DNA from: Bacillus weihaiensis
GTDB lineage: Bacteria; Bacillota; Bacilli; Bacillales; Bacillaceae
Assembly (NCBI RefSeq): GCF_001889165.1
Contig: NZ_CP016020.1
Coordinates: 434,001 to 498,000, forward strand
Direction: 5' to 3'
DNA: 64,000 bases
The notes below the pieces were generated by a model. It had not been told where the DNA came from, did no database searches, and saw only the letters and a list, made by a program, of their open reading frames with translations. Shown here piece after piece: positions 1 to 64,000 of this stretch. The first letter of the stretch is position 1; each line of letters starts with the position of its first letter. A program made the position numbers and the translations under genes.

Positions 1-654
1 TTAAGTGAAAAGGATATACAATCTATCCGTAATTACGTAAAAACCAACTTAGAGAAGTTAACAAGAATCACAAAGAATGTAGAGCCTGTGACAAAAGATA
101 TCGGAAAAGGTAAGCACCCTAAGGTGAGAGAACTTTTACAAGAAATAAAGGATGTTTCTTTCAGTATTGAGTCCATTTTAGATAATTTTCGTGTCTACCG
201 AAAAGAACATACTGGTACCCATTTACCTGTGTTAACAGAAATGGTGGAACAGGCAGAAAAAGATGGTCTTCTAACCGATTCACATGAAGTGATGTATGAA
301 TTGCATGAGAGGGAAAAAAAAGGTGGTTTCGGAATACCTGAGACCACGATGGCGCTATTTCATTGCCGAAGTGAACATATTAAGGAGTTAATTTTTCAAA
401 TATCACACCTTAATCAGCCCTGTACAATTAAAGGGATGAATGGGGAAGAAATGGAAATGAAGAGCCTTCTTTTAATGCTTGCACCTGCTAACATGAGCAA
501 GAGAGAACAAGAGATATTAAGTATCATCAGTACAAGCTTAATTGAGAATAATATGTCTATGATGATTTTCTCCTCTTCCAATGAATCAATGATTCGAAAA
601 AAATTAGAGGATCTATTTTTAGAATACTTACAAAATAATTTAGTAAAGGAATGA
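1..654 (+). CDS. mtlR: Mannitol operon regulator MtlR, C-terminal part (cut by window start)
   Basis: The reading frame is open from base 1, so this is the C-terminal 217 residues of a protein that begins outside the window. The end matches the PTS EIIA-type (mannitol/fructose class) domain that closes MtlR-type transcription activators; the stretch GIPETTMALFHCRSEH carries the histidine expected of that domain. MtlR regulators activate mannitol operons under control of PTS phosphorylation. The stop codon nearly touches mtlD, which supports co-transcription and this identity. An internal GTG at 88 is not needed as a start. The DNA-binding and PRD domains cannot be seen here, so a different PRD-family regulator remains possible but unlikely next to mtlD. 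Confidence 0.85.
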   Translation, partial: LSEKDIQSIRNYVKTNLEKLTRITKNVEPVTKDIGKGKHPKVRELLQEIKDVSFSIESILDNFRVYRKEHTGTHLPVLTEMVEQAEKDGLLTDSHEVMYELHEREKKGGFGIPETTMALFHCRSEHIKELIFQISHLNQPCTIKGMNGEEMEMKSLLLMLAPANMSKREQEILSIISTSLIENNMSMMIFSSSNESMIRKKLEDLFLEYLQNNLVKE

Positions 655-656
655 TA

Positions 657-1799
657 ATGATGAAGAAAGCCGTTCATTTTGGTGCTGGAAATATTGGTAG
701 AGGTTTTATTGGTTCCCTTTTTTCTCAATCAGGTTATCATGTAACCTTCGTAGATATTGCCGATCAGATTATTAATAAACTAAATGAGGAAAAAAAGTAT
801 AATGTCGTATTAGCAACAGAAGAGAAAGAGACTGTAACAATTGAAAATGTCTCAGGTTTAAACAACCTTCACCAAGTAGAGGATGTCATTCAAACGATTT
901 CGGAAGCAACCTATTTAACAACGGCAATTGGACCAAATATTTTACCAAGAATCGCTCCGCTAATTGCACGTGGTATTACAAGTCGTCTCTCTTCAAGTAA
1001 TGAAAAGCTATATGTTATTGCTTGTGAAAACCAAATTGGTGCAACGGATATTTTAAAAGAGCATATTATGGAAAATCTTGATGAAGATACGAAGGCAAAG
1101 CTTGACGGTCGCGTGTATTTCTTCAATTCTGCTGTAGACCGTATTGTTCCAATTCAAGATCAAGACTCTTTAGATGTGCTTGTAGAGCCTTATTATGAGT
1201 GGGTTGTGGAAACGAAAGAAAGCATTCCACATGTAGAAGGAATGACAATTGTAGGAGATCTTGCTCCGTTTATCGAGAGAAAATTATTTACGGTTAATAC
1301 AGGCCATGCAGTTATCGCTTACTTTGGATACCTTCAAGGAAAAGAAACAATCGATAAGACTTTAGCGGATGATCAAATTGCAAATCAAGTGAGAGAGACA
1401 TTAAAGGAAACGGGTGCTTATTTGGTTAAGCAATATGGTCTTAATGAAGAAGAACATACTGCCTATATTAACAAAAACATTGAGCGCTTCAAAAATCCAT
1501 ATTTAAACGATGGTGTAACAAGAGTAGGCCGTGCACCAATTCGTAAATTAGGACCAGAAGATCGTCTTGTTCGTCCAACAACTGAGGCTCAAAAAGCAGG
1601 CTTAGCTTATTCAAACCTTGCTAAAGCTATTGCAGCAGCCTTACTTTTTGATTATCAAGAAGATCCAGAAGCAACAGAAATTCAAAGCATCATTAAAGCA
1701 GATGGAGTAGCAGCTGTACTTAAAAAGGTGAGTCATCTAGAAGAAGATAGTGAGATTACACAAGAAGTGATGAAGCAATATGACTTATTAAAGAAATAA
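657..1799 (+). CDS. mtlD: Mannitol-1-phosphate 5-dehydrogenase
   Basis: Converts mannitol-1-phosphate to fructose-6-phosphate with NAD+, the step after PTS uptake of mannitol. The N-terminus HFGAGNIGRGFIG is the family's dinucleotide-binding Rossmann motif, and the segment FTVNTGHAVIAYFGY carries the conserved catalytic-region lysine/histidine neighbourhood of polyol dehydrogenases. About 380 residues is the usual length. Three in-frame ATGs lie close together (651, 657, 660); AAAGGA at 645-650 best serves 657 or 660. It follows mtlR by a few bases and ends at a strong terminator, so it is the last gene of the mannitol operon. Confidence 0.95.
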   Translation: MMKKAVHFGAGNIGRGFIGSLFSQSGYHVTFVDIADQIINKLNEEKKYNVVLATEEKETVTIENVSGLNNLHQVEDVIQTISEATYLTTAIGPNILPRIAPLIARGITSRLSSSNEKLYVIACENQIGATDILKEHIMENLDEDTKAKLDGRVYFFNSAVDRIVPIQDQDSLDVLVEPYYEWVVETKESIPHVEGMTIVGDLAPFIERKLFTVNTGHAVIAYFGYLQGKETIDKTLADDQIANQVRETLKETGAYLVKQYGLNEEEHTAYINKNIERFKNPYLNDGVTRVGRAPIRKLGPEDRLVRPTTEAQKAGLAYSNLAKAIAAALLFDYQEDPEATEIQSIIKADGVAAVLKKVSHLEEDSEITQEVMKQYDLLKK

Positions 1800-1813
1800 T
1801 GTAGCACACTTAC

Positions 1814-1857
1814 AAGCTTACAGAATTGGGGAGTACCCTTTTCTGTAAGCTTTTTTT
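1814..1857 (+). terminator. Intrinsic terminator after mtlD
   Basis: A perfect 12-bp stem (AAGCTTACAGAA at 1814-1825 with its complement at 1841-1852) runs into a T-tract at 1851-1857. It closes the mannitol operon. Confidence 0.9.
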
Positions 1858-1912
1858 GTTTTGGTCTTTTAAACTGGTGAGATTGATAGATGTTTTGTCA
1901 CCTTTCGTGTAC

Positions 1913-1951
1913 TAAAAAAGAGCCCGCTACTCTATGAGGGTAGTGGGCTCT
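1913..1951 (-). terminator. Intrinsic terminator of the minus-strand aminotransferase
   Basis: A 15-bp stem (AGAGCCCGCTACTCT at 1919-1933 with 1937-1951, including wobble pairs) has an A-tract at 1913-1918 on the plus strand, which is a U-tract on the minus-strand transcript. It lies 34 bases past the aminotransferase stop. Confidence 0.88.
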
Positions 1952-1984
1952 AATCGACAGAATTTTGGCGGTAACCAACACAGA

Positions 1985-3277
1985 TTATGCCAAATCAGCA
2001 GCACCTTGAGCGATAAGGTCAAATAGCTCTTCAATGTCTTCGTCTTCTACACAGGAGAAGGCGATTCGAAGGTCTGTTGGATTGATGGAAATGGTACCAA
2101 CTCCGTATTTGTCTAATAGGTGAAGTCTTAGCTGCTCTGCGTCGATAGTGTGAAGTTTAAGACACATAAAGTAGCCAGAGTTGAACGGGTAGTACGTCCA
2201 ATATTTTTGGTATTCCTCCTTGTTTAAAACTTCTTTTGTTTTATCAGCACGGCGTTTCATTAACGCAAATTTTTCGTCTTTTTCAACGTCAAACTCATTT
2301 GATTGTAGGGACTGTAAAATGATTGACTGAGACGGATGTGAGCTACTTGAGATGGTTCCACGAATAAGCCCTTTTGTTTTCTGTTCTAGAGAGTTCAGGA
2401 CAGCTTCACTTCTGCTCGCAAACGTAATAAAGCCTACACGGAAGCCCCAAACATAATTTTCTTTTGTTGCACCGTCAATTTTCACTGGAAGAACACGTGG
2501 ATGAGCATCAGCTAATAAGCTGAAGATCGATTCCTTCATTGAATCCTCATAAAATAATCCGAAATACGCATCATCAATTAGCGTAACAATGTTTAAGCCT
2601 TCCTCAGCTGCCTCTGTTAACACAGCTACAATCTCTTTCGCTTCATCCTCAAGTGGTGTATAACCAGTTGGGTTATTTGGGAAGTTTAAGACCACAACCA
2701 CTTTCCCAGCTTCTTTATTTGCTGCGATTGTTTCTTTTAATCCTTCAACATTAAAGCCGTTCTTTTCATTAAATAATGGGTAGGTTGCGACTGTTGCACC
2801 ACGACGAGTTTTGAACGTTAAGTTATAATTACCCCAATATTTATCAGGTAAAATAACAGGTGTACCTTCCTCCGTAAATAAATCAGCAGCTATACTTAAT
2901 CCGTGAGTTAATGCATTCGTAACAATCGGATTACCAATTATTGCACCATCTAAAGATGGATTGTCTTTTAGAATTTTTTTCTTCCATTCACTTCTTAATG
3001 TTTCTTTTCCTTGTGGAGGTGCATAGGGGAATAGGTCCTTTGGTGCGACACGATCTCCAAATAAGTCTTGGATATGCTGGAAATGCATGGGTTGGTTGTT
3101 CTCAGTTGCAATCCCAATCGTTGCATTAAATTTTGTTGCTTTTTTACCAGCTTCTGCAGATTGACTTAAAATTCCTTTTGGATAAAACATTTCTTTTCCA
3201 AGCGGGGACAACATGTCGTAAACATATTCATTATCCGCTTTTAATGCTGAATTTAACGCTTGTGCTAATTCATTCAT
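1985..3277 (-). CDS. PLP-dependent aminotransferase, class I/II
   Basis: A 430-residue fold-type I aminotransferase of the aspartate/aromatic class. Visible features are NFPNNPTGYTP (substrate/PLP-site Asn-Pro-Thr-Gly), the LIDDAYFGLFY segment with the PLP-ring aspartate, the lysine in DGATKENYVWGFRVGF that fits the Schiff-base position, and RIAFSC near the end with the carboxylate-binding arginine. The start is set at the ATG at 3277 because AGAGGTGG lies just upstream; the reading frame extends 12 codons further without a ribosome site. It stands alone, convergent with mtlD and divergent from cardiolipin synthase, so context gives no substrate. Aspartate or aromatic amino acids are possible; no specific enzyme is assigned. 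Confidence 0.85.
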   Translation of the reverse strand: MNELAQALNSALKADNEYVYDMLSPLGKEMFYPKGILSQSAEAGKKATKFNATIGIATENNQPMHFQHIQDLFGDRVAPKDLFPYAPPQGKETLRSEWKKKILKDNPSLDGAIIGNPIVTNALTHGLSIAADLFTEEGTPVILPDKYWGNYNLTFKTRRGATVATYPLFNEKNGFNVEGLKETIAANKEAGKVVVVLNFPNNPTGYTPLEDEAKEIVAVLTEAAEEGLNIVTLIDDAYFGLFYEDSMKESIFSLLADAHPRVLPVKIDGATKENYVWGFRVGFITFASRSEAVLNSLEQKTKGLIRGTISSSSHPSQSIILQSLQSNEFDVEKDEKFALMKRRADKTKEVLNKEEYQKYWTYYPFNSGYFMCLKLHTIDAEQLRLHLLDKYGVGTISINPTDLRIAFSCVEDEDIEELFDLIAQGAADLA

Positions 3278-3409
3278 TATTTTTCCACCTCTATTAGAAA
3301 AAAGTATTTTCAAAATTCATTACCGAATATTTTAACACAGTAAAGATTGTTCTCACAGTAGTCTTTGTCATTTCTTTTCATAAGTTTCTGTACACTCTTT
3401 ATTTAAAAA

Positions 3410-3430
3410 GTTAAACAAACGTTTATTTAA
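3410..3430. promoter_or_regulatory. Operator-like dyad between aminotransferase and cls
   Basis: The 323-base gap between the divergent aminotransferase and cls genes contains the dyad TTAAACAAACGTTTA flanked by further A/T. A 21-base stretch here matches, at 20 of 21 positions, the reverse complement of 33161-33181 upstream of hisZ. Size and symmetry suggest a dimeric repressor of TetR type; the regulator is not known. Nothing else recognisable is in the gap. Confidence 0.45.
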
Positions 3431-3600
3431 AAAAATCATCCAATACTTCTGCTGTCAACCTTCATGTCGTAGCTGAATATCATGTGTTAGGGTTAATTAA
3501 TAAGTGAACCACTATCTGTTTTCAAGGTATACTATACCTAACACAGAACAGATAAGAAACGAAGATGAACTACCTACTATAGTATGTGAGGAAGATCTAT

Positions 3601-5055
3601 ATGGAGATTACGACTATTTTGCTTGGTTTTATTATCGTATTAAACATTGTGTTTGCCGTCATCGTAATCTTCCGAGAGCGAAGAGATGCAACGGCCTCTT
3701 GGGCTTGGCTTCTTGTCCTTTTTTTCATCCCTGTATTAGGCTTTGTTTTGTATATGCTGTTAGGACAAAATTTAAGTCGATATCATATGTTTCAATGGGA
3801 GGATCGAAAAAAGCTCGGGATTGAAAAAATCATTGCTACTCAATTAGAAAGCATAAGAAATAATACGTTTGAATTTCGAGATGAAGTAGCAAAAAACAAT
3901 AAGCAATTAATAAGTATGCATATTCTAAATAACGATGCGATTTTAACAGACGATAATATGATTGAGATCTTCACGGACGGTCATCAAAAATTTAATCAAC
4001 TTTTAAAGGATATACAAGCTGCTGAGCATCATATACATCTTCAATATTATATTTTGAAAAAAGATCAGCTTGGCATAAGACTAATTGAGGAATTAGAAAA
4101 GAAGGCAAAGCAAGGTGTAAGGGTTAAAGTTTTGTACGATGACTTGGGTTCGAGGGGCCTTAGACCATCCTTCTTTAAGAGATTGCGTCAGGCTGATGGT
4201 GAGGTTGAAGTGTTTTTCCCGTCACGGCTACGTTGGATTAACTTACGAATGAATTACCGGAATCATCGCAAGCTTGTCATTATTGATGGAAAAGTGGGGT
4301 ATGTAGGTGGGTTTAACGTTGGTGATGAGTATTTAGGCCTTGACCCTAAATTTGGGTATTGGAGAGACACCCATTTGCGTATCCATGGAAGAGCTGTTCA
4401 TGCAATCCAAACCAGATTTATTTTGGACTGGAATCAAGCAACGGAAAAACAAAAAATTGCTTTTTCAAGTCACTTTTTCCCTGAACCAGAGGAAAATTCG
4501 AAAGGATCTAGTTCCGTGCAAATTGTGACCAGTGGCCCTGATTCAGAATGGGAACAAATCAAAAATGGTTACATTAAAATGGTGTCAACTGCAAAAAAAT
4601 CCATTCGAATTCAAACACCTTATTTTATCCCTGATGCAAGTCTTTTAGATGCATTAAAAATTGCCTGCTTGTCAGGAGTTGACGTGGAGCTCATGATTCC
4701 AAACAAGCCAGACCATCCTTTTGTTTATTGGGCAACAATGTCATATGTTGGAGAGCTTTTAAACTCAGGAGCTCGTGTGTATATTTACGACAATGGCTTT
4801 ATTCATGCAAAAACTATTGTGGTGGATGAGGAATTAGCCTCTGTTGGAACCGCGAACATTGACATGCGTAGCTTTAAATTGAATTTTGAGGTCAATGCCT
4901 TCGTCTATGATGCTGAAATCGCGTTGGAGCTAGTAGAAGCATTTCAACACGACCAAAGCGTCTCACGCGAATTAACATTAGAAGCCTATGTAAATCGAAA
5001 AAAAATCATTCGGTTTAAAGAATCCGTTTCAAGATTATTATCTCCAATCTTATAG
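3601..5055 (+). CDS. cls: Cardiolipin synthase (PLD superfamily)
   Basis: Joins two phosphatidylglycerol molecules into cardiolipin and glycerol at the membrane. Two N-terminal hydrophobic segments (about residues 2-22 and 35-55) precede two phospholipase-D catalytic motifs: NYRNHRKLVIIDG with GGFN, and FIHAKTIVVD with GTANID. About 484 residues is the normal length. The ATG at 3601 is preferred because GAGGAAG sits seven bases upstream and the protein then begins MEITTILL as in Bacillus relatives; a GTG at 3586 is in frame but has no ribosome site. It is monocistronic, with manA following after about 100 bases. Confidence 0.94.
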   Translation: MEITTILLGFIIVLNIVFAVIVIFRERRDATASWAWLLVLFFIPVLGFVLYMLLGQNLSRYHMFQWEDRKKLGIEKIIATQLESIRNNTFEFRDEVAKNNKQLISMHILNNDAILTDDNMIEIFTDGHQKFNQLLKDIQAAEHHIHLQYYILKKDQLGIRLIEELEKKAKQGVRVKVLYDDLGSRGLRPSFFKRLRQADGEVEVFFPSRLRWINLRMNYRNHRKLVIIDGKVGYVGGFNVGDEYLGLDPKFGYWRDTHLRIHGRAVHAIQTRFILDWNQATEKQKIAFSSHFFPEPEENSKGSSSVQIVTSGPDSEWEQIKNGYIKMVSTAKKSIRIQTPYFIPDASLLDALKIACLSGVDVELMIPNKPDHPFVYWATMSYVGELLNSGARVYIYDNGFIHAKTIVVDEELASVGTANIDMRSFKLNFEVNAFVYDAEIALELVEAFQHDQSVSRELTLEAYVNRKKIIRFKESVSRLLSPIL

Positions 5056-5160
5056 GTAGGGAGGAGAGCTGAAATTATTTATTATTTGACAACTACTCGA
5101 TGTTTCGTTGACACTAACTAGTAGAATATACATAGAAATTTTTAAAAGGTGGTAGACCGA

Positions 5161-6108
5161 ATGGTAGAATTATTAAAGTTAAAGCCCATTTTTCAAGAAC
5201 GAATTTGGGGTGGTACTACATTGAGAGATTCCTTCGGATACGAAATTCCAAGTGAACAAACTGGAGAGTGCTGGGCTATTAGTGCACATCCGAATGGAAA
5301 TTGTACAGTTGAAAACGGTCCTTTTGCTGGAAAAGAATTAAGCTGGCTATGGGAAAATCAACGTGATTTATTTCAACAAATGGAAGGAGATCGTTTCCCT
5401 CTGTTAACAAAAATATTAGACGCGAAAGCAGATCTTAGCGTACAGGTCCACCCTAACGATGAATATGCAAAAGTAAACGAAAATGGTGAATTAGGGAAAA
5501 CTGAGTGCTGGTATATTATTGACTGTAAAGAGGATGCAGAGATGATTTTTGGTCATCACGCCCAAACGAAGGAACAGTTCGTACAAATGATTCATTCGGG
5601 TAGATGGGACGATCTCCTTAGACGAGTGAAAATAAAGCCAGGTGATTTTTTCTATGTTCCAAGTGGGACCCTCCATGCTCTTTGTGAAGGAACGCTTGTA
5701 TTAGAAACGCAGCAAAGCTCGGATACGACCTACCGTGTGTATGACTACGATCGAGTGGACGCAAATGGTCAAACCAGAGAATTACACCTAGATAAGGCAA
5801 TTGAAGTTACAACAGTCCCAGATCAAGTAAACCACTCTGAGCACCGAACGATTCAAGAAGGAACAGCCACGATCACCACATTCGCAGAAGAAGAATATTT
5901 CTCTGTTTACAAGTGGACCGTTCAAGATACATACACCTATAACCGTAAAGCCCCTTTCCTCCTTTGTAGTGTTATCAGTGGGCAGGGAGTCGTGAAAACA
6001 AACGGTGAAACGCTTAGTATCAAAAAAGGTGATCACTTCATCCTAACAGCTAATGCAGAGCAATTAACGATTGAAGGCACTATTGAGCTCATTGTGTCCC
6101 ATCCATAA
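5161..6108 (+). CDS. manA: Mannose-6-phosphate isomerase, class I
   Basis: Interconverts mannose-6-phosphate and fructose-6-phosphate using one zinc ion. The cupin zinc ligands are visible: the histidine in VQVHPNDEYA, the glutamate in KTECWYII, and the histidine in SGTLHALCEG. The starting motif LKPIFQERIWGGTTLRD is typical, and 315 residues matches the Bacillus enzymes. The ATG at 5161 follows AAAGGTGG (5145-5152) by eight bases; the in-frame GTG at 5149 overlaps that ribosome site and is rejected. The gene is monocistronic with its own terminator. No mannose PTS gene is nearby, so it may serve mannose use or supply GDP-mannose precursors. Confidence 0.95.
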   Translation: MVELLKLKPIFQERIWGGTTLRDSFGYEIPSEQTGECWAISAHPNGNCTVENGPFAGKELSWLWENQRDLFQQMEGDRFPLLTKILDAKADLSVQVHPNDEYAKVNENGELGKTECWYIIDCKEDAEMIFGHHAQTKEQFVQMIHSGRWDDLLRRVKIKPGDFFYVPSGTLHALCEGTLVLETQQSSDTTYRVYDYDRVDANGQTRELHLDKAIEVTTVPDQVNHSEHRTIQEGTATITTFAEEEYFSVYKWTVQDTYTYNRKAPFLLCSVISGQGVVKTNGETLSIKKGDHFILTANAEQLTIEGTIELIVSHP

Positions 6109-6120
6109 GTTATGTGAAAA

Positions 6121-6145
6121 AGCCCCTTTAGTTGGGGCTTTTTTT
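6121..6145 (+). terminator. Terminator after manA
   Basis: Stem AGCCCC (6121-6126) pairs with GGGGCT (6134-6139), followed by seven T. A preceding A-run extends the stem. The repeat element at 6177 begins just beyond it. Confidence 0.85.
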
Positions 6146-6176
6146 GATGGGAGAGGACTAGTTTTAGAACTTAAGG

Positions 6177-6392
6177 AGGGAGGTAAGTGGGGGGCAGGTG
6201 AGTGAGCGGGCAGGCAGGTAAGTAAGTGAGATTTTTGTCGAAATGAGTCTAATAGCGGAAAGAGGTGCAAGAATCGCGGAAAGGAGTGCAAGAATCGCGG
6301 AAAGGAGTGCGAGAATCGCGGAAAGAGGTGCAAGAATCACAGCTAGATGTTCAAAACTCGTGCAAAAGAGCAAAAATCTCAGATAGCTCCCA
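6177..6392. repeat. Composite intergenic element: GTGA-type tract plus 21-bp tandem array
   Basis: About 55 bases of period-4 G-rich sequence (GGAG, GTAA, GTGG, GTGA and GCAG units) are followed by a short spacer ending GTCTAAT (6247-6253). Then come units of exactly 21 bases starting at 6250, 6271, 6292, 6313 and 6334, with two decayed units to 6392. The well-kept units read GAATCGCGGAAAGGAGTGCA plus one base. The 3' flank ATAGCTCCCA recurs at the end of the 39.9-kb array. Short reading frames across it exist only because 21 is a multiple of three and the unit lacks stops. The 467-base manA-to-lipoprotein gap holds nothing else recognised. Confidence 0.85.
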
Positions 6393-6575
6393 TGAACTCA
6401 CGGGTATTTCCTTCAAAATCCTCTCAATATCCTCTCAATATCAAAACAAGCCTTCAAAGCGGACGGAATCTTCCTAATGAAAACTTTAGCTAGAATAAGA
6501 TAACGTAAATATTCACCCTTAAATTTGGTATTTATTGGATGGAAGTATGCTAAACTTAATCCAGGGGGGATTTAT

Positions 6576-7106
6576 TTGAAGAAATATATGTATGTTGCTT
6601 TTGCCACAGTTTTATTCGCTTCATTCTTTTTGGTTGGTTGTACGGAAAAAACTGAATCAGAAACTCAAGATGAAAATATACAAACAATTGAAGCAGTTTT
6701 AAAGAATAATCTTAACGGGCCAGACGATGAATTGATACAAATAGTTAATGATGTAGATAGCTATGATAATTTAGAGGCTCAAAGAAAATATGAAGAAAAC
6801 CTATACAAAGAATATTTTGCAGATGAAGAAGCGTTTCTGGAGTATGTTAATTATTACGGCACTACATTGTTGATAGAACCAATAAAAAATAATGTCAAAC
6901 TAAAGGTGAAAAATATTGAATGGGAAAAAACTGATTCAAAAGAGATTATTTATAACTTTAAAGTTGAATTAGAGTACCAAAAAGAAGGAAATGACAAATC
7001 TGAAATTGGTATTTTAAATGGTCAAGCTAATGTAAATGAGGAGCATAAAATAGAACGTATGAAAATTCACATTAATGAATTCTGGGGGTCGTTTGATACT
7101 AATTAA
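6576..7106 (+). CDS. Putative lipoprotein of unknown function
   Basis: A 176-residue exported protein. The TTG at 6576 follows CCAGGGGGGA and gives a classic lipoprotein signal: positive KKY start, hydrophobic core, then LVGC as the lipobox, with cleavage before the cysteine near residue 22. The mature part is acidic and lysine-rich, with YEENLYKEYFADEEAFLEYV and a beta-rich C-terminal half. The in-frame ATG at 6525 would put about 17 non-signal residues ahead of the hydrophobic core and has no ribosome site. I do not recognise the family. It lies between a repeat array and another interspersed repeat, so it may be strain-specific. Function cannot be inferred. Confidence 0.75.
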   Translation: MKKYMYVAFATVLFASFFLVGCTEKTESETQDENIQTIEAVLKNNLNGPDDELIQIVNDVDSYDNLEAQRKYEENLYKEYFADEEAFLEYVNYYGTTLLIEPIKNNVKLKVKNIEWEKTDSKEIIYNFKVELEYQKEGNDKSEIGILNGQANVNEEHKIERMKIHINEFWGSFDTN

Positions 7107-7195
7107 AGATTTCTCACTGTCTAAGAAAGTGGACGAGTTAGTATGATGTGGGATAAATAGTGATTACCTACATCTTTTTATTGTGGATAAAGGTT

Positions 7196-7320
7196 TCTGT
7201 TCCAAGCGCTTCGCTTCCGCGGGGCTGGTCGGTGAGCCTCCCGCGTCTCTGGCTCCTGCGAGGTCTCACCTGTTCACCTGCCCCCGCAGGAGTCTCTGAG
7301 CCTTCTACTTCAATCAACTG
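7196..7320. repeat. GC-rich nested inverted repeat (Bacillaceae interspersed-repeat type)
   Basis: An island of high GC in AT-rich surroundings. Nested inverted repeats are visible: GCGGGG (7219-7224) with CCCCGC (7282-7287), GGTGAG (7231-7236) with CTCACC (7265-7270), and CTCCTGCG (7253-7260) with CGCAGGAG (7285-7292), which partly compete. It ends in CTTCTACTTCAATCAACT. From memory, sequences of this kind with the TTCCGCGG start and the CTACTTCAATCAACT end are scattered in many Bacillus genomes. A transcript would fold strongly. No transposase is linked to it. Confidence 0.6.
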
Positions 7321-7564
7321 TATGTGCTGCAGTAAAACATCCTATAAAATGCGCTTATATAGCACATGAACTGATGGAGATCTTATCAAGGAAGAGTTCA
7401 AACAAACGCATGAGCCAGATGGTTTACCTTGCATCACCTTGGTTCCCAAAAGATCATTTGGTCCATAAGCTGACCCTTTAGGAGTACTTTCTTCTTCAAT
7501 AATGACTACGTATTTCTCCCTGAAGCCGCTCTTATTATAGCCACCTTAAAACATATCCTACTAA
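7321..7564. other. Gene-free stretch, possible decayed minus-strand coding remnant
   Basis: No supported gene. The minus strand from about 7545 to 7360 stays open for some 60 codons and reads like protein (KYVVIIEEESTPKGSAYGP), but it has a stop directly upstream, no start codon and no ribosome site. It may be a gene fragment; I do not recognise it. Confidence 0.3.
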
Positions 7565-8434
7565 TCAAAACCCAGATCTATCTCCCTTTTTTTCCTCTAT
7601 ATATTCCTGAATTACTTTCTTTAAAGGGTGAAGGGGAGAATCAGCTTTAATGTTGCCGACCATGCCTTGTATGACGGGTAGCCTAGGTTCGTTCTTTTTT
7701 AGCTCTTCTTCAATAACTTCTAGTGTGATAAATAATTCTTCATCCTTCACGATCTTTTTAGCTTTAGATACAAGCTCTAGAATGTCTTCACGACTATTTG
7801 GTTGGGGCGTCTCTTTTTGTTTTGTGACCCAATCAGCTGCAAGAATGGGTTCATCTGTTGATTCTTGGTAGCCTTTTGCTAAGTCATCGATTCGGTTGAC
7901 AATATAGTAGGATAATGTTTCAAGGTCAAATGTAGCTTGTTCAAATATTATAAACTTAAGGTAAGAATGGATAATCCCCTGAAGAATGACATTTAAATCA
8001 AATAAGTAAGGGGCAATAGCTTCTCCATAGAGCTTTGAAAGAGAATGGTGATACAAGGTGCCAATCTCTAAACCCATATTCCTCATGAATTCTTCTACTT
8101 CTCCATTAATTGGAGTGGTTTGCTCGCGAATTTGCATGATAATAAAGTCTTTATGTTTCTTAATTTCCTCAAATTGTGTTTTAAGCTGCAGAACAAATGC
8201 TTCTTTTGGATGGTATTGTTCAATCGGTAGTGCGTCAATTTTTGACTTTATCATTGTAAATTGATATTTAAAAGCTTCGAGTAATAGAGCATCCTTAGAT
8301 TTAAAATGAAGATAAAAAGCTCCTTTGGACATTCCACAAGCATCAACAATTTCTTGGATAGAGGTTGTTGAGTATCCTTTCTTTGCAAAGAGCTTCATAC
8401 TTTCTTCAATAATCTTTTTTTCCTTAGCGTTCAT
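7565..8434 (-). CDS. TetR-family transcriptional repressor, YerO-like
   Basis: Residues 1-60 form a TetR helix-turn-helix: ESMKLFAKKGYSTTSIQEIVDACGMSKGAFYLHFKSKDALL is the typical recognition region. The rest is an alpha-helical ligand-binding domain. The 289-residue length, long for the family, and general style resemble B. subtilis YerO, which controls the RND efflux pump gene swrC. No efflux gene is adjacent here, so the target must be elsewhere or the protein is an orphan. GGAGAT lies just upstream of the ATG at 8434. TTGACA on the minus strand at 8489-8494 is a candidate -35. The YerO link is from memory of the family and is tentative. Confidence 0.78.
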   Translation of the reverse strand: MNAKEKKIIEESMKLFAKKGYSTTSIQEIVDACGMSKGAFYLHFKSKDALLLEAFKYQFTMIKSKIDALPIEQYHPKEAFVLQLKTQFEEIKKHKDFIIMQIREQTTPINGEVEEFMRNMGLEIGTLYHHSLSKLYGEAIAPYLFDLNVILQGIIHSYLKFIIFEQATFDLETLSYYIVNRIDDLAKGYQESTDEPILAADWVTKQKETPQPNSREDILELVSKAKKIVKDEELFITLEVIEEELKKNEPRLPVIQGMVGNIKADSPLHPLKKVIQEYIEEKKGDRSGF

Positions 8435-8595
8435 GACGATCTCCTTTAGTAGGCTACAATTTTCTTCAATCTATTCGGATTTACTATATGTCAAGAGATA
8501 TGACGGATTCTCTCCCTATACTGTTGGATGGTGCTACATGGCACCTATCATTTTATATGACCAAGTTTACTATGAATAGCATAAAGAATTTTGTT

Positions 8596-8754
8596 TTAAG
8601 AAACAAGTTTGCTTAAGACACACTCCTTATTAGTGGAAAACCCTATCCTGTACAAATCTTCATAAAGTGTAATGAAAGCACCGAACCTTTCAAGGTCTAC
8701 CTCGACAGCTAGACTCTTTAGTCGATATACCTCTATACCCAATTCCTTCCACAT
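8596..8754 (-). CDS. Possible small ORF (52 residues), unknown
   Basis: A 52-codon minus-strand frame beginning MWKELGIEVYRLKS and containing LERFGAFITLYEDLYRIGF lies in the 450-base gap between the TetR gene and ppsR. The composition looks protein-like, but the ribosome site is poor and no family is recognised. It may be a decayed fragment. Apart from this and the CcpN-like boxes, the gap shows only the putative TetR promoter. Confidence 0.22.
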   Translation of the reverse strand: MWKELGIEVYRLKSLAVEVDLERFGAFITLYEDLYRIGFSTNKECVLSKLVS

Positions 8755-8822
8755 ACACTCTCAATTATAGTCAAAAAAGGGATTGCGTCTCTTTCCTAAT
8801 GATGGTAAGATAAAAAACAATT

Positions 8823-8855
8823 AGTATAACACATTAACTTTAATTGTATAACATT
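8823..8855 (-). promoter_or_regulatory. Two CcpN-type operator boxes upstream of ppsR-ppdK
   Basis: The known CcpN consensus is TRTGHYATAYW. Read on the minus strand, TGTGTTATACT (8823-8833) matches all 11 positions and AATGTTATACA (8845-8855) matches 10 of 11. Their starts are 22 bases apart, two helical turns, and they lie 30-60 bases before the ppsR start where the promoter must be. CcpN represses gluconeogenic genes during glycolytic growth in B. subtilis. That it acts on this operon is an inference. Confidence 0.65.
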
Positions 8856-8884
8856 ATTGTTGTTTTTTTGTTGGGAGGGTAACG

Positions 8885-9706
8885 GTGAAGAATAAGGAGA
8901 TTGTTTATTTAGTTTCAGATTCTGTTGGTGAAACAGCTGAATTAATGGTGAAGGCTGTTGCGGCACAGTTTAATGGTGGTGAAGTAGACATAAAGCATTT
9001 TTCATACGTTCAGGAAAAGGAAGAAATTCAACATATTGTTGAGCTTGCTAAGCTGCGAAACAGTATGATTGCCTATACGCTAGTTGTCCCTAGCTTAAAG
9101 AATTTTCTTGACGAGAAATCCCAAGAGGAAGGAATTATAGCTGTTGATTTAATGCATCCGCTGATGGAGGCATTCAGTAAGAAGTTTCAAAGTGGACCTA
9201 AAAGCGAACCTGGTTTAATGAGGAGATTAGATGAAAACTATTTTAGAAGAGTTGAGGCAATTGAGTTTGCTGTGAAATACGATGATGGCCAGGATCCAAG
9301 AGGATTAAAGCATGCTGATATGGTGTTGATCGGTGTATCTCGAACGTCTAAAACTCCGCTGTCGATGTATCTTGCTCATAAGCGCTTTAAAGTCGCTAAT
9401 ATTCCATTAGTCCCGGAGGTTGCCCCACCAAAAGAGCTTTTTACGATACCGAAGAATAAAGTAGTGGGTCTCATTATTACTCCTACTAAATTAAATGAAA
9501 TACGAATTGAGCGCCTTAAAAATCTCGGACTTACTACACAGGCGAATTATGCAAATCTCGAACGAATTCTTGATGAATTAGATTATGCAGAGAAGATTAT
9601 GAAAAGAATAGGGTGTCCTGTAATAAATGTATCAAACAAGGCCATTGAGGAAACAGCAGATATCATTTTAGCCATGTTCAAACAGAGAGGAGAAGCAACT
9701 CTATGA
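8885..9706 (+). CDS. ppsR: PPDK regulatory protein (bifunctional kinase/pyrophosphorylase, DUF299)
   Basis: Switches pyruvate, phosphate dikinase off by ADP-dependent phosphorylation of a threonine near its catalytic histidine and reactivates it by phosphorolysis. The P-loop-like GVSRTSKTPLSMYLA segment around residue 155 is the family's nucleotide-binding motif. The 273-residue length is normal. The GTG start follows GGGAGGGT. The stop overlaps the ppdK start in ATGA, so translation is coupled and the regulator is made with its target. In B. subtilis the relative yqfL is paired with ccpN; here it is paired with ppdK instead. Confidence 0.93.
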   Translation: MKNKEIVYLVSDSVGETAELMVKAVAAQFNGGEVDIKHFSYVQEKEEIQHIVELAKLRNSMIAYTLVVPSLKNFLDEKSQEEGIIAVDLMHPLMEAFSKKFQSGPKSEPGLMRRLDENYFRRVEAIEFAVKYDDGQDPRGLKHADMVLIGVSRTSKTPLSMYLAHKRFKVANIPLVPEVAPPKELFTIPKNKVVGLIITPTKLNEIRIERLKNLGLTTQANYANLERILDELDYAEKIMKRIGCPVINVSNKAIEETADIILAMFKQRGEATL

Positions 9707-12375
9707 CGAAATTTGTTTATATGTTTAATGAAGGAAATGGGAAAAAGAAGGAGCTCTTAGGTGGTAAAGGTGCAAATTTAGCAGAAATGACGAAAATTGG
9801 TTTACCTGTTCCGTATGGATTTACGGTTACAACAGAAGCTTGTCATGACTACTACAAGATTGGAAAAGCCATATCAGTAGATATAGAGTTTCAAATTTTA
9901 GAAGCGCTATCATCTCTTGAAGAGGCAACAGACAAGACACTAGGTGACCCGTTAAACCCATTACTTGTATCTGTTCGATCAGGTGCTGTTCATTCCATGC
10001 CAGGGATGATGGATACGGTATTAAATCTAGGGATGAATGATGAGACAGTTGAAGGGCTAGCGGAGTTAACCCTTAATCCGAGGTTTGCCTATGATTCCTA
10101 CCGACGATTTATCCAGATGTTTAGTGATGTCGTATTAAAAATAGATAGCTTTTATTTTGAACAATGTGTGGAAGAAATGAGAGCTGCAAAGGGATATCAG
10201 TCTGACCCTGAAATGACGGCTGCTGATTGGCAGGAGATAATTATTAGGTATAAAGAAATCGTGAAAAAGCATGCGAAAAGACTGTTTCCGCAAGATCCTA
10301 AGGAGCAGCTATTTCTTGCCATTAGCGCTGTATTTGATTCTTGGCATAATCAACGAGCTATCGTGTATCGCCGACTCAATCAAATTCCAGAAAACTTAGG
10401 AACTGCTGTTACTATTCAGAGTATGGTATTTGGGAATATGGGTCCTGATTCTGGAACAGGAGTTGCTTTTACAAGAAACCCTGCTACGGGGGAAGCAAAG
10501 CTTTATGGCGAATACTTAATAAATGCACAGGGAGAAGATGTCGTAGCAGGAATTCGTACACCGCAGCCTATCGCTACTTTACAGAAGGAAATGCCGGATG
10601 TGTATGAACAATTTGCCCATACGTGTGAGCTTTTAGAAAAGCATTATCGTGATATGCAAGACATTGAGTTCACTGTTGAACGTGGGAGTTTATACATTCT
10701 ACAAACAAGGACAGGGAAAAGAACAGCAGAAGCAGCCATCCGTATTGCGGTGGAATTGGTAGAAGAGGGAATGATTACGAAAGAGGAAGCACTGCTCCGA
10801 GTAGACCCTGACCAATTAAATCAATTGTTACACAGAAGAATTGATGATACTTCTGACAAACAACAGCTAGCAAAAGGTTTACCAGCATCCCCTGGTGCAG
10901 CAACAGGACTGGTCGTATTTGATGCAGATGTAGCAGAACGTCTAGCAAATGATCATCAAAGTGTGATCCTCGTTCGTCCTGAAACGACTCCGGATGATAT
11001 TCACGGAATGATTGCCTCACAAGCAACGGTCACAAGTCGTGGTGGTATGACTAGTCATGCAGCGGTTGTTGCACGTGGGATGGGAAAGGCATGTATTTGT
11101 GGATGTGATTCGTTGACAATTGATTTGATACAAAAGCAATTCAAGGTTGGTGAAACCGTAGTTAGAGAAGGAGATATCATTACGGTTGATGGGTCAACAG
11201 GGGAAATATTCTTGGGTGAAATCGCAATGATTGAGCCGAAATTATCTGAAGAATTCAGACAACTATTACTGTGGGCAGATGAAAAAAGGACACTAGGGGT
11301 TCGTGCAAATGCAGATAATCCTACAGATGCTAAAAAAGCGATGGAGTTTGGTGCAGAGGGAATTGGTCTTTGTCGTACGGAGCACATGTTTATGGATGCA
11401 ACTCGTATTCCAATCGTACAAGAGATGATTATGGCGGAAACGTTCGATGAACGATCAATAGCTCTTTCAAAATTACTTCCGATGCAGCAGGAGGATTTTG
11501 AAGGCATTTTTGAGGTGATGAATGGGAATCCAGTCACGATCCGGTTACTAGATCCACCTTTACATGAATTTCTTCCCGATAAGGAAGAATTACTCATAGA
11601 CATTACGAAGCTTCGGATGAAGGATGGAGATTCGGAGGAGTTGAAAGAAAAAGAGCAGCTTTTACGAAAGGTTCGACAGCTTCATGAATTTAATCCAATG
11701 CTAGGTCACCGTGGTTGTCGACTTGGAATGATTTTCCCTGAGATTTATGTGATGCAAGTAAAGGCCATTTTTCATGCAATTGCTCGTTCAATGGAGAAAG
11801 ATATTCCAGTGAAGCCGGAAATTATGATTCCTCTAGTGGGACATGTGAATGAATTAAAGCACATGCGTCAGCTAGTGGTAGATGCTGAACTTGAGGTCAT
11901 GGAGGAAACGGGGCAGGTAGTGGATTATGTAATTGGAACCATGGTAGAGGTGCCGCGTGCGGCCTTAACGGCAGATGAGATTGCTGAAGAAGCGGATTTC
12001 TTCTCATTTGGTACGAATGACCTGACGCAAACAACGTTTGGCTATAGTCGCGATGATGCAGAAGGTAAATTCCTTCAAGCCTATATTGAAACAAAAGTAT
12101 TACCAAATAATCCATTTGCAACACTTGATGTGGATGGAGTTGGTAAGCTCATTGAGACAGGCGTGAAGCTTGGTCGTAATACGAAGCCTAACTTAAAAAC
12201 AGGGATTTGTGGAGAGCATGGCGGAGAAAAGAAATCGATTCAATTTTGTCATGAAGTAGGGCTTGATTATGTAAGCTGTTCTCCATACCGTGTCCCGCTA
12301 GCGAGATTAGCAGCAGCTCAAGCAACGATAAGAGCAGGGCAAAAGGAGACTAAGCAGCCTCAAACCCAATGTTAA
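9703..12375 (+). CDS. ppdK: Pyruvate, phosphate dikinase
   Basis: Converts pyruvate, ATP and phosphate to phosphoenolpyruvate, AMP and pyrophosphate reversibly; in this context it probably serves gluconeogenesis. The N-terminal ATP-grasp region includes LLGGKGANLAEM and VRSGAVHSMPGMMDTVLNLG. The swivelling domain holds TSRGGMTSHAAVVARG with the catalytic histidine and the adjacent threonine that PpsR modifies. The C-terminal TIM barrel carries ENP-type motifs, SFGTNDLTQTTFG, and the catalytic cysteine in GICGEHGG. At 890 residues it is full length. It overlaps ppsR by four bases. PPDK is not universal in Bacillus, so the pair is a notable metabolic trait. Confidence 0.96.
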   Translation: MTKFVYMFNEGNGKKKELLGGKGANLAEMTKIGLPVPYGFTVTTEACHDYYKIGKAISVDIEFQILEALSSLEEATDKTLGDPLNPLLVSVRSGAVHSMPGMMDTVLNLGMNDETVEGLAELTLNPRFAYDSYRRFIQMFSDVVLKIDSFYFEQCVEEMRAAKGYQSDPEMTAADWQEIIIRYKEIVKKHAKRLFPQDPKEQLFLAISAVFDSWHNQRAIVYRRLNQIPENLGTAVTIQSMVFGNMGPDSGTGVAFTRNPATGEAKLYGEYLINAQGEDVVAGIRTPQPIATLQKEMPDVYEQFAHTCELLEKHYRDMQDIEFTVERGSLYILQTRTGKRTAEAAIRIAVELVEEGMITKEEALLRVDPDQLNQLLHRRIDDTSDKQQLAKGLPASPGAATGLVVFDADVAERLANDHQSVILVRPETTPDDIHGMIASQATVTSRGGMTSHAAVVARGMGKACICGCDSLTIDLIQKQFKVGETVVREGDIITVDGSTGEIFLGEIAMIEPKLSEEFRQLLLWADEKRTLGVRANADNPTDAKKAMEFGAEGIGLCRTEHMFMDATRIPIVQEMIMAETFDERSIALSKLLPMQQEDFEGIFEVMNGNPVTIRLLDPPLHEFLPDKEELLIDITKLRMKDGDSEELKEKEQLLRKVRQLHEFNPMLGHRGCRLGMIFPEIYVMQVKAIFHAIARSMEKDIPVKPEIMIPLVGHVNELKHMRQLVVDAELEVMEETGQVVDYVIGTMVEVPRAALTADEIAEEADFFSFGTNDLTQTTFGYSRDDAEGKFLQAYIETKVLPNNPFATLDVDGVGKLIETGVKLGRNTKPNLKTGICGEHGGEKKSIQFCHEVGLDYVSCSPYRVPLARLAAAQATIRAGQKETKQPQTQC

Positions 12376-12380
12376 GAGTA

Positions 12381-12421
12381 AGGATTACTTATGTGAATTT
12401 ATTTCTTCCATAAGTAATCCT
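12381..12421 (+). terminator. Probable terminator after ppdK
   Basis: A perfect 13-bp stem (AGGATTACTTATG at 12381-12393 with 12409-12421) begins six bases after the ppdK stop. The following T-tract is weak (TATTTATATG), so termination may be incomplete. Confidence 0.6.
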
Positions 12422-12717
12422 ATTTATATGATTTTTAAAAGGGGAAGTACACCAGATCATCACTCGCTTTTTACATTTCCTTCGTGGGTTAACATCGTTT
12501 CATAGGAACGTAAAGATAAGAGAATTTCAAGTATATGTAAAACGCTCTCTATGTCAAGTGAAACCGACAATATTTTTTTAAAATCAATAGCGAAAGATAA
12601 AAAGATAAGCTACAATGTAAGATACTCCAATATTAGCACAGACTAAATAATCAGCATGTTTCTGATTTTTCAACGTAAGCTAAGATAAGGACAAGTTATT
12701 GATGGGGGACTTTTCAT
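12422..12717. other. Gap before the phosphate transport pair
   Basis: No gene or RNA recognised. A TACAAT hexamer near 12611 may be the -10 of the DUF47/pit promoter. I could not find a convincing pair of PhoP direct repeats. Confidence 0.3.
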
Positions 12718-13341
12718 ATGGTTTTTTCAAAAGGAAAAAGAGATAAATTCTCAGAGCTTTTAGTAAAAATCACAGGTAATCTGGAGAAAACTACGAGGTT
12801 CTGTGTTGAACATACTATAGCTAATCATCATGATTTACAGTTGTTCTTAGAGACAGTGAAGGACTATGAAAATCAAGGGGACGAATACATACATATTATT
12901 ACGAAAGAGTTAAATCAAACCTTCATTACCCCAATTGATCGTGAGGATATATTAGAGCTGGCGATTCAATTAGATGACGTATTAGATGGACTAGAGCATA
13001 TTGGGGCTATGCTTGAGATGTATTCAGTTGTTGAACTAACTGAGCATATGAAAAAGTTTATTCAGACGATTCATCAATGTGCAATAGAAATATCTCAAGC
13101 TATTGAATGTTTGTCTAGTAAAAAGCTGCAAGATATTTCAACCTACTCTTTACGAATTAAAGAGCATGAATCTAATAGTGATAATTTATTACGTGTAGCG
13201 GTGAAGAACCTATTCGCTGGTGTGAAGGACCCGATAAAAATTATTCAACATAAAGACATTTATGAAGCATTAGAAGGCATTGTAGATGATTGTCGGAAGG
13301 TTGCTAATATTTTAGATAGTATAGCGATGAAGAATGCGTAG
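12718..13341 (+). CDS. DUF47 (PhoU-like) regulator of Pit phosphate transporter
   Basis: A 207-residue all-helical protein of the DUF47/PhoU-related family. The segments ITPIDREDILELAIQLDDVLDGLEHIG and IKEHESNSDNLLRVAVKNLF carry the acidic E/D-rich metal-cluster motifs typical of the family. It is followed at 14 bases by a PiT-type transporter, the usual partner (ykaA-ykaB in B. subtilis). Such proteins are thought to control or assist low-affinity phosphate uptake. The ATG follows GATGGGGGAC. Family and pairing are clear; the biochemical role is an inference from other members. Confidence 0.88.
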   Translation: MVFSKGKRDKFSELLVKITGNLEKTTRFCVEHTIANHHDLQLFLETVKDYENQGDEYIHIITKELNQTFITPIDREDILELAIQLDDVLDGLEHIGAMLEMYSVVELTEHMKKFIQTIHQCAIEISQAIECLSSKKLQDISTYSLRIKEHESNSDNLLRVAVKNLFAGVKDPIKIIQHKDIYEALEGIVDDCRKVANILDSIAMKNA

Positions 13342-13355
13342 GATGATTATCTAAT

Positions 13356-14354
13356 ATGGACGCAACTTTGTTGATAACGATCCTTATTGTTTTTGGTGCT
13401 CTTCTATTTGACTTTATCAATGGCTTTCATGATACAGCCAATGCGATTGCAACTAGTGTTTCCACAAAAGCGTTAAAGCCTAGACAAGCAGTTGTCCTTG
13501 CAGCAGTCATGAATTTTGTCGGTGCTCTTACCTTTACGGGGGTTGCTAAAACAATCACAAGTGATATTATTGACCCCTTTACCTTACAGAATGGTTCGGT
13601 TATTATTCTAGCGGCTTTATTATCTGCGATTATATGGAATATGCTAACCTGGTACTATGGAATTCCAAGTAGCTCATCACATGCCATTATTGGTTCCATC
13701 GTAGGTGCTGCAATTGCGGCATCGGGTTTATTTATCATTGACTTTAATGGTTTTTTCAAGATTATACAATCATTGTTTTTAACCCCGATTTTGGCCTTTG
13801 TCATTGGATACATTGTATATAGTTTATTTAAAGTTGTTTTTCGAAACCAATCTTTAATGAAATCAAATAATCGATTTAGACGGTATCAAATCATTACTGC
13901 AGCCTTTCAATCCTATACCCATGGTACGAATGACGCGCAAAAGGCAATGGGAATTATCACATTAGCTCTGATTGCGAACAACTACCATCACTCATTAGAC
14001 ATTCCTTTTTGGGTCCAATTCTCATGTGCCCTTGCAATGGGGTTAGGGACGTCAGTCGGTGGCTGGAGAATCATTAAAACAGTTGGAAATAAAATCATGA
14101 AAATCCGTCCAGTAAACGGTGTCGCGGCGGACCTATCATCAGCTGGGATTATCCTAGGAGCAACTTTGTTTCATTTACCAGTGAGTACAACACATGTTAT
14201 TTCATCCTCTATTCTTGGTGTCGGTTCGTCTCATCGGAAAAAGGGGGTCAACTGGGGAACGGCTCAAATGATGGTTATTACATGGGTTATCACCCTTCCA
14301 GCTTCAGCTATTTTAGCAGGGATTATTTATTATCTAGTAAATATCTTTTTGTAG
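13356..14354 (+). CDS. pit: Low-affinity inorganic phosphate transporter, PiT family
   Basis: A 332-residue integral membrane transporter that moves phosphate, probably as a metal-phosphate complex, with protons. Both PiT signature motifs are present: GFHDTANAIATSVSTKAL near residue 23 and HGTNDAQKAMGII near residue 190. These mark the inverted-repeat halves; about ten hydrophobic segments are visible. Serine-rich turns PSSSSHAIIGSIVGA and VSTTHVISSSILGVGSS are typical too. It forms an operon with the DUF47 gene ahead and ends at a terminator. Confidence 0.93.
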   Translation: MDATLLITILIVFGALLFDFINGFHDTANAIATSVSTKALKPRQAVVLAAVMNFVGALTFTGVAKTITSDIIDPFTLQNGSVIILAALLSAIIWNMLTWYYGIPSSSSHAIIGSIVGAAIAASGLFIIDFNGFFKIIQSLFLTPILAFVIGYIVYSLFKVVFRNQSLMKSNNRFRRYQIITAAFQSYTHGTNDAQKAMGIITLALIANNYHHSLDIPFWVQFSCALAMGLGTSVGGWRIIKTVGNKIMKIRPVNGVAADLSSAGIILGATLFHLPVSTTHVISSSILGVGSSHRKKGVNWGTAQMMVITWVITLPASAILAGIIYYLVNIFL

Positions 14355-14357
14355 AGA

Positions 14358-14387
14358 AACAGCATTCATATGAGAGTGCTGTTTTTT
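14358..14387 (+). terminator. Terminator after pit
   Basis: AACAGCATTC (14358-14367) pairs with GAGTGCTGTT (14374-14383, one wobble) followed by six T. Confidence 0.85.
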
Positions 14388-14520
14388 AGTGTCGGTGGTG
14401 TAAGAGTGATTGATAGTTAGATAGTTATGAAGTGAAGAATGGCATTAAGCCTACACTTGCATTCATAGTTCTCTATTCCGTTCATATACTAGGACAAGGA
14501 GACGGAGAGGAGAGATATTA

Positions 14521-14691
14521 ATGCAAGACATCTTATTTTTAATTGTTTCTTTACTTCTATTAAGTTTTATAACAGGTATGAAAATGTTAATTCACATTTG
14601 GGGAAAGAAATACGAATATAAAACTGCCTGGAGTTTGGTAGATCAGAAGAAACCTCTTAACGAGAAAAGACAAGTAGGTTATCGTCGATAA
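14521..14691 (+). CDS. Small single-pass membrane protein (56 residues)
   Basis: The ATG at 14521 follows a strong ribosome site (GGAGAGGAGAG), and the frame ends immediately before a terminator hairpin, which together make a small gene likely. The N-terminal 25 residues (ILFLIVSLLLLSFITGMKMLI) form one membrane helix; the remainder is basic and polar, ending GYRR, and probably cytoplasmic. I do not recognise a family. The gap between pit and prfC contains only this unit and its terminator. Confidence 0.6.
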   Translation: MQDILFLIVSLLLLSFITGMKMLIHIWGKKYEYKTAWSLVDQKKPLNEKRQVGYRR

Positions 14692-14716
14692 ACAGAGATA
14701 TATTTCTCTGTTTTTT
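14691..14716 (+). terminator. Terminator of the small membrane protein gene
   Basis: AACAGAGA (14691-14698) pairs with TCTCTGTT (14705-14712), followed by T to 14716. It overlaps the stop codon of the small gene. Confidence 0.8.
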
Positions 14717-14857
14717 ATTATGATTCTTTTACGTATAGTCTTACACCAGGCCTTTTCTTTGACTACTATGGTCATCGTATTTTTTAGATTAAATTGTTCT
14801 TTCCTCTCCTTTGTAGTATATTTGAAGCACGAATTTATATAAAAGAGGTTATTGCTA

Positions 14858-16444
14858 ATGAGCTTACAACAGGAAATAAACAAACGCCGTACGTTTGCTA
14901 TCATCTCTCACCCGGATGCAGGTAAAACGACGTTAACAGAAAAATTATTATTTTTCGGTCAAATTATTCGTTCAACAGGAACGGTTAAAGGGAAGAAATC
15001 TGGTAAATTTGCTGCATCTGACTGGATGGAGATTGAGAAAAAGCGTGGGATCTCTGTCACATCAAGTGTTATGAGCTTTCCTTACCATGATTTCCACGTT
15101 AATATTTTGGATACACCGGGACACGAAGATTTCAGTGAGGATACGTATCGTACATTAACGGCAGTTGATAGTGTGGTCATGATAATTGACTCAACTAAAG
15201 GTGTTGAGCCACAAACGATTAAGCTTTTTAAAGTATGTCGTATGAGAGGAATTCCAATCTTTACGTTTATTAACAAGCTTGACCGTGAAGGTCGTGATCC
15301 ATTAGAGTTGCTAGCTGAAATTGAAGAAGTATTGGGCATTGAGTCTTACCCAATGAATTGGCCAGTAGGAAGTGGAAAACGTTTCTTAGGGATCCATGAC
15401 CGTTTCAATAATCAATTTGTTCAATTTAAAGGAGACGAAGAGGAGGCAATGATTCCCCTCGATGAACTCGCTGGAACAGGCATTGAAGAGAATGTAGTGT
15501 ACCGAGATACATTAGGTGAGATTGAGCTTCTTGAGGAGGCAGGAAATGAGTTTGATCCAGAACGAGTAAGTAGAGGAGAGCTAACACCAGTTTTCTTCGG
15601 TAGTGCCCTTGCGAACTTTGGAGTCCAAACATTCTTTGATACGTTCCTTCAATTTGCTGCGCAGCCACAGCCTCGTAAAACAGACCAAGGGTTAGTGGAG
15701 CCGAGCAAGGACCAATTCTCAGGCTATATCTTTAAAATCCAAGCAAATATGAATCCTGCTCACCGTGATCGAATTGCCTTTTTCCGTGTGTGCTCTGGAA
15801 AATTCGAACGTGGGATGAGTGTAAACCTGAGTAGGACCAATAAATCCATTAAGCTAAATCAAACCCAAGCATTTATGGCGAAAGATCGTGATACTGTTGA
15901 TGAAGCCTATCCAGGTGATATTATCGGTATTTATGATCCGAACATTTATCAAATTGGCGACACATTAATTGGTGGAAAGGAAAACTACCAATACGAGGAG
16001 CTTCCTCAATTCCCACCTGAGCAATTCAAGCGTGTTCAAGCGAAAAACGTCATGAAGGCAAAGCAATTTCGTAAAGGGATTGAGCAGCTTGTTCAAGAGG
16101 GAGCGATTCAGTTATATCGTCAGGAATTGAATGATTCCATTATCTTAGGTGCCGTTGGTCAGCTTCAATTTGAGGTATTTGAATACCGTATGAAGGCTGA
16201 ATACAATGTAGAGCTTGAATTCACATCGCTTGGTGAGCGAATTCCCCGCTGGATCAAAAGTGAGAATTTTGATAAGCGATTCTTTGATTCACGAAGTATG
16301 TTAGTTAAAGACCGCTTTGGTGCATACGCTGTTCTTTTTGAAAATGAGTTTACGTTACGTTACTTCCTAGAAAATCAAAAAGACATTGAGCTTGTTGATT
16401 TATTAGAAGAAAATGATTACCAAGGGTTCCAATCACATCAATAA
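14858..16444 (+). CDS. prfC: Peptide chain release factor 3 (RF3) GTPase
   Basis: A translational GTPase that removes RF1/RF2 from the ribosome after peptide release. The G domain shows the P-loop [15 protein letters not shown] (about residues 18-32), [14 protein letters not shown] (G3) and [12 protein letters not shown] (G4). [12 protein letters not shown] is the switch region that separates RF3 from EF-G. The 528-residue length is normal. The start is the ATG at 14858, eight bases after AAAGAGGT, rather than the in-frame TTG at 14852. RF3 has a patchy distribution in bacilli; from memory it is missing in B. subtilis 168. The gene stands alone between terminators. Confidence 0.95.
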
Positions 16445-16453
16445 GCAGATAGG

Positions 16454-16488
16454 GAGGTGAGTTCATTGATTTGAACTCGCCTCTTTTT
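16454..16488 (+). terminator. Terminator after prfC
   Basis: A 12-bp stem (GAGGTGAGTTCA at 16454-16465 with 16472-16483, one wobble) followed by five T. Confidence 0.87.
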
Positions 16489-16528
16489 CTATTAGCATGA
16501 TATGATAGAAGGAAAAAGTAGGGGTCTT

Positions 16529-16969
16529 ATGGAAATTATTCAAGCGCATCTAAAAGAACTACATGCTGTAGCCACTTTATTTAACCAATACCGGGTCTTT
16601 TATGACCAACCAAGCAATCTTCAAGGTGCACAAAAATTTATCCTCGAACGAATGGAGAAAAACGAATCCGTTATTTTCTTAGCTCTTGATGAAGAAGTAC
16701 CGCTGGGATTCGTACAGCTTTATCCTATTTTCACATCTGTTGGGATGAAACGAAAGTGGTTATTAAATGATTTATTCGTTGACGATGCACATCGTCGTAA
16801 AGGTGTAGGGAAGGCATTAATGAATGCGGCAAAACGTTTAGGAGAAGAAACAGAAGCAGCAGGAATTTTGTTAGAAACGACAAAGGATAACCTAAAGGCA
16901 CAAGCGCTATACGAAAGCTTAGGCTTTCAAAAAGAGGACACGGTCTTTTTCTATAATCTTTCCTTATAA
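16529..16969 (+). CDS. GNAT-family N-acetyltransferase
   Basis: A 146-residue acetyl-CoA-dependent acetyltransferase. Motif A is seen as LNDLFVDDAHRRKGVGKALMNAAKRL, the R-x-x-G-x-G/A acetyl-CoA pyrophosphate loop, and ETTKDNLKAQALYESLGF is motif B. The acceptor substrate is unknown. The ATG at 16529 is chosen because AGGGG precedes it and the fold then begins normally (MEIIQAHLKEL); the frame extends upstream to 16502 without a ribosome site. It lies 24 bases before csbA and may share its transcript. Confidence 0.82.
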   Translation: MEIIQAHLKELHAVATLFNQYRVFYDQPSNLQGAQKFILERMEKNESVIFLALDEEVPLGFVQLYPIFTSVGMKRKWLLNDLFVDDAHRRKGVGKALMNAAKRLGEETEAAGILLETTKDNLKAQALYESLGFQKEDTVFFYNLSL

Positions 16970-16993
16970 ATGAACTAGATAGGAGTTTATCAC

Positions 16994-17227
16994 ATGGTTT
17001 TAAAAGTATTATTTGCACTCGTACTCCCGTTCCTACTCGTCCTTTTGTTTACACGAGTGAGTTATAATCATTATGTAGGAACAGCTTTGACAGCCGCTCT
17101 TTTAATCGCTTCTTATACCCGTGGTTATGCTGACTACACCTTCATTATGGTAATAGATGCGATGTCATTAGTTGCGGGTTTTTTCTATGCAAGAAAAATG
17201 AAACGTGAGTTAGTTAAAAAGAATTAG
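16994..17227 (+). CDS. csbA: CsbA-like small membrane protein
   Basis: A 77-residue protein with about three hydrophobic segments (VLFALVLPFLLVLLFTRV, ALTAALLIASY and the IMVIDAMSLVAGFFYA region) and a basic end. Length, sequence style and position directly upstream of uvrB-uvrA match B. subtilis csbA, a gene controlled there by the general stress factor sigma-B. I did not find a clear sigma-B promoter in the 25-base gap before it, so it may be read from upstream of the GNAT gene. The function of CsbA is unknown. Confidence 0.8.
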   Translation: MVLKVLFALVLPFLLVLLFTRVSYNHYVGTALTAALLIASYTRGYADYTFIMVIDAMSLVAGFFYARKMKRELVKKN

Positions 17228-17262
17228 GTTTGAGTAATCGATGAAACAGGAATACTTATCTT

Positions 17263-17286
17263 AAGAGCTAGAGATGGCTCTTTTTT
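17263..17286 (+). terminator. Terminator after csbA
   Basis: AAGAGC (17263-17268) pairs with GCTCTT (17277-17282), followed by T to 17286. Confidence 0.75.
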
Positions 17287-17551
17287 ATTTTTGGCTTTGT
17301 TAACCGTGCGTGGTAGTCGCTTTTTTCTAGAACAAGAAGCAGACTTGGATAATCTCACTTCCTACTTTTTTAAAAAATAATCCTATCATAACGGACAGAA
17401 GTATACATTCACTGGGTTTCCACCTCAGTAGTTCCATGGATTCCTTCAAAATCAACTCAACAGAGTGCGAAAAATAGATATACCTCTTTATTAAAAGGAA
17501 GCTCTTTTTTAATGCTTCTAAAAATAGTGTAGCATCTTAATAAATTTCATG
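17287..17551. other. Gap before uvrB
   Basis: No gene, RNA or repeat recognised between the csbA terminator and the LexA box upstream of uvrB. Confidence 0.4.
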
Positions 17552-17565
17552 CGAACTTTAGTTCG
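17552..17565. promoter_or_regulatory. LexA (DinR) SOS box of uvrBA
   Basis: CGAACTTTAGTTCG is a symmetric match to the Bacillus SOS box (CGAAC-N4-GTTCG). It lies about 75 bases before the uvrB start, where SOS regulation of uvrBA is established in B. subtilis. A TATGGTAAAC stretch just downstream may contain the -10. Confidence 0.88.
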
Positions 17566-17637
17566 TATTTTTAGTGATTTTCACGATATATATGGTAAAC
17601 TAAATACAACAGATACTTTTCGAATGGAGGCTTTTGC

Positions 17638-19623
17638 GTGAGTGAGCAATTTGAATTAGTCTCGAAATATACGCCTCAAGGTGATCAGCCTAAGGCCATT
17701 ACGTCTTTAGTTGAAGGAATTCAACAGGGGAAAAAGCACCAAACACTTTTAGGAGCAACAGGAACAGGTAAAACCTTTACTGTTTCAAATGTGATTAAAG
17801 AGGTAAACAAGCCCACTTTGGTCATCGCTCATAATAAAACACTAGCTGGTCAGCTTTATAGTGAATTTAAAGAATTTTTCCCTAATAATGCTGTTGAATA
17901 TTTTGTAAGCTACTATGATTATTATCAACCAGAAGCATACGTGCCACAAACAGATACATTTATTGAAAAAGATTCAAGTATCAATGATGAAATAGATAAA
18001 CTACGACATTCTGCAACCTCTGCATTATTCGAGCGACAAGATGTGATTGTGATTGCAAGTGTGTCGTGTATTTATGGTCTCGGTTCTCCTGAGGAATATA
18101 AAGAGCTTGTTGTTTCACTGCGAACAGGCATGGAGATTGAGAGAAATCAATTGTTAAGAAGACTTGTGGATGTTCAATATGAGCGGAATGATATTGATTT
18201 TCGAAGAGGAACGTTTCGTGTTCGTGGAGACGTTGTTGAAATTTTCCCAGCCTCACGGGATGAACAATGTATTCGTGTTGAGTTTTTCGGTGATGAGATT
18301 GATCGTATTCGTGAGGTCGATGCTCTTACTGGTGAAATATTAGGCGAGCGCGAGCATGTTGCGATTTTCCCAGCCTCCCACTTCGTTACGAGAGAGGAAA
18401 AGATGGAAAAGGCAATTGTTAATATTGAGGCGGAGCTTGAAGAAAGGCTAGAGGAGCTTCGGGAAAACGGAAAACTACTTGAAGCCCAGCGTCTTGAACA
18501 ACGAACGCGTTATGATTTGGAAATGATGAGAGAAATGGGCTTTTGTTCAGGCATCGAAAACTATTCCCGTCATTTAACGCTTCGTCCATCTGGTTCAACA
18601 CCATACACATTGCTAGACTTCTTTCCGGATGATTTTTTAATTGTTGTGGATGAGTCTCACGTCACAATCCCACAAATTAGAGGGATGTTTAATGGTGACC
18701 AGGCTCGTAAGCAGGTGTTAGTCGATCATGGATTCCGATTACCATCAGCGATGGACAATAGACCACTTCGGTTTGAGGAATTTGAAAAGCATTTACATAA
18801 TATCCTCTATGTCTCAGCAACACCAGGGCAATATGAGATCGATCATTCACCGAAGATGATTGAGCAAATTATCCGCCCTACTGGACTACTTGATCCGACG
18901 ATTGATGTTCGCCCAATCCAAGGGCAAATTGATGATCTAATTGGTGAGATTCATACAAGGGTTGAACGAAACGAACGTGTGCTTATTACAACTCTAACGA
19001 AAAAGATGTCAGAGGATCTAACAAATTACTTGAAAGAGATTGGCATTAAGGTTAACTATCTCCACTCAGAGATTAAAACATTAGAGCGAATTGAAATTAT
19101 TCGTGAGCTACGTCTTGGGAAATATGATGTCCTTATTGGAATTAACTTGTTAAGGGAAGGACTTGATATACCTGAGGTTTCCCTTGTGGCCATATTAGAT
19201 GCTGATAAAGAAGGCTTCTTACGTTCTGAACGTTCTCTTATCCAGACAATTGGTCGTGCAGCACGTAACTCTGAAGGTCACGTTATTATGTATGCTGATA
19301 AAATAACGAAATCAATGAATATCGCTTTAAATGAAACACAACGCCGTCGTGAAACTCAGGAAGCCTACAACGCTAAACATGGCATTACTCCTAAGACGAT
19401 TCAGAAGGAGATTCGTGATGTTATCCGTGCAACGATGGCTGCAGAGGCACAGGAAGAATACGATGCACCAGTTTCGAATAAATTATCAAAGCTTACTAAG
19501 AAAGAGCGTGACAAAGTCATAGCAGAAATGGAAAACGAAATGAAGGAAGCAGCAAAAGCGTTGAACTTCGAACGTGCGGCTGAGCTGCGTGACTTATTAT
19601 TAGAATTAAAAGCGGAGGGGTGA
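17638..19623 (+). CDS. uvrB: Excinuclease ABC subunit B
   Basis: The DNA-damage verifying helicase-like subunit of nucleotide excision repair. It is loaded by UvrA and recruits UvrC. Walker A is [10 protein letters not shown] (about residue 40), the beta-hairpin region is [21 protein letters not shown], and helicase motifs VVDESHV, SATPG and QTIGRAARN follow. The C-terminal UVR domain ([22 protein letters not shown]) is the UvrC-binding coiled coil. At 661 residues it is full length. The GTG start follows ATGGAGG. It is six bases from uvrA and controlled by the upstream LexA box. Confidence 0.97.
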
Positions 19624-19629
19624 AAATAA

Positions 19630-22506
19630 ATGGCAATGGAACATATCGTAGTAAAAGGAGCCCGTGCTCATAACTTAAAGAATATCGATGTAACGATTCC
19701 CCGTGACAAGCTCGTTGTCTTAACGGGATTATCAGGTTCAGGTAAATCGTCACTTGCCTTTGATACCATATATGCTGAAGGGCAAAGACGTTATGTGGAA
19801 TCCCTCTCAGCTTATGCGCGACAATTTCTAGGACAAATGGATAAGCCTGACGTGGATGCGATTGAAGGATTATCACCTGCTATCTCAATTGATCAAAAAA
19901 CAACAAGCCGAAATCCACGTTCAACCGTTGGGACAGTTACGGAAATATATGATTATCTTCGACTCCTATATGCAAGAGTGGGGAGACCGACCTGTCCAAA
20001 TCACGGAATTGAAATTAGTTCCCAAACCATTGAGCAAATGGTTGACCGGATTATGGAATACCCAGAACGTACGAAGCTACAAGTTCTTGCTCCAATGGTA
20101 TCTGGTCGAAAGGGCACACATGTAAAGGTATTAGAAGACATTAAGAAACAGGGCTATGTTCGTGTTCGTGTAAATGGAGAAATGCAGGAATTATCAGATG
20201 ACATCACTCTTGAGAAAAATAAAAAACACTCTATTGAAGTGGTGATTGATCGAATTGTTGTGAAGGATGGAGTTGCTTCTCGTCTTGCTGATTCATTAGA
20301 AACCGCGCTTCGCTTAGGTGAAGGGAGAGTCATGATTGATGTTATGGGAGAAGAAGAATTACTATTTAGTGAACATCATGCTTGCCCACAATGTGGGTTT
20401 TCAATTGGAGAGTTAGAGCCTAGAATGTTCTCCTTTAACAGCCCGTTCGGTGCGTGTCCATCATGTGATGGTTTAGGAACAAAGCTAGAGGTCGATTTGG
20501 ACCTTATCATTCCTAATAAAGAGCTATCCTTGAATCAGAATGCCATTGCGCCATGGGAGCCAACAAGCTCTCAATATTATCCGCAAATGATTCAAGCAGT
20601 ATGTAATCATTATGGAATTGATATGGATATTCCTGTGAAGGATATTCCGAAGCATTTAATGGATAAAATCTTATTTGGAAGTGACGAAGAGGAAATTTAT
20701 TTTCGATACGAAAATGACTTTGGTCAAATTCGAGAGAACTACATTCAATTTGAAGGTGTCGTTCGGAATGTAGAGCGTCGCTATAAGGAAACGAGCTCCG
20801 ATTATATTCGCGAGCAAATGGAAAAATATATGGGTCAGCAGCATTGTCCAACCTGTAAAGGACATCGTTTAAAAAGAGAATCGTTAGCCGTTCTTATTCA
20901 AGGAAACCATATTGGTGAGATCACGAAACTCTCAGTTCAAGATTCATTGAACTTTTTTGACTCTCTTACCTTGACTGAAAAAGAAATGAAGATTGCCAAT
21001 CTCATTTTTAAAGAAATCAGTGAAAGATTAGGATTTTTAAACAATGTAGGACTTGATTACTTAACGTTAAACCGATCTGCTGGCACGCTCTCAGGTGGTG
21101 AAGCCCAGCGAATTCGCCTTGCAACTCAAATTGGCTCTCGACTAACAGGAGTTTTGTATATATTAGATGAACCATCTATAGGTCTTCATCAACGTGATAA
21201 TGATCGACTTATTCAAACACTGCAAAGCATGCGAGATATTGGGAATACATTAATTGTCGTTGAGCATGATGAAGACACAATGATGGCAGCAGATTATCTA
21301 ATTGATATTGGTCCAGGTGCAGGAATTCATGGGGGACAAGTTATCTCAGCAGGTACACCTGAAGAAGTCATGAACGATGAAAATTCTCTTACAGGTCAAT
21401 ACCTAGCTGGGACGAAATTTATCTCCTTACCATACGAACGAAGAAAACCTGACGGAAGATACATCGAAGTGAAAGGTGCAAAGGAAAACAACCTTAAAAA
21501 TGTGAGCGTCAAAATTCCTTTAGGTACTTTTATTTCTGTAACGGGAGTGTCTGGTTCAGGCAAAAGTACCCTTGTAAACGAGATTTTATTAAAATCATTA
21601 TCTCAAAAGCTGCATAAATCAAAGGTAAAGCCTGGTGAACATAAGGAAGTAAAAGGTGTCGAGCACCTAGAAAAGGTTATTAATATCGATCAATCTCCGA
21701 TAGGACGCACACCAAGATCAAACCCAGCAACATACACAGGTGTTTTTGATGACATTCGCGATGTGTTTGCTACGACGAATGAAGCAAAGGTACGAGGCTA
21801 TAAAAAGGGACGCTTCAGCTTTAATGTAAAAGGTGGGCGCTGTGAAGCTTGTCGTGGAGATGGGATTATTAAGATCGAAATGCATTTCCTTCCTGATGTG
21901 TATGTTCCATGTGAAGTTTGCCATGGGAAACGCTATAATCGTGAAACATTAGAGGTTACGTATAAAGGGAAAAACATTTCAGATATACTTGAAATGACAG
22001 TGGAGGATTCGGTTACCTTCTTTGAAAACATCCCGAAAATTAAGCGTAAGCTTCAGACAATATTAGACGTAGGCTTAGGCTATATTACGTTAGGTCAGCC
22101 GGCAACGACATTATCAGGTGGTGAAGCGCAGAGGGTTAAGCTTGCATCTGAATTACACAGACGCTCAACAGGTCGCTCCCTTTATATTTTGGACGAGCCA
22201 ACAACAGGTCTACATGTAGATGATATCGCACGCCTACTCAAAGTGCTTCAGCGTTTAGTGGAAAATGGTGATACCGTACTTGTGATTGAACATAACTTGG
22301 ATGTCATTAAAGCAGCGGATTATCTCATTGATTTAGGTCCAGAAGGTGGAGATAAAGGTGGACAGATCATCGGAGTCGGTACACCAGAAGAATTAATGAA
22401 CAATGAACATTCACATACAGGCAGATACTTAAAGCCAATCATTCAACGTGACCGTGAACGTATGAGAAAGTTGATTAAGGAAAAAGAAGAAGTTACTCAA
22501 TCGTAA
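19630..22506 (+). CDS. uvrA: Excinuclease ABC subunit A
   Basis: The ATP-dependent damage sensor of nucleotide excision repair. Two ABC modules are present, with Walker A at [14 protein letters not shown] and [14 protein letters not shown] and signatures [12 protein letters not shown] and [12 protein letters not shown]. Zinc-binding [28 protein letters not shown] and the [18 protein letters not shown] pair are complete. At 958 residues it is full length. It is translated from GCGGAGGGG just after uvrB and ends at a terminator, so uvrBA form one SOS operon. Confidence 0.98.
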
Positions 22507-22530
22507 AGACATATCGTTTAGTAAAAGGAA

Positions 22531-22558
22531 AAGAGGTGGAATGTTCACCTCTTTTTTT
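22531..22558 (+). terminator. Terminator after uvrA
   Basis: A ten-pair hairpin (22531-22540 with 22544-22553) with a three-base loop runs into seven T. Confidence 0.85.
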
Positions 22559-22757
22559 CTATGTATCTACGTATGTAAATGGACAAGCCTTAGACAAAAA
22601 AACCTATTCCTCGAAAATACACACAAATAATCACAGCACTCCCTTTCTAAAAAAACATGAGAAAAATCAATTTAGAGAAAACTTTCTTCCGTTTACGAAG
22701 GTAATATATGATGAAGAGTCAGTTAAACGACAATGTGAGAGGAGTGAATGGTGGCAT

Positions 22758-23288
22758 ATGGATAACGAACTGATTGGAAAGATTTTAGATGGTGATAAAC
22801 ATGCTTATAGAGTGCTTTACGATAAATATGTAGATTATGCGATAAGAACGGCTACCGCAATCACAAGGAATCGGGAGTATGCAAAGGATGCGGTGCAAGA
22901 AACATTTATTAGGGTGTATAAGAACTTAAATAAATACAATCCGGAACAACCATTTGAGCCGTGGTTTTACAGAATATTGACCAATGAATGCAATCGAATA
23001 CTCAAAAAAGAATCAAAAATAACATTGATTAACAACTATGATCAAGAATCACGATTATCAGAAGAGTCTAAGGAATCACTTATTGACCTTTATGATTCCA
23101 TTCAATCATTAAAGGATAAATATCGTATTCCCTTGTTGTTGAAATATTTAAAAGGATTTAAGGAAAAAGAGATTGCTGAAATCTTAGATATGAATGTTAA
23201 TACGGTGAAAACAAGACTTTTTAAGGGGAGAAATATGTTGAAAAAGGTACTGCAACCTATTGAGGATGGGGTGAATCATAATGAGTAA
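22758..23288 (+). CDS. ECF-type RNA polymerase sigma factor
   Basis: A 176-residue sigma-70 family factor with region 2 (LYDKYVDYAIRTATAITRNREYAKDAVQETFIRVYKNL) and region 4 (LKYLKGFKEKEIAEILDMNVNTVKTRLFKGRNMLKK) and no regions 1 or 3, which defines the ECF group. The start is the ATG at 22758; the frame runs upstream to 22536 but across the uvrA terminator. It overlaps the next gene by eight bases, and that gene has anti-sigma features. A GAAAACTTT stretch about 14 bases before GGTAAT (22678-22706) may be an autoregulated promoter; this is weak. Its stress signal is unknown. I cannot equate it with a named B. subtilis factor. Confidence 0.9.
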   Translation: MDNELIGKILDGDKHAYRVLYDKYVDYAIRTATAITRNREYAKDAVQETFIRVYKNLNKYNPEQPFEPWFYRILTNECNRILKKESKITLINNYDQESRLSEESKESLIDLYDSIQSLKDKYRIPLLLKYLKGFKEKEIAEILDMNVNTVKTRLFKGRNMLKKVLQPIEDGVNHNE

Positions 23289-24024
23289 TCAATTTGATGA
23301 AAAAGTGACGAAGGAACTAGTGAGCCGCACACATTCTTCTGACGAAAACATGAAGGAAGAGATTTGGGCCGAAATTGAAAATGAGCTATTTACACAAAGA
23401 AGCCAAAAGAAGAAAAAGAAGCGAATATACCCTTATGTGTTGGCGACGGCAGCTAGTATTTTGCTCGTTGTTGGGTTACGTTCTGAGCCTGGTTATGCGA
23501 TTATTGATCAAATTAAGGAACTGTTTGAGCCAGAAAAAGAAATCATTCAAAATCTAGAAGGGGAAGAGGAAGAGACACCTTTATCCTTAAAGAAAGGGGT
23601 AGAATCTGATTATGTCATTTATGTTGATGAAGAACGATATACATTTGTTCAAGGAGAAAATTCTGACAAAATCATAACGAAAGAACCACTTCCTGAAATG
23701 TATCCTGAGGTTTCAATGGAAATTAGACAAATACCTGATCGTGAACCTGCTGAAGTTGTAAACGAACTTAAAGGACAGTTACAAGAAGAATTTCCTGAGC
23801 TTTCTGGACCAGAGGAGATTTCCGAGCCTGTTAATGGTTTTAAGCTTCATGGAGTGAATGGTTCAGAATGGGATAGTCCTGTATTGACTACCTATGTTAT
23901 TAGCAATGGACATACTGGAAGCTATGTTATAACAGAACGATATTTCTTAGAGGCAGCAGAAGGCCATGGAGTAAGATTTGATGAAATGGTAAAGGAGTTT
24001 CACATCGTTAAAGAAGTCGAATGA
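23281..24024 (+). CDS. Probable membrane-bound anti-sigma factor
   Basis: A 247-residue protein. The N-terminal 55 residues are polar and charged and should face the cytoplasm to hold the sigma factor. A lysine run (KKKKKKR) precedes one membrane helix (YVLATAASILLVVGLR, about residues 57-72), and the remaining 170 residues would be outside the cell. The extracellular part resembles DUF4367-type sensor domains. Overlap with the sigma gene supports a sigma/anti-sigma pair. The zinc HxxxCxxC motif of the ZAS group is absent, so regulation may differ from RsiW-type factors. Confidence 0.75.
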   Translation: MSNQFDEKVTKELVSRTHSSDENMKEEIWAEIENELFTQRSQKKKKKRIYPYVLATAASILLVVGLRSEPGYAIIDQIKELFEPEKEIIQNLEGEEEETPLSLKKGVESDYVIYVDEERYTFVQGENSDKIITKEPLPEMYPEVSMEIRQIPDREPAEVVNELKGQLQEEFPELSGPEEISEPVNGFKLHGVNGSEWDSPVLTTYVISNGHTGSYVITERYFLEAAEGHGVRFDEMVKEFHIVKEVE

Positions 24025-24033
24025 ATCACTAAG

Positions 24034-24059
24034 AAGGTCTTGTAAAGCAAGGCCTTTTT
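24034..24059 (+). terminator. Terminator of the sigma/anti-sigma operon
   Basis: AAGGTCTTG (24034-24042) pairs with CAAGGCCTT (24048-24056, one wobble), followed by T to 24059. Confidence 0.8.
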
Positions 24060-24208
24060 ATATGCTATTATTAATGTATTCTGCTGAAAATACTACTGGA
24101 TATTCTATAAAATACTTAATGGTCTATACGAAAACAGCCTTCATATAACATCCCACCAATCAATTGTTTTGTTATTTTCACCCTTTATACCCTATATTCT
24201 CAATAACT

Positions 24209-24234
24209 TGAAACCTATTTGGCTCCCATTCGTA
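24209..24234 (+). promoter_or_regulatory. Sigma-W promoter of yvlABCD
   Basis: TGAAAC (24209-24214), 16 bases, then CGTA (24231-24234) is an exact match to the sigma-W pattern. It lies 28 bases before yvlA. The yvlABCD operon belongs to the sigma-W envelope-stress regulon in B. subtilis. Confidence 0.88.
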
Positions 24235-24261
24235 TTACTAACTATAATTAGGGGAGAGTGA

Positions 24262-24591
24262 ATGGACATGGATAAAACAAATAAATTTGTAGCATCGTTA
24301 AATTACTTTAGTGTGTTCTTTGCACCGTTCTTATTACCAATTGCCATTTATTTTATAGCAGATCATCATGAGGTGAAGGAGCATGCAAAAAAAGCGTTAA
24401 TCTCGCATATTGTTCCTTTTTTATCTATAGTAGGATTGATCATTATCGGGTTGTTCAGTATGTTTTCAAATCCAACGGAAGCTACATTTTTCACAGTCTT
24501 TTTCATCGGTATGGTTTTGGCTGGATTAATTAATCTTATTGTGGTTATTTGGAATATTGTAAAGGGTATTAAACTATTAATGTCAGTATAA
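24262..24591 (+). CDS. yvlA: DUF4870 membrane protein YvlA
   Basis: A 109-residue protein with three hydrophobic segments: FAPFLLPIAIYFIA, IVPFLSIVGLIIIGLFSMF and TVFFIGMVLAGLINLIVVIWNIV. The motif HHEVKEHAKKALISH between the first two is typical of the DUF4870 family. Length and position at the head of yvlABCD match the B. subtilis gene. Its job is unknown; the sigma-W promoter ties it to envelope stress. The ATG follows GGGGAGAG. Confidence 0.85.
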   Translation: MDMDKTNKFVASLNYFSVFFAPFLLPIAIYFIADHHEVKEHAKKALISHIVPFLSIVGLIIIGLFSMFSNPTEATFFTVFFIGMVLAGLINLIVVIWNIVKGIKLLMSV

Positions 24592-24629
24592 AGGTATAAA
24601 AACTAGTGAAAATTTGAGGGGGATTGTTG

Positions 24630-25718
24630 ATGAAAGAACAAAAAATCCGTATTTTAAAGCTAGTAGAGGAAGGGAAGCTGTCTGCAGATGAGGCGCTTTC
24701 GTTAATTGAATCATTAGAAAATGAACAGCAGCAGCAAGAGATTAAATTAACAGCTTTGTCAACAGAAGTGATTGATCAAGGACAGTTTAAGGGAGAAGCT
24801 TCTGATTCGCAAGATACAAAGCATTCATTAGGGTCTAAGCTAATGGATTGGGTCGATACAGCTGTGAAAAAAGTGAAGGATATTGATTTAGATTTGAACT
24901 TTGGAAAATCAATTGATTTACAGCATATTTATCAATTTAAGGCTGCAGAGTTTCAACATATTGATATAAGTGTACCGAACGGAAGTGTTTCTATCCAACC
25001 ATGGACAGAGCAGGATGTGAGAGTGGAATGTGACGCGAAAATGTATCGTGTCGAAAATACAGAACAAGCACGACAACTATTTTTGTCAACTATTACTTGT
25101 TTTGTTGAGAACAATCGTTTTGTCTTCGATACTGACAAAAAAACGATGAAATTAATGATTACGATACATGTACCTGAACATGTCTATGAAACAATTCGAT
25201 TAAAAGTGTTCAATGGACCAATTAGTGGTCAGCAGCTTCAAGCGGAAGAATTTAAGGCAAAAACAGCAAATGGGGCATTGACGTTTTCTGCAATGAAAGC
25301 TGGAAAGGCTGAGTTTGAAACAGCAAATGGTCAAATTCAATTAGCAGATTCTACTTTTGAAAAGCTTGAAGCCGAAACCGTAAGTGGTGTCATTCAGATA
25401 GAGGGGATTGTGAAGAAGGCGGATCTTCAAAGCTTTAATGGAAACATTGCACTTTCTCTAAATGATGAGAATACAGAAACTCTGTATACAAAAACAACAA
25501 CTGGAAATATTGAGATTATGCTACCTGACAATAGTGAAGTAGTAGGAGAGTTAAAATCAAACCTTGGATTAGTTTCTGCGAGAATGAAGGAAGCTAGCAT
25601 ATCGTATGAAAAGAACGAAACTGTTCAAAAAGAATTGAAGTTTCATACTTCTGAGCAACCAAAGCTTACCTTGTTTGCAGATTCTAAAACAGGCTCAATT
25701 GTCATTAGAGAAAAATAA
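24630..25718 (+). CDS. yvlB: YvlB, DUF4097 beta-strand-repeat protein
   Basis: A 362-residue protein. The first 30 residues (KIRILKLVEEGKLSADEALSLIESL) form the short helical SHOCT-like module seen at the N-terminus of this family. The rest is a run of short beta strands with repeated T/A-NG and SG turns (FETANGQIQLAD, AETVSGVIQIEG, TKTTTGNIEIML), typical of DUF4097 parallel-beta adhesin-like domains. There is no signal peptide, so it is probably cytoplasmic or membrane-associated through YvlA/C/D. The ATG at 24630 follows GAGGGGG. It is part of the sigma-W operon; in B. subtilis YvlB is linked to the daptomycin/LiaH-type envelope response, but the molecular role is not settled. Confidence 0.85.
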   Translation: MKEQKIRILKLVEEGKLSADEALSLIESLENEQQQQEIKLTALSTEVIDQGQFKGEASDSQDTKHSLGSKLMDWVDTAVKKVKDIDLDLNFGKSIDLQHIYQFKAAEFQHIDISVPNGSVSIQPWTEQDVRVECDAKMYRVENTEQARQLFLSTITCFVENNRFVFDTDKKTMKLMITIHVPEHVYETIRLKVFNGPISGQQLQAEEFKAKTANGALTFSAMKAGKAEFETANGQIQLADSTFEKLEAETVSGVIQIEGIVKKADLQSFNGNIALSLNDENTETLYTKTTTGNIEIMLPDNSEVVGELKSNLGLVSARMKEASISYEKNETVQKELKFHTSEQPKLTLFADSKTGSIVIREK

Positions 25719-25736
25719 CTATACTAGGGTGAAATG

Positions 25737-25943
25737 ATGAAAAGTTTATATCGATCTCGAAAGAATCGGAAAATATCTGGTGTACTTGGAGGCTTCGCAC
25801 AGTATTTTGGAATAGACGCTACACTTTTACGCGTAATCTTTGCAGTGATTTTTATTTTCACGGGTTTCTTTCCGCTACTCTTAGTTTATCTTGCATGTGT
25901 TTACTTAATGCCTGAGGATGATGGTGTGATTGACCATGATTAG
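25737..25943 (+). CDS. yvlC: YvlC, PspC-domain membrane protein
   Basis: A 68-residue PspC-domain protein. LYRSRKNRKISGVLGGFAQYFGIDATLLRVIFAV is the complete PspC signature, followed by a hydrophobic helix and an acidic end. PspC proteins sense or buffer membrane stress, usually with PspA-type partners. The second of two adjacent ATGs (25737) is spaced better from AGGGTGA. It overlaps yvlD and is the third gene of the sigma-W operon. Confidence 0.87.
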   Translation: MKSLYRSRKNRKISGVLGGFAQYFGIDATLLRVIFAVIFIFTGFFPLLLVYLACVYLMPEDDGVIDHD

Positions 25944-26301
25944 ATGGCTTGTCAGTGTTGTGATTAATGCGATTATCTTAATTGTTGTGGCTGGTTTTTT
26001 TGACTCCTTTCAGTTAAGTGGAATCGGTGCTGCAATAGGAGCAAGCTTTATTTTATCGGTTTTGAATGTACTTGTGAAACCATTCTTAATCCTATTAACG
26101 TTACCTGTAACTATCCTTACTTTAGGCTTGTTCCTCTTTGTGATAAACGCAATCACACTGATGATAACAGAAGGATTAATGGGAGATGCCTTCATTATCG
26201 ATGGGTTTGGAACAGCCATGCTCGCAGCAATCTTCATCTCCATCTTGCATCTCATGATTCAAAAAGGGATTGTCGAACCTTATAAGAACAAGAATAGGTG
26301 A
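25936..26301 (+). CDS. yvlD: YvlD, phage holin family 4 membrane protein
   Basis: A 121-residue membrane protein with four hydrophobic segments, including LVSVVINAIILIVVAGFF, SFILSVLNVLVKPFLILLTLPVTILTLGLFLFVINAITLMI and TAMLAAIFISILHLMI. The NVLVKPFLILLTLPVTILTLGL core is the hallmark of the YvlD/holin-4 family. The ATG at 25936 overlaps yvlC. A TTG at 25930 is in frame but not needed. The name holin is historical; in this operon it is a membrane-stress protein of unknown action. Confidence 0.86.
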   Translation: MIRWLVSVVINAIILIVVAGFFDSFQLSGIGAAIGASFILSVLNVLVKPFLILLTLPVTILTLGLFLFVINAITLMITEGLMGDAFIIDGFGTAMLAAIFISILHLMIQKGIVEPYKNKNR

Positions 26302-26321
26302 GAGATACTCTCACTTTTTTT
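26298..26321 (+). terminator. Terminator after yvlD
   Basis: GTGAGAG (26298-26304) pairs with CTCTCAC (26308-26314), followed by seven T. Confidence 0.85.
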
Positions 26322-26372
26322 ATTTTTACTAAGAATGCTCATTCCCGTTCATACTAGTAGTGGGTGAAGGAA

Positions 26373-27890
26373 ATGACAATACATCGACTAACAAATTTAC
26401 TGGTGATGATCACCATGTTTTTTTCATTCTATTTTCCATCAATAGCTAATAGCCGTGAAGCAGAAACAGCTTTAGAGGTATCTTCTAGCGCGAAATCAAG
26501 TTATTTTCAAACGCACCGTTTTACAACCACACAAACACAAACTATCAAAATTAGTGAGAATGCAACAAAGACAGAGCCTCCTTTGACATTTAGGCCAAAA
26601 GGAGAAAGAGAATTCTCGGAAGAAAAATATACTACTTTAAAAAATCAGGATAACGAAAAAAATGCAACCTATTCGACAACCTCCTATCCTTATCATCGTT
26701 TTGACGTAAAGGTAGGACAAGATGTACAGTCTGCTGACTTATTATCGTTGTCTTGGAGCGGACATTCGTTGCCTGGTCGCCAGGTGACCATGTACGCATG
26801 GAATAGGACGCAAAGTAAGTGGATGGAAATAGATCGGCATATTGCTGGGAGAGAGGAATTTACCCTATTTGGGAATATCCAAGCAGAGAACTATGTACAG
26901 GATGATTCTGTTCATATTATTGTGCAGGACCAACTACCCTCTCCAACTAAAGACTACGACTATACATTTGTATGGATGAGTGATACCCAATATTACGCTC
27001 AGGATCATCCCACTATTTTTAAGTCCATTACAGAATGGATTGCCACTAATAAAAAGAAGTTAAATATTAAGTATGTTTTTCATACAGGAGATATCGTAAA
27101 CAAAGGAGAGAACTTGGACCAATGGAAGAGGGCTAGCGGTTTTTTAAATACCCTTGATGTGGCAAAAATTCCTTATGGAGTGTTACCAGGTAATCATGAC
27201 GTGGGGTCTCACTTAAAAGAGTATCAACATTTTTTTGGGGAAACACGTTTTCTACAGAAGCCGTATTATCGAGGGTCGTATGAGAATAACAAGGGGCATT
27301 ATGATGTCGTCTCAGTAGATGGGAAGAATTATGTATTTATCTATATGGGATGGGATGTAGAAGAGAAAGAGATGGAATGGATTAATGCGGTGTTAGCACG
27401 TTATTCTGACCATACAGCCATCCTTTCTTTTCATAAGTACTTGGAGAAAAGTGGAAAACGAAGTCAAGAAGGGGAAAAAATATTTGATCATGTCGTTGTG
27501 CCTAATCAGAATGTAGTGGCTGTGTTATCAGGGCATTATCATGATAGTGAGCAATTAGTAGATGAAGTAGATGATAATCACGATGGAATACCGGATCGGA
27601 CGGTCTACCAGCTACTTGCGGATTATCAAAAAGGACCTAACGGTGGGAATGGGTTTCTCCGTCTTATGAAAGTGGACAAAGAAACAAACTCTATTGATGT
27701 TCAAACGTATTCGCCCTACACGAATCAATTTTCCTTTTATGACCCAATTGAATACCCATTAAAGGATCAGTTTACAATGAATATCGATGTCCAAGCATCT
27801 AGAAAAATGGTTAGCACAAGAAGTTTTGAGGTGAAGGTTTATAGGGAGTTGGAGGAAGAAAGGGTTGCAAAGGGTACTGTCCTCAAGTAA
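26373..27890 (+). CDS. Secreted metallophosphoesterase
   Basis: A 505-residue protein with an N-terminal signal sequence (LTNLLVMITMFFSFYFPSIANS). Calcineurin-type metal-binding motifs follow in order: WMSDTQYY (about residue 210), TGDIVNKGE, PGNHDVG, SFHKY and SGHYHDSE. The first motif is D-x-Q rather than D-x-H, as in several extracellular members of the family. The first 190 residues are beta-rich with no motif I recognise. GGTGA upstream favours the ATG at 26373. It stands between the yvl operon and a spore-type amidase. The substrate is unknown; a phosphodiester or nucleotide outside the cell is likely. Confidence 0.8.
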   Translation: MTIHRLTNLLVMITMFFSFYFPSIANSREAETALEVSSSAKSSYFQTHRFTTTQTQTIKISENATKTEPPLTFRPKGEREFSEEKYTTLKNQDNEKNATYSTTSYPYHRFDVKVGQDVQSADLLSLSWSGHSLPGRQVTMYAWNRTQSKWMEIDRHIAGREEFTLFGNIQAENYVQDDSVHIIVQDQLPSPTKDYDYTFVWMSDTQYYAQDHPTIFKSITEWIATNKKKLNIKYVFHTGDIVNKGENLDQWKRASGFLNTLDVAKIPYGVLPGNHDVGSHLKEYQHFFGETRFLQKPYYRGSYENNKGHYDVVSVDGKNYVFIYMGWDVEEKEMEWINAVLARYSDHTAILSFHKYLEKSGKRSQEGEKIFDHVVVPNQNVVAVLSGHYHDSEQLVDEVDDNHDGIPDRTVYQLLADYQKGPNGGNGFLRLMKVDKETNSIDVQTYSPYTNQFSFYDPIEYPLKDQFTMNIDVQASRKMVSTRSFEVKVYRELEEERVAKGTVLK

Positions 27891-27930
27891 GGACGTTGCT
27901 GAGCCTTTCTCTATCTTCTTTATTTCTTCA

Positions 27931-27969
27931 AAAAAAGTTAGCCCCTCATACAAGCTGAAGGGGGCTAAC
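27931..27969 (-). terminator. Terminator of the minus-strand amidase
   Basis: GTTAGCCCC (27937-27945) pairs with GGGGCTAAC (27961-27969). The A-run at 27931-27936 is a U-tract in the minus-strand transcript. It may also stop the convergent phosphoesterase transcript less well. Confidence 0.82.
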
Positions 27970-27979
27970 CGACACTTCA

Positions 27980-28672
27980 TCATGATGATACAAGTATGGC
28001 TTCATAGCCCTTCTGCTTTAGTTCGCGTATAAGCTGTTCTGCATGTTTTTTGTGTGTAAAGGCACCTACTTGCACTTTATATACGTGTACGGACGTTTTT
28101 TCAGCAGTGGTCTTTTTGGAGGATAACTTGTAATGGGATGCAATGGCATCGGATATGGCTTTTGCACATTTCTTTCTGTATGAAGCTGATCGAAGCAGAG
28201 CTGCCTCTTCCTTGTTTGTCATAAACCCACATTCACATAAAATAGCGGTCATGCTTGTCTCTTTCAATACATAAAAGTTAGCCTGCTTCACTCCTCGGTT
28301 CTTTCGGTTTGTTTGCCTTACAAGCTCTCGTTGAACAGAAGTGGCGAGAAGATAGGCCTCATGGGGCTTCGTTACATAAATAAACGTTTCTATCCCTTCT
28401 GCTTCTGTCCAGTTACTCCCATTTCCGTAGGCATTAGCATGTATGGAAAGAAAACAATCAACCTTTTCTGAGTTTGCCAATGCTACCCTCTCCTGTAAAG
28501 GTACATCCTTTTTGTCAGAATGAGAAAAAAGGACTGAGATCCCCTCATATTGAAGAAGGTTGGTTTTTACCTCTTTTGCAACAGCAGAATTAAACTCATA
28601 CTCCTTCATCCCATCCACCGATCGTTTTCCAGGTGTGTTAGGACCATGACCTGCATCAATTAGTATTTTCAT
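27980..28672 (-). CDS. N-acetylmuramoyl-L-alanine amidase with SPOR domain (CwlC-like)
   Basis: A zinc amidase that cuts the lactyl-peptide bond of peptidoglycan. The Amidase_3 domain (residues 1-170) shows ILIDAGHGPNTPG (zinc His), the glutamate in MKEYEFN, SIHANA (zinc His) and CECGFMTN with the catalytic glutamate. A C-terminal SPOR domain (VYKVQVGAFTHKKHAEQLIRELKQKGYEAI) would bind denuded glycan. The ATG at 28672 follows AGGAGG; the upstream extension lacks a ribosome site. There is no signal peptide, as in the mother-cell lytic enzymes CwlC and CwlH of B. subtilis, which act on release at the end of sporulation. That role is an inference. Confidence 0.88.
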   Translation of the reverse strand: MKILIDAGHGPNTPGKRSVDGMKEYEFNSAVAKEVKTNLLQYEGISVLFSHSDKKDVPLQERVALANSEKVDCFLSIHANAYGNGSNWTEAEGIETFIYVTKPHEAYLLATSVQRELVRQTNRKNRGVKQANFYVLKETSMTAILCECGFMTNKEEAALLRSASYRKKCAKAISDAIASHYKLSSKKTTAEKTSVHVYKVQVGAFTHKKHAEQLIRELKQKGYEAILVSS

Positions 28673-28920
28673 TGTTAGCCTCCTGATTAGTTTTTCACCT
28701 ACCATATAGTTGAGGAAGTAGCCACAGTAGCAAAAATCACCGAAAAAACATCGTGGAAAATACAAATTGAGGTGCTGGGAATGAAACAGATTTCTAAATC
28801 ACGACATGATTCATTAACTTCTTATTTTGGATTGTGGCGGTCTAATGCTAAAATAAGAGAGGAGTCAATTGTGTACAAGAGCTGAGCTTGATTTGCTCTT
28901 GGTAAAAAGGAGGATAAATC

Positions 28921-29856
28921 GTGCCAAAAGTACGTACTAAAGATCTCATGCATAAATTTAATCTTGAACTGGTCAGTGGTGAAGAGGGAATTAACCGTCC
29001 GATCACAACAAGTGATCTATCTCGTCCAGGAATTGAAATGGCTGGTTTTTTTACATATTATCCAAAAGAAAGAGTGCAGCTGCTTGGTAAAACAGAGATT
29101 TCATTTTTCCATCAGCTATCTGAGCAAGAACGAAAGCACCGTATGGACGAGCTTTGTACGGAAGTAACTCCTGCTATCATCCTTTCGAGAGAGTTAGAAG
29201 CTCCACCGGAATTAATAAAAGCGTCAGAAAAAACAGGTACACCTGTATTACGTTCATCTATGAAAACAACAAGATTATCAAGTCATTTAACTAACTTTTT
29301 AGAAGGAAAGCTTGCGCCAACAACAGCTGTTCATGGTGTATTAGTTGATATTTACGGGGTCGGTGTACTCATTATTGGGAAAAGTGGCGTAGGTAAAAGT
29401 GAAACAGCTCTTGAGCTTGTTAAGCGCGGACATCGTCTTGTGGCAGATGATTGTGTTGAAATTCGTCAAGAAGATCAAGACACGCTAATTGGGAGCTCGC
29501 CAGAATTAATCGAGCACTTATTGGAGATTCGTGGACTTGGCATCATTAACGTAATGACCTTGTTCGGTGCAGGGGCAGTTCGTAGCTTCAAGCGGATTAC
29601 ATTAGTCATTAATCTTGAGCTTTGGGACCAAAATAAGCAGTATGATCGCTTAGGTCTAGAAGAAGATAAGATGAGAATTATTGATACAGACTTAACAAAG
29701 TTAACTGTTCCTGTTCGTCCTGGCCGAAACTTAGCTGTTATCATTGAGGTTGCTGCCATGAACTATCGTCTTAAATTAATGGGCGTTAATGCAGCAGAGC
29801 AATTTACAAGTAAGCTTGCAGGTGTCATTGAAGAAGGAGACCAGGAAGAAGAATAA
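28921..29856 (+). CDS. hprK: HPr kinase/phosphorylase
   Basis: Phosphorylates Ser46 of HPr and Crh with ATP or pyrophosphate, and reverses the reaction with phosphate, so setting CcpA-dependent catabolite control. The P-loop GKSGVGKS is at residues 153-160, the catalytic His138 is in AVHGVLVD, and the signature [11 protein letters not shown] follows. At 311 residues it is normal. The GTG start follows AAAAGGAGG. Its substrate Crh and the pyrophosphatase PpaX, which removes the pyrophosphate it makes, are both in this window. Confidence 0.97.
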
Positions 29857-29866
29857 TACAGGAAAT

Positions 29867-29902
29867 GGAATCGGACTCTATAGGCCGGTTCCATCTATTT
29901 TT
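29867..29902 (+). terminator. Weak hairpin after hprK, possible partial terminator
   Basis: GGAATCGG (29867-29874) pairs with CCGGTTCC (29885-29892, one wobble); a short T-run follows after five bases. In B. subtilis hprK and lgt are co-transcribed, so read-through is expected. Confidence 0.4.
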
Positions 29903-30101
29903 ATGAAAAAAGTATTTTCGTCACACGAGAAAAGGAAAATGTTGTATTGTTAAGTTGTGGTGAAAGCTGGAGTTTCCTAGACCCCCTACAGGAAGTGGAA
30001 GGTCGTCTACGGGTTTAACAGAAAAAAAGAAAAAAACTCTAATGGATGAAGGGCGTTATCTATAAAATACATAGCAATGATCTAAAGAGGGAGATGAAGA
30101 A

Positions 30102-30920
30102 ATGGAAGAGAGTATTAAGCCTCTTGACCCGGTATTTTTACAATTAGGTCCTATTCAAATTCACTGGTACGGTGTCATTATCGGTTTAGGTGCATTACTT
30201 GGATTGTGGATTGCTGTCAGGGAGAGTGAGCGCAGAGGTCTACATAAAGATACTTTTGTCGATCTTGTCCTATTTGCTATACCTATGGCCATTTTAGGTG
30301 CAAGAGCCTATTATGTTATTTTTCAATGGGATTATTATTCTCAAAACCCAGGGGATATCATTAAAATTTGGAATGGTGGACTTGCGATCCATGGTGGCTT
30401 GATTGCGGCATTTATTACGGGAGCTGTATTTGCTCGTGTGAAGAACATTTCTTTTTGGAAGCTAGCAGATATTGCAGCGCCGAGTATTATCCTCGGGCAG
30501 GCAATTGGTCGATGGGGTAACTTTATGAACCAAGAGGCACATGGTGGTCCTGTGACAAGAGAATTCTTAGAAGGATTGTTTTTGCCTGAATTTATTGTGA
30601 ATCAAATGTATATTAATGGTCAGTACTATCATCCTACCTTCCTTTATGAATCGTTATGGAGTATCGTTGGGTTTATAGGGTTACTGCTTCTTAGAAAAGC
30701 GAATTTTAGAAGAGGTGAGCTTTTCTTAACATATGTTATTTGGTATTCAATTGGACGTTATTTTGTGGAAGGATTAAGAACAGACAGCTTAATGCTTACA
30801 GAATCTTTACGTATTGCACAAGTTATCTCAATTGTTCTTGTCCTTGTGGCGGTTGGTGTCATCATTTACCGCCGTATGAAAGGATATTCAAATGTAAGGT
30901 ACTTAGATACAGATCAATAA
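30102..30920 (+). CDS. lgt: Prolipoprotein diacylglyceryl transferase
   Basis: Transfers diacylglycerol from phosphatidylglycerol to the lipobox cysteine of prelipoproteins in the membrane. It has seven hydrophobic segments. The signature [15 protein letters not shown] (about residue 130) and the conserved [11 protein letters not shown], with the essential histidine, are intact. The 272-residue length is normal. It follows hprK as in B. subtilis. The lipoprotein at 6576 would be one of its substrates. Confidence 0.96.
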
Positions 30921-30950
30921 AAGCAAATAGCAGCAACGGGAGGAGACAAA

Positions 30951-31898
30951 ATGGGGAAAAGTTTTAAATTGGGACTTCAAGCTGGGCTTCAAACAACATG
31001 GACATTAGGAAAAGTTATTTTTCCAATTACTCTCATTGTTAGCATGCTTCAATTTACTCCAGTTTTAGATTGGATTGCGAAGCTCATTACGCCGTTGATG
31101 GGGATCTTTGGTTTGTCAGGTGAAGCGGCTATTCCACTAGTCATAGGGAATTTTCTTAATTTATATGCAGGAATCGGAGCTATTTTATCACTAGACCTTA
31201 CAGTGAAAGAAGTGTTTATCCTTGCATTAATGCTTTCTTTTTCACACAATCTATTGATAGAATCTTCTGTTGCAGCAAAGGTTGGCTTAAAGCTATGGGT
31301 CATTTTAGCTGTGAGAATTGGGCTTGCTCTTGTATCTGCCATTATTGTAAACCTTGTATGGCAAGGTGGTAGTGAGATGGCAAAGTACGGGTTTGTGAGT
31401 ACATCAGAGGCTGTTCCAGATGGCTGGTTTGAAATAATCCTCATGGGTGTGCAAAAGGCTGCTTTAGGTGTAGTCCAGCTTGCACTTATTGTCATACCAC
31501 TTATGATTATTATCCAATTCTTAAAGGATCTTGGTTTATTAAAAGTTTTCACAAAATGGATGGCGCCTGTAACAAGACTATTAGGGATGAAAGAAAATAC
31601 GTCTATGACATTAGTAGCTGGTCTAACTATTGGTTTAGCATATGGTGCTGGAGTGATGATTCAAGCGGTTAAAGAAGATAATGTAAGTAAAAAGGATTTA
31701 ACTTTAGCCTTTATCTTTTTAGTGGCCTGCCACGCGGTTGTGGAGGATACGTTAATATTTATTCCATTAGGTATTCCGGTTTTACCATTGCTGATAATCA
31801 GGTTAGTAGTAGCCATCGTTCTAACCATTACAATTGCAGCTATTTGGAAGAGAGCAGAAGTTTCACCTAGAAGAAAGGAAGCGACTTATGAAGGTTAA
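30951..31898 (+). CDS. yvoD: YvoD, nucleoside-recognition (Gate) domain membrane protein
   Basis: A 315-residue membrane protein with about eight hydrophobic segments and two Gate-type repeats: [22 protein letters not shown] and [21 protein letters not shown]. The family is related to SpoIIIAF/SpmA-type and concentrative-transport proteins, but no substrate is known. The ATG follows GGGAGGAG. Its 3' end overlaps ppaX by 11 bases, consistent with the hprK-lgt-yvoD-ppaX-yvoF operon known in B. subtilis. Confidence 0.85.
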
Positions 31899-32529
31899 TA
31901 CGATTTTATTTGATTTAGATGGAACATTGATTAATACTAACGAATTAATTATTGAGTCTTTTCTACACACATTAAAGACATATTATCCTAATCAATACGA
32001 GAGAGAGGACGTGTTTCCGTTTATCGGACCGACTCTCTTTGATACGTTTAACAGGATGAATCCTGAAAAAACAGAGGAAATGATCAAGGTATATCGAAAG
32101 TTTAATCATGAACAGCATGATCTACTGGTAAAAGAATTTGATACGGTCTTTGAAACGGTGAAAACATTAAAGGAACGTGGTTTTAAGCTAGGGATTGTGA
32201 CAACGAAGATTAGAGACACGGTTAACATGGGTCTAAAGCTAACGAAGCTCGATCAATTCTTTGACGTGGTTGTAACCTTAGATGATGTAGAGCATGCGAA
32301 GCCACATCCAGAGCCTGTCTTAAAAGCTTTAGAACAGCTACATGCAACACCAGAAGAAGCAATCATGGTTGGAGACAATCATCATGATGTAGAAGCAGGC
32401 CAAAATGCTGGTACTAAGACAGCTGGTGTATCTTGGAGTATAAAAGGGAGAGACTACATCAGTAGCTATAATCCTGACTACATATTGGAAACAATGAGTG
32501 ATCTATTACCAATTGTCGGAGTGGAGTAA
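31888..32529 (+). CDS. ppaX: Pyrophosphatase PpaX (HAD family)
   Basis: Hydrolyses the pyrophosphate released when HprK/P dephosphorylates P-Ser-HPr, which pulls that reaction forward. HAD motifs are clear: [10 protein letters not shown] (motif I), VTTK (motif II) and [11 protein letters not shown] with [16 protein letters not shown] (motifs III/IV). The 213-residue form starts at the ATG at 31888 after AAAGGAAG; a longer frame begins inside yvoD without a ribosome site. Operon position with hprK separates it from generic phosphoglycolate phosphatases. Confidence 0.92.
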
Positions 32530-32530
32530 G

Positions 32531-33055
32531 GTGAGAAGAACGACGAGATATCCTGTAAAAGGAGCCAATTCGTTATGGCATGTGTATAAGACCGTTCCTT
32601 TCTGGAAGGTTGTACGAAATTTTATTGTGATTCAGCTTGCTCGATACACCCCATTTTTAGGAATGAAAAATTGGTTGTATCGAGCTTTCCTGAAGATGAG
32701 GGTAGGAGATCAGACCTCCTTTGCACTTATGGTCATGCTTGATGTCATGTTCCCGGAAAAGATTTCAGTAGGGAAAAACTCTGTGATCGGGTATAACACG
32801 ACCATTCTTGCTCATGAATATTTGATAAGGGAATATCGATTAGGAGATGTTGTAATAGGAGACGAAGTCCTCATAGGTGCGAACTCAACGATTCTTCCTG
32901 GTGTCACGATTGGTGACGGAGCCATTGTGTCTGCCGGAACGCTTGTCCATAAGGATGTCCCAGCGGGAGCATTCGTAGGAGGTAATCCGATGGCGATTAT
33001 CTATACTAAGGAAGAAATGGAACAACGAGATAAAACAGAATTAGCCAGTCTTTAA
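32531..33055 (+). CDS. yvoF: YvoF, hexapeptide-repeat acetyltransferase
   Basis: A 174-residue left-handed beta-helix enzyme of the O-acetyltransferase type. Hexapeptide repeats run from about residue 75 ([14 protein letters not shown]) through [30 protein letters not shown] and end [11 protein letters not shown]. The GTG at 32531, two bases after the ppaX stop, is the start; GGAGTGGAG precedes it. It closes the hprK operon. The acceptor is unknown; cell-wall or sugar acetylation is a guess. Confidence 0.85.
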
Positions 33056-33076
33056 ATAGTCTGGCTTTCTTTTTTT
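33043..33076 (+). terminator. Terminator after yvoF
   Basis: AGCCAG (33043-33048, inside the yvoF end) pairs with CTGGCT (33061-33066), then a long T-rich tract to 33076. Confidence 0.8.
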
Positions 33077-33160
33077 ATCAAGCCACCTGGGAGTGCTTCA
33101 TAGATGTTTTCTTGTTTGCAGAACCTCTACTGATTTGGACAAGCAAAGATGTGAAAAGAG

Positions 33161-33181
33161 TTAATTAAACGTTTGTTTAAC
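33161..33181. promoter_or_regulatory. Operator-like dyad upstream of hisZ
   Basis: TTAATTAAACGTTTGTTTAA plus one base is, in reverse complement, identical at 20 of 21 positions to 3410-3430. It lies 150 bases before the hisZ promoter -35, downstream of the yvoF terminator. No gene is in the 370-base gap. The regulator is unknown. Confidence 0.45.
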
Positions 33182-33330
33182 ATCTAAAACCCTATTCTCC
33201 TGAATTTTCTTGTCCATTTATAGCACATCTAGTTTACGGTTTAATGGTACTCCTATATAAGGTACTTACACAAATAAAAAACTGACTATTAAGAATTTGT
33301 AAAAAATAATACATATCTATCGTTCTTTCC

Positions 33331-33359
33331 TTGAAAAAAACACTTCACTTTGGTAGTAT
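33331..33359 (+). promoter_or_regulatory. Sigma-A promoter of the his operon
   Basis: TTGAAA (33331-33336), a 17-base spacer and TAGTAT (33354-33359). A small dyad (ACTTC...GAAGT) spans the -10. No T-box leader is visible in the short untranslated region. Confidence 0.7.
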
Positions 33360-33425
33360 ATTAGCATATTAGCGAAGTAAAGGATTTTTATGAAATGAGA
33401 AGTAACTATGACGGGGGTAAAAAAC

Positions 33426-34592
33426 ATGTTTATGTTTGAGAAACCACTAGGTATGGTGGATACATTACCAGATTTGTATGAAATGAAAAAACAAACTCGT
33501 CAGTCGATGACGAATACTATTGAAATGTGGGGCTTTCAATTTATTGAAACTCCGACGCTTGAGTATTACGAAACAGTTGGAGTGCAATCAGCAATTTTAG
33601 ATCAGCAGCTATTTAAACTTCTCGATCAACAAGGTCATACTCTTGTGCTCAGACCGGATATGACGGCACCTATTGCACGAGTAGCGGCTTCGAAATTATA
33701 TAATAGCTCCTATCCAATCCGCCTAGCTTACTCGGCGAATGTGTTTCGTGCACAACAGCGTGAAGGTGGCCGTCCAGCTGAATTTGAGCAGGTTGGAGTT
33801 GAACTAATAGGAGACGGAACGACTAGTGCAGATGCGGAAACAATCGCATTAATGATTCAGACTTTAAAAGAAGCAGGATTAGAAAACTTTAAAATAGCCA
33901 TTGGTCATATTGAATTCGGTAACGCACTATTTAAAGAAGTTGTTGGAAACCAGGAACGTGCAGATGTATTACGACGCTTTTTATATGAGAAAAACTATGT
34001 AGGATATCGTGAGCATGTCAAGTCTCTACCATTGTCTTCTATTGATAAGGAACGATTATTACAGCTACTAAATCTACGTGGGGGAATTGAAAAGGTTGAA
34101 ACGGCTAGAGAACTCGTTTCCTCTCAGCAAGCAATCGACTCATTAGACGAAATCACAACGCTTTGGTCAACACTTGAAGCATTCGGGGTGACAAATTATT
34201 TAAAGCTGGACTTAAATATCGTTAGTCATATGAGTTATTATACGGGAATTTTATATGAAGTATATGCTGATAATGTAGGCTTTGTGATCGGTAATGGCGG
34301 TAGGTATGATCATCTTTTCGAGAAATTTAACCGAGCTGCACCTGCAACAGGCTTTGGATTGCATATTGATCGAATTATTGAAGCGTTAAATCGTACAAGT
34401 GATGTGAAAATGGAATGTGTGATTTATAGCCAGGAGCGAATGCCTGAAGCAATTGCCTTTACCAAGGAGCGACGAGCAGCGAATAAGCGAGTTGTCATGC
34501 AGGAAATTAGTGGAATAAAAGATGTAGATGCTTATACAAAGCAATTTGAAGAAGTGGTTTACTATATTGGTTCTCGAAAGGAGGAGCTATAG
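33426..34592 (+). CDS. hisZ: ATP phosphoribosyltransferase regulatory subunit
   Basis: A histidyl-tRNA-synthetase paralogue that forms the regulatory subunit of the short-form HisG enzyme and carries histidine feedback. Class II synthetase-like motifs remain ([49 protein letters not shown]), but the catalytic C-terminal anticodon domain is absent. The 389-residue form starts at the ATG at 33426 behind GGGGGTAA and begins [10 protein letters not shown] like its relatives. It is first in the his operon, as in B. subtilis. Confidence 0.94.
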
Positions 34593-34593
34593 A

Positions 34594-35223
34594 ATGAAGG
34601 ATATCTTAACCATTGCGATGCCAAAAGGTCGTATCTTCGAGGAAGCTGCAGATATGCTTAGAAAAGCAGGCTATCAGCTCCCACCTGAGTTTGATGAATC
34701 TCGAAAATTAATTTTAGATGTACCAAATGAAAAGATCCGCTTTATCCTAGCAAAGCCGATGGATGTTGTGACCTATGTTGAGCATGGTGTTGCAGATGTA
34801 GGAATTGCAGGCAAGGATGTTATGCTAGAAGAAGAGCGTGATGTGTATGAAGTACTAGATTTAAAGATTAGTGAATGTTATTTAGCGGTAGCTGGTTTGC
34901 CTGATACAAAAATTAATGATGTGGCTCCGAAAATTGCGACGAAATATCCGAAAGTAGCTTCTAGCTATTTCCGAGAGCAAGGAGAGCAAGTGGAGATCAT
35001 TAAGTTAAACGGATCCATTGAGCTTGCGCCTTTAATTGGTTTAGCAGAACGCATTGTTGATATTGTTTCAACAGGACGAACTTTAAAGGAAAATGGCTTG
35101 GTTGAGCTTGAACAAATTTGCCATATTACATCAAGACTTATTGTCAATCCGGTGAGCTACCGTATGAAGGATGAGCCAATTGACGAACTAGTAGAAAGGC
35201 TATCAAAAGTCATTGGAGGCTAA
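34594..35223 (+). CDS. hisG: ATP phosphoribosyltransferase, short form
   Basis: First step of histidine synthesis, joining ATP and PRPP. The 209-residue length marks the short form that needs His[14 protein letters not shown] at the start, and [18 protein letters not shown] and [36 protein letters not shown] (PRPP-site region), are family hallmarks. The ATG at 34594 follows AAAGGAGGAGC and lies one base after the hisZ stop. Confidence 0.96.
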
Positions 35224-35226
35224 GTG

Positions 35227-36495
35227 ATGAAAATTACTCGTATAACAGATAAAAAGGTTTCCTTAAGACGAACAATTGATACTGGTACTGAGGAGCAACG
35301 AAAAATCGTTCAAGACATCATTACAACAGTTCGTGACAAGGGAGATGAAGCCCTTTATTCCTATACAAAAACATTTGATAAAGTAGAGTTAGAGGATCTA
35401 TTGGTCACGGAAGCAGAATTTACTGAGGCCTACAATGAGCTTGAAGCTGAGATGGTCACTATTATTCAAGAAGCAGCAGGAAATATTCGAGCTTTTCATG
35501 AAAAACAAAAACGTGAAACATGGATTAGCTATGATGAAAATGGAACAATGCTTGGACAGAAAATAACAGCACTTGATGCAGTTGGTGTCTATGTACCAGG
35601 TGGAACAGCAGCCTATCCTTCCTCCGTGCTTATGAATGTTATTCCAGCCCAGGTTGCGGGTGTAAAACGAATTGTCATAACATCTCCTCCAACTTCTAAA
35701 GGCACGTTGCCAGCTGGAGTTTTGGTTGCAGCAAAAGAGCTAGGGATAACTGAAATTTATAAAGTTGGTGGAGCACAAGCAATCGCTGCCTTAGCATATG
35801 GTACGGAATCCATCGCTGCAGTAGATAAGATTATGGGACCAGGTAATATTTTTGTGGCACTAGCGAAGCGAGAAGTGTTTGGAATTGTTGACATTGATAT
35901 GATTGCAGGACCAAGTGAAATCGTCGTTCTAAGTGATCATACAGCAAGGCCAAATGAAATTGCAGCCGATTTATTATCACAAGCCGAACATGATAAAAAC
36001 TCTTCTAGTATTCTTGTGACAACCTCAATGCAGCAGGCAGAGGCTGTGAAAAGAGAAGTGGAAAAACAGGTTGCCACTTTACCACGTCATGAAATTGCCC
36101 GTGCATCCATTGAAGCGTATGGACATATTTATGTAGCCGATGATTTAGATACAGCCATTGCCGTTGTGAACGAATTGGCACCTGAGCATTTAGAGGTTTT
36201 AACGGATAATCCTTTAGCAAGCTTACATGAAATCAAGCATGCAGGGGCGATTTTCTTAGGACGCTATAGCTCTGAGCCTGTCGGTGATTATTTTGCAGGG
36301 CCAAACCATGTGCTACCAACGAACGGGACAGCTAGGTTTTCAAGTCCGTTAAATGTGGATGATTTTACGAAAAAATCAAGCATTATCTCATACAGTGAAA
36401 AAGCGTTCTTCAAAAACTATAAAAAGGTAGCTAAGCTCGCACGACTAGAAGGTTTAGAGGCACACGCACGTGCAATGGAAGAAAGGCTAAAATAG
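35227..36495 (+). CDS. hisD: Histidinol dehydrogenase
   Basis: Oxidises L-histidinol to histidine in two NAD-dependent steps with a zinc ion; the last step of the pathway. Typical segments are [60 protein letters not shown] with zinc ligands, and [13 protein letters not shown]. The 422-residue length is normal. The second start codon (ATG 35227) is spaced seven bases from GGAGG; a GTG lies directly before it. Confidence 0.97.
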
Positions 36496-36507
36496 GGAGG
36501 ATATCAG

Positions 36508-37098
36508 ATGACTAGAAAAGCATCAATTGAACGTCACACGAAGGAAACACAAATTTCATTAGATTTTACAATCGATGGAACAGGACAATCATCACTAAAG
36601 ACTGATGTTCCATTTATGGATCACATGCTAGATTTATTTGCCAAGCACGGACAATTTGATTTAACAGTCAATGCAAATGGTGACGTAGAAATTGATGATC
36701 ATCACACGACAGAAGATATCGGTATTTGTCTTGGTCAAGCTTTGAGAGAAGCACTTGGCGATAAGCGTGGGATCAAGCGTTACGGAAATGCTTTTGTTCC
36801 AATGGATGAAGCACTTGCGCAGGTTGTTGTTGACTTAAGCAATCGTCCCCACTTTGAATTTAAAGGAGAATTTCCAAGTAAGCGTGTTGGCACGTTTGAT
36901 ACCGAGAATGTCCACGAATTCCTTTGGAAGCTTGCTCTAGAAGCGCGCATTAACCTACATGTGATCGTTCACTACGGACACAACACTCATCACATGATTG
37001 AGGGGATTTTTAAAGCGTTAGCTCGTGCTCTTGATGAAGCAACCATGGTGGATCCACGTATCGAAGGTGTGCTTCCTTCAACGAAAGGAATGCTCTAA
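36508..37098 (+). CDS. hisB: Imidazoleglycerol-phosphate dehydratase
   Basis: Dehydrates imidazoleglycerol phosphate with manganese. The metal-binding repeats are visible: [50 protein letters not shown]. The 196-residue monofunctional form is the one found in Bacillus, without the histidinol phosphatase fused in enterics. It starts after GGGAGGATATCAG and is 12 bases from hisD. Confidence 0.97.
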
Positions 37099-37099
37099 T

Positions 37100-37729
37100 A
37101 TGATTGCGATCATTGACTATGGAATGGGTAATCTTTATAGCGTGAGTAAAGCGCTAGAACGTATGAATGTAGCGTACATTCTTTCCAGTAATGAAGCCGA
37201 GCTTGAGAAAGCAGACGGCTATATCTTACCAGGTGTAGGATCATTTAAGGATGCAATGACCATTTTAAATGAAACGGGCTTAACATCGTTTATTCATAAA
37301 ATCGTAGTAGAGGGAAAGCCGCTTTTAGGAATTTGTCTAGGTATGCAGCTGCTTTTTGAAGAAAGTGATGAAAATGGCTTCTCTATTGGATTAGGGTTAT
37401 TACCAGGTAAAGTCATTAAACTTCCTGAGGGAACAAGAGAAGCTCCGCTAAAAGTTCCTCACATGGGCTGGAATAGCTTATTGATCAAAAATGAGAGTCC
37501 ATTGCTTGCAGATCTATCAGGTGAGCACGCGTATTTTGTTCATTCCTATTACGTGAAAACAGATGAGGAGGATACTCTTCTTGCAACGGCAGACTATGGA
37601 GTTGAGGTTCCGGCAGTTGTAGGACGCGGTCATGTATTTGGAACTCAGTTTCACCCTGAGAAGAGCAGTGATCTAGGGTTATCTATCTTGAAGAATTATA
37701 TTAAGTTTGTGGAAGGGGAAGGACGATGA
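37100..37729 (+). CDS. hisH: Imidazole glycerol phosphate synthase, glutaminase subunit
   Basis: Class I glutamine amidotransferase that feeds ammonia to HisF. The triad is present: cysteine in [12 protein letters not shown], and histidine and glutamate in [13 protein letters not shown]. The 209-residue form starts at the ATG at 37100, one base after the hisB stop; a longer frame inside hisB is an artefact. Its stop overlaps hisA by four bases. Confidence 0.97.
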
Positions 37730-38463
37730 GCCAATTTGTTATGTACCCAGCAATTGATATGCGTGGTGGCAAATGCGTACGGTTGCTTCAAGGAGATTAT
37801 AATAAGGAAACAGTTTACGGCGATTCTCCTTTTGATATGGCCAAGCAATTTGATGATCAAGGAGCAAGCTGGATTCACATGGTAGACCTTGATGGAGCGA
37901 AGGAAGGGAAATTAGTCAATCACCAGCATGTAATCGATGCGGCGACAAAGCTATCAGCTAAGATTCAAATTGGTGGAGGTATCCGTACAGAGGAAGACGT
38001 AGAATTCTACCTATCAAATGGTGTTGACCGTGTTATTTTAGGAAGTGCAGCTATTTCAAACCCAGAATTCGTGAAAAAGATGCTTGCAGCCTATGGTGAA
38101 AAGATTGCGATAGGGATTGATGCGAAGGATGGCTATGTTTCAACAGAGGGCTGGTTGAATACATCCAATGTGAAAGCAACAGATTTAGGTAAGGAATTAG
38201 CGAATGCAGGTGCTGAAGTATTTATTTTCACTGATATTGCAACAGATGGGATGCTCTCAGGACCAAATGTGGAAGCTGTTGTGGAAATGGCTAAAGCGAC
38301 GAACAAGCAGGTTATCGCATCAGGTGGAGTCAGCTCCTTGAAGGATCTTGAAACACTAGCGGAATATGTAAGAGAAGGTGTATCAGGGGCGATTGTAGGG
38401 AAAGCACTTTACACAAACCAATTTAGCTTACCAGAAGCATTAAAGGTAGGAACATCATCATGA
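37726..38463 (+). CDS. hisA: Phosphoribosylformimino-5-aminoimidazole carboxamide ribotide isomerase
   Basis: A TIM-barrel Amadori isomerase. [19 protein letters not shown] carries the first catalytic aspartate, and [15 protein letters not shown] carries the second. Phosphate-binding glycine motifs GGGIR and ASGGVSS are in place. Both ends overlap neighbours by ATGA (hisH and hisF), which shows tight translational coupling. Confidence 0.97.
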
Positions 38464-39218
38464 TTACAAAACGAATTATTCCTTGCTTAGATGTTAAGGA
38501 AGGACGTGTTGTAAAGGGTATTCAATTTTTAGGCTTACGTGATGCAGGAGATCCGGTTGAATTAGCTAAGTTTTACGATGAGGAAGGTGCGGATGAACTA
38601 GTTTTCCTAGATATTTCTGCTTCTCACGAAGGTCGTAAAACGATGGTGGATGTATTGGAGCAGGTTGCAGCTCAGCTTGCCATTCCTTTTACTGTTGGTG
38701 GGGGAATTAATTCTCTTGAAGATATGAAAAAAATTCTTCGTGCTGGGGCTGATAAAGTGTCTCTTAACACAGCTGCAGTCGTTAATCCGGAGCTCATCTC
38801 TGAGGGAGCAGGCTTTTTCGGATCTCAATGTATCGTTGTAGCGATTGATGCGAAGTATGACACGGAGCTTGGTAGCTTTAGAGTGTATACACACGGTGGT
38901 CGTAAAGCAACGGAGTGGGAAGTAGTAGCGTGGGCGAAAGAAGCGGTAAAACGTGGTGCAGGTGAAATCCTTCTTACAAGCATGGATAGTGATGGAGAGA
39001 AAAATGGCTTTAATCTAGCCTTAAATAAGCTAGTGAATGAAGCTGTAAGTGTACCTGTTATTGCCTCAGGTGGCGCTGGAAATGCTGAGCACTTTCTACA
39101 TGCTTTTAAGGAAGGAAAAGCAGACGCAGCATTAGCGGCATCAATTTTCCATTATAAAGAAACGTCTGTAAAGGAAGTAAAAGCGTATTTGAATGAGCAG
39201 GGAGTGAATGTTCGATGA
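38460..39218 (+). CDS. hisF: Imidazole glycerol phosphate synthase, cyclase subunit
   Basis: Uses ammonia from HisH to close the imidazole ring and release AICAR. The TIM barrel shows [27 protein letters not shown] with the first catalytic aspartate, VGGGINS, and [17 protein letters not shown] with the second. The 252-residue length is normal. It starts in the hisA stop and overlaps hisIE. Confidence 0.97.
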
Positions 39219-39838
39219 TCGAAAATGTGAAATTTGACGAAAAAGGCTTAGTACCTGCGATTGTTCAAGATGCAGTAAGCAAGGAAGTGTTAACACTAGC
39301 CTACATGAATGAAGAATCTTTGAAAAAGTCGCTTGAAACGAAGGAAACATGGTTTTATAGCCGTTCAAGACAAGAGCTTTGGCATAAAGGTGGAACATCT
39401 GGTAACATCCAAAAGATCGTGGAAATGAGATATGACTGTGATCAGGATGCGATTCTCGTCCTAGTTCAGCCAGCAGGACCGGCTTGTCACACTGGAGCTT
39501 ACACATGTTTTAATGAAACAATAGATAAGCAAGAGGTCGTTCCCGCACAAAATCGCTTTGAAATTTTAAACACATTAGAGGCGTTGATTGCTGAACGTGA
39601 AAGTGAAAAACCAGAAGGATCTTATACAACCTATCTTTTCAATGAAGGGGTAGACAAAATTCTGAAAAAAGTAGGCGAGGAAGCATCTGAGGTAATAATC
39701 GCGTCTAAAAATCGTGATGCCGAGGAATTAAAATGGGAAGTAGCTGACTTACTTTTCCACTTAATGGTTCTTTTACGCGAGCAAAAGCTCCCATTAGATG
39801 AAGTGTTAAAGGTGTTAAAAGAAAGACATACAAAATAA
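39215..39838 (+). CDS. hisIE: Bifunctional phosphoribosyl-AMP cyclohydrolase / phosphoribosyl-ATP pyrophosphatase
   Basis: A fused enzyme for steps two and three of histidine synthesis. The N-terminal HisI half (residues 1-105) has [16 protein letters not shown] and the zinc ligands [22 protein letters not shown]. The C-terminal HisE half has [37 protein letters not shown] and the MazG-like LLFHLMVLL. It is last in the his operon and overlaps hisF by four bases. The HisE end is followed directly by the terminator and the largest repeat array. Confidence 0.96.
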
Positions 39839-39839
39839 G

Positions 39840-39878
39840 AGCTGAATCTAGGCGAAAGTCTAGCTTCAGCTTTTTTTT
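39840..39878 (+). terminator. Terminator of the his operon
   Basis: A 12-base stem with one mismatch (39840-39851 with 39860-39871) leads into eight T. Confidence 0.9.
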
Positions 39879-39932
39879 GAGCTGGGTGGAGGGTAGAGGA
39901 ATTAAGTGTGAGGTAAGGAGAGAGGGGAGCCG

Positions 39933-40267
39933 GAATCGCGGAAAGGAGTGCCGGAATCGCGGAAAGGAGTGCAGGAATCGCGGAAAGGAGTGCCGGAATC
40001 GCGGAAAGAGGAGCCTGAATCGCGGAAAGAGGAGCCGGAATCGCGGAAAGGAGTGCCAGAATCGCGGAAAGAGGAGCCGGAATCGCGGAAAGGAGTGCCG
40101 GAATCGCGGAAAGGAGTGCCGGGATCGCGGAAAGAGGAGCCGGAATCGCGGAAAGGAGTGCCGGAATCGCGGAAAGGAGTGCCGGGATCGCGGAAAGAGG
40201 AGCCGGAATCGCGGAAAGGAGTGCCAGGATCGCGGAAAGGTTCCCCAAGAATCACGAATAGCTCCCA
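39933..40267. repeat. Array of fifteen 21-bp tandem repeats plus decayed end unit
   Basis: Fifteen head-to-tail units of exactly 21 bases start at 39933 and repeat without a length change to 40247. Two unit types alternate: GAATCGCGGAAAGGAGTGCC plus one base, and GAATCGCGGAAAGAGGAGCC plus one base. Some begin GGATCG. A sixteenth unit is degenerate and ends GAATAGCTCCCA, sharing ATAGCTCCCA with the end of the 6.2-kb element. Purine-rich bases lie between the his terminator and the first unit. There are no spacers, so this is not a CRISPR. All frames stay open through it because the unit has no stop and is a multiple of three. The remaining 180 bases to the next gene show only a short hairpin (40394-40410). 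Confidence 0.95.
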
Positions 40268-40449
40268 ATTTTTTCATTAGCGTAACGTCTAGATGAGAAA
40301 TTGAGTATAAAAATAGTAGAAAGTAGGCTAGAAAAAGGGAATGTTACCTATTATCCTTCATTTTAAATAAAATAGAAGGTGTAAGCTCAACTAATGGAGA
40401 AAATCTCCATAGGTCAAGCCTCTTCCATAGCTTCTATAGCTTTTACATA

Positions 40450-41475
40450 TTAATCTTCTTTTGATCCTTTCTTACCCTTTGAAAGCTGCTCCCGATCAAT
40501 TGCCTGTGGGGGACGTTCAAACCAACCGTTTTTTATCAAGAGATTTGCACTGTCTTCAGCATAGAGTCCAACTTCCTTTAACATGATAAAGTACTTTGCT
40601 GCGATATCTCTTCGTAATGAAAGTGCAAGGGATCCTCCTATATTTCCAATTCCTATGGCATTTAGTGAGCTTACGTGAAAGAGCATAAGTCTATCTGAGA
40701 ATGGTGCGACTGTAGAATTTGTGATTTCTGTATCCCATGTCATCGGGGCAGATAATGTACTTTCCTCTAAAAGAGTTCGGAGTTTAGTAATAATGGTTCT
40801 TGCTATATCAATGCCCCTTATAAAATGATTGCGTAATTCTTCAGATTGTGCGGTTTGAGCAAATCCTAATAGGAGGGCTTTTCCTCCCGTATTATTTGTA
40901 TAGTTAAGGAAAATGTGAGCAATCTCAGCTCCCGTTAATGTTCTTCGTTCACCAAGCCATCCTCGTAAAAAGCTTTGTTTCTCAACAAATGTAACCTCTG
41001 AAGGAGAATCAATATAGGGTGGGCGAATAAAGACACCTTTTGATAACATTACTTCTTTTGCTTGATCTTCAATATCTGCAGCCTCTTTTAAGTAGAGAAA
41101 GAATAAGTCTCGAACATCTTTTCTCGCTGACATGGAAAGAGCCATGCCATGGGCGGCAATCCCTGCTTTACCCAGATTTCGTATGAAAATGAGCATATAT
41201 GTATCTGAAAAGAGTCTAGGAGCAGCAAGGTTTACGTCTTCCATGGAAAATCCTTGCGGTACTGGGAATTTTTCCAGTTTGAAAAGCTCTGTTAATGTTT
41301 TGACGTGTTCTTTCGATTTGGTTAAGGTTTTGGAAACTATGTCTTTTATTTCTGAATCCTCTACTGTTTGTTGAAAATAAGAAAGAACAGGTATGACAGA
41401 ACTTTCGGTCATATACGTGGTCCATAGAGAACCTATTTCTGCAGAAGTTAATTTTAAATGTAAATGCTTGTTCAT
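40450..41475 (-). CDS. DUF3231 family protein, copy A
   Basis: A 341-residue protein made of two similar DUF3231 halves (about 5-165 and 175-335), each starting with LTxAEI(G/A)xLW or similar and ending in an (I/V)KNGWFERPP or SKGVFIRPP motif. The family is all-helical, ferritin-like in predicted style, and common in spore formers where some members are spore-associated; no biochemical function is known to me. GGAGGGTG precedes the ATG. A second copy of the family (43277-44293) lies beyond yvcD in the same orientation. Confidence 0.82.
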   Translation of the reverse strand: MNKHLHLKLTSAEIGSLWTTYMTESSVIPVLSYFQQTVEDSEIKDIVSKTLTKSKEHVKTLTELFKLEKFPVPQGFSMEDVNLAAPRLFSDTYMLIFIRNLGKAGIAAHGMALSMSARKDVRDLFFLYLKEAADIEDQAKEVMLSKGVFIRPPYIDSPSEVTFVEKQSFLRGWLGERRTLTGAEIAHIFLNYTNNTGGKALLLGFAQTAQSEELRNHFIRGIDIARTIITKLRTLLEESTLSAPMTWDTEITNSTVAPFSDRLMLFHVSSLNAIGIGNIGGSLALSLRRDIAAKYFIMLKEVGLYAEDSANLLIKNGWFERPPQAIDREQLSKGKKGSKED

Positions 41476-41646
41476 TGTTTACACCCTCCAATCGTATAGA
41501 GTTAGTGTTAACAAAAATAAAAGTAAATATTTGTAAGTATGTTAAATATATATTTTACATCTATCTTTTCCCTTTATGTACTATTGTTGTAGGCTAATCT
41601 TGTGGTATACTTACCTACGGTGAAATGAATGAAATGGAGGATTTCA

Positions 41647-43104
41647 GTGGGAAAACAATTGAGCAAACAACAAAAAAAAGCACAGGTTGTCCCGTTTCTC
41701 CAAGATGGACAATATTATTATAATAAAGGCCTAAAGGCATATAGAGAACAAAACTATCAGAAAGCAAGTAAATATTTAGAAAAAGCATTAGAGCTTGATC
41801 CGAATGATGCCACGAAGCTTTCATTGCTTGCGACGGTTTACACAGATATGGGTCAGTATACGCAGTCAAATGATTTACTTTTATATATACTTGATTTTGT
41901 TGATGAAGATATAACAGAGTGTCACTACTTTATGGCAAATAATTATGCACATCTTGGGTTATTTCAAGAAGCGTATAAGTGTGCAACAGAATATGCAAAT
42001 AAAGCACCCTATGGTGAATTTATAGAAGAGAATGAAGATTTAATTGACCTTTTAACAATGGAAGAGGACGAAGACGACCCATTCTTAAAAGATCCTGATG
42101 ATCTCATTTTGAAGCAGGATGCAGCTAAATCTCTTTTAGAAAGCAATCAATTTCAAGAAGCGATTAGCTTATTAGAAGAGATTGTTGAAGAATATCCAGA
42201 ATTCTGGTCTGCACATAACAATCTTTCCTTGGCATACTTTTATGTAGGGGAAGTGGAGAAGGCAAAGAAATTCCTTCAAACAGTCCTTGAGCGAAACCCT
42301 GGAAACTTGCATGCATATTGTAATTTATTGGTCTTTTATTACTATGAACGTCATGATGACAAGGTTGAAGAGCTAGCAAAAGCACTTTCTAATATACATC
42401 CATTATTGTTTGAACATCGTTATAAGCTTGGTGCAACTTTTGCTCTTGTTGGTTATTATGAGCAGGCATACAAGTGGCTTCGAACTCTTTATAGGCAAGG
42501 CTTTGAAGGGGACGATGTTTTTTATTACTGGCTTTCCTATGCAGCTTATTTTACGGGGAATAAGAACTTCTCCGAACAAATGTGGGAACGAGTCCTAAAA
42601 GAAAACAAACAAAAAGAGGGATCTGAGCCTTGGAATGTGAACCAAGAGGAAAAGCAGCAAGCTCAAAATATGTCAATTGAAGAGCGTTTATATGCTATTT
42701 TTCTGTCTATAAAAACAGATAGTCTAGAAGAGGTTGAAAGATATAAAGCAGCTTCTGTTCCTCAATCAAAGCTTGAGCAAGATTTTATCTCCTTTGCATT
42801 AGGGCAAGAGAGTTCTCCCGCTGAGGGGATACAATCATTCTTTCAAATCATTAATAGGCTATTTGATCGTACGAAACAGGATGAGCTTTTTCTTTATTCA
42901 TTCCAAATTTTATCCAGAGCCTATCAAGGTAAGTGCTCACTTAAAAACGATGTCGCATGGGCAGCCTCTCTTGAATATGTCTGGCGTAAACAAGACTCGA
43001 AAGAACAAGTGAGTCAAACAACAATTGCAAACGAGTATGGAACAACAAGCTCAACGGTGAGGAAATACGTGAATCAAATTAAAGAGTTAAGTGTACTAGA
43101 ATAA
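41647..43104 (+). CDS. yvcD: YvcD, TPR-repeat protein with C-terminal helix-turn-helix
   Basis: A 485-residue protein with tetratricopeptide repeats at about residues 22-95 (YYNKGLKAYREQNYQKASKYLEKALELDPND) and 160-270 (AISLLEEIVEEYPEFWSAHNNLSLAYFYVGEVEKAKKFLQTVLERNPGN). The end (TTIANEYGTTSSTVRKYVNQIKEL) looks like a DNA-binding helix-turn-helix. The GTG at 41647 lies six bases after GGAGG. It corresponds to B. subtilis yvcD, next to trxB there; here a DUF3231 gene has come between. The function is unknown; protein-protein scaffold or regulator is possible. Confidence 0.83.
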   Translation: MGKQLSKQQKKAQVVPFLQDGQYYYNKGLKAYREQNYQKASKYLEKALELDPNDATKLSLLATVYTDMGQYTQSNDLLLYILDFVDEDITECHYFMANNYAHLGLFQEAYKCATEYANKAPYGEFIEENEDLIDLLTMEEDEDDPFLKDPDDLILKQDAAKSLLESNQFQEAISLLEEIVEEYPEFWSAHNNLSLAYFYVGEVEKAKKFLQTVLERNPGNLHAYCNLLVFYYYERHDDKVEELAKALSNIHPLLFEHRYKLGATFALVGYYEQAYKWLRTLYRQGFEGDDVFYYWLSYAAYFTGNKNFSEQMWERVLKENKQKEGSEPWNVNQEEKQQAQNMSIEERLYAIFLSIKTDSLEEVERYKAASVPQSKLEQDFISFALGQESSPAEGIQSFFQIINRLFDRTKQDELFLYSFQILSRAYQGKCSLKNDVAWAASLEYVWRKQDSKEQVSQTTIANEYGTTSSTVRKYVNQIKELSVLE

Positions 43105-43130
43105 CATAAAAAAATATTCAAATAAAAAGG

Positions 43131-43166
43131 CGCTGTAGAAAGTGGAAATTTTCAACAGCGTTTTTT
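43131..43166. terminator. Bidirectional terminator between yvcD and DUF3231 copy B
   Basis: CGCTGT-A-GAAA (43131-43141) pairs with TTTC-A-ACAGCG (43150-43160), with six T on the right and an A-rich run on the left. It can stop yvcD on the plus strand and the DUF3231 gene on the minus strand. Confidence 0.8.
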
Positions 43167-43276
43167 CATTTGAATTTTCATTAGTAAAGTTAGTGTGATC
43201 TTTAAATGATGGAGATGGGACTAGCCAGAAAGCAAATTCCTGTAACGTAGTGTAGTAAGTGATATCTCCTTACTTT

Positions 43277-44293
43277 TTACTCAGCAAGCTTATCTCGATC
43301 AGCGGCTAATGGTGGTTGTTCAAACCAGCCTTTTTTAATTAACATTTTGGCTCCATCGTCTAAAAAATGTCCAATCTCTCCAACTAAGCGTGTAATATCT
43401 TGTGTTATATCATATCGATATGTTCCTGCAATTGCGAAGCTATAGTTAAGTAGACTTCCTGATGTCGCAAGTGAAACATGGAATAACATGAGCTTTTCAG
43501 AAAATGGTGGTTCTTTAGAGGCTAATACTTCAGCATCCCATAACTGAGGTGATGGAAGGTGATCAGCTGTTAGAACATCCTGAAGAACGTTAACATTCTT
43601 TTGAGAGATGTCTCTTCCACGAAGCATATATTGTTTTATCTCTTGATCTTCAACTACTTGGCTAAAGCCAACCATAATGGATTTACCTAATTGATTTGAA
43701 TCCAAGCCAATGTAAATTCCACTGATTTCAGTTGCTGAAATCGGTCGTTGTTTGCCTATTAATTTGTGTAGGAAATCCTTATCATTTACATATTCCGCTT
43801 GTTTAGGAATTGGAATAAAAGGAGCACGAATGATTAACCCTTTAGCAAGGAGTGCATTCATTGAATCCTGATACAACTCGCTAATGTCATCAATACATTC
43901 ATCAAAGTAACGGCGAACATCCTCTCTAAAAGAAACGGTAAGAGCATTAGAGAACAAGAGTAAATTAATTCGACTCATTTCTTTTATATAAAATAAATAA
44001 AATTTATCAGAGAATATTCTTGAAGCACCAGAAATGACATCATTTTCTGAAAAACCAGAAGGTATCGGAAAATTTTCCTTGTTAAATAACTCTTTTAGCT
44101 TTGCAATATGCTTGGTAGTAATTGTTTGTGCTTTTTCGATAAGCTGTTTCACTCTTTCATCTTCAACATTTTCAAGGTAATGTGAATACATACAATGAAT
44201 CAATGTTTCACCAAGATAATTTTTCCAAAGCTCTCCCAGCTCAGTTGCCGTTAATGTGATGTTTCTTCCTTGTTCATTTGACAACACACTCAT
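43277..44293 (-). CDS. DUF3231 family protein, copy B
   Basis: A 338-residue paralogue of the protein at 40450-41475, with the same two-half layout (LTATELGELWKNYL, then ISATEISGIYIG) and matching ends (LAKGLIIRAPF, IKKGWFEQPPLAADRDKL). The two copies are clearly related but diverged, so the duplication is old. The exact start is unsure: GGAAGG touches the ATG at 44293, and the GTG or TTG two and three codons later would be better spaced. Function unknown. Confidence 0.8.
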   Translation of the reverse strand: MSVLSNEQGRNITLTATELGELWKNYLGETLIHCMYSHYLENVEDERVKQLIEKAQTITTKHIAKLKELFNKENFPIPSGFSENDVISGASRIFSDKFYLFYIKEMSRINLLLFSNALTVSFREDVRRYFDECIDDISELYQDSMNALLAKGLIIRAPFIPIPKQAEYVNDKDFLHKLIGKQRPISATEISGIYIGLDSNQLGKSIMVGFSQVVEDQEIKQYMLRGRDISQKNVNVLQDVLTADHLPSPQLWDAEVLASKEPPFSEKLMLFHVSLATSGSLLNYSFAIAGTYRYDITQDITRLVGEIGHFLDDGAKMLIKKGWFEQPPLAADRDKLAE

Positions 44294-44462
44294 CCTTCCA
44301 CTTGTTACTTCGGGATAGTTTTGGCTGAAATGAGATACTTATACATAAGAACTTCACTCATGAGCAAAAAAATAGCGTAATTCGACTTTATTTTATAGGA
44401 TAATGGTAAGGTGAAATAAGGAAGGCATTCTATTGTATGTGTCTTCTTTTATTGGCAGATAA

Positions 44463-45446
<984 letters not shown>

Positions 45447-45566
45447 TGTCGAAACTTGTTTTACCAAATCGTAACTCTGTTTTAACTCTCCTGTAACATG
45501 TGTGAAACAATTATGGGGTACTATATAAATAAGTAATTGACCCCCTTTTATAAATAGACTTATTTA

Positions 45567-45601
45567 GAGCATGGGCGCCCTTTCCCATGCTCCCTTTTTT
45601 T
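45567..45601 (+). terminator. Terminator after trxB
   Basis: A perfect nine-bp stem (GAGCATGGG at 45567-45575 with 45584-45592) leads into a T-tract to 45601. Confidence 0.9.
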
Positions 45602-45822
45602 GCCTTCAAACTGTTTACAAAATTTCAAAAAAAGAATGAAACAGATTTACGATTCATACGTATTAAATGAAAAGGTAGTAACTATTATCCACCTGCACAA
45701 TGATACAGAGAACGACTAGAAGGAAGAAAGTTACAATTTTAGATAGATCACTTCGTTGTCCTTCATCCCTTTAAATAGTATAATAAAAGAAACTTCTGAG
45801 CGATGTGCATCATAGAATGATA

Positions 45823-45828
45823 TATAAT
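45823..45828 (+). promoter_or_regulatory. Candidate -10 of the yvcI-rapZ-glmR-whiA operon
   Basis: TATAAT with an upstream TGATA; the -35 is poor. It lies about 180 bases before yvcI in the 557-base gap after trxB, so the transcript would have a long leader that contains the small frame at 45865. Confidence 0.45.
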
Positions 45829-45864
45829 GGTAGGTCTTAATTGGTTGTCCTTCGAAGAGGGAGT

Positions 45865-45984
45865 ATGACACCTACATCAAAGGTAAGACTTTACAATGGC
45901 AGGAGCCCAAGCCTAGGAAATAGTTCTGCTACTTTCTTAGATTATGCTGTTAACCAGGTCAACGTTATGGAGAAAGATACGTGA
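45865..45984 (+). CDS. Possible leader ORF upstream of yvcI (39 residues)
   Basis: The frame reads MTPTSKVRLYNGRSPSLGNS and continues to a TGA at 45982-45984. AGAGGGAG lies directly before its ATG, closer than ideal. Its stop overlaps the region of the yvcI ribosome site (AGAGGTGA at 45990), an arrangement typical of translational coupling. The leader can also form alternative stems (GTAGGT 45830-45835 with ACCTAC 45870-45875, or GTCTTA 45834-45839 with TAAGAC 45884-45889) that exclude each other. No family recognised; it may be non-coding. Confidence 0.3.
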   Translation: MTPTSKVRLYNGRSPSLGNSSATFLDYAVNQVNVMEKDT

Positions 45985-46003
45985 AATAAGAGGTGAAGAT
46001 TGC

Positions 46004-46462
46004 TTGCAAAGAATAACAAATTGCGTCTTAGTGGAAGAAAATAAGGTTCTTCTTCTTCAGAAACCTAGAAGAGGCTGGTGGGTCGCACCAGGTGGGAAAA
46101 TGGAGTTAGGTGAATCAATTAAGGATACAGTTACTCGCGAGTATCGTGAGGAGACAGGAATATATATTAAAAATCCTCAGCTTAAAGGCGTGTTCACCTT
46201 TATTATCAAAGAAGGAAAAGATGTTGTTTCTGAGTGGATGATGTTTACTTTTTTAGCTACAGATTATCAAGGCACAAATGTGTTAGAATCTGAAGAAGGC
46301 TTGATTAAGTGGCATGAAAAAGAAGAAATTGAAAAGCTACCGATGGCTCCAGGAGATCACCATATTTTAGATTACGTTATTAAAGGCAACGGATTGTTAT
46401 ACGGGACCTTTACATATACACCTGATTTTGAGCTTTTATCCTATCGGTTAGATCCACAATAA
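46004..46462 (+). CDS. yvcI: Nudix hydrolase YvcI
   Basis: A 152-residue Nudix enzyme that would cut a nucleoside diphosphate linked to another group. The Nudix box is APGGKMELGESIKDTVTREYREETGI, with all catalytic glutamates present. The TTG at 46004 follows AGAGGTGA and gives MQRITNCVLVEENKVLLL, a normal start for the fold; longer versions from 45944 have no ribosome site. It leads the yvcI-rapZ-glmR-whiA cluster found in many Firmicutes. The substrate is unknown. Confidence 0.87.
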   Translation: MQRITNCVLVEENKVLLLQKPRRGWWVAPGGKMELGESIKDTVTREYREETGIYIKNPQLKGVFTFIIKEGKDVVSEWMMFTFLATDYQGTNVLESEEGLIKWHEKEEIEKLPMAPGDHHILDYVIKGNGLLYGTFTYTPDFELLSYRLDPQ

Positions 46463-46585
46463 TCAAGAATATCGTCACATTATGTGACAAGTGATAAATA
46501 GATTGAAACGTACTATGATATGTTAGAAGAAGGAAATAATGATAATCTTTCTTTCATTTAGCGTTAGTAAGAGGGGGGACAAATC

Positions 46586-47485
46586 ATGACGGAAGAATTA
46601 CTAGAACAACAGCAGCAAGAAGTGCAGATGGTGATTATTACCGGTATGTCTGGAGCAGGAAAGACGGTTGCTATCCAAAGCTTTGAAGACCTTGGATACT
46701 TTTGTGTAGATAATTTACCTCCAACCCTTCTGCCGAAATTTTTAGAGTTAATGAAGGAATCTGGCTCTAAAATGAACCAAGTAGCATTAGTTATGGACCT
46801 AAGAGGTCGTGAGTTTTTTGATAGTCTATTTGAAGCTTTAGATGACTTATCTGAAAATGCTTGGTTAACACCACATATCTTATTTTTAGATGCAAAGGAT
46901 TCTACACTAGTAACAAGATATAAGGAAACACGTCGTTCACACCCGTTAGCTTCCAAGGGGCTTCCATTAGAGGGAATAGGCCTTGAAAGAGAGCTATTAG
47001 AGGAGCTAAAGGGGAGAGCGCAGTTAATATACGATACATCTGACTTGAAGCCTAGAGAATTGAGAGAAAAAATCCTAAAGCAATTCTCATCAAGTGTTGA
47101 GCACACATTTACGGTAAATGTTACTTCTTTTGGATTCAAATATGGAGTACCGATTGATGCAGATCTTGTGTTTGATGTTCGTTTTTTACCAAATCCGCAT
47201 TACATCGATCATATGAGACCGAAAACAGGTCTAGAAGAAGAAGTATCCTCCTATGTTTTAAAATGGAGCGAGACACAGAAGTTTTTAGAGAAGCTGATTG
47301 ATTTACTCACATTTATGATTCCTTACTACAAACGTGAGGGGAAAAGTCAGTTAGTTATTGCGATTGGCTGCACAGGAGGACAACACCGTTCTGTTACATT
47401 GGCAGAATACATTGCGAACTACTACAAAAATGACTATCATACTCAAGTGTCTCACAGAGATATTGAGAAAAGAAAGAATCATTAA
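46586..47485 (+). CDS. rapZ: RapZ/YvcJ-family nucleotide-binding protein
   Basis: A 299-residue P-loop protein. Walker A is [29 protein letters not shown] (about residue 15), and the C-terminal domain carries [21 protein letters not shown], the family's conserved signature. In Escherichia coli RapZ guides RNase E to small RNAs that control glmS; B. subtilis YvcJ binds nucleotides and affects competence. Which applies here is unclear. It begins after GAGGGGGG and sits directly before glmR in the usual cluster. Confidence 0.92.
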
Positions 47486-47488
47486 AAA

Positions 47489-48454
47489 GTGAGTGCACCT
47501 TATATGCCAAAAGTCGTCATTATTGGTGGAGGCACAGGGTTATCTGTTCTATTAAGAGGATTAAAGAAACTCCCTCTAGATATAACCGCAATTGTGACTG
47601 TTGCTGATGATGGCGGAAGCTCTGGAAGGCTACGTACAGAATTAAATATCCCTCCTCCTGGTGATATTCGCAATGTTCTAGCAGCTTTATCCGATGTTGA
47701 GCCACTTGTAGAAGAGCTTTTTCAACACAGATTTAATAAAGGAAACAATTTAGTTGGACATTCGTTAGGGAACCTCATTTTAGCCGCTATGACAAATATC
47801 ACTGGTGATTTTGTCCATGCGATAAGAGAAATGAGTACAGTATTGAATGTACGGGGGAAAGTTCTCCCTGCTGCAAACAGTAGTGTAATCCTAAACGCTG
47901 AGATGGAAGATGGAACGATTGTTTCTGGTGAATCAAAAATTCCTTTTTCAGGTAAGAAAATTAAACGCGTGTTTCTAACACCGAAGGATATCGTTCCTTT
48001 ACCAGAGACACTTGAAGTCATATCAGAAGCAGATTTAATTGTCATTGGACCAGGAAGTTTATACACAAGTATTTTACCGAACCTTCTTGTACCGAATATT
48101 GGGGAAGCGGTACGGGCTGCGAAAGCGAAAAAAGTGTATATCTGTAACGTGATGACTCAGGCTGGTGAGACTTTAGACTTTACAGCTAGTGACCATGTGA
48201 AAGCTCTATATCATCACATGCAGGAACCATTTATTGATACAATCCTTGTAAACGATGAAGAAATACCAGCCCATATAAAGGAGCTATACGAGGAAGAGCT
48301 TGCAAAGCCTGTCCATTTCGATATAGAGGGTTTAACAAGTTTAGGTCTTGAAGTTATAACGGACAAAATCGTCTGCTATGAAAATAGTGTGATTAGGCAC
48401 GATACACAAAAAGTAGCAAAGCTATTATACGGATTAATACAGCAGCAGGATTAA
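47489..48454 (+). CDS. glmR: Gluconeogenesis factor GlmR (YvcK/MgfK)
   Basis: A 321-residue protein of the CofD-like UPF0052 family. VIIGGGTGLSVLLRGLK at the start and TVADDGGSSGRLRTELNIPPPGDIRNVLAAL are the UDP-sugar-binding motifs. In B. subtilis it is needed for growth on gluconeogenic substrates, binds UDP-GlcNAc and stimulates GlmS. The start is not certain: GTG at 47489 or ATG at 47504, neither with a strong ribosome site. It lies four bases after rapZ, so coupling is likely. Confidence 0.92.
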   Translation: MSAPYMPKVVIIGGGTGLSVLLRGLKKLPLDITAIVTVADDGGSSGRLRTELNIPPPGDIRNVLAALSDVEPLVEELFQHRFNKGNNLVGHSLGNLILAAMTNITGDFVHAIREMSTVLNVRGKVLPAANSSVILNAEMEDGTIVSGESKIPFSGKKIKRVFLTPKDIVPLPETLEVISEADLIVIGPGSLYTSILPNLLVPNIGEAVRAAKAKKVYICNVMTQAGETLDFTASDHVKALYHHMQEPFIDTILVNDEEIPAHIKELYEEELAKPVHFDIEGLTSLGLEVITDKIVCYENSVIRHDTQKVAKLLYGLIQQQD

Positions 48455-48488
48455 ACAGAAGTCTTTGTGAAGAAATGGGGGTGCAGAG

Positions 48489-49439
48489 TTGTCATTTGCA
48501 TCTGAAACAAAAAAAGAGTTAACAAACATTGAACTGAAGCCATGCTGTTTGAAAGCAGAATTGTCGGCACTCATTCGTATGAATGGTTCCTTATCTTTTT
48601 CGAACCGTATGTTAATTCTAGATATACAAACAGAAAATGCAGCAATCGCAAGAAGGATTTATACTCTTCTAAAAAAACAATATGATGTTGCCGTTGAATT
48701 ACTTGTACGGAAGAAAATGCGTCTGAAAAAGAACAACGTCTATATTGTGCGTCTTGTGGAAGACGCAAGAGCCATTTTAGAGGATTTGGATATATTGGAT
48801 GAGGGTTTTACGTTTTACCACAATATATCTGAAAACCTTGTGAAAAAGAAATGCTGTAAACGTTCATATATTAGAGGGGCCTTTCTAGCAGGTGGGTCGG
48901 TCAATAATCCAGAAACATCCTCCTATCATCTGGAAATTTTCTCCCTATATAAAGAGCACAATGATTCGCTATGTGAGCTAATGAATACGTTTGATCTCAA
49001 TAGTAAAACATTAGAACGGAAAAAAGGATTTATTACGTACTTAAAGGAAGCAGAAAAAATCACCGAACTATTAAACATCATCGGTGCACATCAAGCCCTT
49101 CTGCGTTTTGAAGATGTACGTATTGTTCGTGACATGAGAAATTCTGTGAACAGATTAGTAAACTGTGAAACAGCCAATTTAAATAAAACAATTGGTGCCG
49201 CAATTAGACAGGTTGAGAACATTCGATTTATCGATGAACGAATTGGGTTAGATGCCCTGCCAGATAAACTTCGTGAAATTGCCAGACTACGAGTGGAATA
49301 TCAGGATGTCACATTAAAAGAGCTTGGTGAAATGGTATCAAGTGGGACAATAAGTAAATCAGGTATCAATCATCGCTTACGAAAACTCGATCAGATTGCC
49401 GAACAACTTCGTTCTGGTGAAACCTTAACGTTAAAATAG
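48489..49439 (+). CDS. whiA: WhiA-family DNA-binding protein
   Basis: A 316-residue protein with an N-terminal LAGLIDADG homing-endonuclease-like fold ([40 protein letters not shown]) without nuclease residues, and a C-terminal helix-turn-helix ([27 protein letters not shown]). In B. subtilis WhiA (YvcL) affects cell division and fatty-acid metabolism. The TTG start follows GGGGGTG and gives the typical [11 protein letters not shown]. Confidence 0.95.
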
Positions 49440-49522
49440 GCCTTTCAAACATTTTCGTTTTATGACGGGGAATAAGGTTTTTTGAAATGATTGCTCGCTA
49501 CATCAATTAAGAGGTATGGTTC

Positions 49523-49561
49523 AGGTGACACTCTTAAAGCCAAAAGCTTTGGAGATCACCT
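49523..49561. other. Hairpin between whiA and crh
   Basis: AGGTGA (49523-49528) pairs with TCACCT (49556-49561) and, inside it, AAAGC (49536-49540) pairs with GCTTT (49546-49550). There is no T-tract, so it is not a simple terminator. A 33-codon frame (49516-49617, after GAGGT) overlaps it. It may affect the whiA/crh transcript ratio. Confidence 0.4.
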
Positions 49562-49683
49562 CAAGCAGCCTTTTACACGTAACCTTTACAGAAAAAAGAC
49601 AGCCCTTTCATATGTAAAGCGAACCCTGTTGAAATGTCCTTTAAATAAAAACTATTGACTAGTAGAGAAGAGGAGAGATTATT

Positions 49684-49941
49684 ATGGTTGAAAAACAAGT
49701 GGAAGTTCATCTGAAATCAGGTTTACAAGCACGTCCAGCTGCACTATTTGTTCAAGAAGCAAATCGCTTTTCTTCAGACGTTTTCTTAGAAAAAGACGGA
49801 AAGAAAGTGAACGCTAAAAGTATTATGGGACTAATGAGCCTAGCCATCAGCAACGGTTCGACGATCACGCTTATTGCAGAAGGAAATGACGAGCAAGAAG
49901 CTGTAGAAACATTATCGGCATATGTTCAACAAGAAGGGTAA
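49684..49941 (+). CDS. crh: Catabolite repression HPr-like protein Crh
   Basis: An 85-residue HPr paralogue. Position 15 is glutamine (GLQARPAA) where HPr has the PTS phosphoryl-accepting histidine, so it cannot carry PTS phosphate. Ser46 in NAKSIMGLMSL is kept and is the HprK/P target; P-Ser-Crh is a CcpA co-repressor. In B. subtilis Crh also links to GlmR and methylglyoxal synthase. It stands 244 bases after whiA and has a good ribosome site (AAGAGGAGAG). Confidence 0.96.
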   Translation: MVEKQVEVHLKSGLQARPAALFVQEANRFSSDVFLEKDGKKVNAKSIMGLMSLAISNGSTITLIAEGNDEQEAVETLSAYVQQEG

Positions 49942-49952
49942 CAAACAATAAG

Positions 49953-49986
49953 CTGACTCACGTTAAGATGTGAGTCAGTTTTTTTG
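49953..49986 (+). terminator. Terminator after crh
   Basis: A perfect nine-bp stem (CTGACTCAC at 49953-49961 with 49970-49978) followed by eight T. Confidence 0.92.
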
Positions 49987-50013
49987 TTGTGAGGTGTTTT
50001 CTGGTGCCAGGCA

Positions 50014-50122
50014 TTTTTATTTTCGAAAATGAGCTACTTATTTTCGAAAAGTAGGCATTTATTTTCGCTTTTTACGATTTATTAACGAGTTTGGTGATTT
50101 TATTTTCGGATTTCGTCCTTTT
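50014..50122. repeat. AT-rich tandem array with about 21-bp period
   Basis: The heptamer ATTTTCG begins at 50019, 50040, 50061 and 50102, with a variant ATTAACG at 50081; spacings are 21, 21, 20 and 21. Between the anchors the sequence varies more than in the GC-rich arrays. The motif TGCCAGGCA just before it is part of a GTGCCAGGCAC-type word that I recall as common in Bacillus intergenic DNA. Like the other arrays it begins shortly after a plus-strand terminator, here that of crh. Confidence 0.65.
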
Positions 50123-50144
50123 ATTTATTTTTCTACTTAATTCG

Positions 50145-50184
50145 ACACAAAAAAGTGGAGAAAAGGACTTGCTCCTTCTCTCCA
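50145..50184 (-). terminator. Terminator of clpP
   Basis: GTGGAGAAAAGGA (50154-50166) pairs with TCCTTCTCTCCAC (50172-50184, one mismatch); the A-run before it is a U-tract on the minus strand. Confidence 0.85.
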
Positions 50185-50199
50185 CCCGACTAATTCGTC

Positions 50200-50796
50200 T
50201 TATTTATTTCCAAGAATATTGCGGTCTAATACTTTGTCGATTAAACCATATTCTAATGCACGCTCAGCTGTCATGAAGTTATCACGATCTGTATCCTTTT
50301 CGATCACTTCGATCGGTTGACCAGTACGTTCAGATAAGATTTTGTTTAATTTTTCACGAAGGAAAAGAATGCGTTTTGCCGCAATTTCAATTTCCGTTGC
50401 TTGACCTTGTGCTCCACCTAATGGTTGGTGAATCATGACTTCACTGTTAGGAAGTGCGTAACGCTTACCTTTATCTCCAGCTGCTAAAAGGAAAGCACCC
50501 ATAGATGCCGCCATACCAATACAAATTGTTGATACGCTAGGCTTAATGAACTGCATCGTATCGTAAATAGCCATACCTGCTGTAATTGATCCACCAGGGC
50601 TGTTAATATAAATGGAGATGTCCTTCTCTGGATCTTCTGCTTCTAAGAATAAAAGCTGAGACACGATAGAGTTTGCTACATTATCATCAATTGCACTACC
50701 AAGCATGATGATACGGTCTTTTAAAAGACGAGAATAAATGTCATACGCGCGCTCACCACGATTTGTTTGTTCAATAACTGTAGGAATTAAATTCAT
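50200..50796 (-). CDS. clpP: ATP-dependent Clp protease proteolytic subunit
   Basis: The barrel-forming serine protease that works with ClpC, ClpX or ClpE. The catalytic triad is visible at Ser98 (GMAASMG), His123 (VMIHQPLGG) and Asp172. The 198-residue length is normal. The start follows GGAGGAAC on the minus strand. A CtsR operator overlaps its promoter, as in the heat-shock regulon of Bacillus. It is convergent with crh, the same layout as in B. subtilis. Confidence 0.98.
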
Positions 50797-50832
50797 TTTA
50801 ATGTTCCTCCTTCATCATTAGAAAGATTTTTT

Positions 50833-50877
50833 GTTCTAAAGGATATATGAAACGACGTGTATGTACTCCTTTAGAAC
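50833..50877 (-). other. Perfect 11-bp hairpin in the clpP leader
   Basis: GTTCTAAAGGA (50833-50843) is fully complementary to TCCTTTAGAAC (50867-50877), with a 23-base loop. It lies between the clpP promoter and ribosome site, so it is in the 5' untranslated RNA. No U-tract follows on the clpP strand, so it is not a terminator. A role in mRNA stability or translation control is possible. Confidence 0.6.
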
Positions 50878-50910
50878 GACCATAAAAAGTAAGTTACATT
50901 ATGTATTTCC

Positions 50911-50940
50911 ATCATACAACTAAGGTCAATAAAGGTCAAA
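50911..50940 (-). promoter_or_regulatory. clpP sigma-A promoter with overlapping CtsR operator
   Basis: On the minus strand TTGACC (50934-50939), 17 bases, TATGAT (50911-50916). The CtsR direct repeat AGGTCAATAAAGGTCAAA on the plus strand (50923-50940) covers the -35. It matches the known GGTCAAA-N3-GGTCAAA-type heat-shock operator. Confidence 0.88.
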
Positions 50941-51172
50941 CGAAAAGCCTAAAACCTCTAACAAAATCTTTCTGCCTTACATATAGAAAGTATATGTGTC
51001 CACTTAGCATATCATGTAAACATCATTCCCACATAATCAAATTTTCAAACAGTTCCACTCTTGTTTTCTTGTACAAAACAAAAACATCCTTGTATTCTCT
51101 GTAGAGGAGAAAAACGCAGTTGAAATTCTCAGGAAGTTCCCGTATAATTTTCAAATATTGATACTTTATTGT

Positions 51173-51248
51173 GCGCTCGTAGCTCAGTTGGATAGAGCGA
51201 TGGTTTCCGGTACCATGTCTGTCGGGGGTTCGAATCCCTTCGAGCGCG
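51173..51248 (+). tRNA. tRNA-Arg (anticodon CCG)
   Basis: A full cloverleaf: acceptor GCGCTCG with CGAGCGC (51241-51247), D arm GCTCAGTTGGATAGAGC, anticodon stem ATGGT/ACCAT around loop TTCCGGT with anticodon CCG, and T arm GGGGGTTCGAATCCC. It reads CGG codons. The CCA end is not encoded. It stands alone with its own terminator. Confidence 0.96.
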
Positions 51249-51265
51249 TTAAACATGACAAAAAG

Positions 51266-51307
51266 ACTTCTAATAATAGTGGAAACACTTTATTGGAAGT
51301 TTTTTTT
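51266..51307 (+). terminator. Terminator of tRNA-Arg
   Basis: ACTTCTAATAA (51266-51276) pairs with the stretch ending TTATTGGAAGT at 51300, with one wobble and a small bulge, followed by seven T. Confidence 0.8.
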
Positions 51308-51471
51308 ATTCCACACTTCCCTAAATCCCATCAGCTATCTCTACGTTACATTCCATAAAATTGACATTGGCTTATCACGTAAAAGCATTTAATATAGATG
51401 TATCCTTATATTAACAAAGATGGAGAAAACCAATCATCGAAGATTTATTCTGAAAGGGATTAACCATACTT

Positions 51472-54108
51472 ATGAAACGATCAAGTAAACATAACCTCAT
51501 ACTCTTTTTTACGGTAACTTTTTTACTCCTCCTTGCAACCATTTTGAAATTCCATACGTTCGTCATAATTGGTACGATCATTTTAATCACAATAATTAGT
51601 CTACATTCCTTATTAAATCGTCAACTTATTCTCAAACAATGGAAAGGGACGAAAACAAAACAAAGCTACCGTTCTCTCTTTGACCATCATCCGGATATTG
51701 TCATTAGGTTTACGAAGGATGGGCAAATTACATCAATAAATAAGACGGTTGAACGGGTTTTGGGCTTTAAAGTTGAAGAGTGCATAGGACATCATTTTCT
51801 AGAGGGCGTAAATGAAGAGAAGAGGAATGTAACGTTAAGACACTTTAATATGGCTGCAAAAGGAGAGGCGACCACCTATGACAGTGTTATTCTGCATAAG
51901 GATGGAAGGTCTATTTATGTAACAACGACGAATATCCCTATTATTGTTAACGGAGAAATAGATGGTGTGTATGGCATCACTAGGGATATTACAGAACAGA
52001 AAAAAATCGAGCAAATTATTCAAAAAATTGCATATGAAGATGTGCTCACGGGTTTACCTAATCGAACAAGGCTCATTCAATATTTAACCAAACAGCTTAA
52101 GGTGGCCACTACTACTAATAGGACATTAGCTGTTCTGTTCATTGATATGGACCGCTTCAAAGTTGTGAACGACACCATTGGGCATTCATCAGGAGATGAA
52201 ATGCTGAAGGAAGTAGCAGATCGACTTCAGGCAACCATTAGGAAAGATGATATGATCTTTAGACAAAGTGGGGATGAGTTTGTTGTTGTTTTAAACAATG
52301 CAACAAGAGAAGTTGCTGAAGATGTTGCGCGTAAGATGATTGCTGCTTTTGAAAAGCCGATTCACATTCATACGTATGATATTTTCACATCACCAAGTAT
52401 TGGAATTAGTTTTTTTCCGGAAGACGGGAATTCGCTTGAAGAATTAATTAAACATGCAGATGCAGCGATGTATCAATCAAAAGCTTCTGGCAAGAAAATG
52501 TATACTTTTTATTCATCTCATGATGCCGACAAGAAAATGGACAGGTTGAAACTCGAAATGGATCTTCATAAAGCAATTGAACGGAATGAACTTCTATTAC
52601 ATTATCAACCAAAAGTAAACTTAAAAACGGGACACGTTGTAGGAGTAGAGGCATTGATTCGTTGGAACCATGCAGAAATTGGGTTGATTTCTCCTGCTGA
52701 ATTTATTCCGATTGCTGAGGAAACAGGATTAATTATTTCAATTGGAGAATGGGCACTAAAAACAGCCTGTACCGTCAATAAGCATTGGCAGGAAGAAGGA
52801 CTACAAAATCTTGTGATTTCAGTTAACCTGTCACCTAGACAGTTTTCGCAAACAGATTTGGTAAAAACGGTTGAAAAGGTGTTAGAGGAGACAGGTCTTG
52901 AAAGTCATTTGCTAGAGTTAGAAATAACCGAAAGTATGACAGCGGATATTGAACGGACAATTAGTACGTTGCATGAATTAAAGCAGCTTGGTGTCCGCAT
53001 TAGTATTGATGACTTTGGAACAGGGTTTAGTTCGCTAAATTATTTAAAGAGATTCCCTGTGGATACATTGAAAGTGGACCAGTCATTTGTAAATGAACTT
53101 CACAATAATCCTAATGATGAAACAATTGTAAAGACAATTATTGCAATGGGGCATAATCTTGGATTACATGTAGTAGCTGAAGGAATTGAAACGAAGGAAC
53201 AGCTCGTTTTTCTTCAACAATATGTCTGTGACGAGGGTCAAGGGTACTTTTTTAGCAAGCCGCTACCCGCTCAAGAATTAGTAGAGAAAATAAAAGAAAT
53301 TGAGCAAATTGTCCCCTTGCAGGGAATTACAAAGGAATTAAATGACCGGATTTGGGCGGATGAGTTAGTGAGAGGGGCGAAAAAGGATTTACAAGAAATA
53401 CTTAGACTTCAGCAGAGTATGACGATTAAGTACAAAAAAATCGGTGACAAATTTGTTCATACGATGTGTGATGGGGAGTTAGTGTATCGGTTTGGGCTTT
53501 TACCTGAGCAGATCATAGGGAAGCAGTTATTTGACCTCCTACCTGAAGAAGTAAGTAAGAAGAAAGTGAGTTATTACCAGCGAGCTTGGGACGGAGAAGG
53601 AAATGTTCATTATGAGGATGTACTTAATGGTATCTGTTATCTAGCTACCTTAAGGCCTGTCATAAAGGGAGGAGAAGTGACAGAGGTAATCGGTTCATTT
53701 GTGGATATTACAAAGCAAAAGCAAGTAGAAAAGAAATTGCGAGAGAGTCAGGAGCTTCATCAGCTTATAGCTAAACATATTATTGACCTTGTAACAATTT
53801 ATACATTAGATGGTCGCATTACCTATGCTTCTTCCTCGTATGAACGTGTGCTCGGATATAAACCAGCTGAACTAGTAGGTAGCATACCAACAAATCTTTA
53901 TCACCATGAAGACCTGCAACGAATGCTTTTTGATTTACAAGAGGCTAAGAAAACCAATCAGAATCAAAGCAGAAACATTCAAAAGAAATACCGACTCAAA
54001 AACAAACAAGGAACCTATCTCACTTTCCATACAATCCTAACCACTATCCTAAATGAAAATGGCGAGGTGGAAAGAATCATTGGTGTTTCTAGAGAAAGTA
54101 CCGAGTGA
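51472..54108 (+). CDS. Membrane PAS-GGDEF-EAL-PAS-PAS protein (cyclic-di-GMP turnover)
   Basis: An 878-residue signalling protein. Two N-terminal membrane helices (LILFFTVTFLLLLATIL and FVIIGTIILITIISLHSLL) are followed by PAS (about 65-180), GGDEF (about 185-345), EAL (about 360-610) and two more PAS domains (about 640-745 and 755-878). The GGDEF active site reads SGDEF; the EAL domain has EALIRW, LEITES, DDFGTGFSSL and LKVDQSF, so phosphodiesterase activity is likely while cyclase activity is uncertain. PAS domains after EAL, with no effector beyond them, are unusual. It is monocistronic. The ATG at 51472 has GAAAGGG upstream. Confidence 0.88.
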   Translation: MKRSSKHNLILFFTVTFLLLLATILKFHTFVIIGTIILITIISLHSLLNRQLILKQWKGTKTKQSYRSLFDHHPDIVIRFTKDGQITSINKTVERVLGFKVEECIGHHFLEGVNEEKRNVTLRHFNMAAKGEATTYDSVILHKDGRSIYVTTTNIPIIVNGEIDGVYGITRDITEQKKIEQIIQKIAYEDVLTGLPNRTRLIQYLTKQLKVATTTNRTLAVLFIDMDRFKVVNDTIGHSSGDEMLKEVADRLQATIRKDDMIFRQSGDEFVVVLNNATREVAEDVARKMIAAFEKPIHIHTYDIFTSPSIGISFFPEDGNSLEELIKHADAAMYQSKASGKKMYTFYSSHDADKKMDRLKLEMDLHKAIERNELLLHYQPKVNLKTGHVVGVEALIRWNHAEIGLISPAEFIPIAEETGLIISIGEWALKTACTVNKHWQEEGLQNLVISVNLSPRQFSQTDLVKTVEKVLEETGLESHLLELEITESMTADIERTISTLHELKQLGVRISIDDFGTGFSSLNYLKRFPVDTLKVDQSFVNELHNNPNDETIVKTIIAMGHNLGLHVVAEGIETKEQLVFLQQYVCDEGQGYFFSKPLPAQELVEKIKEIEQIVPLQGITKELNDRIWADELVRGAKKDLQEILRLQQSMTIKYKKIGDKFVHTMCDGELVYRFGLLPEQIIGKQLFDLLPEEVSKKKVSYYQRAWDGEGNVHYEDVLNGICYLATLRPVIKGGEVTEVIGSFVDITKQKQVEKKLRESQELHQLIAKHIIDLVTIYTLDGRITYASSSYERVLGYKPAELVGSIPTNLYHHEDLQRMLFDLQEAKKTNQNQSRNIQKKYRLKNKQGTYLTFHTILTTILNENGEVERIIGVSRESTE

Positions 54109-54163
54109 GTCGACCTCTGTGAGATTGCCTGTCACCGACCAAGTGTTAGTGGAATAATGTCGT

Positions 54164-54196
54164 AGGGCTAGGACATAAGTGCCTGGCCCTTTGTTT
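54164..54196 (+). terminator. Terminator after the PAS/GGDEF/EAL gene
   Basis: AGGGCTAGG (54164-54172) pairs with CCTGGCCCT (54182-54190, one wobble), followed by a T-rich run. Confidence 0.75.
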
Positions 54197-54239
54197 ATCT
54201 TAAGGAACAATAAATTCATCGTTTGTGGTTAAGTGCTTT

Positions 54240-54280
54240 GACATCCAGCTTCAGCGTCTAGCCCAACGAGGTCATAAGCG
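54240..54280. repeat. Short interspersed sequence of Bacillus type
   Basis: The words CATCCAGCTTCAGCGTCTAGCC and CGAGGTCATAAGCG, in this order, resemble a short element that I recall in many Bacillus intergenic regions (CCAGC-CAGCGCCTAGC-CGAGGTCATAAGC). One copy is in this window. A frame across it (54225-54416) has no ribosome site and is not called. Confidence 0.45.
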
Positions 54281-54370
54281 ATTTAGAATGGAAGGCAAAG
54301 AACACCTATTTGATAAATCCTCTTATTTCCCGAGGCTGACAGAGGAACTCTGTAGCTTTTGTTTTGTCAC

Positions 54371-54412
54371 AGCCTCAATCCTGTGTGGGGATAGGTACAC
54401 AGGATTGAGGCT
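54371..54412. other. Perfect 16-bp hairpin, no T-tract
   Basis: AGCCTCAATCCTGTGT (54371-54386) and its exact complement (54397-54412) flank a ten-base loop. The lack of a T-tract on either side argues against a simple terminator. It lies in the 645-base gap before sigL, where the rest shows only the cre site and no gene. Confidence 0.6.
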
Positions 54413-54649
54413 CTAGTATATGATGTTTTTAAGACGAACCTTCTTTTCCATTATTCTCTAAAATTAGAATGAATCATTCTCCTATTTTGTGCATTTTTTT
54501 GTGACAGTTTCATAATCATGTAGTAGGATAGATAAGAGCATTGTCTTAGAGCAATGATGGAAAATGAAACATGATATGGACGTACAAGGACAAAAAAGTT
54601 TATTTAGTTCATTAGCGATTAAATATGTTATGTTTCTTACGAAATAAAA

Positions 54650-54663
54650 AGTAAGCGCTTACT
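54650..54663. promoter_or_regulatory. CcpA-binding cre site upstream of sigL
   Basis: AGTAAGCGCTTACT is a perfect palindrome fitting the CcpA cre consensus. It lies about 90 bases before the sigL start. Catabolite repression of sigL through CcpA is known in B. subtilis. Confidence 0.8.
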
Positions 54664-54753
54664 AAAATCAATCATCTTACAAATATCCAGGGTTAACCCA
54701 CAATAATGGTTATTTTTCCAATCTCGTGTAAAATGGAAACAGGGGGAAAATAC

Positions 54754-56031
54754 ATGAAAATGAGCTTGATTCAAGAACAGACTTTAAAATTGAATATGAC
54801 ACAAGAACTGCAGCAAGCAATAACATTGTTACAATTCTCCTCAGCTGAACTCCTTTCTTATGTTCAAGAACTTTCCATCGAAAACCCATTAATTGAAGTG
54901 AAGGAAACGTATGTATCTTCTTATCGTCACCAAAGTAGTACCAATACCCACGGTTTTGTGGAGAATGTGACTAAAGAAAAAACAAATTTAAAGGATTACC
55001 TTGAGCGCCAACTAATTGATTTTTCGCTAACGAAGCAGGATCGTCATTGTGTGAATCTATTAATTAATGCCTTGGATTCAAATGGTTACTTAAAGGATGA
55101 AATGTCAGAGCTAGCCACTATTGCTAGAGTGGAAGAGGAATATCTTGAGAGTAAGCTATACTTTATTCAAAGCTTAGAGCCTGCTGGTGTAGGTGCAAGG
55201 TCGCTTCAGGAATGTATTTTACTTCAGTTAAGACGTCTAACTGAACGAGATGATCTGGCAGAGTTGATTATTCAACAACATTTTAAAGCTTTTGCCGAAA
55301 AATCTTGGAAAGACTTATCAAAAAAGCTTAACATAAGTATTCAACGCATTCAGGAAGTATTTGAAAAAGTAAAAAAGCTCGAGCCAAGACCTGGTTTGAA
55401 ATTTCAATCTGAGGAACTAACCTTTGTTACACCGGAAATGACCGTGGAAAGTTACGACGGACAATTTCATATCCATTTCCATGACGAGCTTGTACCACAG
55501 CTTATCATTCATCACCCGCTTTCAACTACAAGTGAGTCAGAAGTGAAAGATTACTATTCTAAGAAACTATCACAAGGAAAATGGATCCAACGAGCAATCG
55601 AACAGCGGAAGGAAACAATGATCAAGGTTATGAAGGTAATCATAGATAAGCAGGAAGAATTCTTCTTAAAAGGTAAAAGCTATTTAAAACCCTTAACGTT
55701 AAAAAACATCGCAGACATACTAGATATTCATGAATCAACCGTGAGTCGAACAGTAAAAGACAAATTTGTTCAAACACCACATGGACTTTTCCATATGAAA
55801 TCCTTTTTCTCAAACAAGCTAGAAATAGGTAATGAGGATGTCTCAACTTCATCAGTAAAAATCCGATTAAAAGAAGTAGTGAACAAAGAAAATAAGCAAA
55901 AGCCATTATCTGATCAAAAAATTGCGAATTTACTTCAATCACTTTATGATATTACTATATCAAGGAGAACCGTTACGAAATACAGAGAGCAGCTTAACAT
56001 TCCAACAAGTGCTATACGAAAGCAATATTGA
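54754..56031 (+). CDS. sigL: RNA polymerase sigma-54 factor
   Basis: The -12/-24 promoter factor that needs enhancer-binding activators and in Bacillus controls levanase, amino-acid and acetoin use. Region I is MSLIQEQTLKLNMTQELQQAITLLQFSSAEL; the core-binding domain follows; the C-terminus has the helix-turn-helix IADILDIHESTVSRTVKDKFV and the RpoN box SRRTVTKYREQLN. The 425-residue form begins at the ATG at 54754 after AGGGGGAA; the frame extends upstream to 54706. It lies next to the cggR-gapA operon as in B. subtilis. Confidence 0.96.
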   Translation: MKMSLIQEQTLKLNMTQELQQAITLLQFSSAELLSYVQELSIENPLIEVKETYVSSYRHQSSTNTHGFVENVTKEKTNLKDYLERQLIDFSLTKQDRHCVNLLINALDSNGYLKDEMSELATIARVEEEYLESKLYFIQSLEPAGVGARSLQECILLQLRRLTERDDLAELIIQQHFKAFAEKSWKDLSKKLNISIQRIQEVFEKVKKLEPRPGLKFQSEELTFVTPEMTVESYDGQFHIHFHDELVPQLIIHHPLSTTSESEVKDYYSKKLSQGKWIQRAIEQRKETMIKVMKVIIDKQEEFFLKGKSYLKPLTLKNIADILDIHESTVSRTVKDKFVQTPHGLFHMKSFFSNKLEIGNEDVSTSSVKIRLKEVVNKENKQKPLSDQKIANLLQSLYDITISRRTVTKYREQLNIPTSAIRKQY

Positions 56032-56060
56032 ATAAGACGAAGAAACGGATGTGCCTAAAA

Positions 56061-56300
56061 ATGGAGAAGGTTATATTTTACTCAAAAGAAAATTGTCCCC
56101 TATGTGAAAAGGGTTTAGCTCTAGTGAAAGATTTACAAAATGACATTCCATTTGACTATGAGGTTATCGACATCTATAAAAATGATGAACTATTAGAACG
56201 ATATCAACTTATGATTCCGGTCGTGAAAATTGGTGAGGACATCGTTTCTTATGGAATATTGGAAAAAGATAACATAAGAAAGCGGTTACTTTTAAAATGA
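56061..56300 (+). CDS. Glutaredoxin-like small thiol protein (DUF836 type)
   Basis: A 79-residue thioredoxin-fold protein. KVIFYSKENCPLCEKGLALVKDL carries a CPLC redox motif, and LMIPVVKIGEDIVSYG has the cis-proline turn. The start could be the ATG at 56061 or 56049; neither has a strong ribosome site. A longer frame starts with TTG in the sigL stop, which suggests coupling with sigL. Function unknown beyond thiol exchange. Confidence 0.72.
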   Translation: MEKVIFYSKENCPLCEKGLALVKDLQNDIPFDYEVIDIYKNDELLERYQLMIPVVKIGEDIVSYGILEKDNIRKRLLLK

Positions 56301-56312
56301 AAGAAAGATTGC

Positions 56313-56341
56313 TTGAATAAGCAAAAGTCCCCTGTTAAAAT
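56313..56341 (+). promoter_or_regulatory. Promoter of the cggR-gapA operon
   Basis: TTGAAT (56313-56318), a 17-base spacer and TAAAAT (56336-56341). The predicted start near 56348 is about 27 bases before the CggR operator, as in the B. subtilis roadblock arrangement. Confidence 0.7.
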
Positions 56342-56369
56342 AAAAATTGTAACAGGGAGATTTTTTTTT
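56330..56369 (+). terminator. Terminator overlapping the cggR promoter
   Basis: CCCTGTTA (56330-56337) pairs with TAACAGGG (56350-56357), then nine T. The left arm lies inside the cggR promoter -10 region, so it ends upstream transcripts, while transcripts from that promoter contain only the right arm. Confidence 0.8.
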
Positions 56370-56374
56370 GAGCT

Positions 56375-56419
56375 GGTGGGACACAATAAGTACCGGTGGG
56401 ACGTTTTGAGTCCATGTCC
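56375..56419 (+). promoter_or_regulatory. CggR operator
   Basis: Two direct repeats GGTGGGAC (56375 and 56395, 20 bases apart), each followed by a GTAC or GTCC half, fit the known CggR operator of gapA operons (GGGAC-type tandem repeats). It lies between the promoter and the cggR start, where bound CggR blocks RNA polymerase until fructose-1,6-bisphosphate is present. Confidence 0.82.
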
Positions 56420-56449
56420 GTCCATACCAACTCAGAAAGGGATGGCAAA

Positions 56450-57475
56450 ATGAAATCATTAATTGAAGTACAAAAAAAATTATTGCCAGACCTCCTTCAG
56501 GTTATGCAAAAGCGTTATCAAATTCTTCAATATATAAGATTGATGCAGCCGATAGGACGTAGAAGCTTATCTACTAGCTTAGGGCTCAGCGAACGCGTGT
56601 TACGTAGTGAAGTTACATTCCTAAAGGAACAAGACTTGATTACTACTCATACCTCTGGAATGACCTTAACAGATGAAGGAGCATCGCTTTTAAAAAACCT
56701 AGAAGAAATGATGAAAGATGTTTTAGGCTTAACTTCTTTGGAAAATACATTAAAAGATAAGTTTAATTTATCTCGTGTCATTGTGGTTTCAGGGAATAGT
56801 GATGAGTCACCATGGGTCAAGAAAGAAATGGGAAGAGCATGTGTTGCATGTATAAAAGAACGATTAATTGGTAAAAATATCGTCGCCGTTACTGGTGGAA
56901 CAACGTTGGCAGCAGTTGCTGAAATGATGACACCCGACAGCAAAAATCGTGAAATTCTTTTTGTACCTGCACGTGGTGGGCTAGGTGAAACAGTAGAAAA
57001 TCAAGCAAACACAATTTGTGCAAAAATGGCAGAACGTGCAAGCGAAAATTACAGACTTTTACACGTTCCAGATCAGCTAAGTAAAGAAGCGTATCAATCA
57101 ATCATTGAAGAACCATCAATAAAAGAGCTTTTAGCGATTATGAAATCCTCTAGTATGGTTGTCCATGGAATAGGAGACGCTAAAACGATGGCGGAGCGCC
57201 GTAAAACTCCAGAAGAAGACTTCCTTAAGATTAATCAGGGAAATGCGGTTGCAGAAGCGTTTGGTTACTATTTCGACCAAGAGGGTACTATCGTACATAA
57301 AGTTCAAACCGTTGGGATTCAGCTTGATGACATTGAAGAGGTACCGAATGTAATTGCGGTAGCTGGAGGCTCTTCAAAAGCAAAGGCAATTAAGGCTTAT
57401 ATGAAACAAGCTTTAGATTCTGTGCTCATTACAGATGAAGGAGCGGCAAATGAGTTAATAAGGGATACTTATTAA
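56450..57475 (+). CDS. cggR: Central glycolytic genes regulator CggR
   Basis: A SorC/DeoR-family repressor of the gapA operon, released by fructose-1,6-bisphosphate. Residues 1-90 form a winged helix (RRSLSTSLGLSERVLRSEVTFLKEQDLI); the effector domain has VVSGNSDESPWVKKEMGRAC, VTGGTTLAAVAEM and VAGGSSKAKAIKAYM. The 341-residue form starts at 56450 after AAAGGGATGG; the frame runs upstream across the operator and is not the start. It represses its own operon. Confidence 0.95.
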   Translation: MKSLIEVQKKLLPDLLQVMQKRYQILQYIRLMQPIGRRSLSTSLGLSERVLRSEVTFLKEQDLITTHTSGMTLTDEGASLLKNLEEMMKDVLGLTSLENTLKDKFNLSRVIVVSGNSDESPWVKKEMGRACVACIKERLIGKNIVAVTGGTTLAAVAEMMTPDSKNREILFVPARGGLGETVENQANTICAKMAERASENYRLLHVPDQLSKEAYQSIIEEPSIKELLAIMKSSSMVVHGIGDAKTMAERRKTPEEDFLKINQGNAVAEAFGYYFDQEGTIVHKVQTVGIQLDDIEEVPNVIAVAGGSSKAKAIKAYMKQALDSVLITDEGAANELIRDTY

Positions 57476-57491
57476 TCCCTAATTATATATT

Positions 57492-57561
57492 GTTTTCTAC
57501 CTTACTTTAGGGAGAAAACGAAATTTAAGCTACATTGTTCTAGGTACATAAGCGTAGAACA
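57492..57561 (+). other. Two hairpins between cggR and gapA
   Basis: GTTTTCT (57492-57498) pairs with AGAAAAC (57513-57519), and TGTTCTA (57536-57542) pairs with TAGAACA (57555-57561), directly before the gapA ribosome site. In B. subtilis the mRNA is cut between cggR and gapA and a 5' hairpin protects the gapA part; this region is likely the same. Confidence 0.6.
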
Positions 57562-57568
57562 AAATTAA

Positions 57569-58591
<1,023 letters not shown>

Positions 58592-58632
58592 TTCTTAGAA
58601 TAGAAGAAAAGAAATCTATATACTATGCACGA

Positions 58633-58669
58633 AAAATGGGGAAAGGGGATCATCCCCTTTCCCCATTTT
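58633..58669 (+). other. Perfect 17-bp hairpin between gapA and pgk
   Basis: Bases 58633-58649 (AAAATGGGGAAAGGGGA) are fully complementary to 58653-58669, with a three-base loop. A T-run lies only inside the right arm, so termination is probably partial. It would protect the 3' end of gapA mRNA and lower expression of the genes after it. Confidence 0.75.
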
Positions 58670-58718
58670 CACTTCTAAATGATTAGCATGGTTTTCTGAA
58701 TCATTTCATACGATCCTG

Positions 58719-58727
58719 TGGTATGAT
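58719..58727 (+). promoter_or_regulatory. Candidate extended -10 promoter of pgk
   Basis: TGGTATGAT is an extended -10; the -35 is weak. It lies 40 bases before the pgk start, after the hairpin, and could give CggR-independent transcription of pgk-tpiA-gpmI-eno. Confidence 0.4.
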
Positions 58728-58769
58728 ACACATGATGGTACGCATTTTTAAATTAAAGGAGGGCTTTTC

Positions 58770-59954
58770 ATGAACAAAAAGTCAGTAAAAGACATTGATG
58801 TTAAAGGAAAAGTTGTCTTTTGTCGTGTAGACTTCAACGTACCGATGAAGGATGGACAAGTGACGGATGAAACACGTATTCGCGCTGCTTTACCAACAAT
58901 TCAGTATTTAAGCGAACAAGGTGCTAAAGTTGTTTTAGCAAGTCACTTAGGACGTCCTAAAGGTGAAGTAGTAGAAGAATTACGTTTAAATGCAGTAGCT
59001 GAAAAACTTCAAGAGCTTTCAGGTAAAACTGTTGTGAAAACAGATGAAGCATACGGCGAATCTGTAAAAGCTGAAATCGCTAAATTAGAAGAAGGTGGCG
59101 TTCTTTTACTAGAAAACGTTCGTTTCTATCCTGGTGAAGAGAAAAATGATCCAGAACTAGCAAAAGCATTTGCTGATTTAGCAGATGTCTACGTAAATGA
59201 CGCTTTTGGTGCGGCTCACCGTGCTCACGCTTCAACAGAAGGTATTGCACAGCATATTCCAGCTGTAGCAGGATTCTTAATGGAGAAAGAGCTTGACGTA
59301 TTAGGTAAAGCTTTATCAAATCCTGAACGTCCTTTCACTGCAATTATCGGTGGAGCAAAAGTAAAAGATAAAATTGGTGTTATTGAAAATCTTTTAAACA
59401 AAGTAGATAACCTAATTATCGGCGGTGGACTAGCTTATACGTTCATCAAAGCATTAGGACATGACGTAGGTAAATCACTTCTAGAAGAAGATAAAATTGA
59501 TTTAGCGAAATCTTTCCTTGATCAAGCAAAAGAAAAAGGCGTTAACTTCTATATGCCTGTTGATATCGTTGTGGCAGATGATTTCTCTAACGACGCTAAC
59601 ACAAAGGTAGTTTCTATTGATAGCATTCCTAGCGATTGGGAAGGCCTTGATGCAGGTCCTAAATCACGCGAAATTTATGCAGACGTGATTAAAAACTCTA
59701 AGCTAGTAATCTGGAACGGACCAATGGGTGTGTTTGAATTAGACGCATTTGCAAATGGAACAAAAGCAGTAGGTCAAGCACTTGCTGAAGCAACTGATAC
59801 ATATTCAGTCATTGGAGGAGGAGATTCAGCAGCAGCTGTAGAAAAGTTTGGCTTAGCAGATAAAATGAGCCACATTTCTACTGGTGGTGGAGCATCTCTT
59901 GAATTCATGGAAGGTAAAGAGCTTCCAGGCGTAGTAGCATTAAACGACAAATAA
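58770..59954 (+). CDS. pgk: Phosphoglycerate kinase
   Basis: Makes ATP from 1,3-bisphosphoglycerate. [24 protein letters not shown] is the N-terminal substrate signature; [49 protein letters not shown] and [15 protein letters not shown] (nucleotide side) follow. The 394-residue length is normal. It has an AAAGGAGGG ribosome site and is third in the operon. Confidence 0.98.
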
Positions 59955-60026
59955 AAAGCAGAATTCCTCACATTCAATTGAGGATCTGTCGCGACATCTT
60001 CAGTTGAATCGTGAACGATCTGCTAA

Positions 60027-62332
<2,306 letters not shown>

Positions 62333-62447
62333 CTTTAAACATAGTAATCGGTATTTCACTGATTGTCTCAAATTCGGCCTCTGACCTCCGCTATCAACCA
62401 ATGATTTGATGAAAAGGCAGAAACTAAAAACTAAAAATTCTTTATAA

Positions 62448-63758
<1,311 letters not shown>

Positions 63759-63777
63759 TTTGAGTTAGAATTTGAGG

Positions 63778-63807
63778 GAACTGCCGCGGGTGCGGCAGTT
63801 CTTTTTT
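63778..63807 (+). terminator. Terminator after eno
   Basis: A perfect ten-bp GC-rich stem (GAACTGCCGC at 63778-63787 with 63792-63801) with a four-base loop and six T. Confidence 0.93.
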
Positions 63808-63811
63808 GTAT

Positions 63812-64000
63812 GGGGAGATTTGGATGGGAGTGAGTGGGTGGGTTGGTTGAGTAGGCGGGTGAGTGAGTGGGTGAGTGGGTGGGTGGGCGAATTTTGCTGG
63901 AAATTGGCGGGATTTGTCTAATCGCGGATAGGAGAGCTAAAATCGCGGATAGAGGGCTGAAAATCGCGGATAGAGGGCTGAAAATCGCGGATAGAGGGCT
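63812..64000. repeat. Composite element: GTGA/GTGG tract plus 21-bp array (cut by window end)
   Basis: About 80 bases of period-4 G-rich sequence (GTGA, GTGG, GTTG, GGCG units) are followed by a spacer ending GTCTAAT (63916-63922), then 21-base units anchored on AATCGCGG at 63920, 63941, 63962 and 63983. The unit reads AATCGCGGATAGAGGGCTGA plus one base. The array continues beyond the window. The order of modules is the same as at 6177-6392, again right after a terminator. Confidence 0.9.

What the first reader, a model, noticed from the sequence alone, without database searches (positions are those of the whole stretch)
39933..40267. Family of strictly 21-bp-phased intergenic arrays, each placed just after an intrinsic terminator
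Four arrays lie in 64 kb: 6250-6392 (after manA), 39933-40267 (after hisIE), 50014-50122 (after crh) and 63919 to beyond 64000 (after eno). Three share the core AATCGCGG. The largest has 15 units with no length change, so the period is under selection or very recent. Twenty-one bases is two helical turns, so a protein could bind one DNA face at every unit. Many units also contain AAAGGAG, similar to a ribosome site, on the strand of the upstream gene. Placement after terminators suggests a role in read-through RNA, 3'-end processing, nucleoid binding or relief of supercoiling between operons. I know no described function.
Basis: partly seen in the sequence, partly recalled or inferred. Interest (0 to 1): 0.85.

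Follow-up and report, generated by a model that had tools for sequence, protein, structure and literature searches.

The report
Helix-phased repeat arrays after bacterial genes
Many Bacillus-like bacteria carry, just after some of their genes, a short DNA motif repeated every two turns of the double helix, often behind a fixed start sequence; lineages spell the motif differently, and the protein that presumably reads it is unknown.

Summary
The arrays are real and go far beyond the window. About 0.99 Mb of the own genome holds 45 array pieces at 38 loci, in two families, AATCGCGGATAG and CGAAAATAAA. Both fit CG-NNN-ATAR plus a free spacer, every 20 or 21 bp; among lags 12-69 only 21, 42 and 63 stand out. 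Twelve relatives picked because earlier calls had shown arrays give 672 matches against 1 in the control. Others occur in part of the order and in one family of another order. NNN differs by lineage. In many arrays of this genus TGTC(G/T) lies about 5, 15, 25 or 35 bp before the first unit. Between sister species the fixed letters hardly change (404/409) while spacers do (586/683) and unit number varies. This favours a DNA-level array read by an unknown protein on one helix face, over a neutral satellite, an RNA element or a RAYT/REP system (tested, rejected). Function is inferred.

The parts
6120..6146 (+). intrinsic terminator (read by eye) of the upstream gene (mannose-6-phosphate isomerase, 5149-6108)
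   Evidence: sequence; Pfam
6230..6249 (+). leader GATTTTTGTCGAAATGAGTC in front of unit 1
6250..6375 (+). family 1 array, 6 unit slots of 21 bp, last two decayed
39841..39878 (+). terminator after hisIE (39215-39838): hairpin plus T run, read by eye
   Evidence: sequence; gene by Pfam; the scans did not report it (imperfect stem)
39933..40247 (+). family 1 array, 15 units of 21 bp, core AATCGCGGAAAG; the given finding
40248..40270 (+). decayed last unit (AGAATCACGAATAG...)
50009..50126 (-). family 2 array, core CGAAAATAAA on the - strand, 3 unit slots with the motif plus decayed ones, between crh (49684-49941 +) and the ORF 50200-50796 (-)
   Evidence: gene name crh by recall from the ORF, no family search run
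63777..63808 (+). terminator (read by eye) after eno (62466-63758)
   Evidence: Pfam
63811..63889 (+). G-rich GTGGGTGAGTGG stretch between terminator and leader
63890..63918 (+). leader AATTTTGCTGGAAATTGGCGGGATTTGTC; related sequence stands at the same place after eno in relatives
63919..64000 (+). family 1 array, 4 units in the window, continuing to genome position about 498086

Best explanation
The arrays are an old family of DNA-level elements at gene ends. An unknown sequence-specific protein binds the 14-15 bp site AAAT-CG-NNN-ATAAA. Sites recur every 20-21 bp (two helical turns), so all copies face one side of the helix and can be bound side by side. In this genus the TTTGTC leader, set at half-integer turns (5+10n bp) from the first unit, marks the start and may nucleate the filament or loop. 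Between neighbouring operons such a complex could act as a topological or nucleoid anchor, as BIMEs do in E. coli. Unit number changes by slippage or unequal exchange; the NNN letters drift by lineage with the reader protein. Shown: anatomy, spacing, phasing, conservation, place, lineage-specific cores. Inferred: the protein, nucleation, drift with the protein, and the anchor or supercoiling role.
For: Spacing: 125 of 159 neighbouring core pairs within 75 bp are 21 bp apart in own DNA; 20 or 21 is the commonest spacing in six other sets. A search open to spacings 12-42 listed only 20, 21 and 39-42 (rows were shown for G052, G053, G054 and part of G056). Leader distances cluster at 5, 15, 25 and 35 (54 leader sites before 58 arrays of relatives), with phase coherence 0.97 at 10 bp against 0.09 at 7 and 0.27 at 13. 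The A/T profile of the unit has its largest harmonic at 10-10.5 bp in 8 of 8 sets. Fixed core letters are 404/409 identical over 12 orthologous pairs, spacers 586/683, flanks 4663/5165 (Fisher 1e-15 against spacers, positions and pairs not independent). At the eno site, chosen by the gene, 8 pairs give 211/216, 344/379 and 2124/2356 (Fisher 0.001 core against spacer, spacer equal to flank). One orthologous site switched core: CGCGGATAA in G068, CGAAGATAA in G058 and G054.
Against: No binding protein was found, and no occupancy or expression data exist here. Three of 19 readable relatives have nothing recognisable after eno (G061, G070, G071), so the element is dispensable there. My leader pattern is missing at 15 of 44 own and 33 of 44 other arrays, and other lineages have other leaders. 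Family 1 is not more curved than other intergenic DNA in the model used. Homogenisation inside arrays could also keep cores alike. The ortholog pairs were found because both members showed arrays, which favours conserved cores; reduces this but covers one site, and there NNN is as conserved as the core (106/108).
Confidence: 0.5

Rival explanations
1. Neutral or selfish minisatellite: slippage and unequal crossing-over spread and homogenise units; gene 3' ends are simply where insertions do least harm.
For: Unit number differs between sister species (17 and 6, 6 and 3, 8 and 6). Array edges are decayed. Higher-order duplicates recur (63-bp period in the main array; G079). Terminator rate is no higher than at other gene 3' ends.
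Against: Family 2 units share core and spacing but hardly any spacer sequence, so they are not recent copies. Homogenisation does not explain why mainly CG and ATAR are kept, nor the leader phased at 10 bp, nor the site kept after eno in 12 of 19 relatives.
Confidence: 0.22
2. Sequence-directed bending site for gyrase or a general nucleoid protein: the 10-10.5 bp A/T pattern alone is read, with no specific partner.
For: A/T harmonic at 10-10.5 bp in 8 of 8 sets; the spacer's A/T pattern exceeds 500 shuffles in own family 2 and G058 (0 of 500 reach) and weakly in the order set (5 of 500); family 1 was not put to that shuffle. Modelled bend 58 degrees for family 2, 69 for G058, 55 for loci, against 34 for own intergenic DNA (no such baseline was made for the relatives). 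E. coli gyrase has a motif with two periodic flanks and its cleavage sites are overrepresented in BIME-2 repeats (PMC6379681, passages).
Against: Family 1, this genome's GC-rich family, is not bent more than intergenic DNA (33 against 34 degrees). A shape signal does not need a fixed CG or a lineage-wide NNN. In E. coli, attraction of gyrase downstream of transcription units is reported not to be hard-wired in the sequence (PMC6379681, passage).
Confidence: 0.15
3. RNA element: read-through transcripts carry repeated sites for an RNA-binding protein or for 3'-end processing.
For: Orientation usually matches the upstream gene (26 of 35 loci have a gene 3' end on the leader side). Same-strand terminators upstream. 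One of 6 folded pieces, a family 2 array, is more stable than its shuffles (z -3.35).
Against: At 4 of 4 loci whose two neighbours both run against replication the array follows replication, not the genes. Folding is unremarkable in 5 of 6 pieces. The only Rfam match in the window is a tRNA. Helical phasing with half-turn leader offsets has no meaning in RNA.
Confidence: 0.08
4. RAYT/REP-type system: arrays are targets of the Y1 transposase-like protein with a C-terminal HTH (259 aa, own genome C1:253962).
For: The core reverse complement TTAT-NNN-CG resembles a DnaA box (recalled), and some such proteins have a DnaA-like C-terminal domain (PMC6006769, passages). In G068 two HTH types go with two cores. 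By the 21-bp pattern, arrays showed in 4 of 9 genus genomes with a long RAYT and 0 of 12 without.
Against: With 20-bp units allowed, G052, G053, G057, G059, G063 and G066 have arrays (15-103 pairs) but no Y1 hit with an open frame over 220 aa. G423 and G162 have array matches and no Y1 hit at all (G423's reversed control rings too). None of 19 Y1 genes read has an array core series within about 0.9-1.8 kb; several have GGGACAGG-type palindromes instead. The own HTH matched HTH_Tnp_1, and no DnaA model was listed.
Confidence: 0.03

Closest known systems
STAR elements of staphylococci (PMC3532100, passages read)
   Same: Intergenic direct repeats with spacers, a start signature, copy-number change inside a locus, different loci in each species, function unknown.
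   Different: 14-bp GC-rich motif with spacers of 40-44 bp, start signature about 70-190 bp away; here a 9-bp frame every 20-21 bp and a leader phased at 10 bp. The STAR motif is not in the window beyond chance.
BIME/REP elements of E. coli (PMC6379681 passages; otherwise recalled)
   Same: Repeats between genes in many copies; bound or cut by gyrase, proposed topological role.
   Different: REPs are palindromes linked to RAYTs; here direct repeats, no RAYT link.
Plasmid iterons (recalled)
   Same: Direct repeats near 20-22 bp, conserved core plus free spacer, one protein per two turns.
   Different: Here chromosomal, at dozens of loci, at ends of housekeeping genes.
TAACTGA intergenic direct repeats of Beggiatoaceae (PMC4679880, passages read)
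   Same: Genome-wide short direct repeats between genes, reader unknown.
   Different: 7-bp direct repeats, mostly just before start codons.
False-CRISPR tandem repeats (PMC5294841, passages read)
   Same: Repeat-spacer look without cas genes; many left unknown in that survey.
   Different: That survey defines no family by frame or spacing in the passages I saw.

Membership tests
STAR elements | motif TNTGTTGNGGCCCN | tested here: not met
   (core TGTTGNGGCCC): 1 match with 1 mismatch in the window, shuffles mean 1.38, not in an array
STAR elements | spacers of at least 40 bp | tested here: not met
   core-to-core spacing 20-21 bp
STAR elements | start signature GTGGGACAGAAATGAT before the repeats | tested here: inconclusive
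   a leader exists at many arrays but with another sequence and distance; the STAR signature itself was not searched for
REP/RAYT system | RAYT gene in genomes that carry the repeats | tested here: not met
   six genus genomes with arrays but no long RAYT; two order genomes with no Y1 hit
REP/RAYT system | repeats flank the RAYT gene | tested here: not met
   no array core series beside 19 Y1 genes read
REP/RAYT system | palindromic unit | tested here: inconclusive
   units are direct repeats and the consensus is not palindromic by eye; the inverted-repeat call failed
Spo0A boxes | TTTGTCRAA (recalled) | tested here: inconclusive
   many leaders contain TTTGTCG, but the second leader box TTGTCTAAT and the units do not fit
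CRISPR | long identical repeats with unique spacers and cas genes | not tested
   cas genes not searched; a 9-bp core with spacers of about 12 bp makes it implausible
Iterons | bound by a replication initiator | not testable with these tools
   no binding data

The most novel reading that the evidence does not exclude
A widespread but undescribed chromosome-organising system of Bacilli: a fast-evolving DNA-binding protein reads CG-NNN-ATAA sites set at two-turn intervals behind a half-turn-phased leader at operon ends, and the three NNN letters form a lineage-specific code that protein and arrays change together.
Probability: 0.3. Interest if true: 0.9.

Novelty: new variant of a known kind. 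Interest (0 to 1): 0.72.

Why it matters
Intergenic repeats such as STAR elements were described as without known function (PMC3532100, passages). Here spacing, leader phase, conserved letters and free letters are separable, so a binding model makes sharp predictions: which bases matter, that 5-bp insertions abolish binding, and that swapping NNN swaps partner species. If true, it shows a chromosome-wide protein-DNA code that changes quickly between related bacteria.

Tried and rejected
RAYT/REP link: proposed from the DnaA-box-like core and written down as a presence/absence prediction before the test. By the 21-bp pattern it half held: 4 of 9 genus genomes with a long RAYT were positive and 0 of 12 without. 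One search, which allowed 20 bp, then found arrays in six relatives without a long RAYT. Rejected.

Species-specific core: seemed to show arrays in this genome only. That was an effect of the exact core; searches corrected it. Likewise, genus absences came partly from demanding 21 bp.

Phage or plasmid origin: 3 viral-contig scans gave 0, 2 and 2 stretches; by eye the four are not this kind of array. The main array against plasmids gave no match; phages were not searched with it. The genome's own 16.4-kb contig has no core pair at 20, 21 or 42 bp.

Intrinsic curvature as the common property: fails for family 1 (wedge values recalled, not from a call).

Coding reading: 21 bp is 7 codons and open frames cross the array, but spacers are free and the arrays lie between called genes. 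Four order loci (L131, L132, L133, L154) were taken as repeats inside genes and dropped before later counts; one of them (L131) was read as an ORF, the other three were judged by eye.

Replication polarity: 31 of 38 loci lie with the leading strand, but 80% of called genes do too. The 4 of 4 conflict loci point to replication, but 3 of 19 co-directional loci run against both genes and replication.

Rows dropped: 4 motif groups scoring under 10 and one lag-21 group without the motif.

Literature: ten searches listed no description of these arrays as far as titles and abstract starts show. Most subscription papers are not in that library.

Full report
WHAT IS THERE. The window holds four arrays with a 21-bp period. 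Three carry AATCGCGG; ATCGCGGANAG occurs 23 times with at most one mismatch against a mean of 1.70 in shuffles. The array of the finding has 15 units at 39933-40247, between hisIE and a convergent ORF. The array after eno runs past the window end. The array at 50009-50126 belongs to a second family with core CGAAAATAAA read on the - strand.

GENOME-WIDE. In the own genome (4.36 Mb, unnamed) family 1 core pairs number 165 against 0 for the reversed pattern, and family 2 core pairs 61, up to one mismatch allowed, against 0. The list stops at 100 rows, so I fetched stretches: 27 chosen for known arrays (13, 14) and 26 not chosen for arrays (20, roughly every 90 kb from 0.9 to 2.7 Mb; 6). In 993 kb (window included) a scan that assumes no motif gave 46 segments at lag 21, 36 at 42 and 30 at 63, and 5-7 at every other lag from 12 to 69; five of them, present at all lags, are runs of N. 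The motif-based pass kept 45 array pieces (26 of family 1, 19 of family 2) at 38 loci; the eno array counts as two pieces because it crosses the window edge. The 26 unchosen stretches (520 kb) held one array, at 3.70 Mb. No match of either family's pattern was listed between 0.81 and 2.57 Mb, so the arrays avoid much of the region around the terminus, which lies near 2.1 Mb by GC skew.

THE UNIT. Both families fit CG-NNN-ATAR, flanked by A/T-rich edges, with six or so free spacer letters. In that call the units were picked by CG-NNN-ATAR, so the full information at those letters is by construction; the A/T edges and the free spacer (0-0.5 bit per position in family 2, G058 and the order set) are not. 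Family 2 keeps core and spacing without recent copying of spacers.

RELATIVES. With the exact core nothing similar appears in 79 other genomes of the family, and the scan of one genome per species for 84,980 species gave 14 stretches with one or two matches each, in unrelated groups; I took them as chance and did not read them. Relaxing the core changes this. TCGNRRATAR three times at 21 bp: 6 of 80 family genomes, own included, control 0. CGNNNATAR three times at 21 bp: 6 of 53 chosen genomes, control in 7. CGNNNATAR four times at 21 bp: 34 of 397 genomes of the order, but the reversed control also rings in 13 by my count of the table; one locus each was read for 30 of the 34, four are taken to be repeats inside genes, and some may be ordinary tandem repeats, so the true count is lower. 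AATCGNNNATAR pairs with any spacing from 12 to 42: 12 of 12 genus genomes, 15 to 126 matches each, 672 in all, control 1; these 12 of the 20 relatives were picked because or earlier searches had shown arrays there, and the other 8 were not given to that call. At class level, with 19-23 bp allowed and T before CG: 11 of 398, control in 1; four are of the own order (own genome included), seven are of one family (f49) in another order, of which 38 members were in the sample by my count. That pattern misses order genomes found, so 11 is a lower bound. NNN is mostly uniform within a genome and differs between genomes: CGG and AAA here, AAG in G054/G058/G068, CTG/CCG in G053, CCG in G436, TAA in G432, CAA in G517. 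It is not absolute: G054, G058, G079 and the g194 genomes mix variants.

AFTER ENO. For eno I read the downstream DNA at 20 of 23 genomes (G055, G074 and G079 were not parsed). Of 19 relatives in the genus, 12 have an array with leader by eye, one (G054) has the leader and one unit, G065 has another 21-bp array (core AAGTTGCAAGAT) with TTTGTC before it, G067 a doubtful one, G060 a 52-bp repeat, and G061, G070 and G071 nothing recognisable. The site is thus often kept while the core changes.

PHASING. Neighbouring cores lie 21 (125), 20 (4) or 19 (1) bp apart in own DNA, out of 159 pairs within 75 bp (the next commonest is 42, with 10); other sets are similar, with 20 dominant in the 30 loci (26 of 46) and 19 frequent in G079 (7 of 41). 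The leader element TGTC(G/T), sought within about 60 bp, lies at 15 (10 times), 24-26 (14), 36 (5) and four other distances once each before the first core in own DNA (33 sites, 45 arrays), and at 5 (14), 15 (17), 25 (9), 35 (7) and a few others in relatives (54 sites, 58 arrays). Phase coherence is highest at 10-10.25 bp in relatives (0.97) and 10.5 bp in own DNA (0.88) among nine periods tried. So leader and units sit about half a turn apart. Leader-like sequence is present at 29 of 44 own arrays and 11 of 44 arrays of other genomes, against 5% of random 80-mers; G162 and G191 have a different, palindrome-like leader.

SELECTION. Orthologous arrays of G054, G058 and G068 (12 pairs) differ in unit number, yet fixed core letters agree at 404 of 409 aligned positions, NNN at 184 of 208, spacers at 586 of 683 and flanks at 4663 of 5165. 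The pairs were found through arrays in both species, which biases towards conserved cores. At eno, chosen by the gene, the numbers are 211/216, 106/108, 344/379 and 2124/2356 over 8 overlapping pairs; core against spacer p 0.001, spacer against flank p 0.78. There NNN is as conserved as the core. At one orthologous site G068 has CGCGGATAA units and its sisters CGAAGATAA.

PLACE. The leader side faces a gene 3' end at 26 of 35 loci with two called neighbours (gene calls are my own, by codon score). Terminator-like hairpins lie upstream on the same strand for 12 of 43 own arrays and 34 of 92 others, downstream same-strand for 2 and 1; opposite-strand ones upstream 1 and 16, downstream 3 and 14; shuffled upstream letters 0 and 1. 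The rate is that of other gene ends (14 of 35 against 148 of 390, windows of 220 and 180 bp). Arrays lie with the leading strand at 31 of 38 loci; at 4 of 4 loci where both neighbours oppose replication the array follows replication, while 3 of 19 co-directional loci oppose both. In three relatives flank GC skew agrees at 26 of 34, but genes share this bias.

MECHANISM. The combination of free spacer, fixed short core, two-turn spacing and half-turn leader fits a protein bound repeatedly to one face of DNA, as at iterons. It does not fit RNA or coding. RAYT proteins were tested and excluded. Curvature alone is excluded as the common feature because family 1 lacks it. A topological or nucleoid role at operon ends is my inference, by analogy with BIMEs and gyrase (PMC6379681, passages); [quoted passage not shown] coli.

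KNOWN OR NEW. STAR elements are the nearest described kind I found (PMC3532100, passages), and their motif and spacing are not met. The ten searches of the paper library named in Tried and rejected list no description of the present arrays. I file it as a new variant of intergenic direct-repeat arrays, with a fair chance that it is a new kind of chromosome-organising system.

Noticed in passing
L188:1430-2209 and L189:1459-1992 (own genome C1:253962 and C1:223991): Two Y1_Tnp (RAYT-like) proteins, 259 aa with a C-terminal HTH and 177 aa without. The short one is flanked by GGTGCCAGTCCCC-type palindromes, a separate REP-like family; similar pieces stand beside some arrays (for example window 50003-50014).
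   Followed up: partly
L131, L132, L133 (genomes G136, G273, G379): A 21-bp CGTAAATAA repeat in three genomes of one family; in L131 it lies in frame in a 458-aa ORF and encodes NSVNN-like heptads. It may be an array captured by a gene or a coincidence.
   Followed up: partly
L346, L357 (G760) and rows of G564, G729, G753, G776 (genus g194 of family f49): Some arrays join two blocks with different NNN (ACG with CTG/CCG) at an 18-19 bp junction.
   Followed up: no
L339 (G060, after eno): A long 52-bp tandem repeat (about five helical turns) stands where relatives have the 20-21 bp array.
   Followed up: no
window 6160-6229, 39885-39930, 63811-63889: G-rich GTGGGTGAG stretches between terminator and array; they could form G-quadruplexes or R-loops.
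   Followed up: no
L342, L343, L353, L354 (G162, G191): Arrays with core CGCCAATAA preceded by an inverted repeat like ACTGGAAA...TTTCCAGT at 4 of 4 arrays read: a different, lineage-specific leader.
   Followed up: no
L335 (viral contig IMGVR_UViG_3300020161_003993): A long 10-bp tandem repeat (ATAATCGCNA-like) in a viral contig, one helical turn per unit.
   Followed up: no
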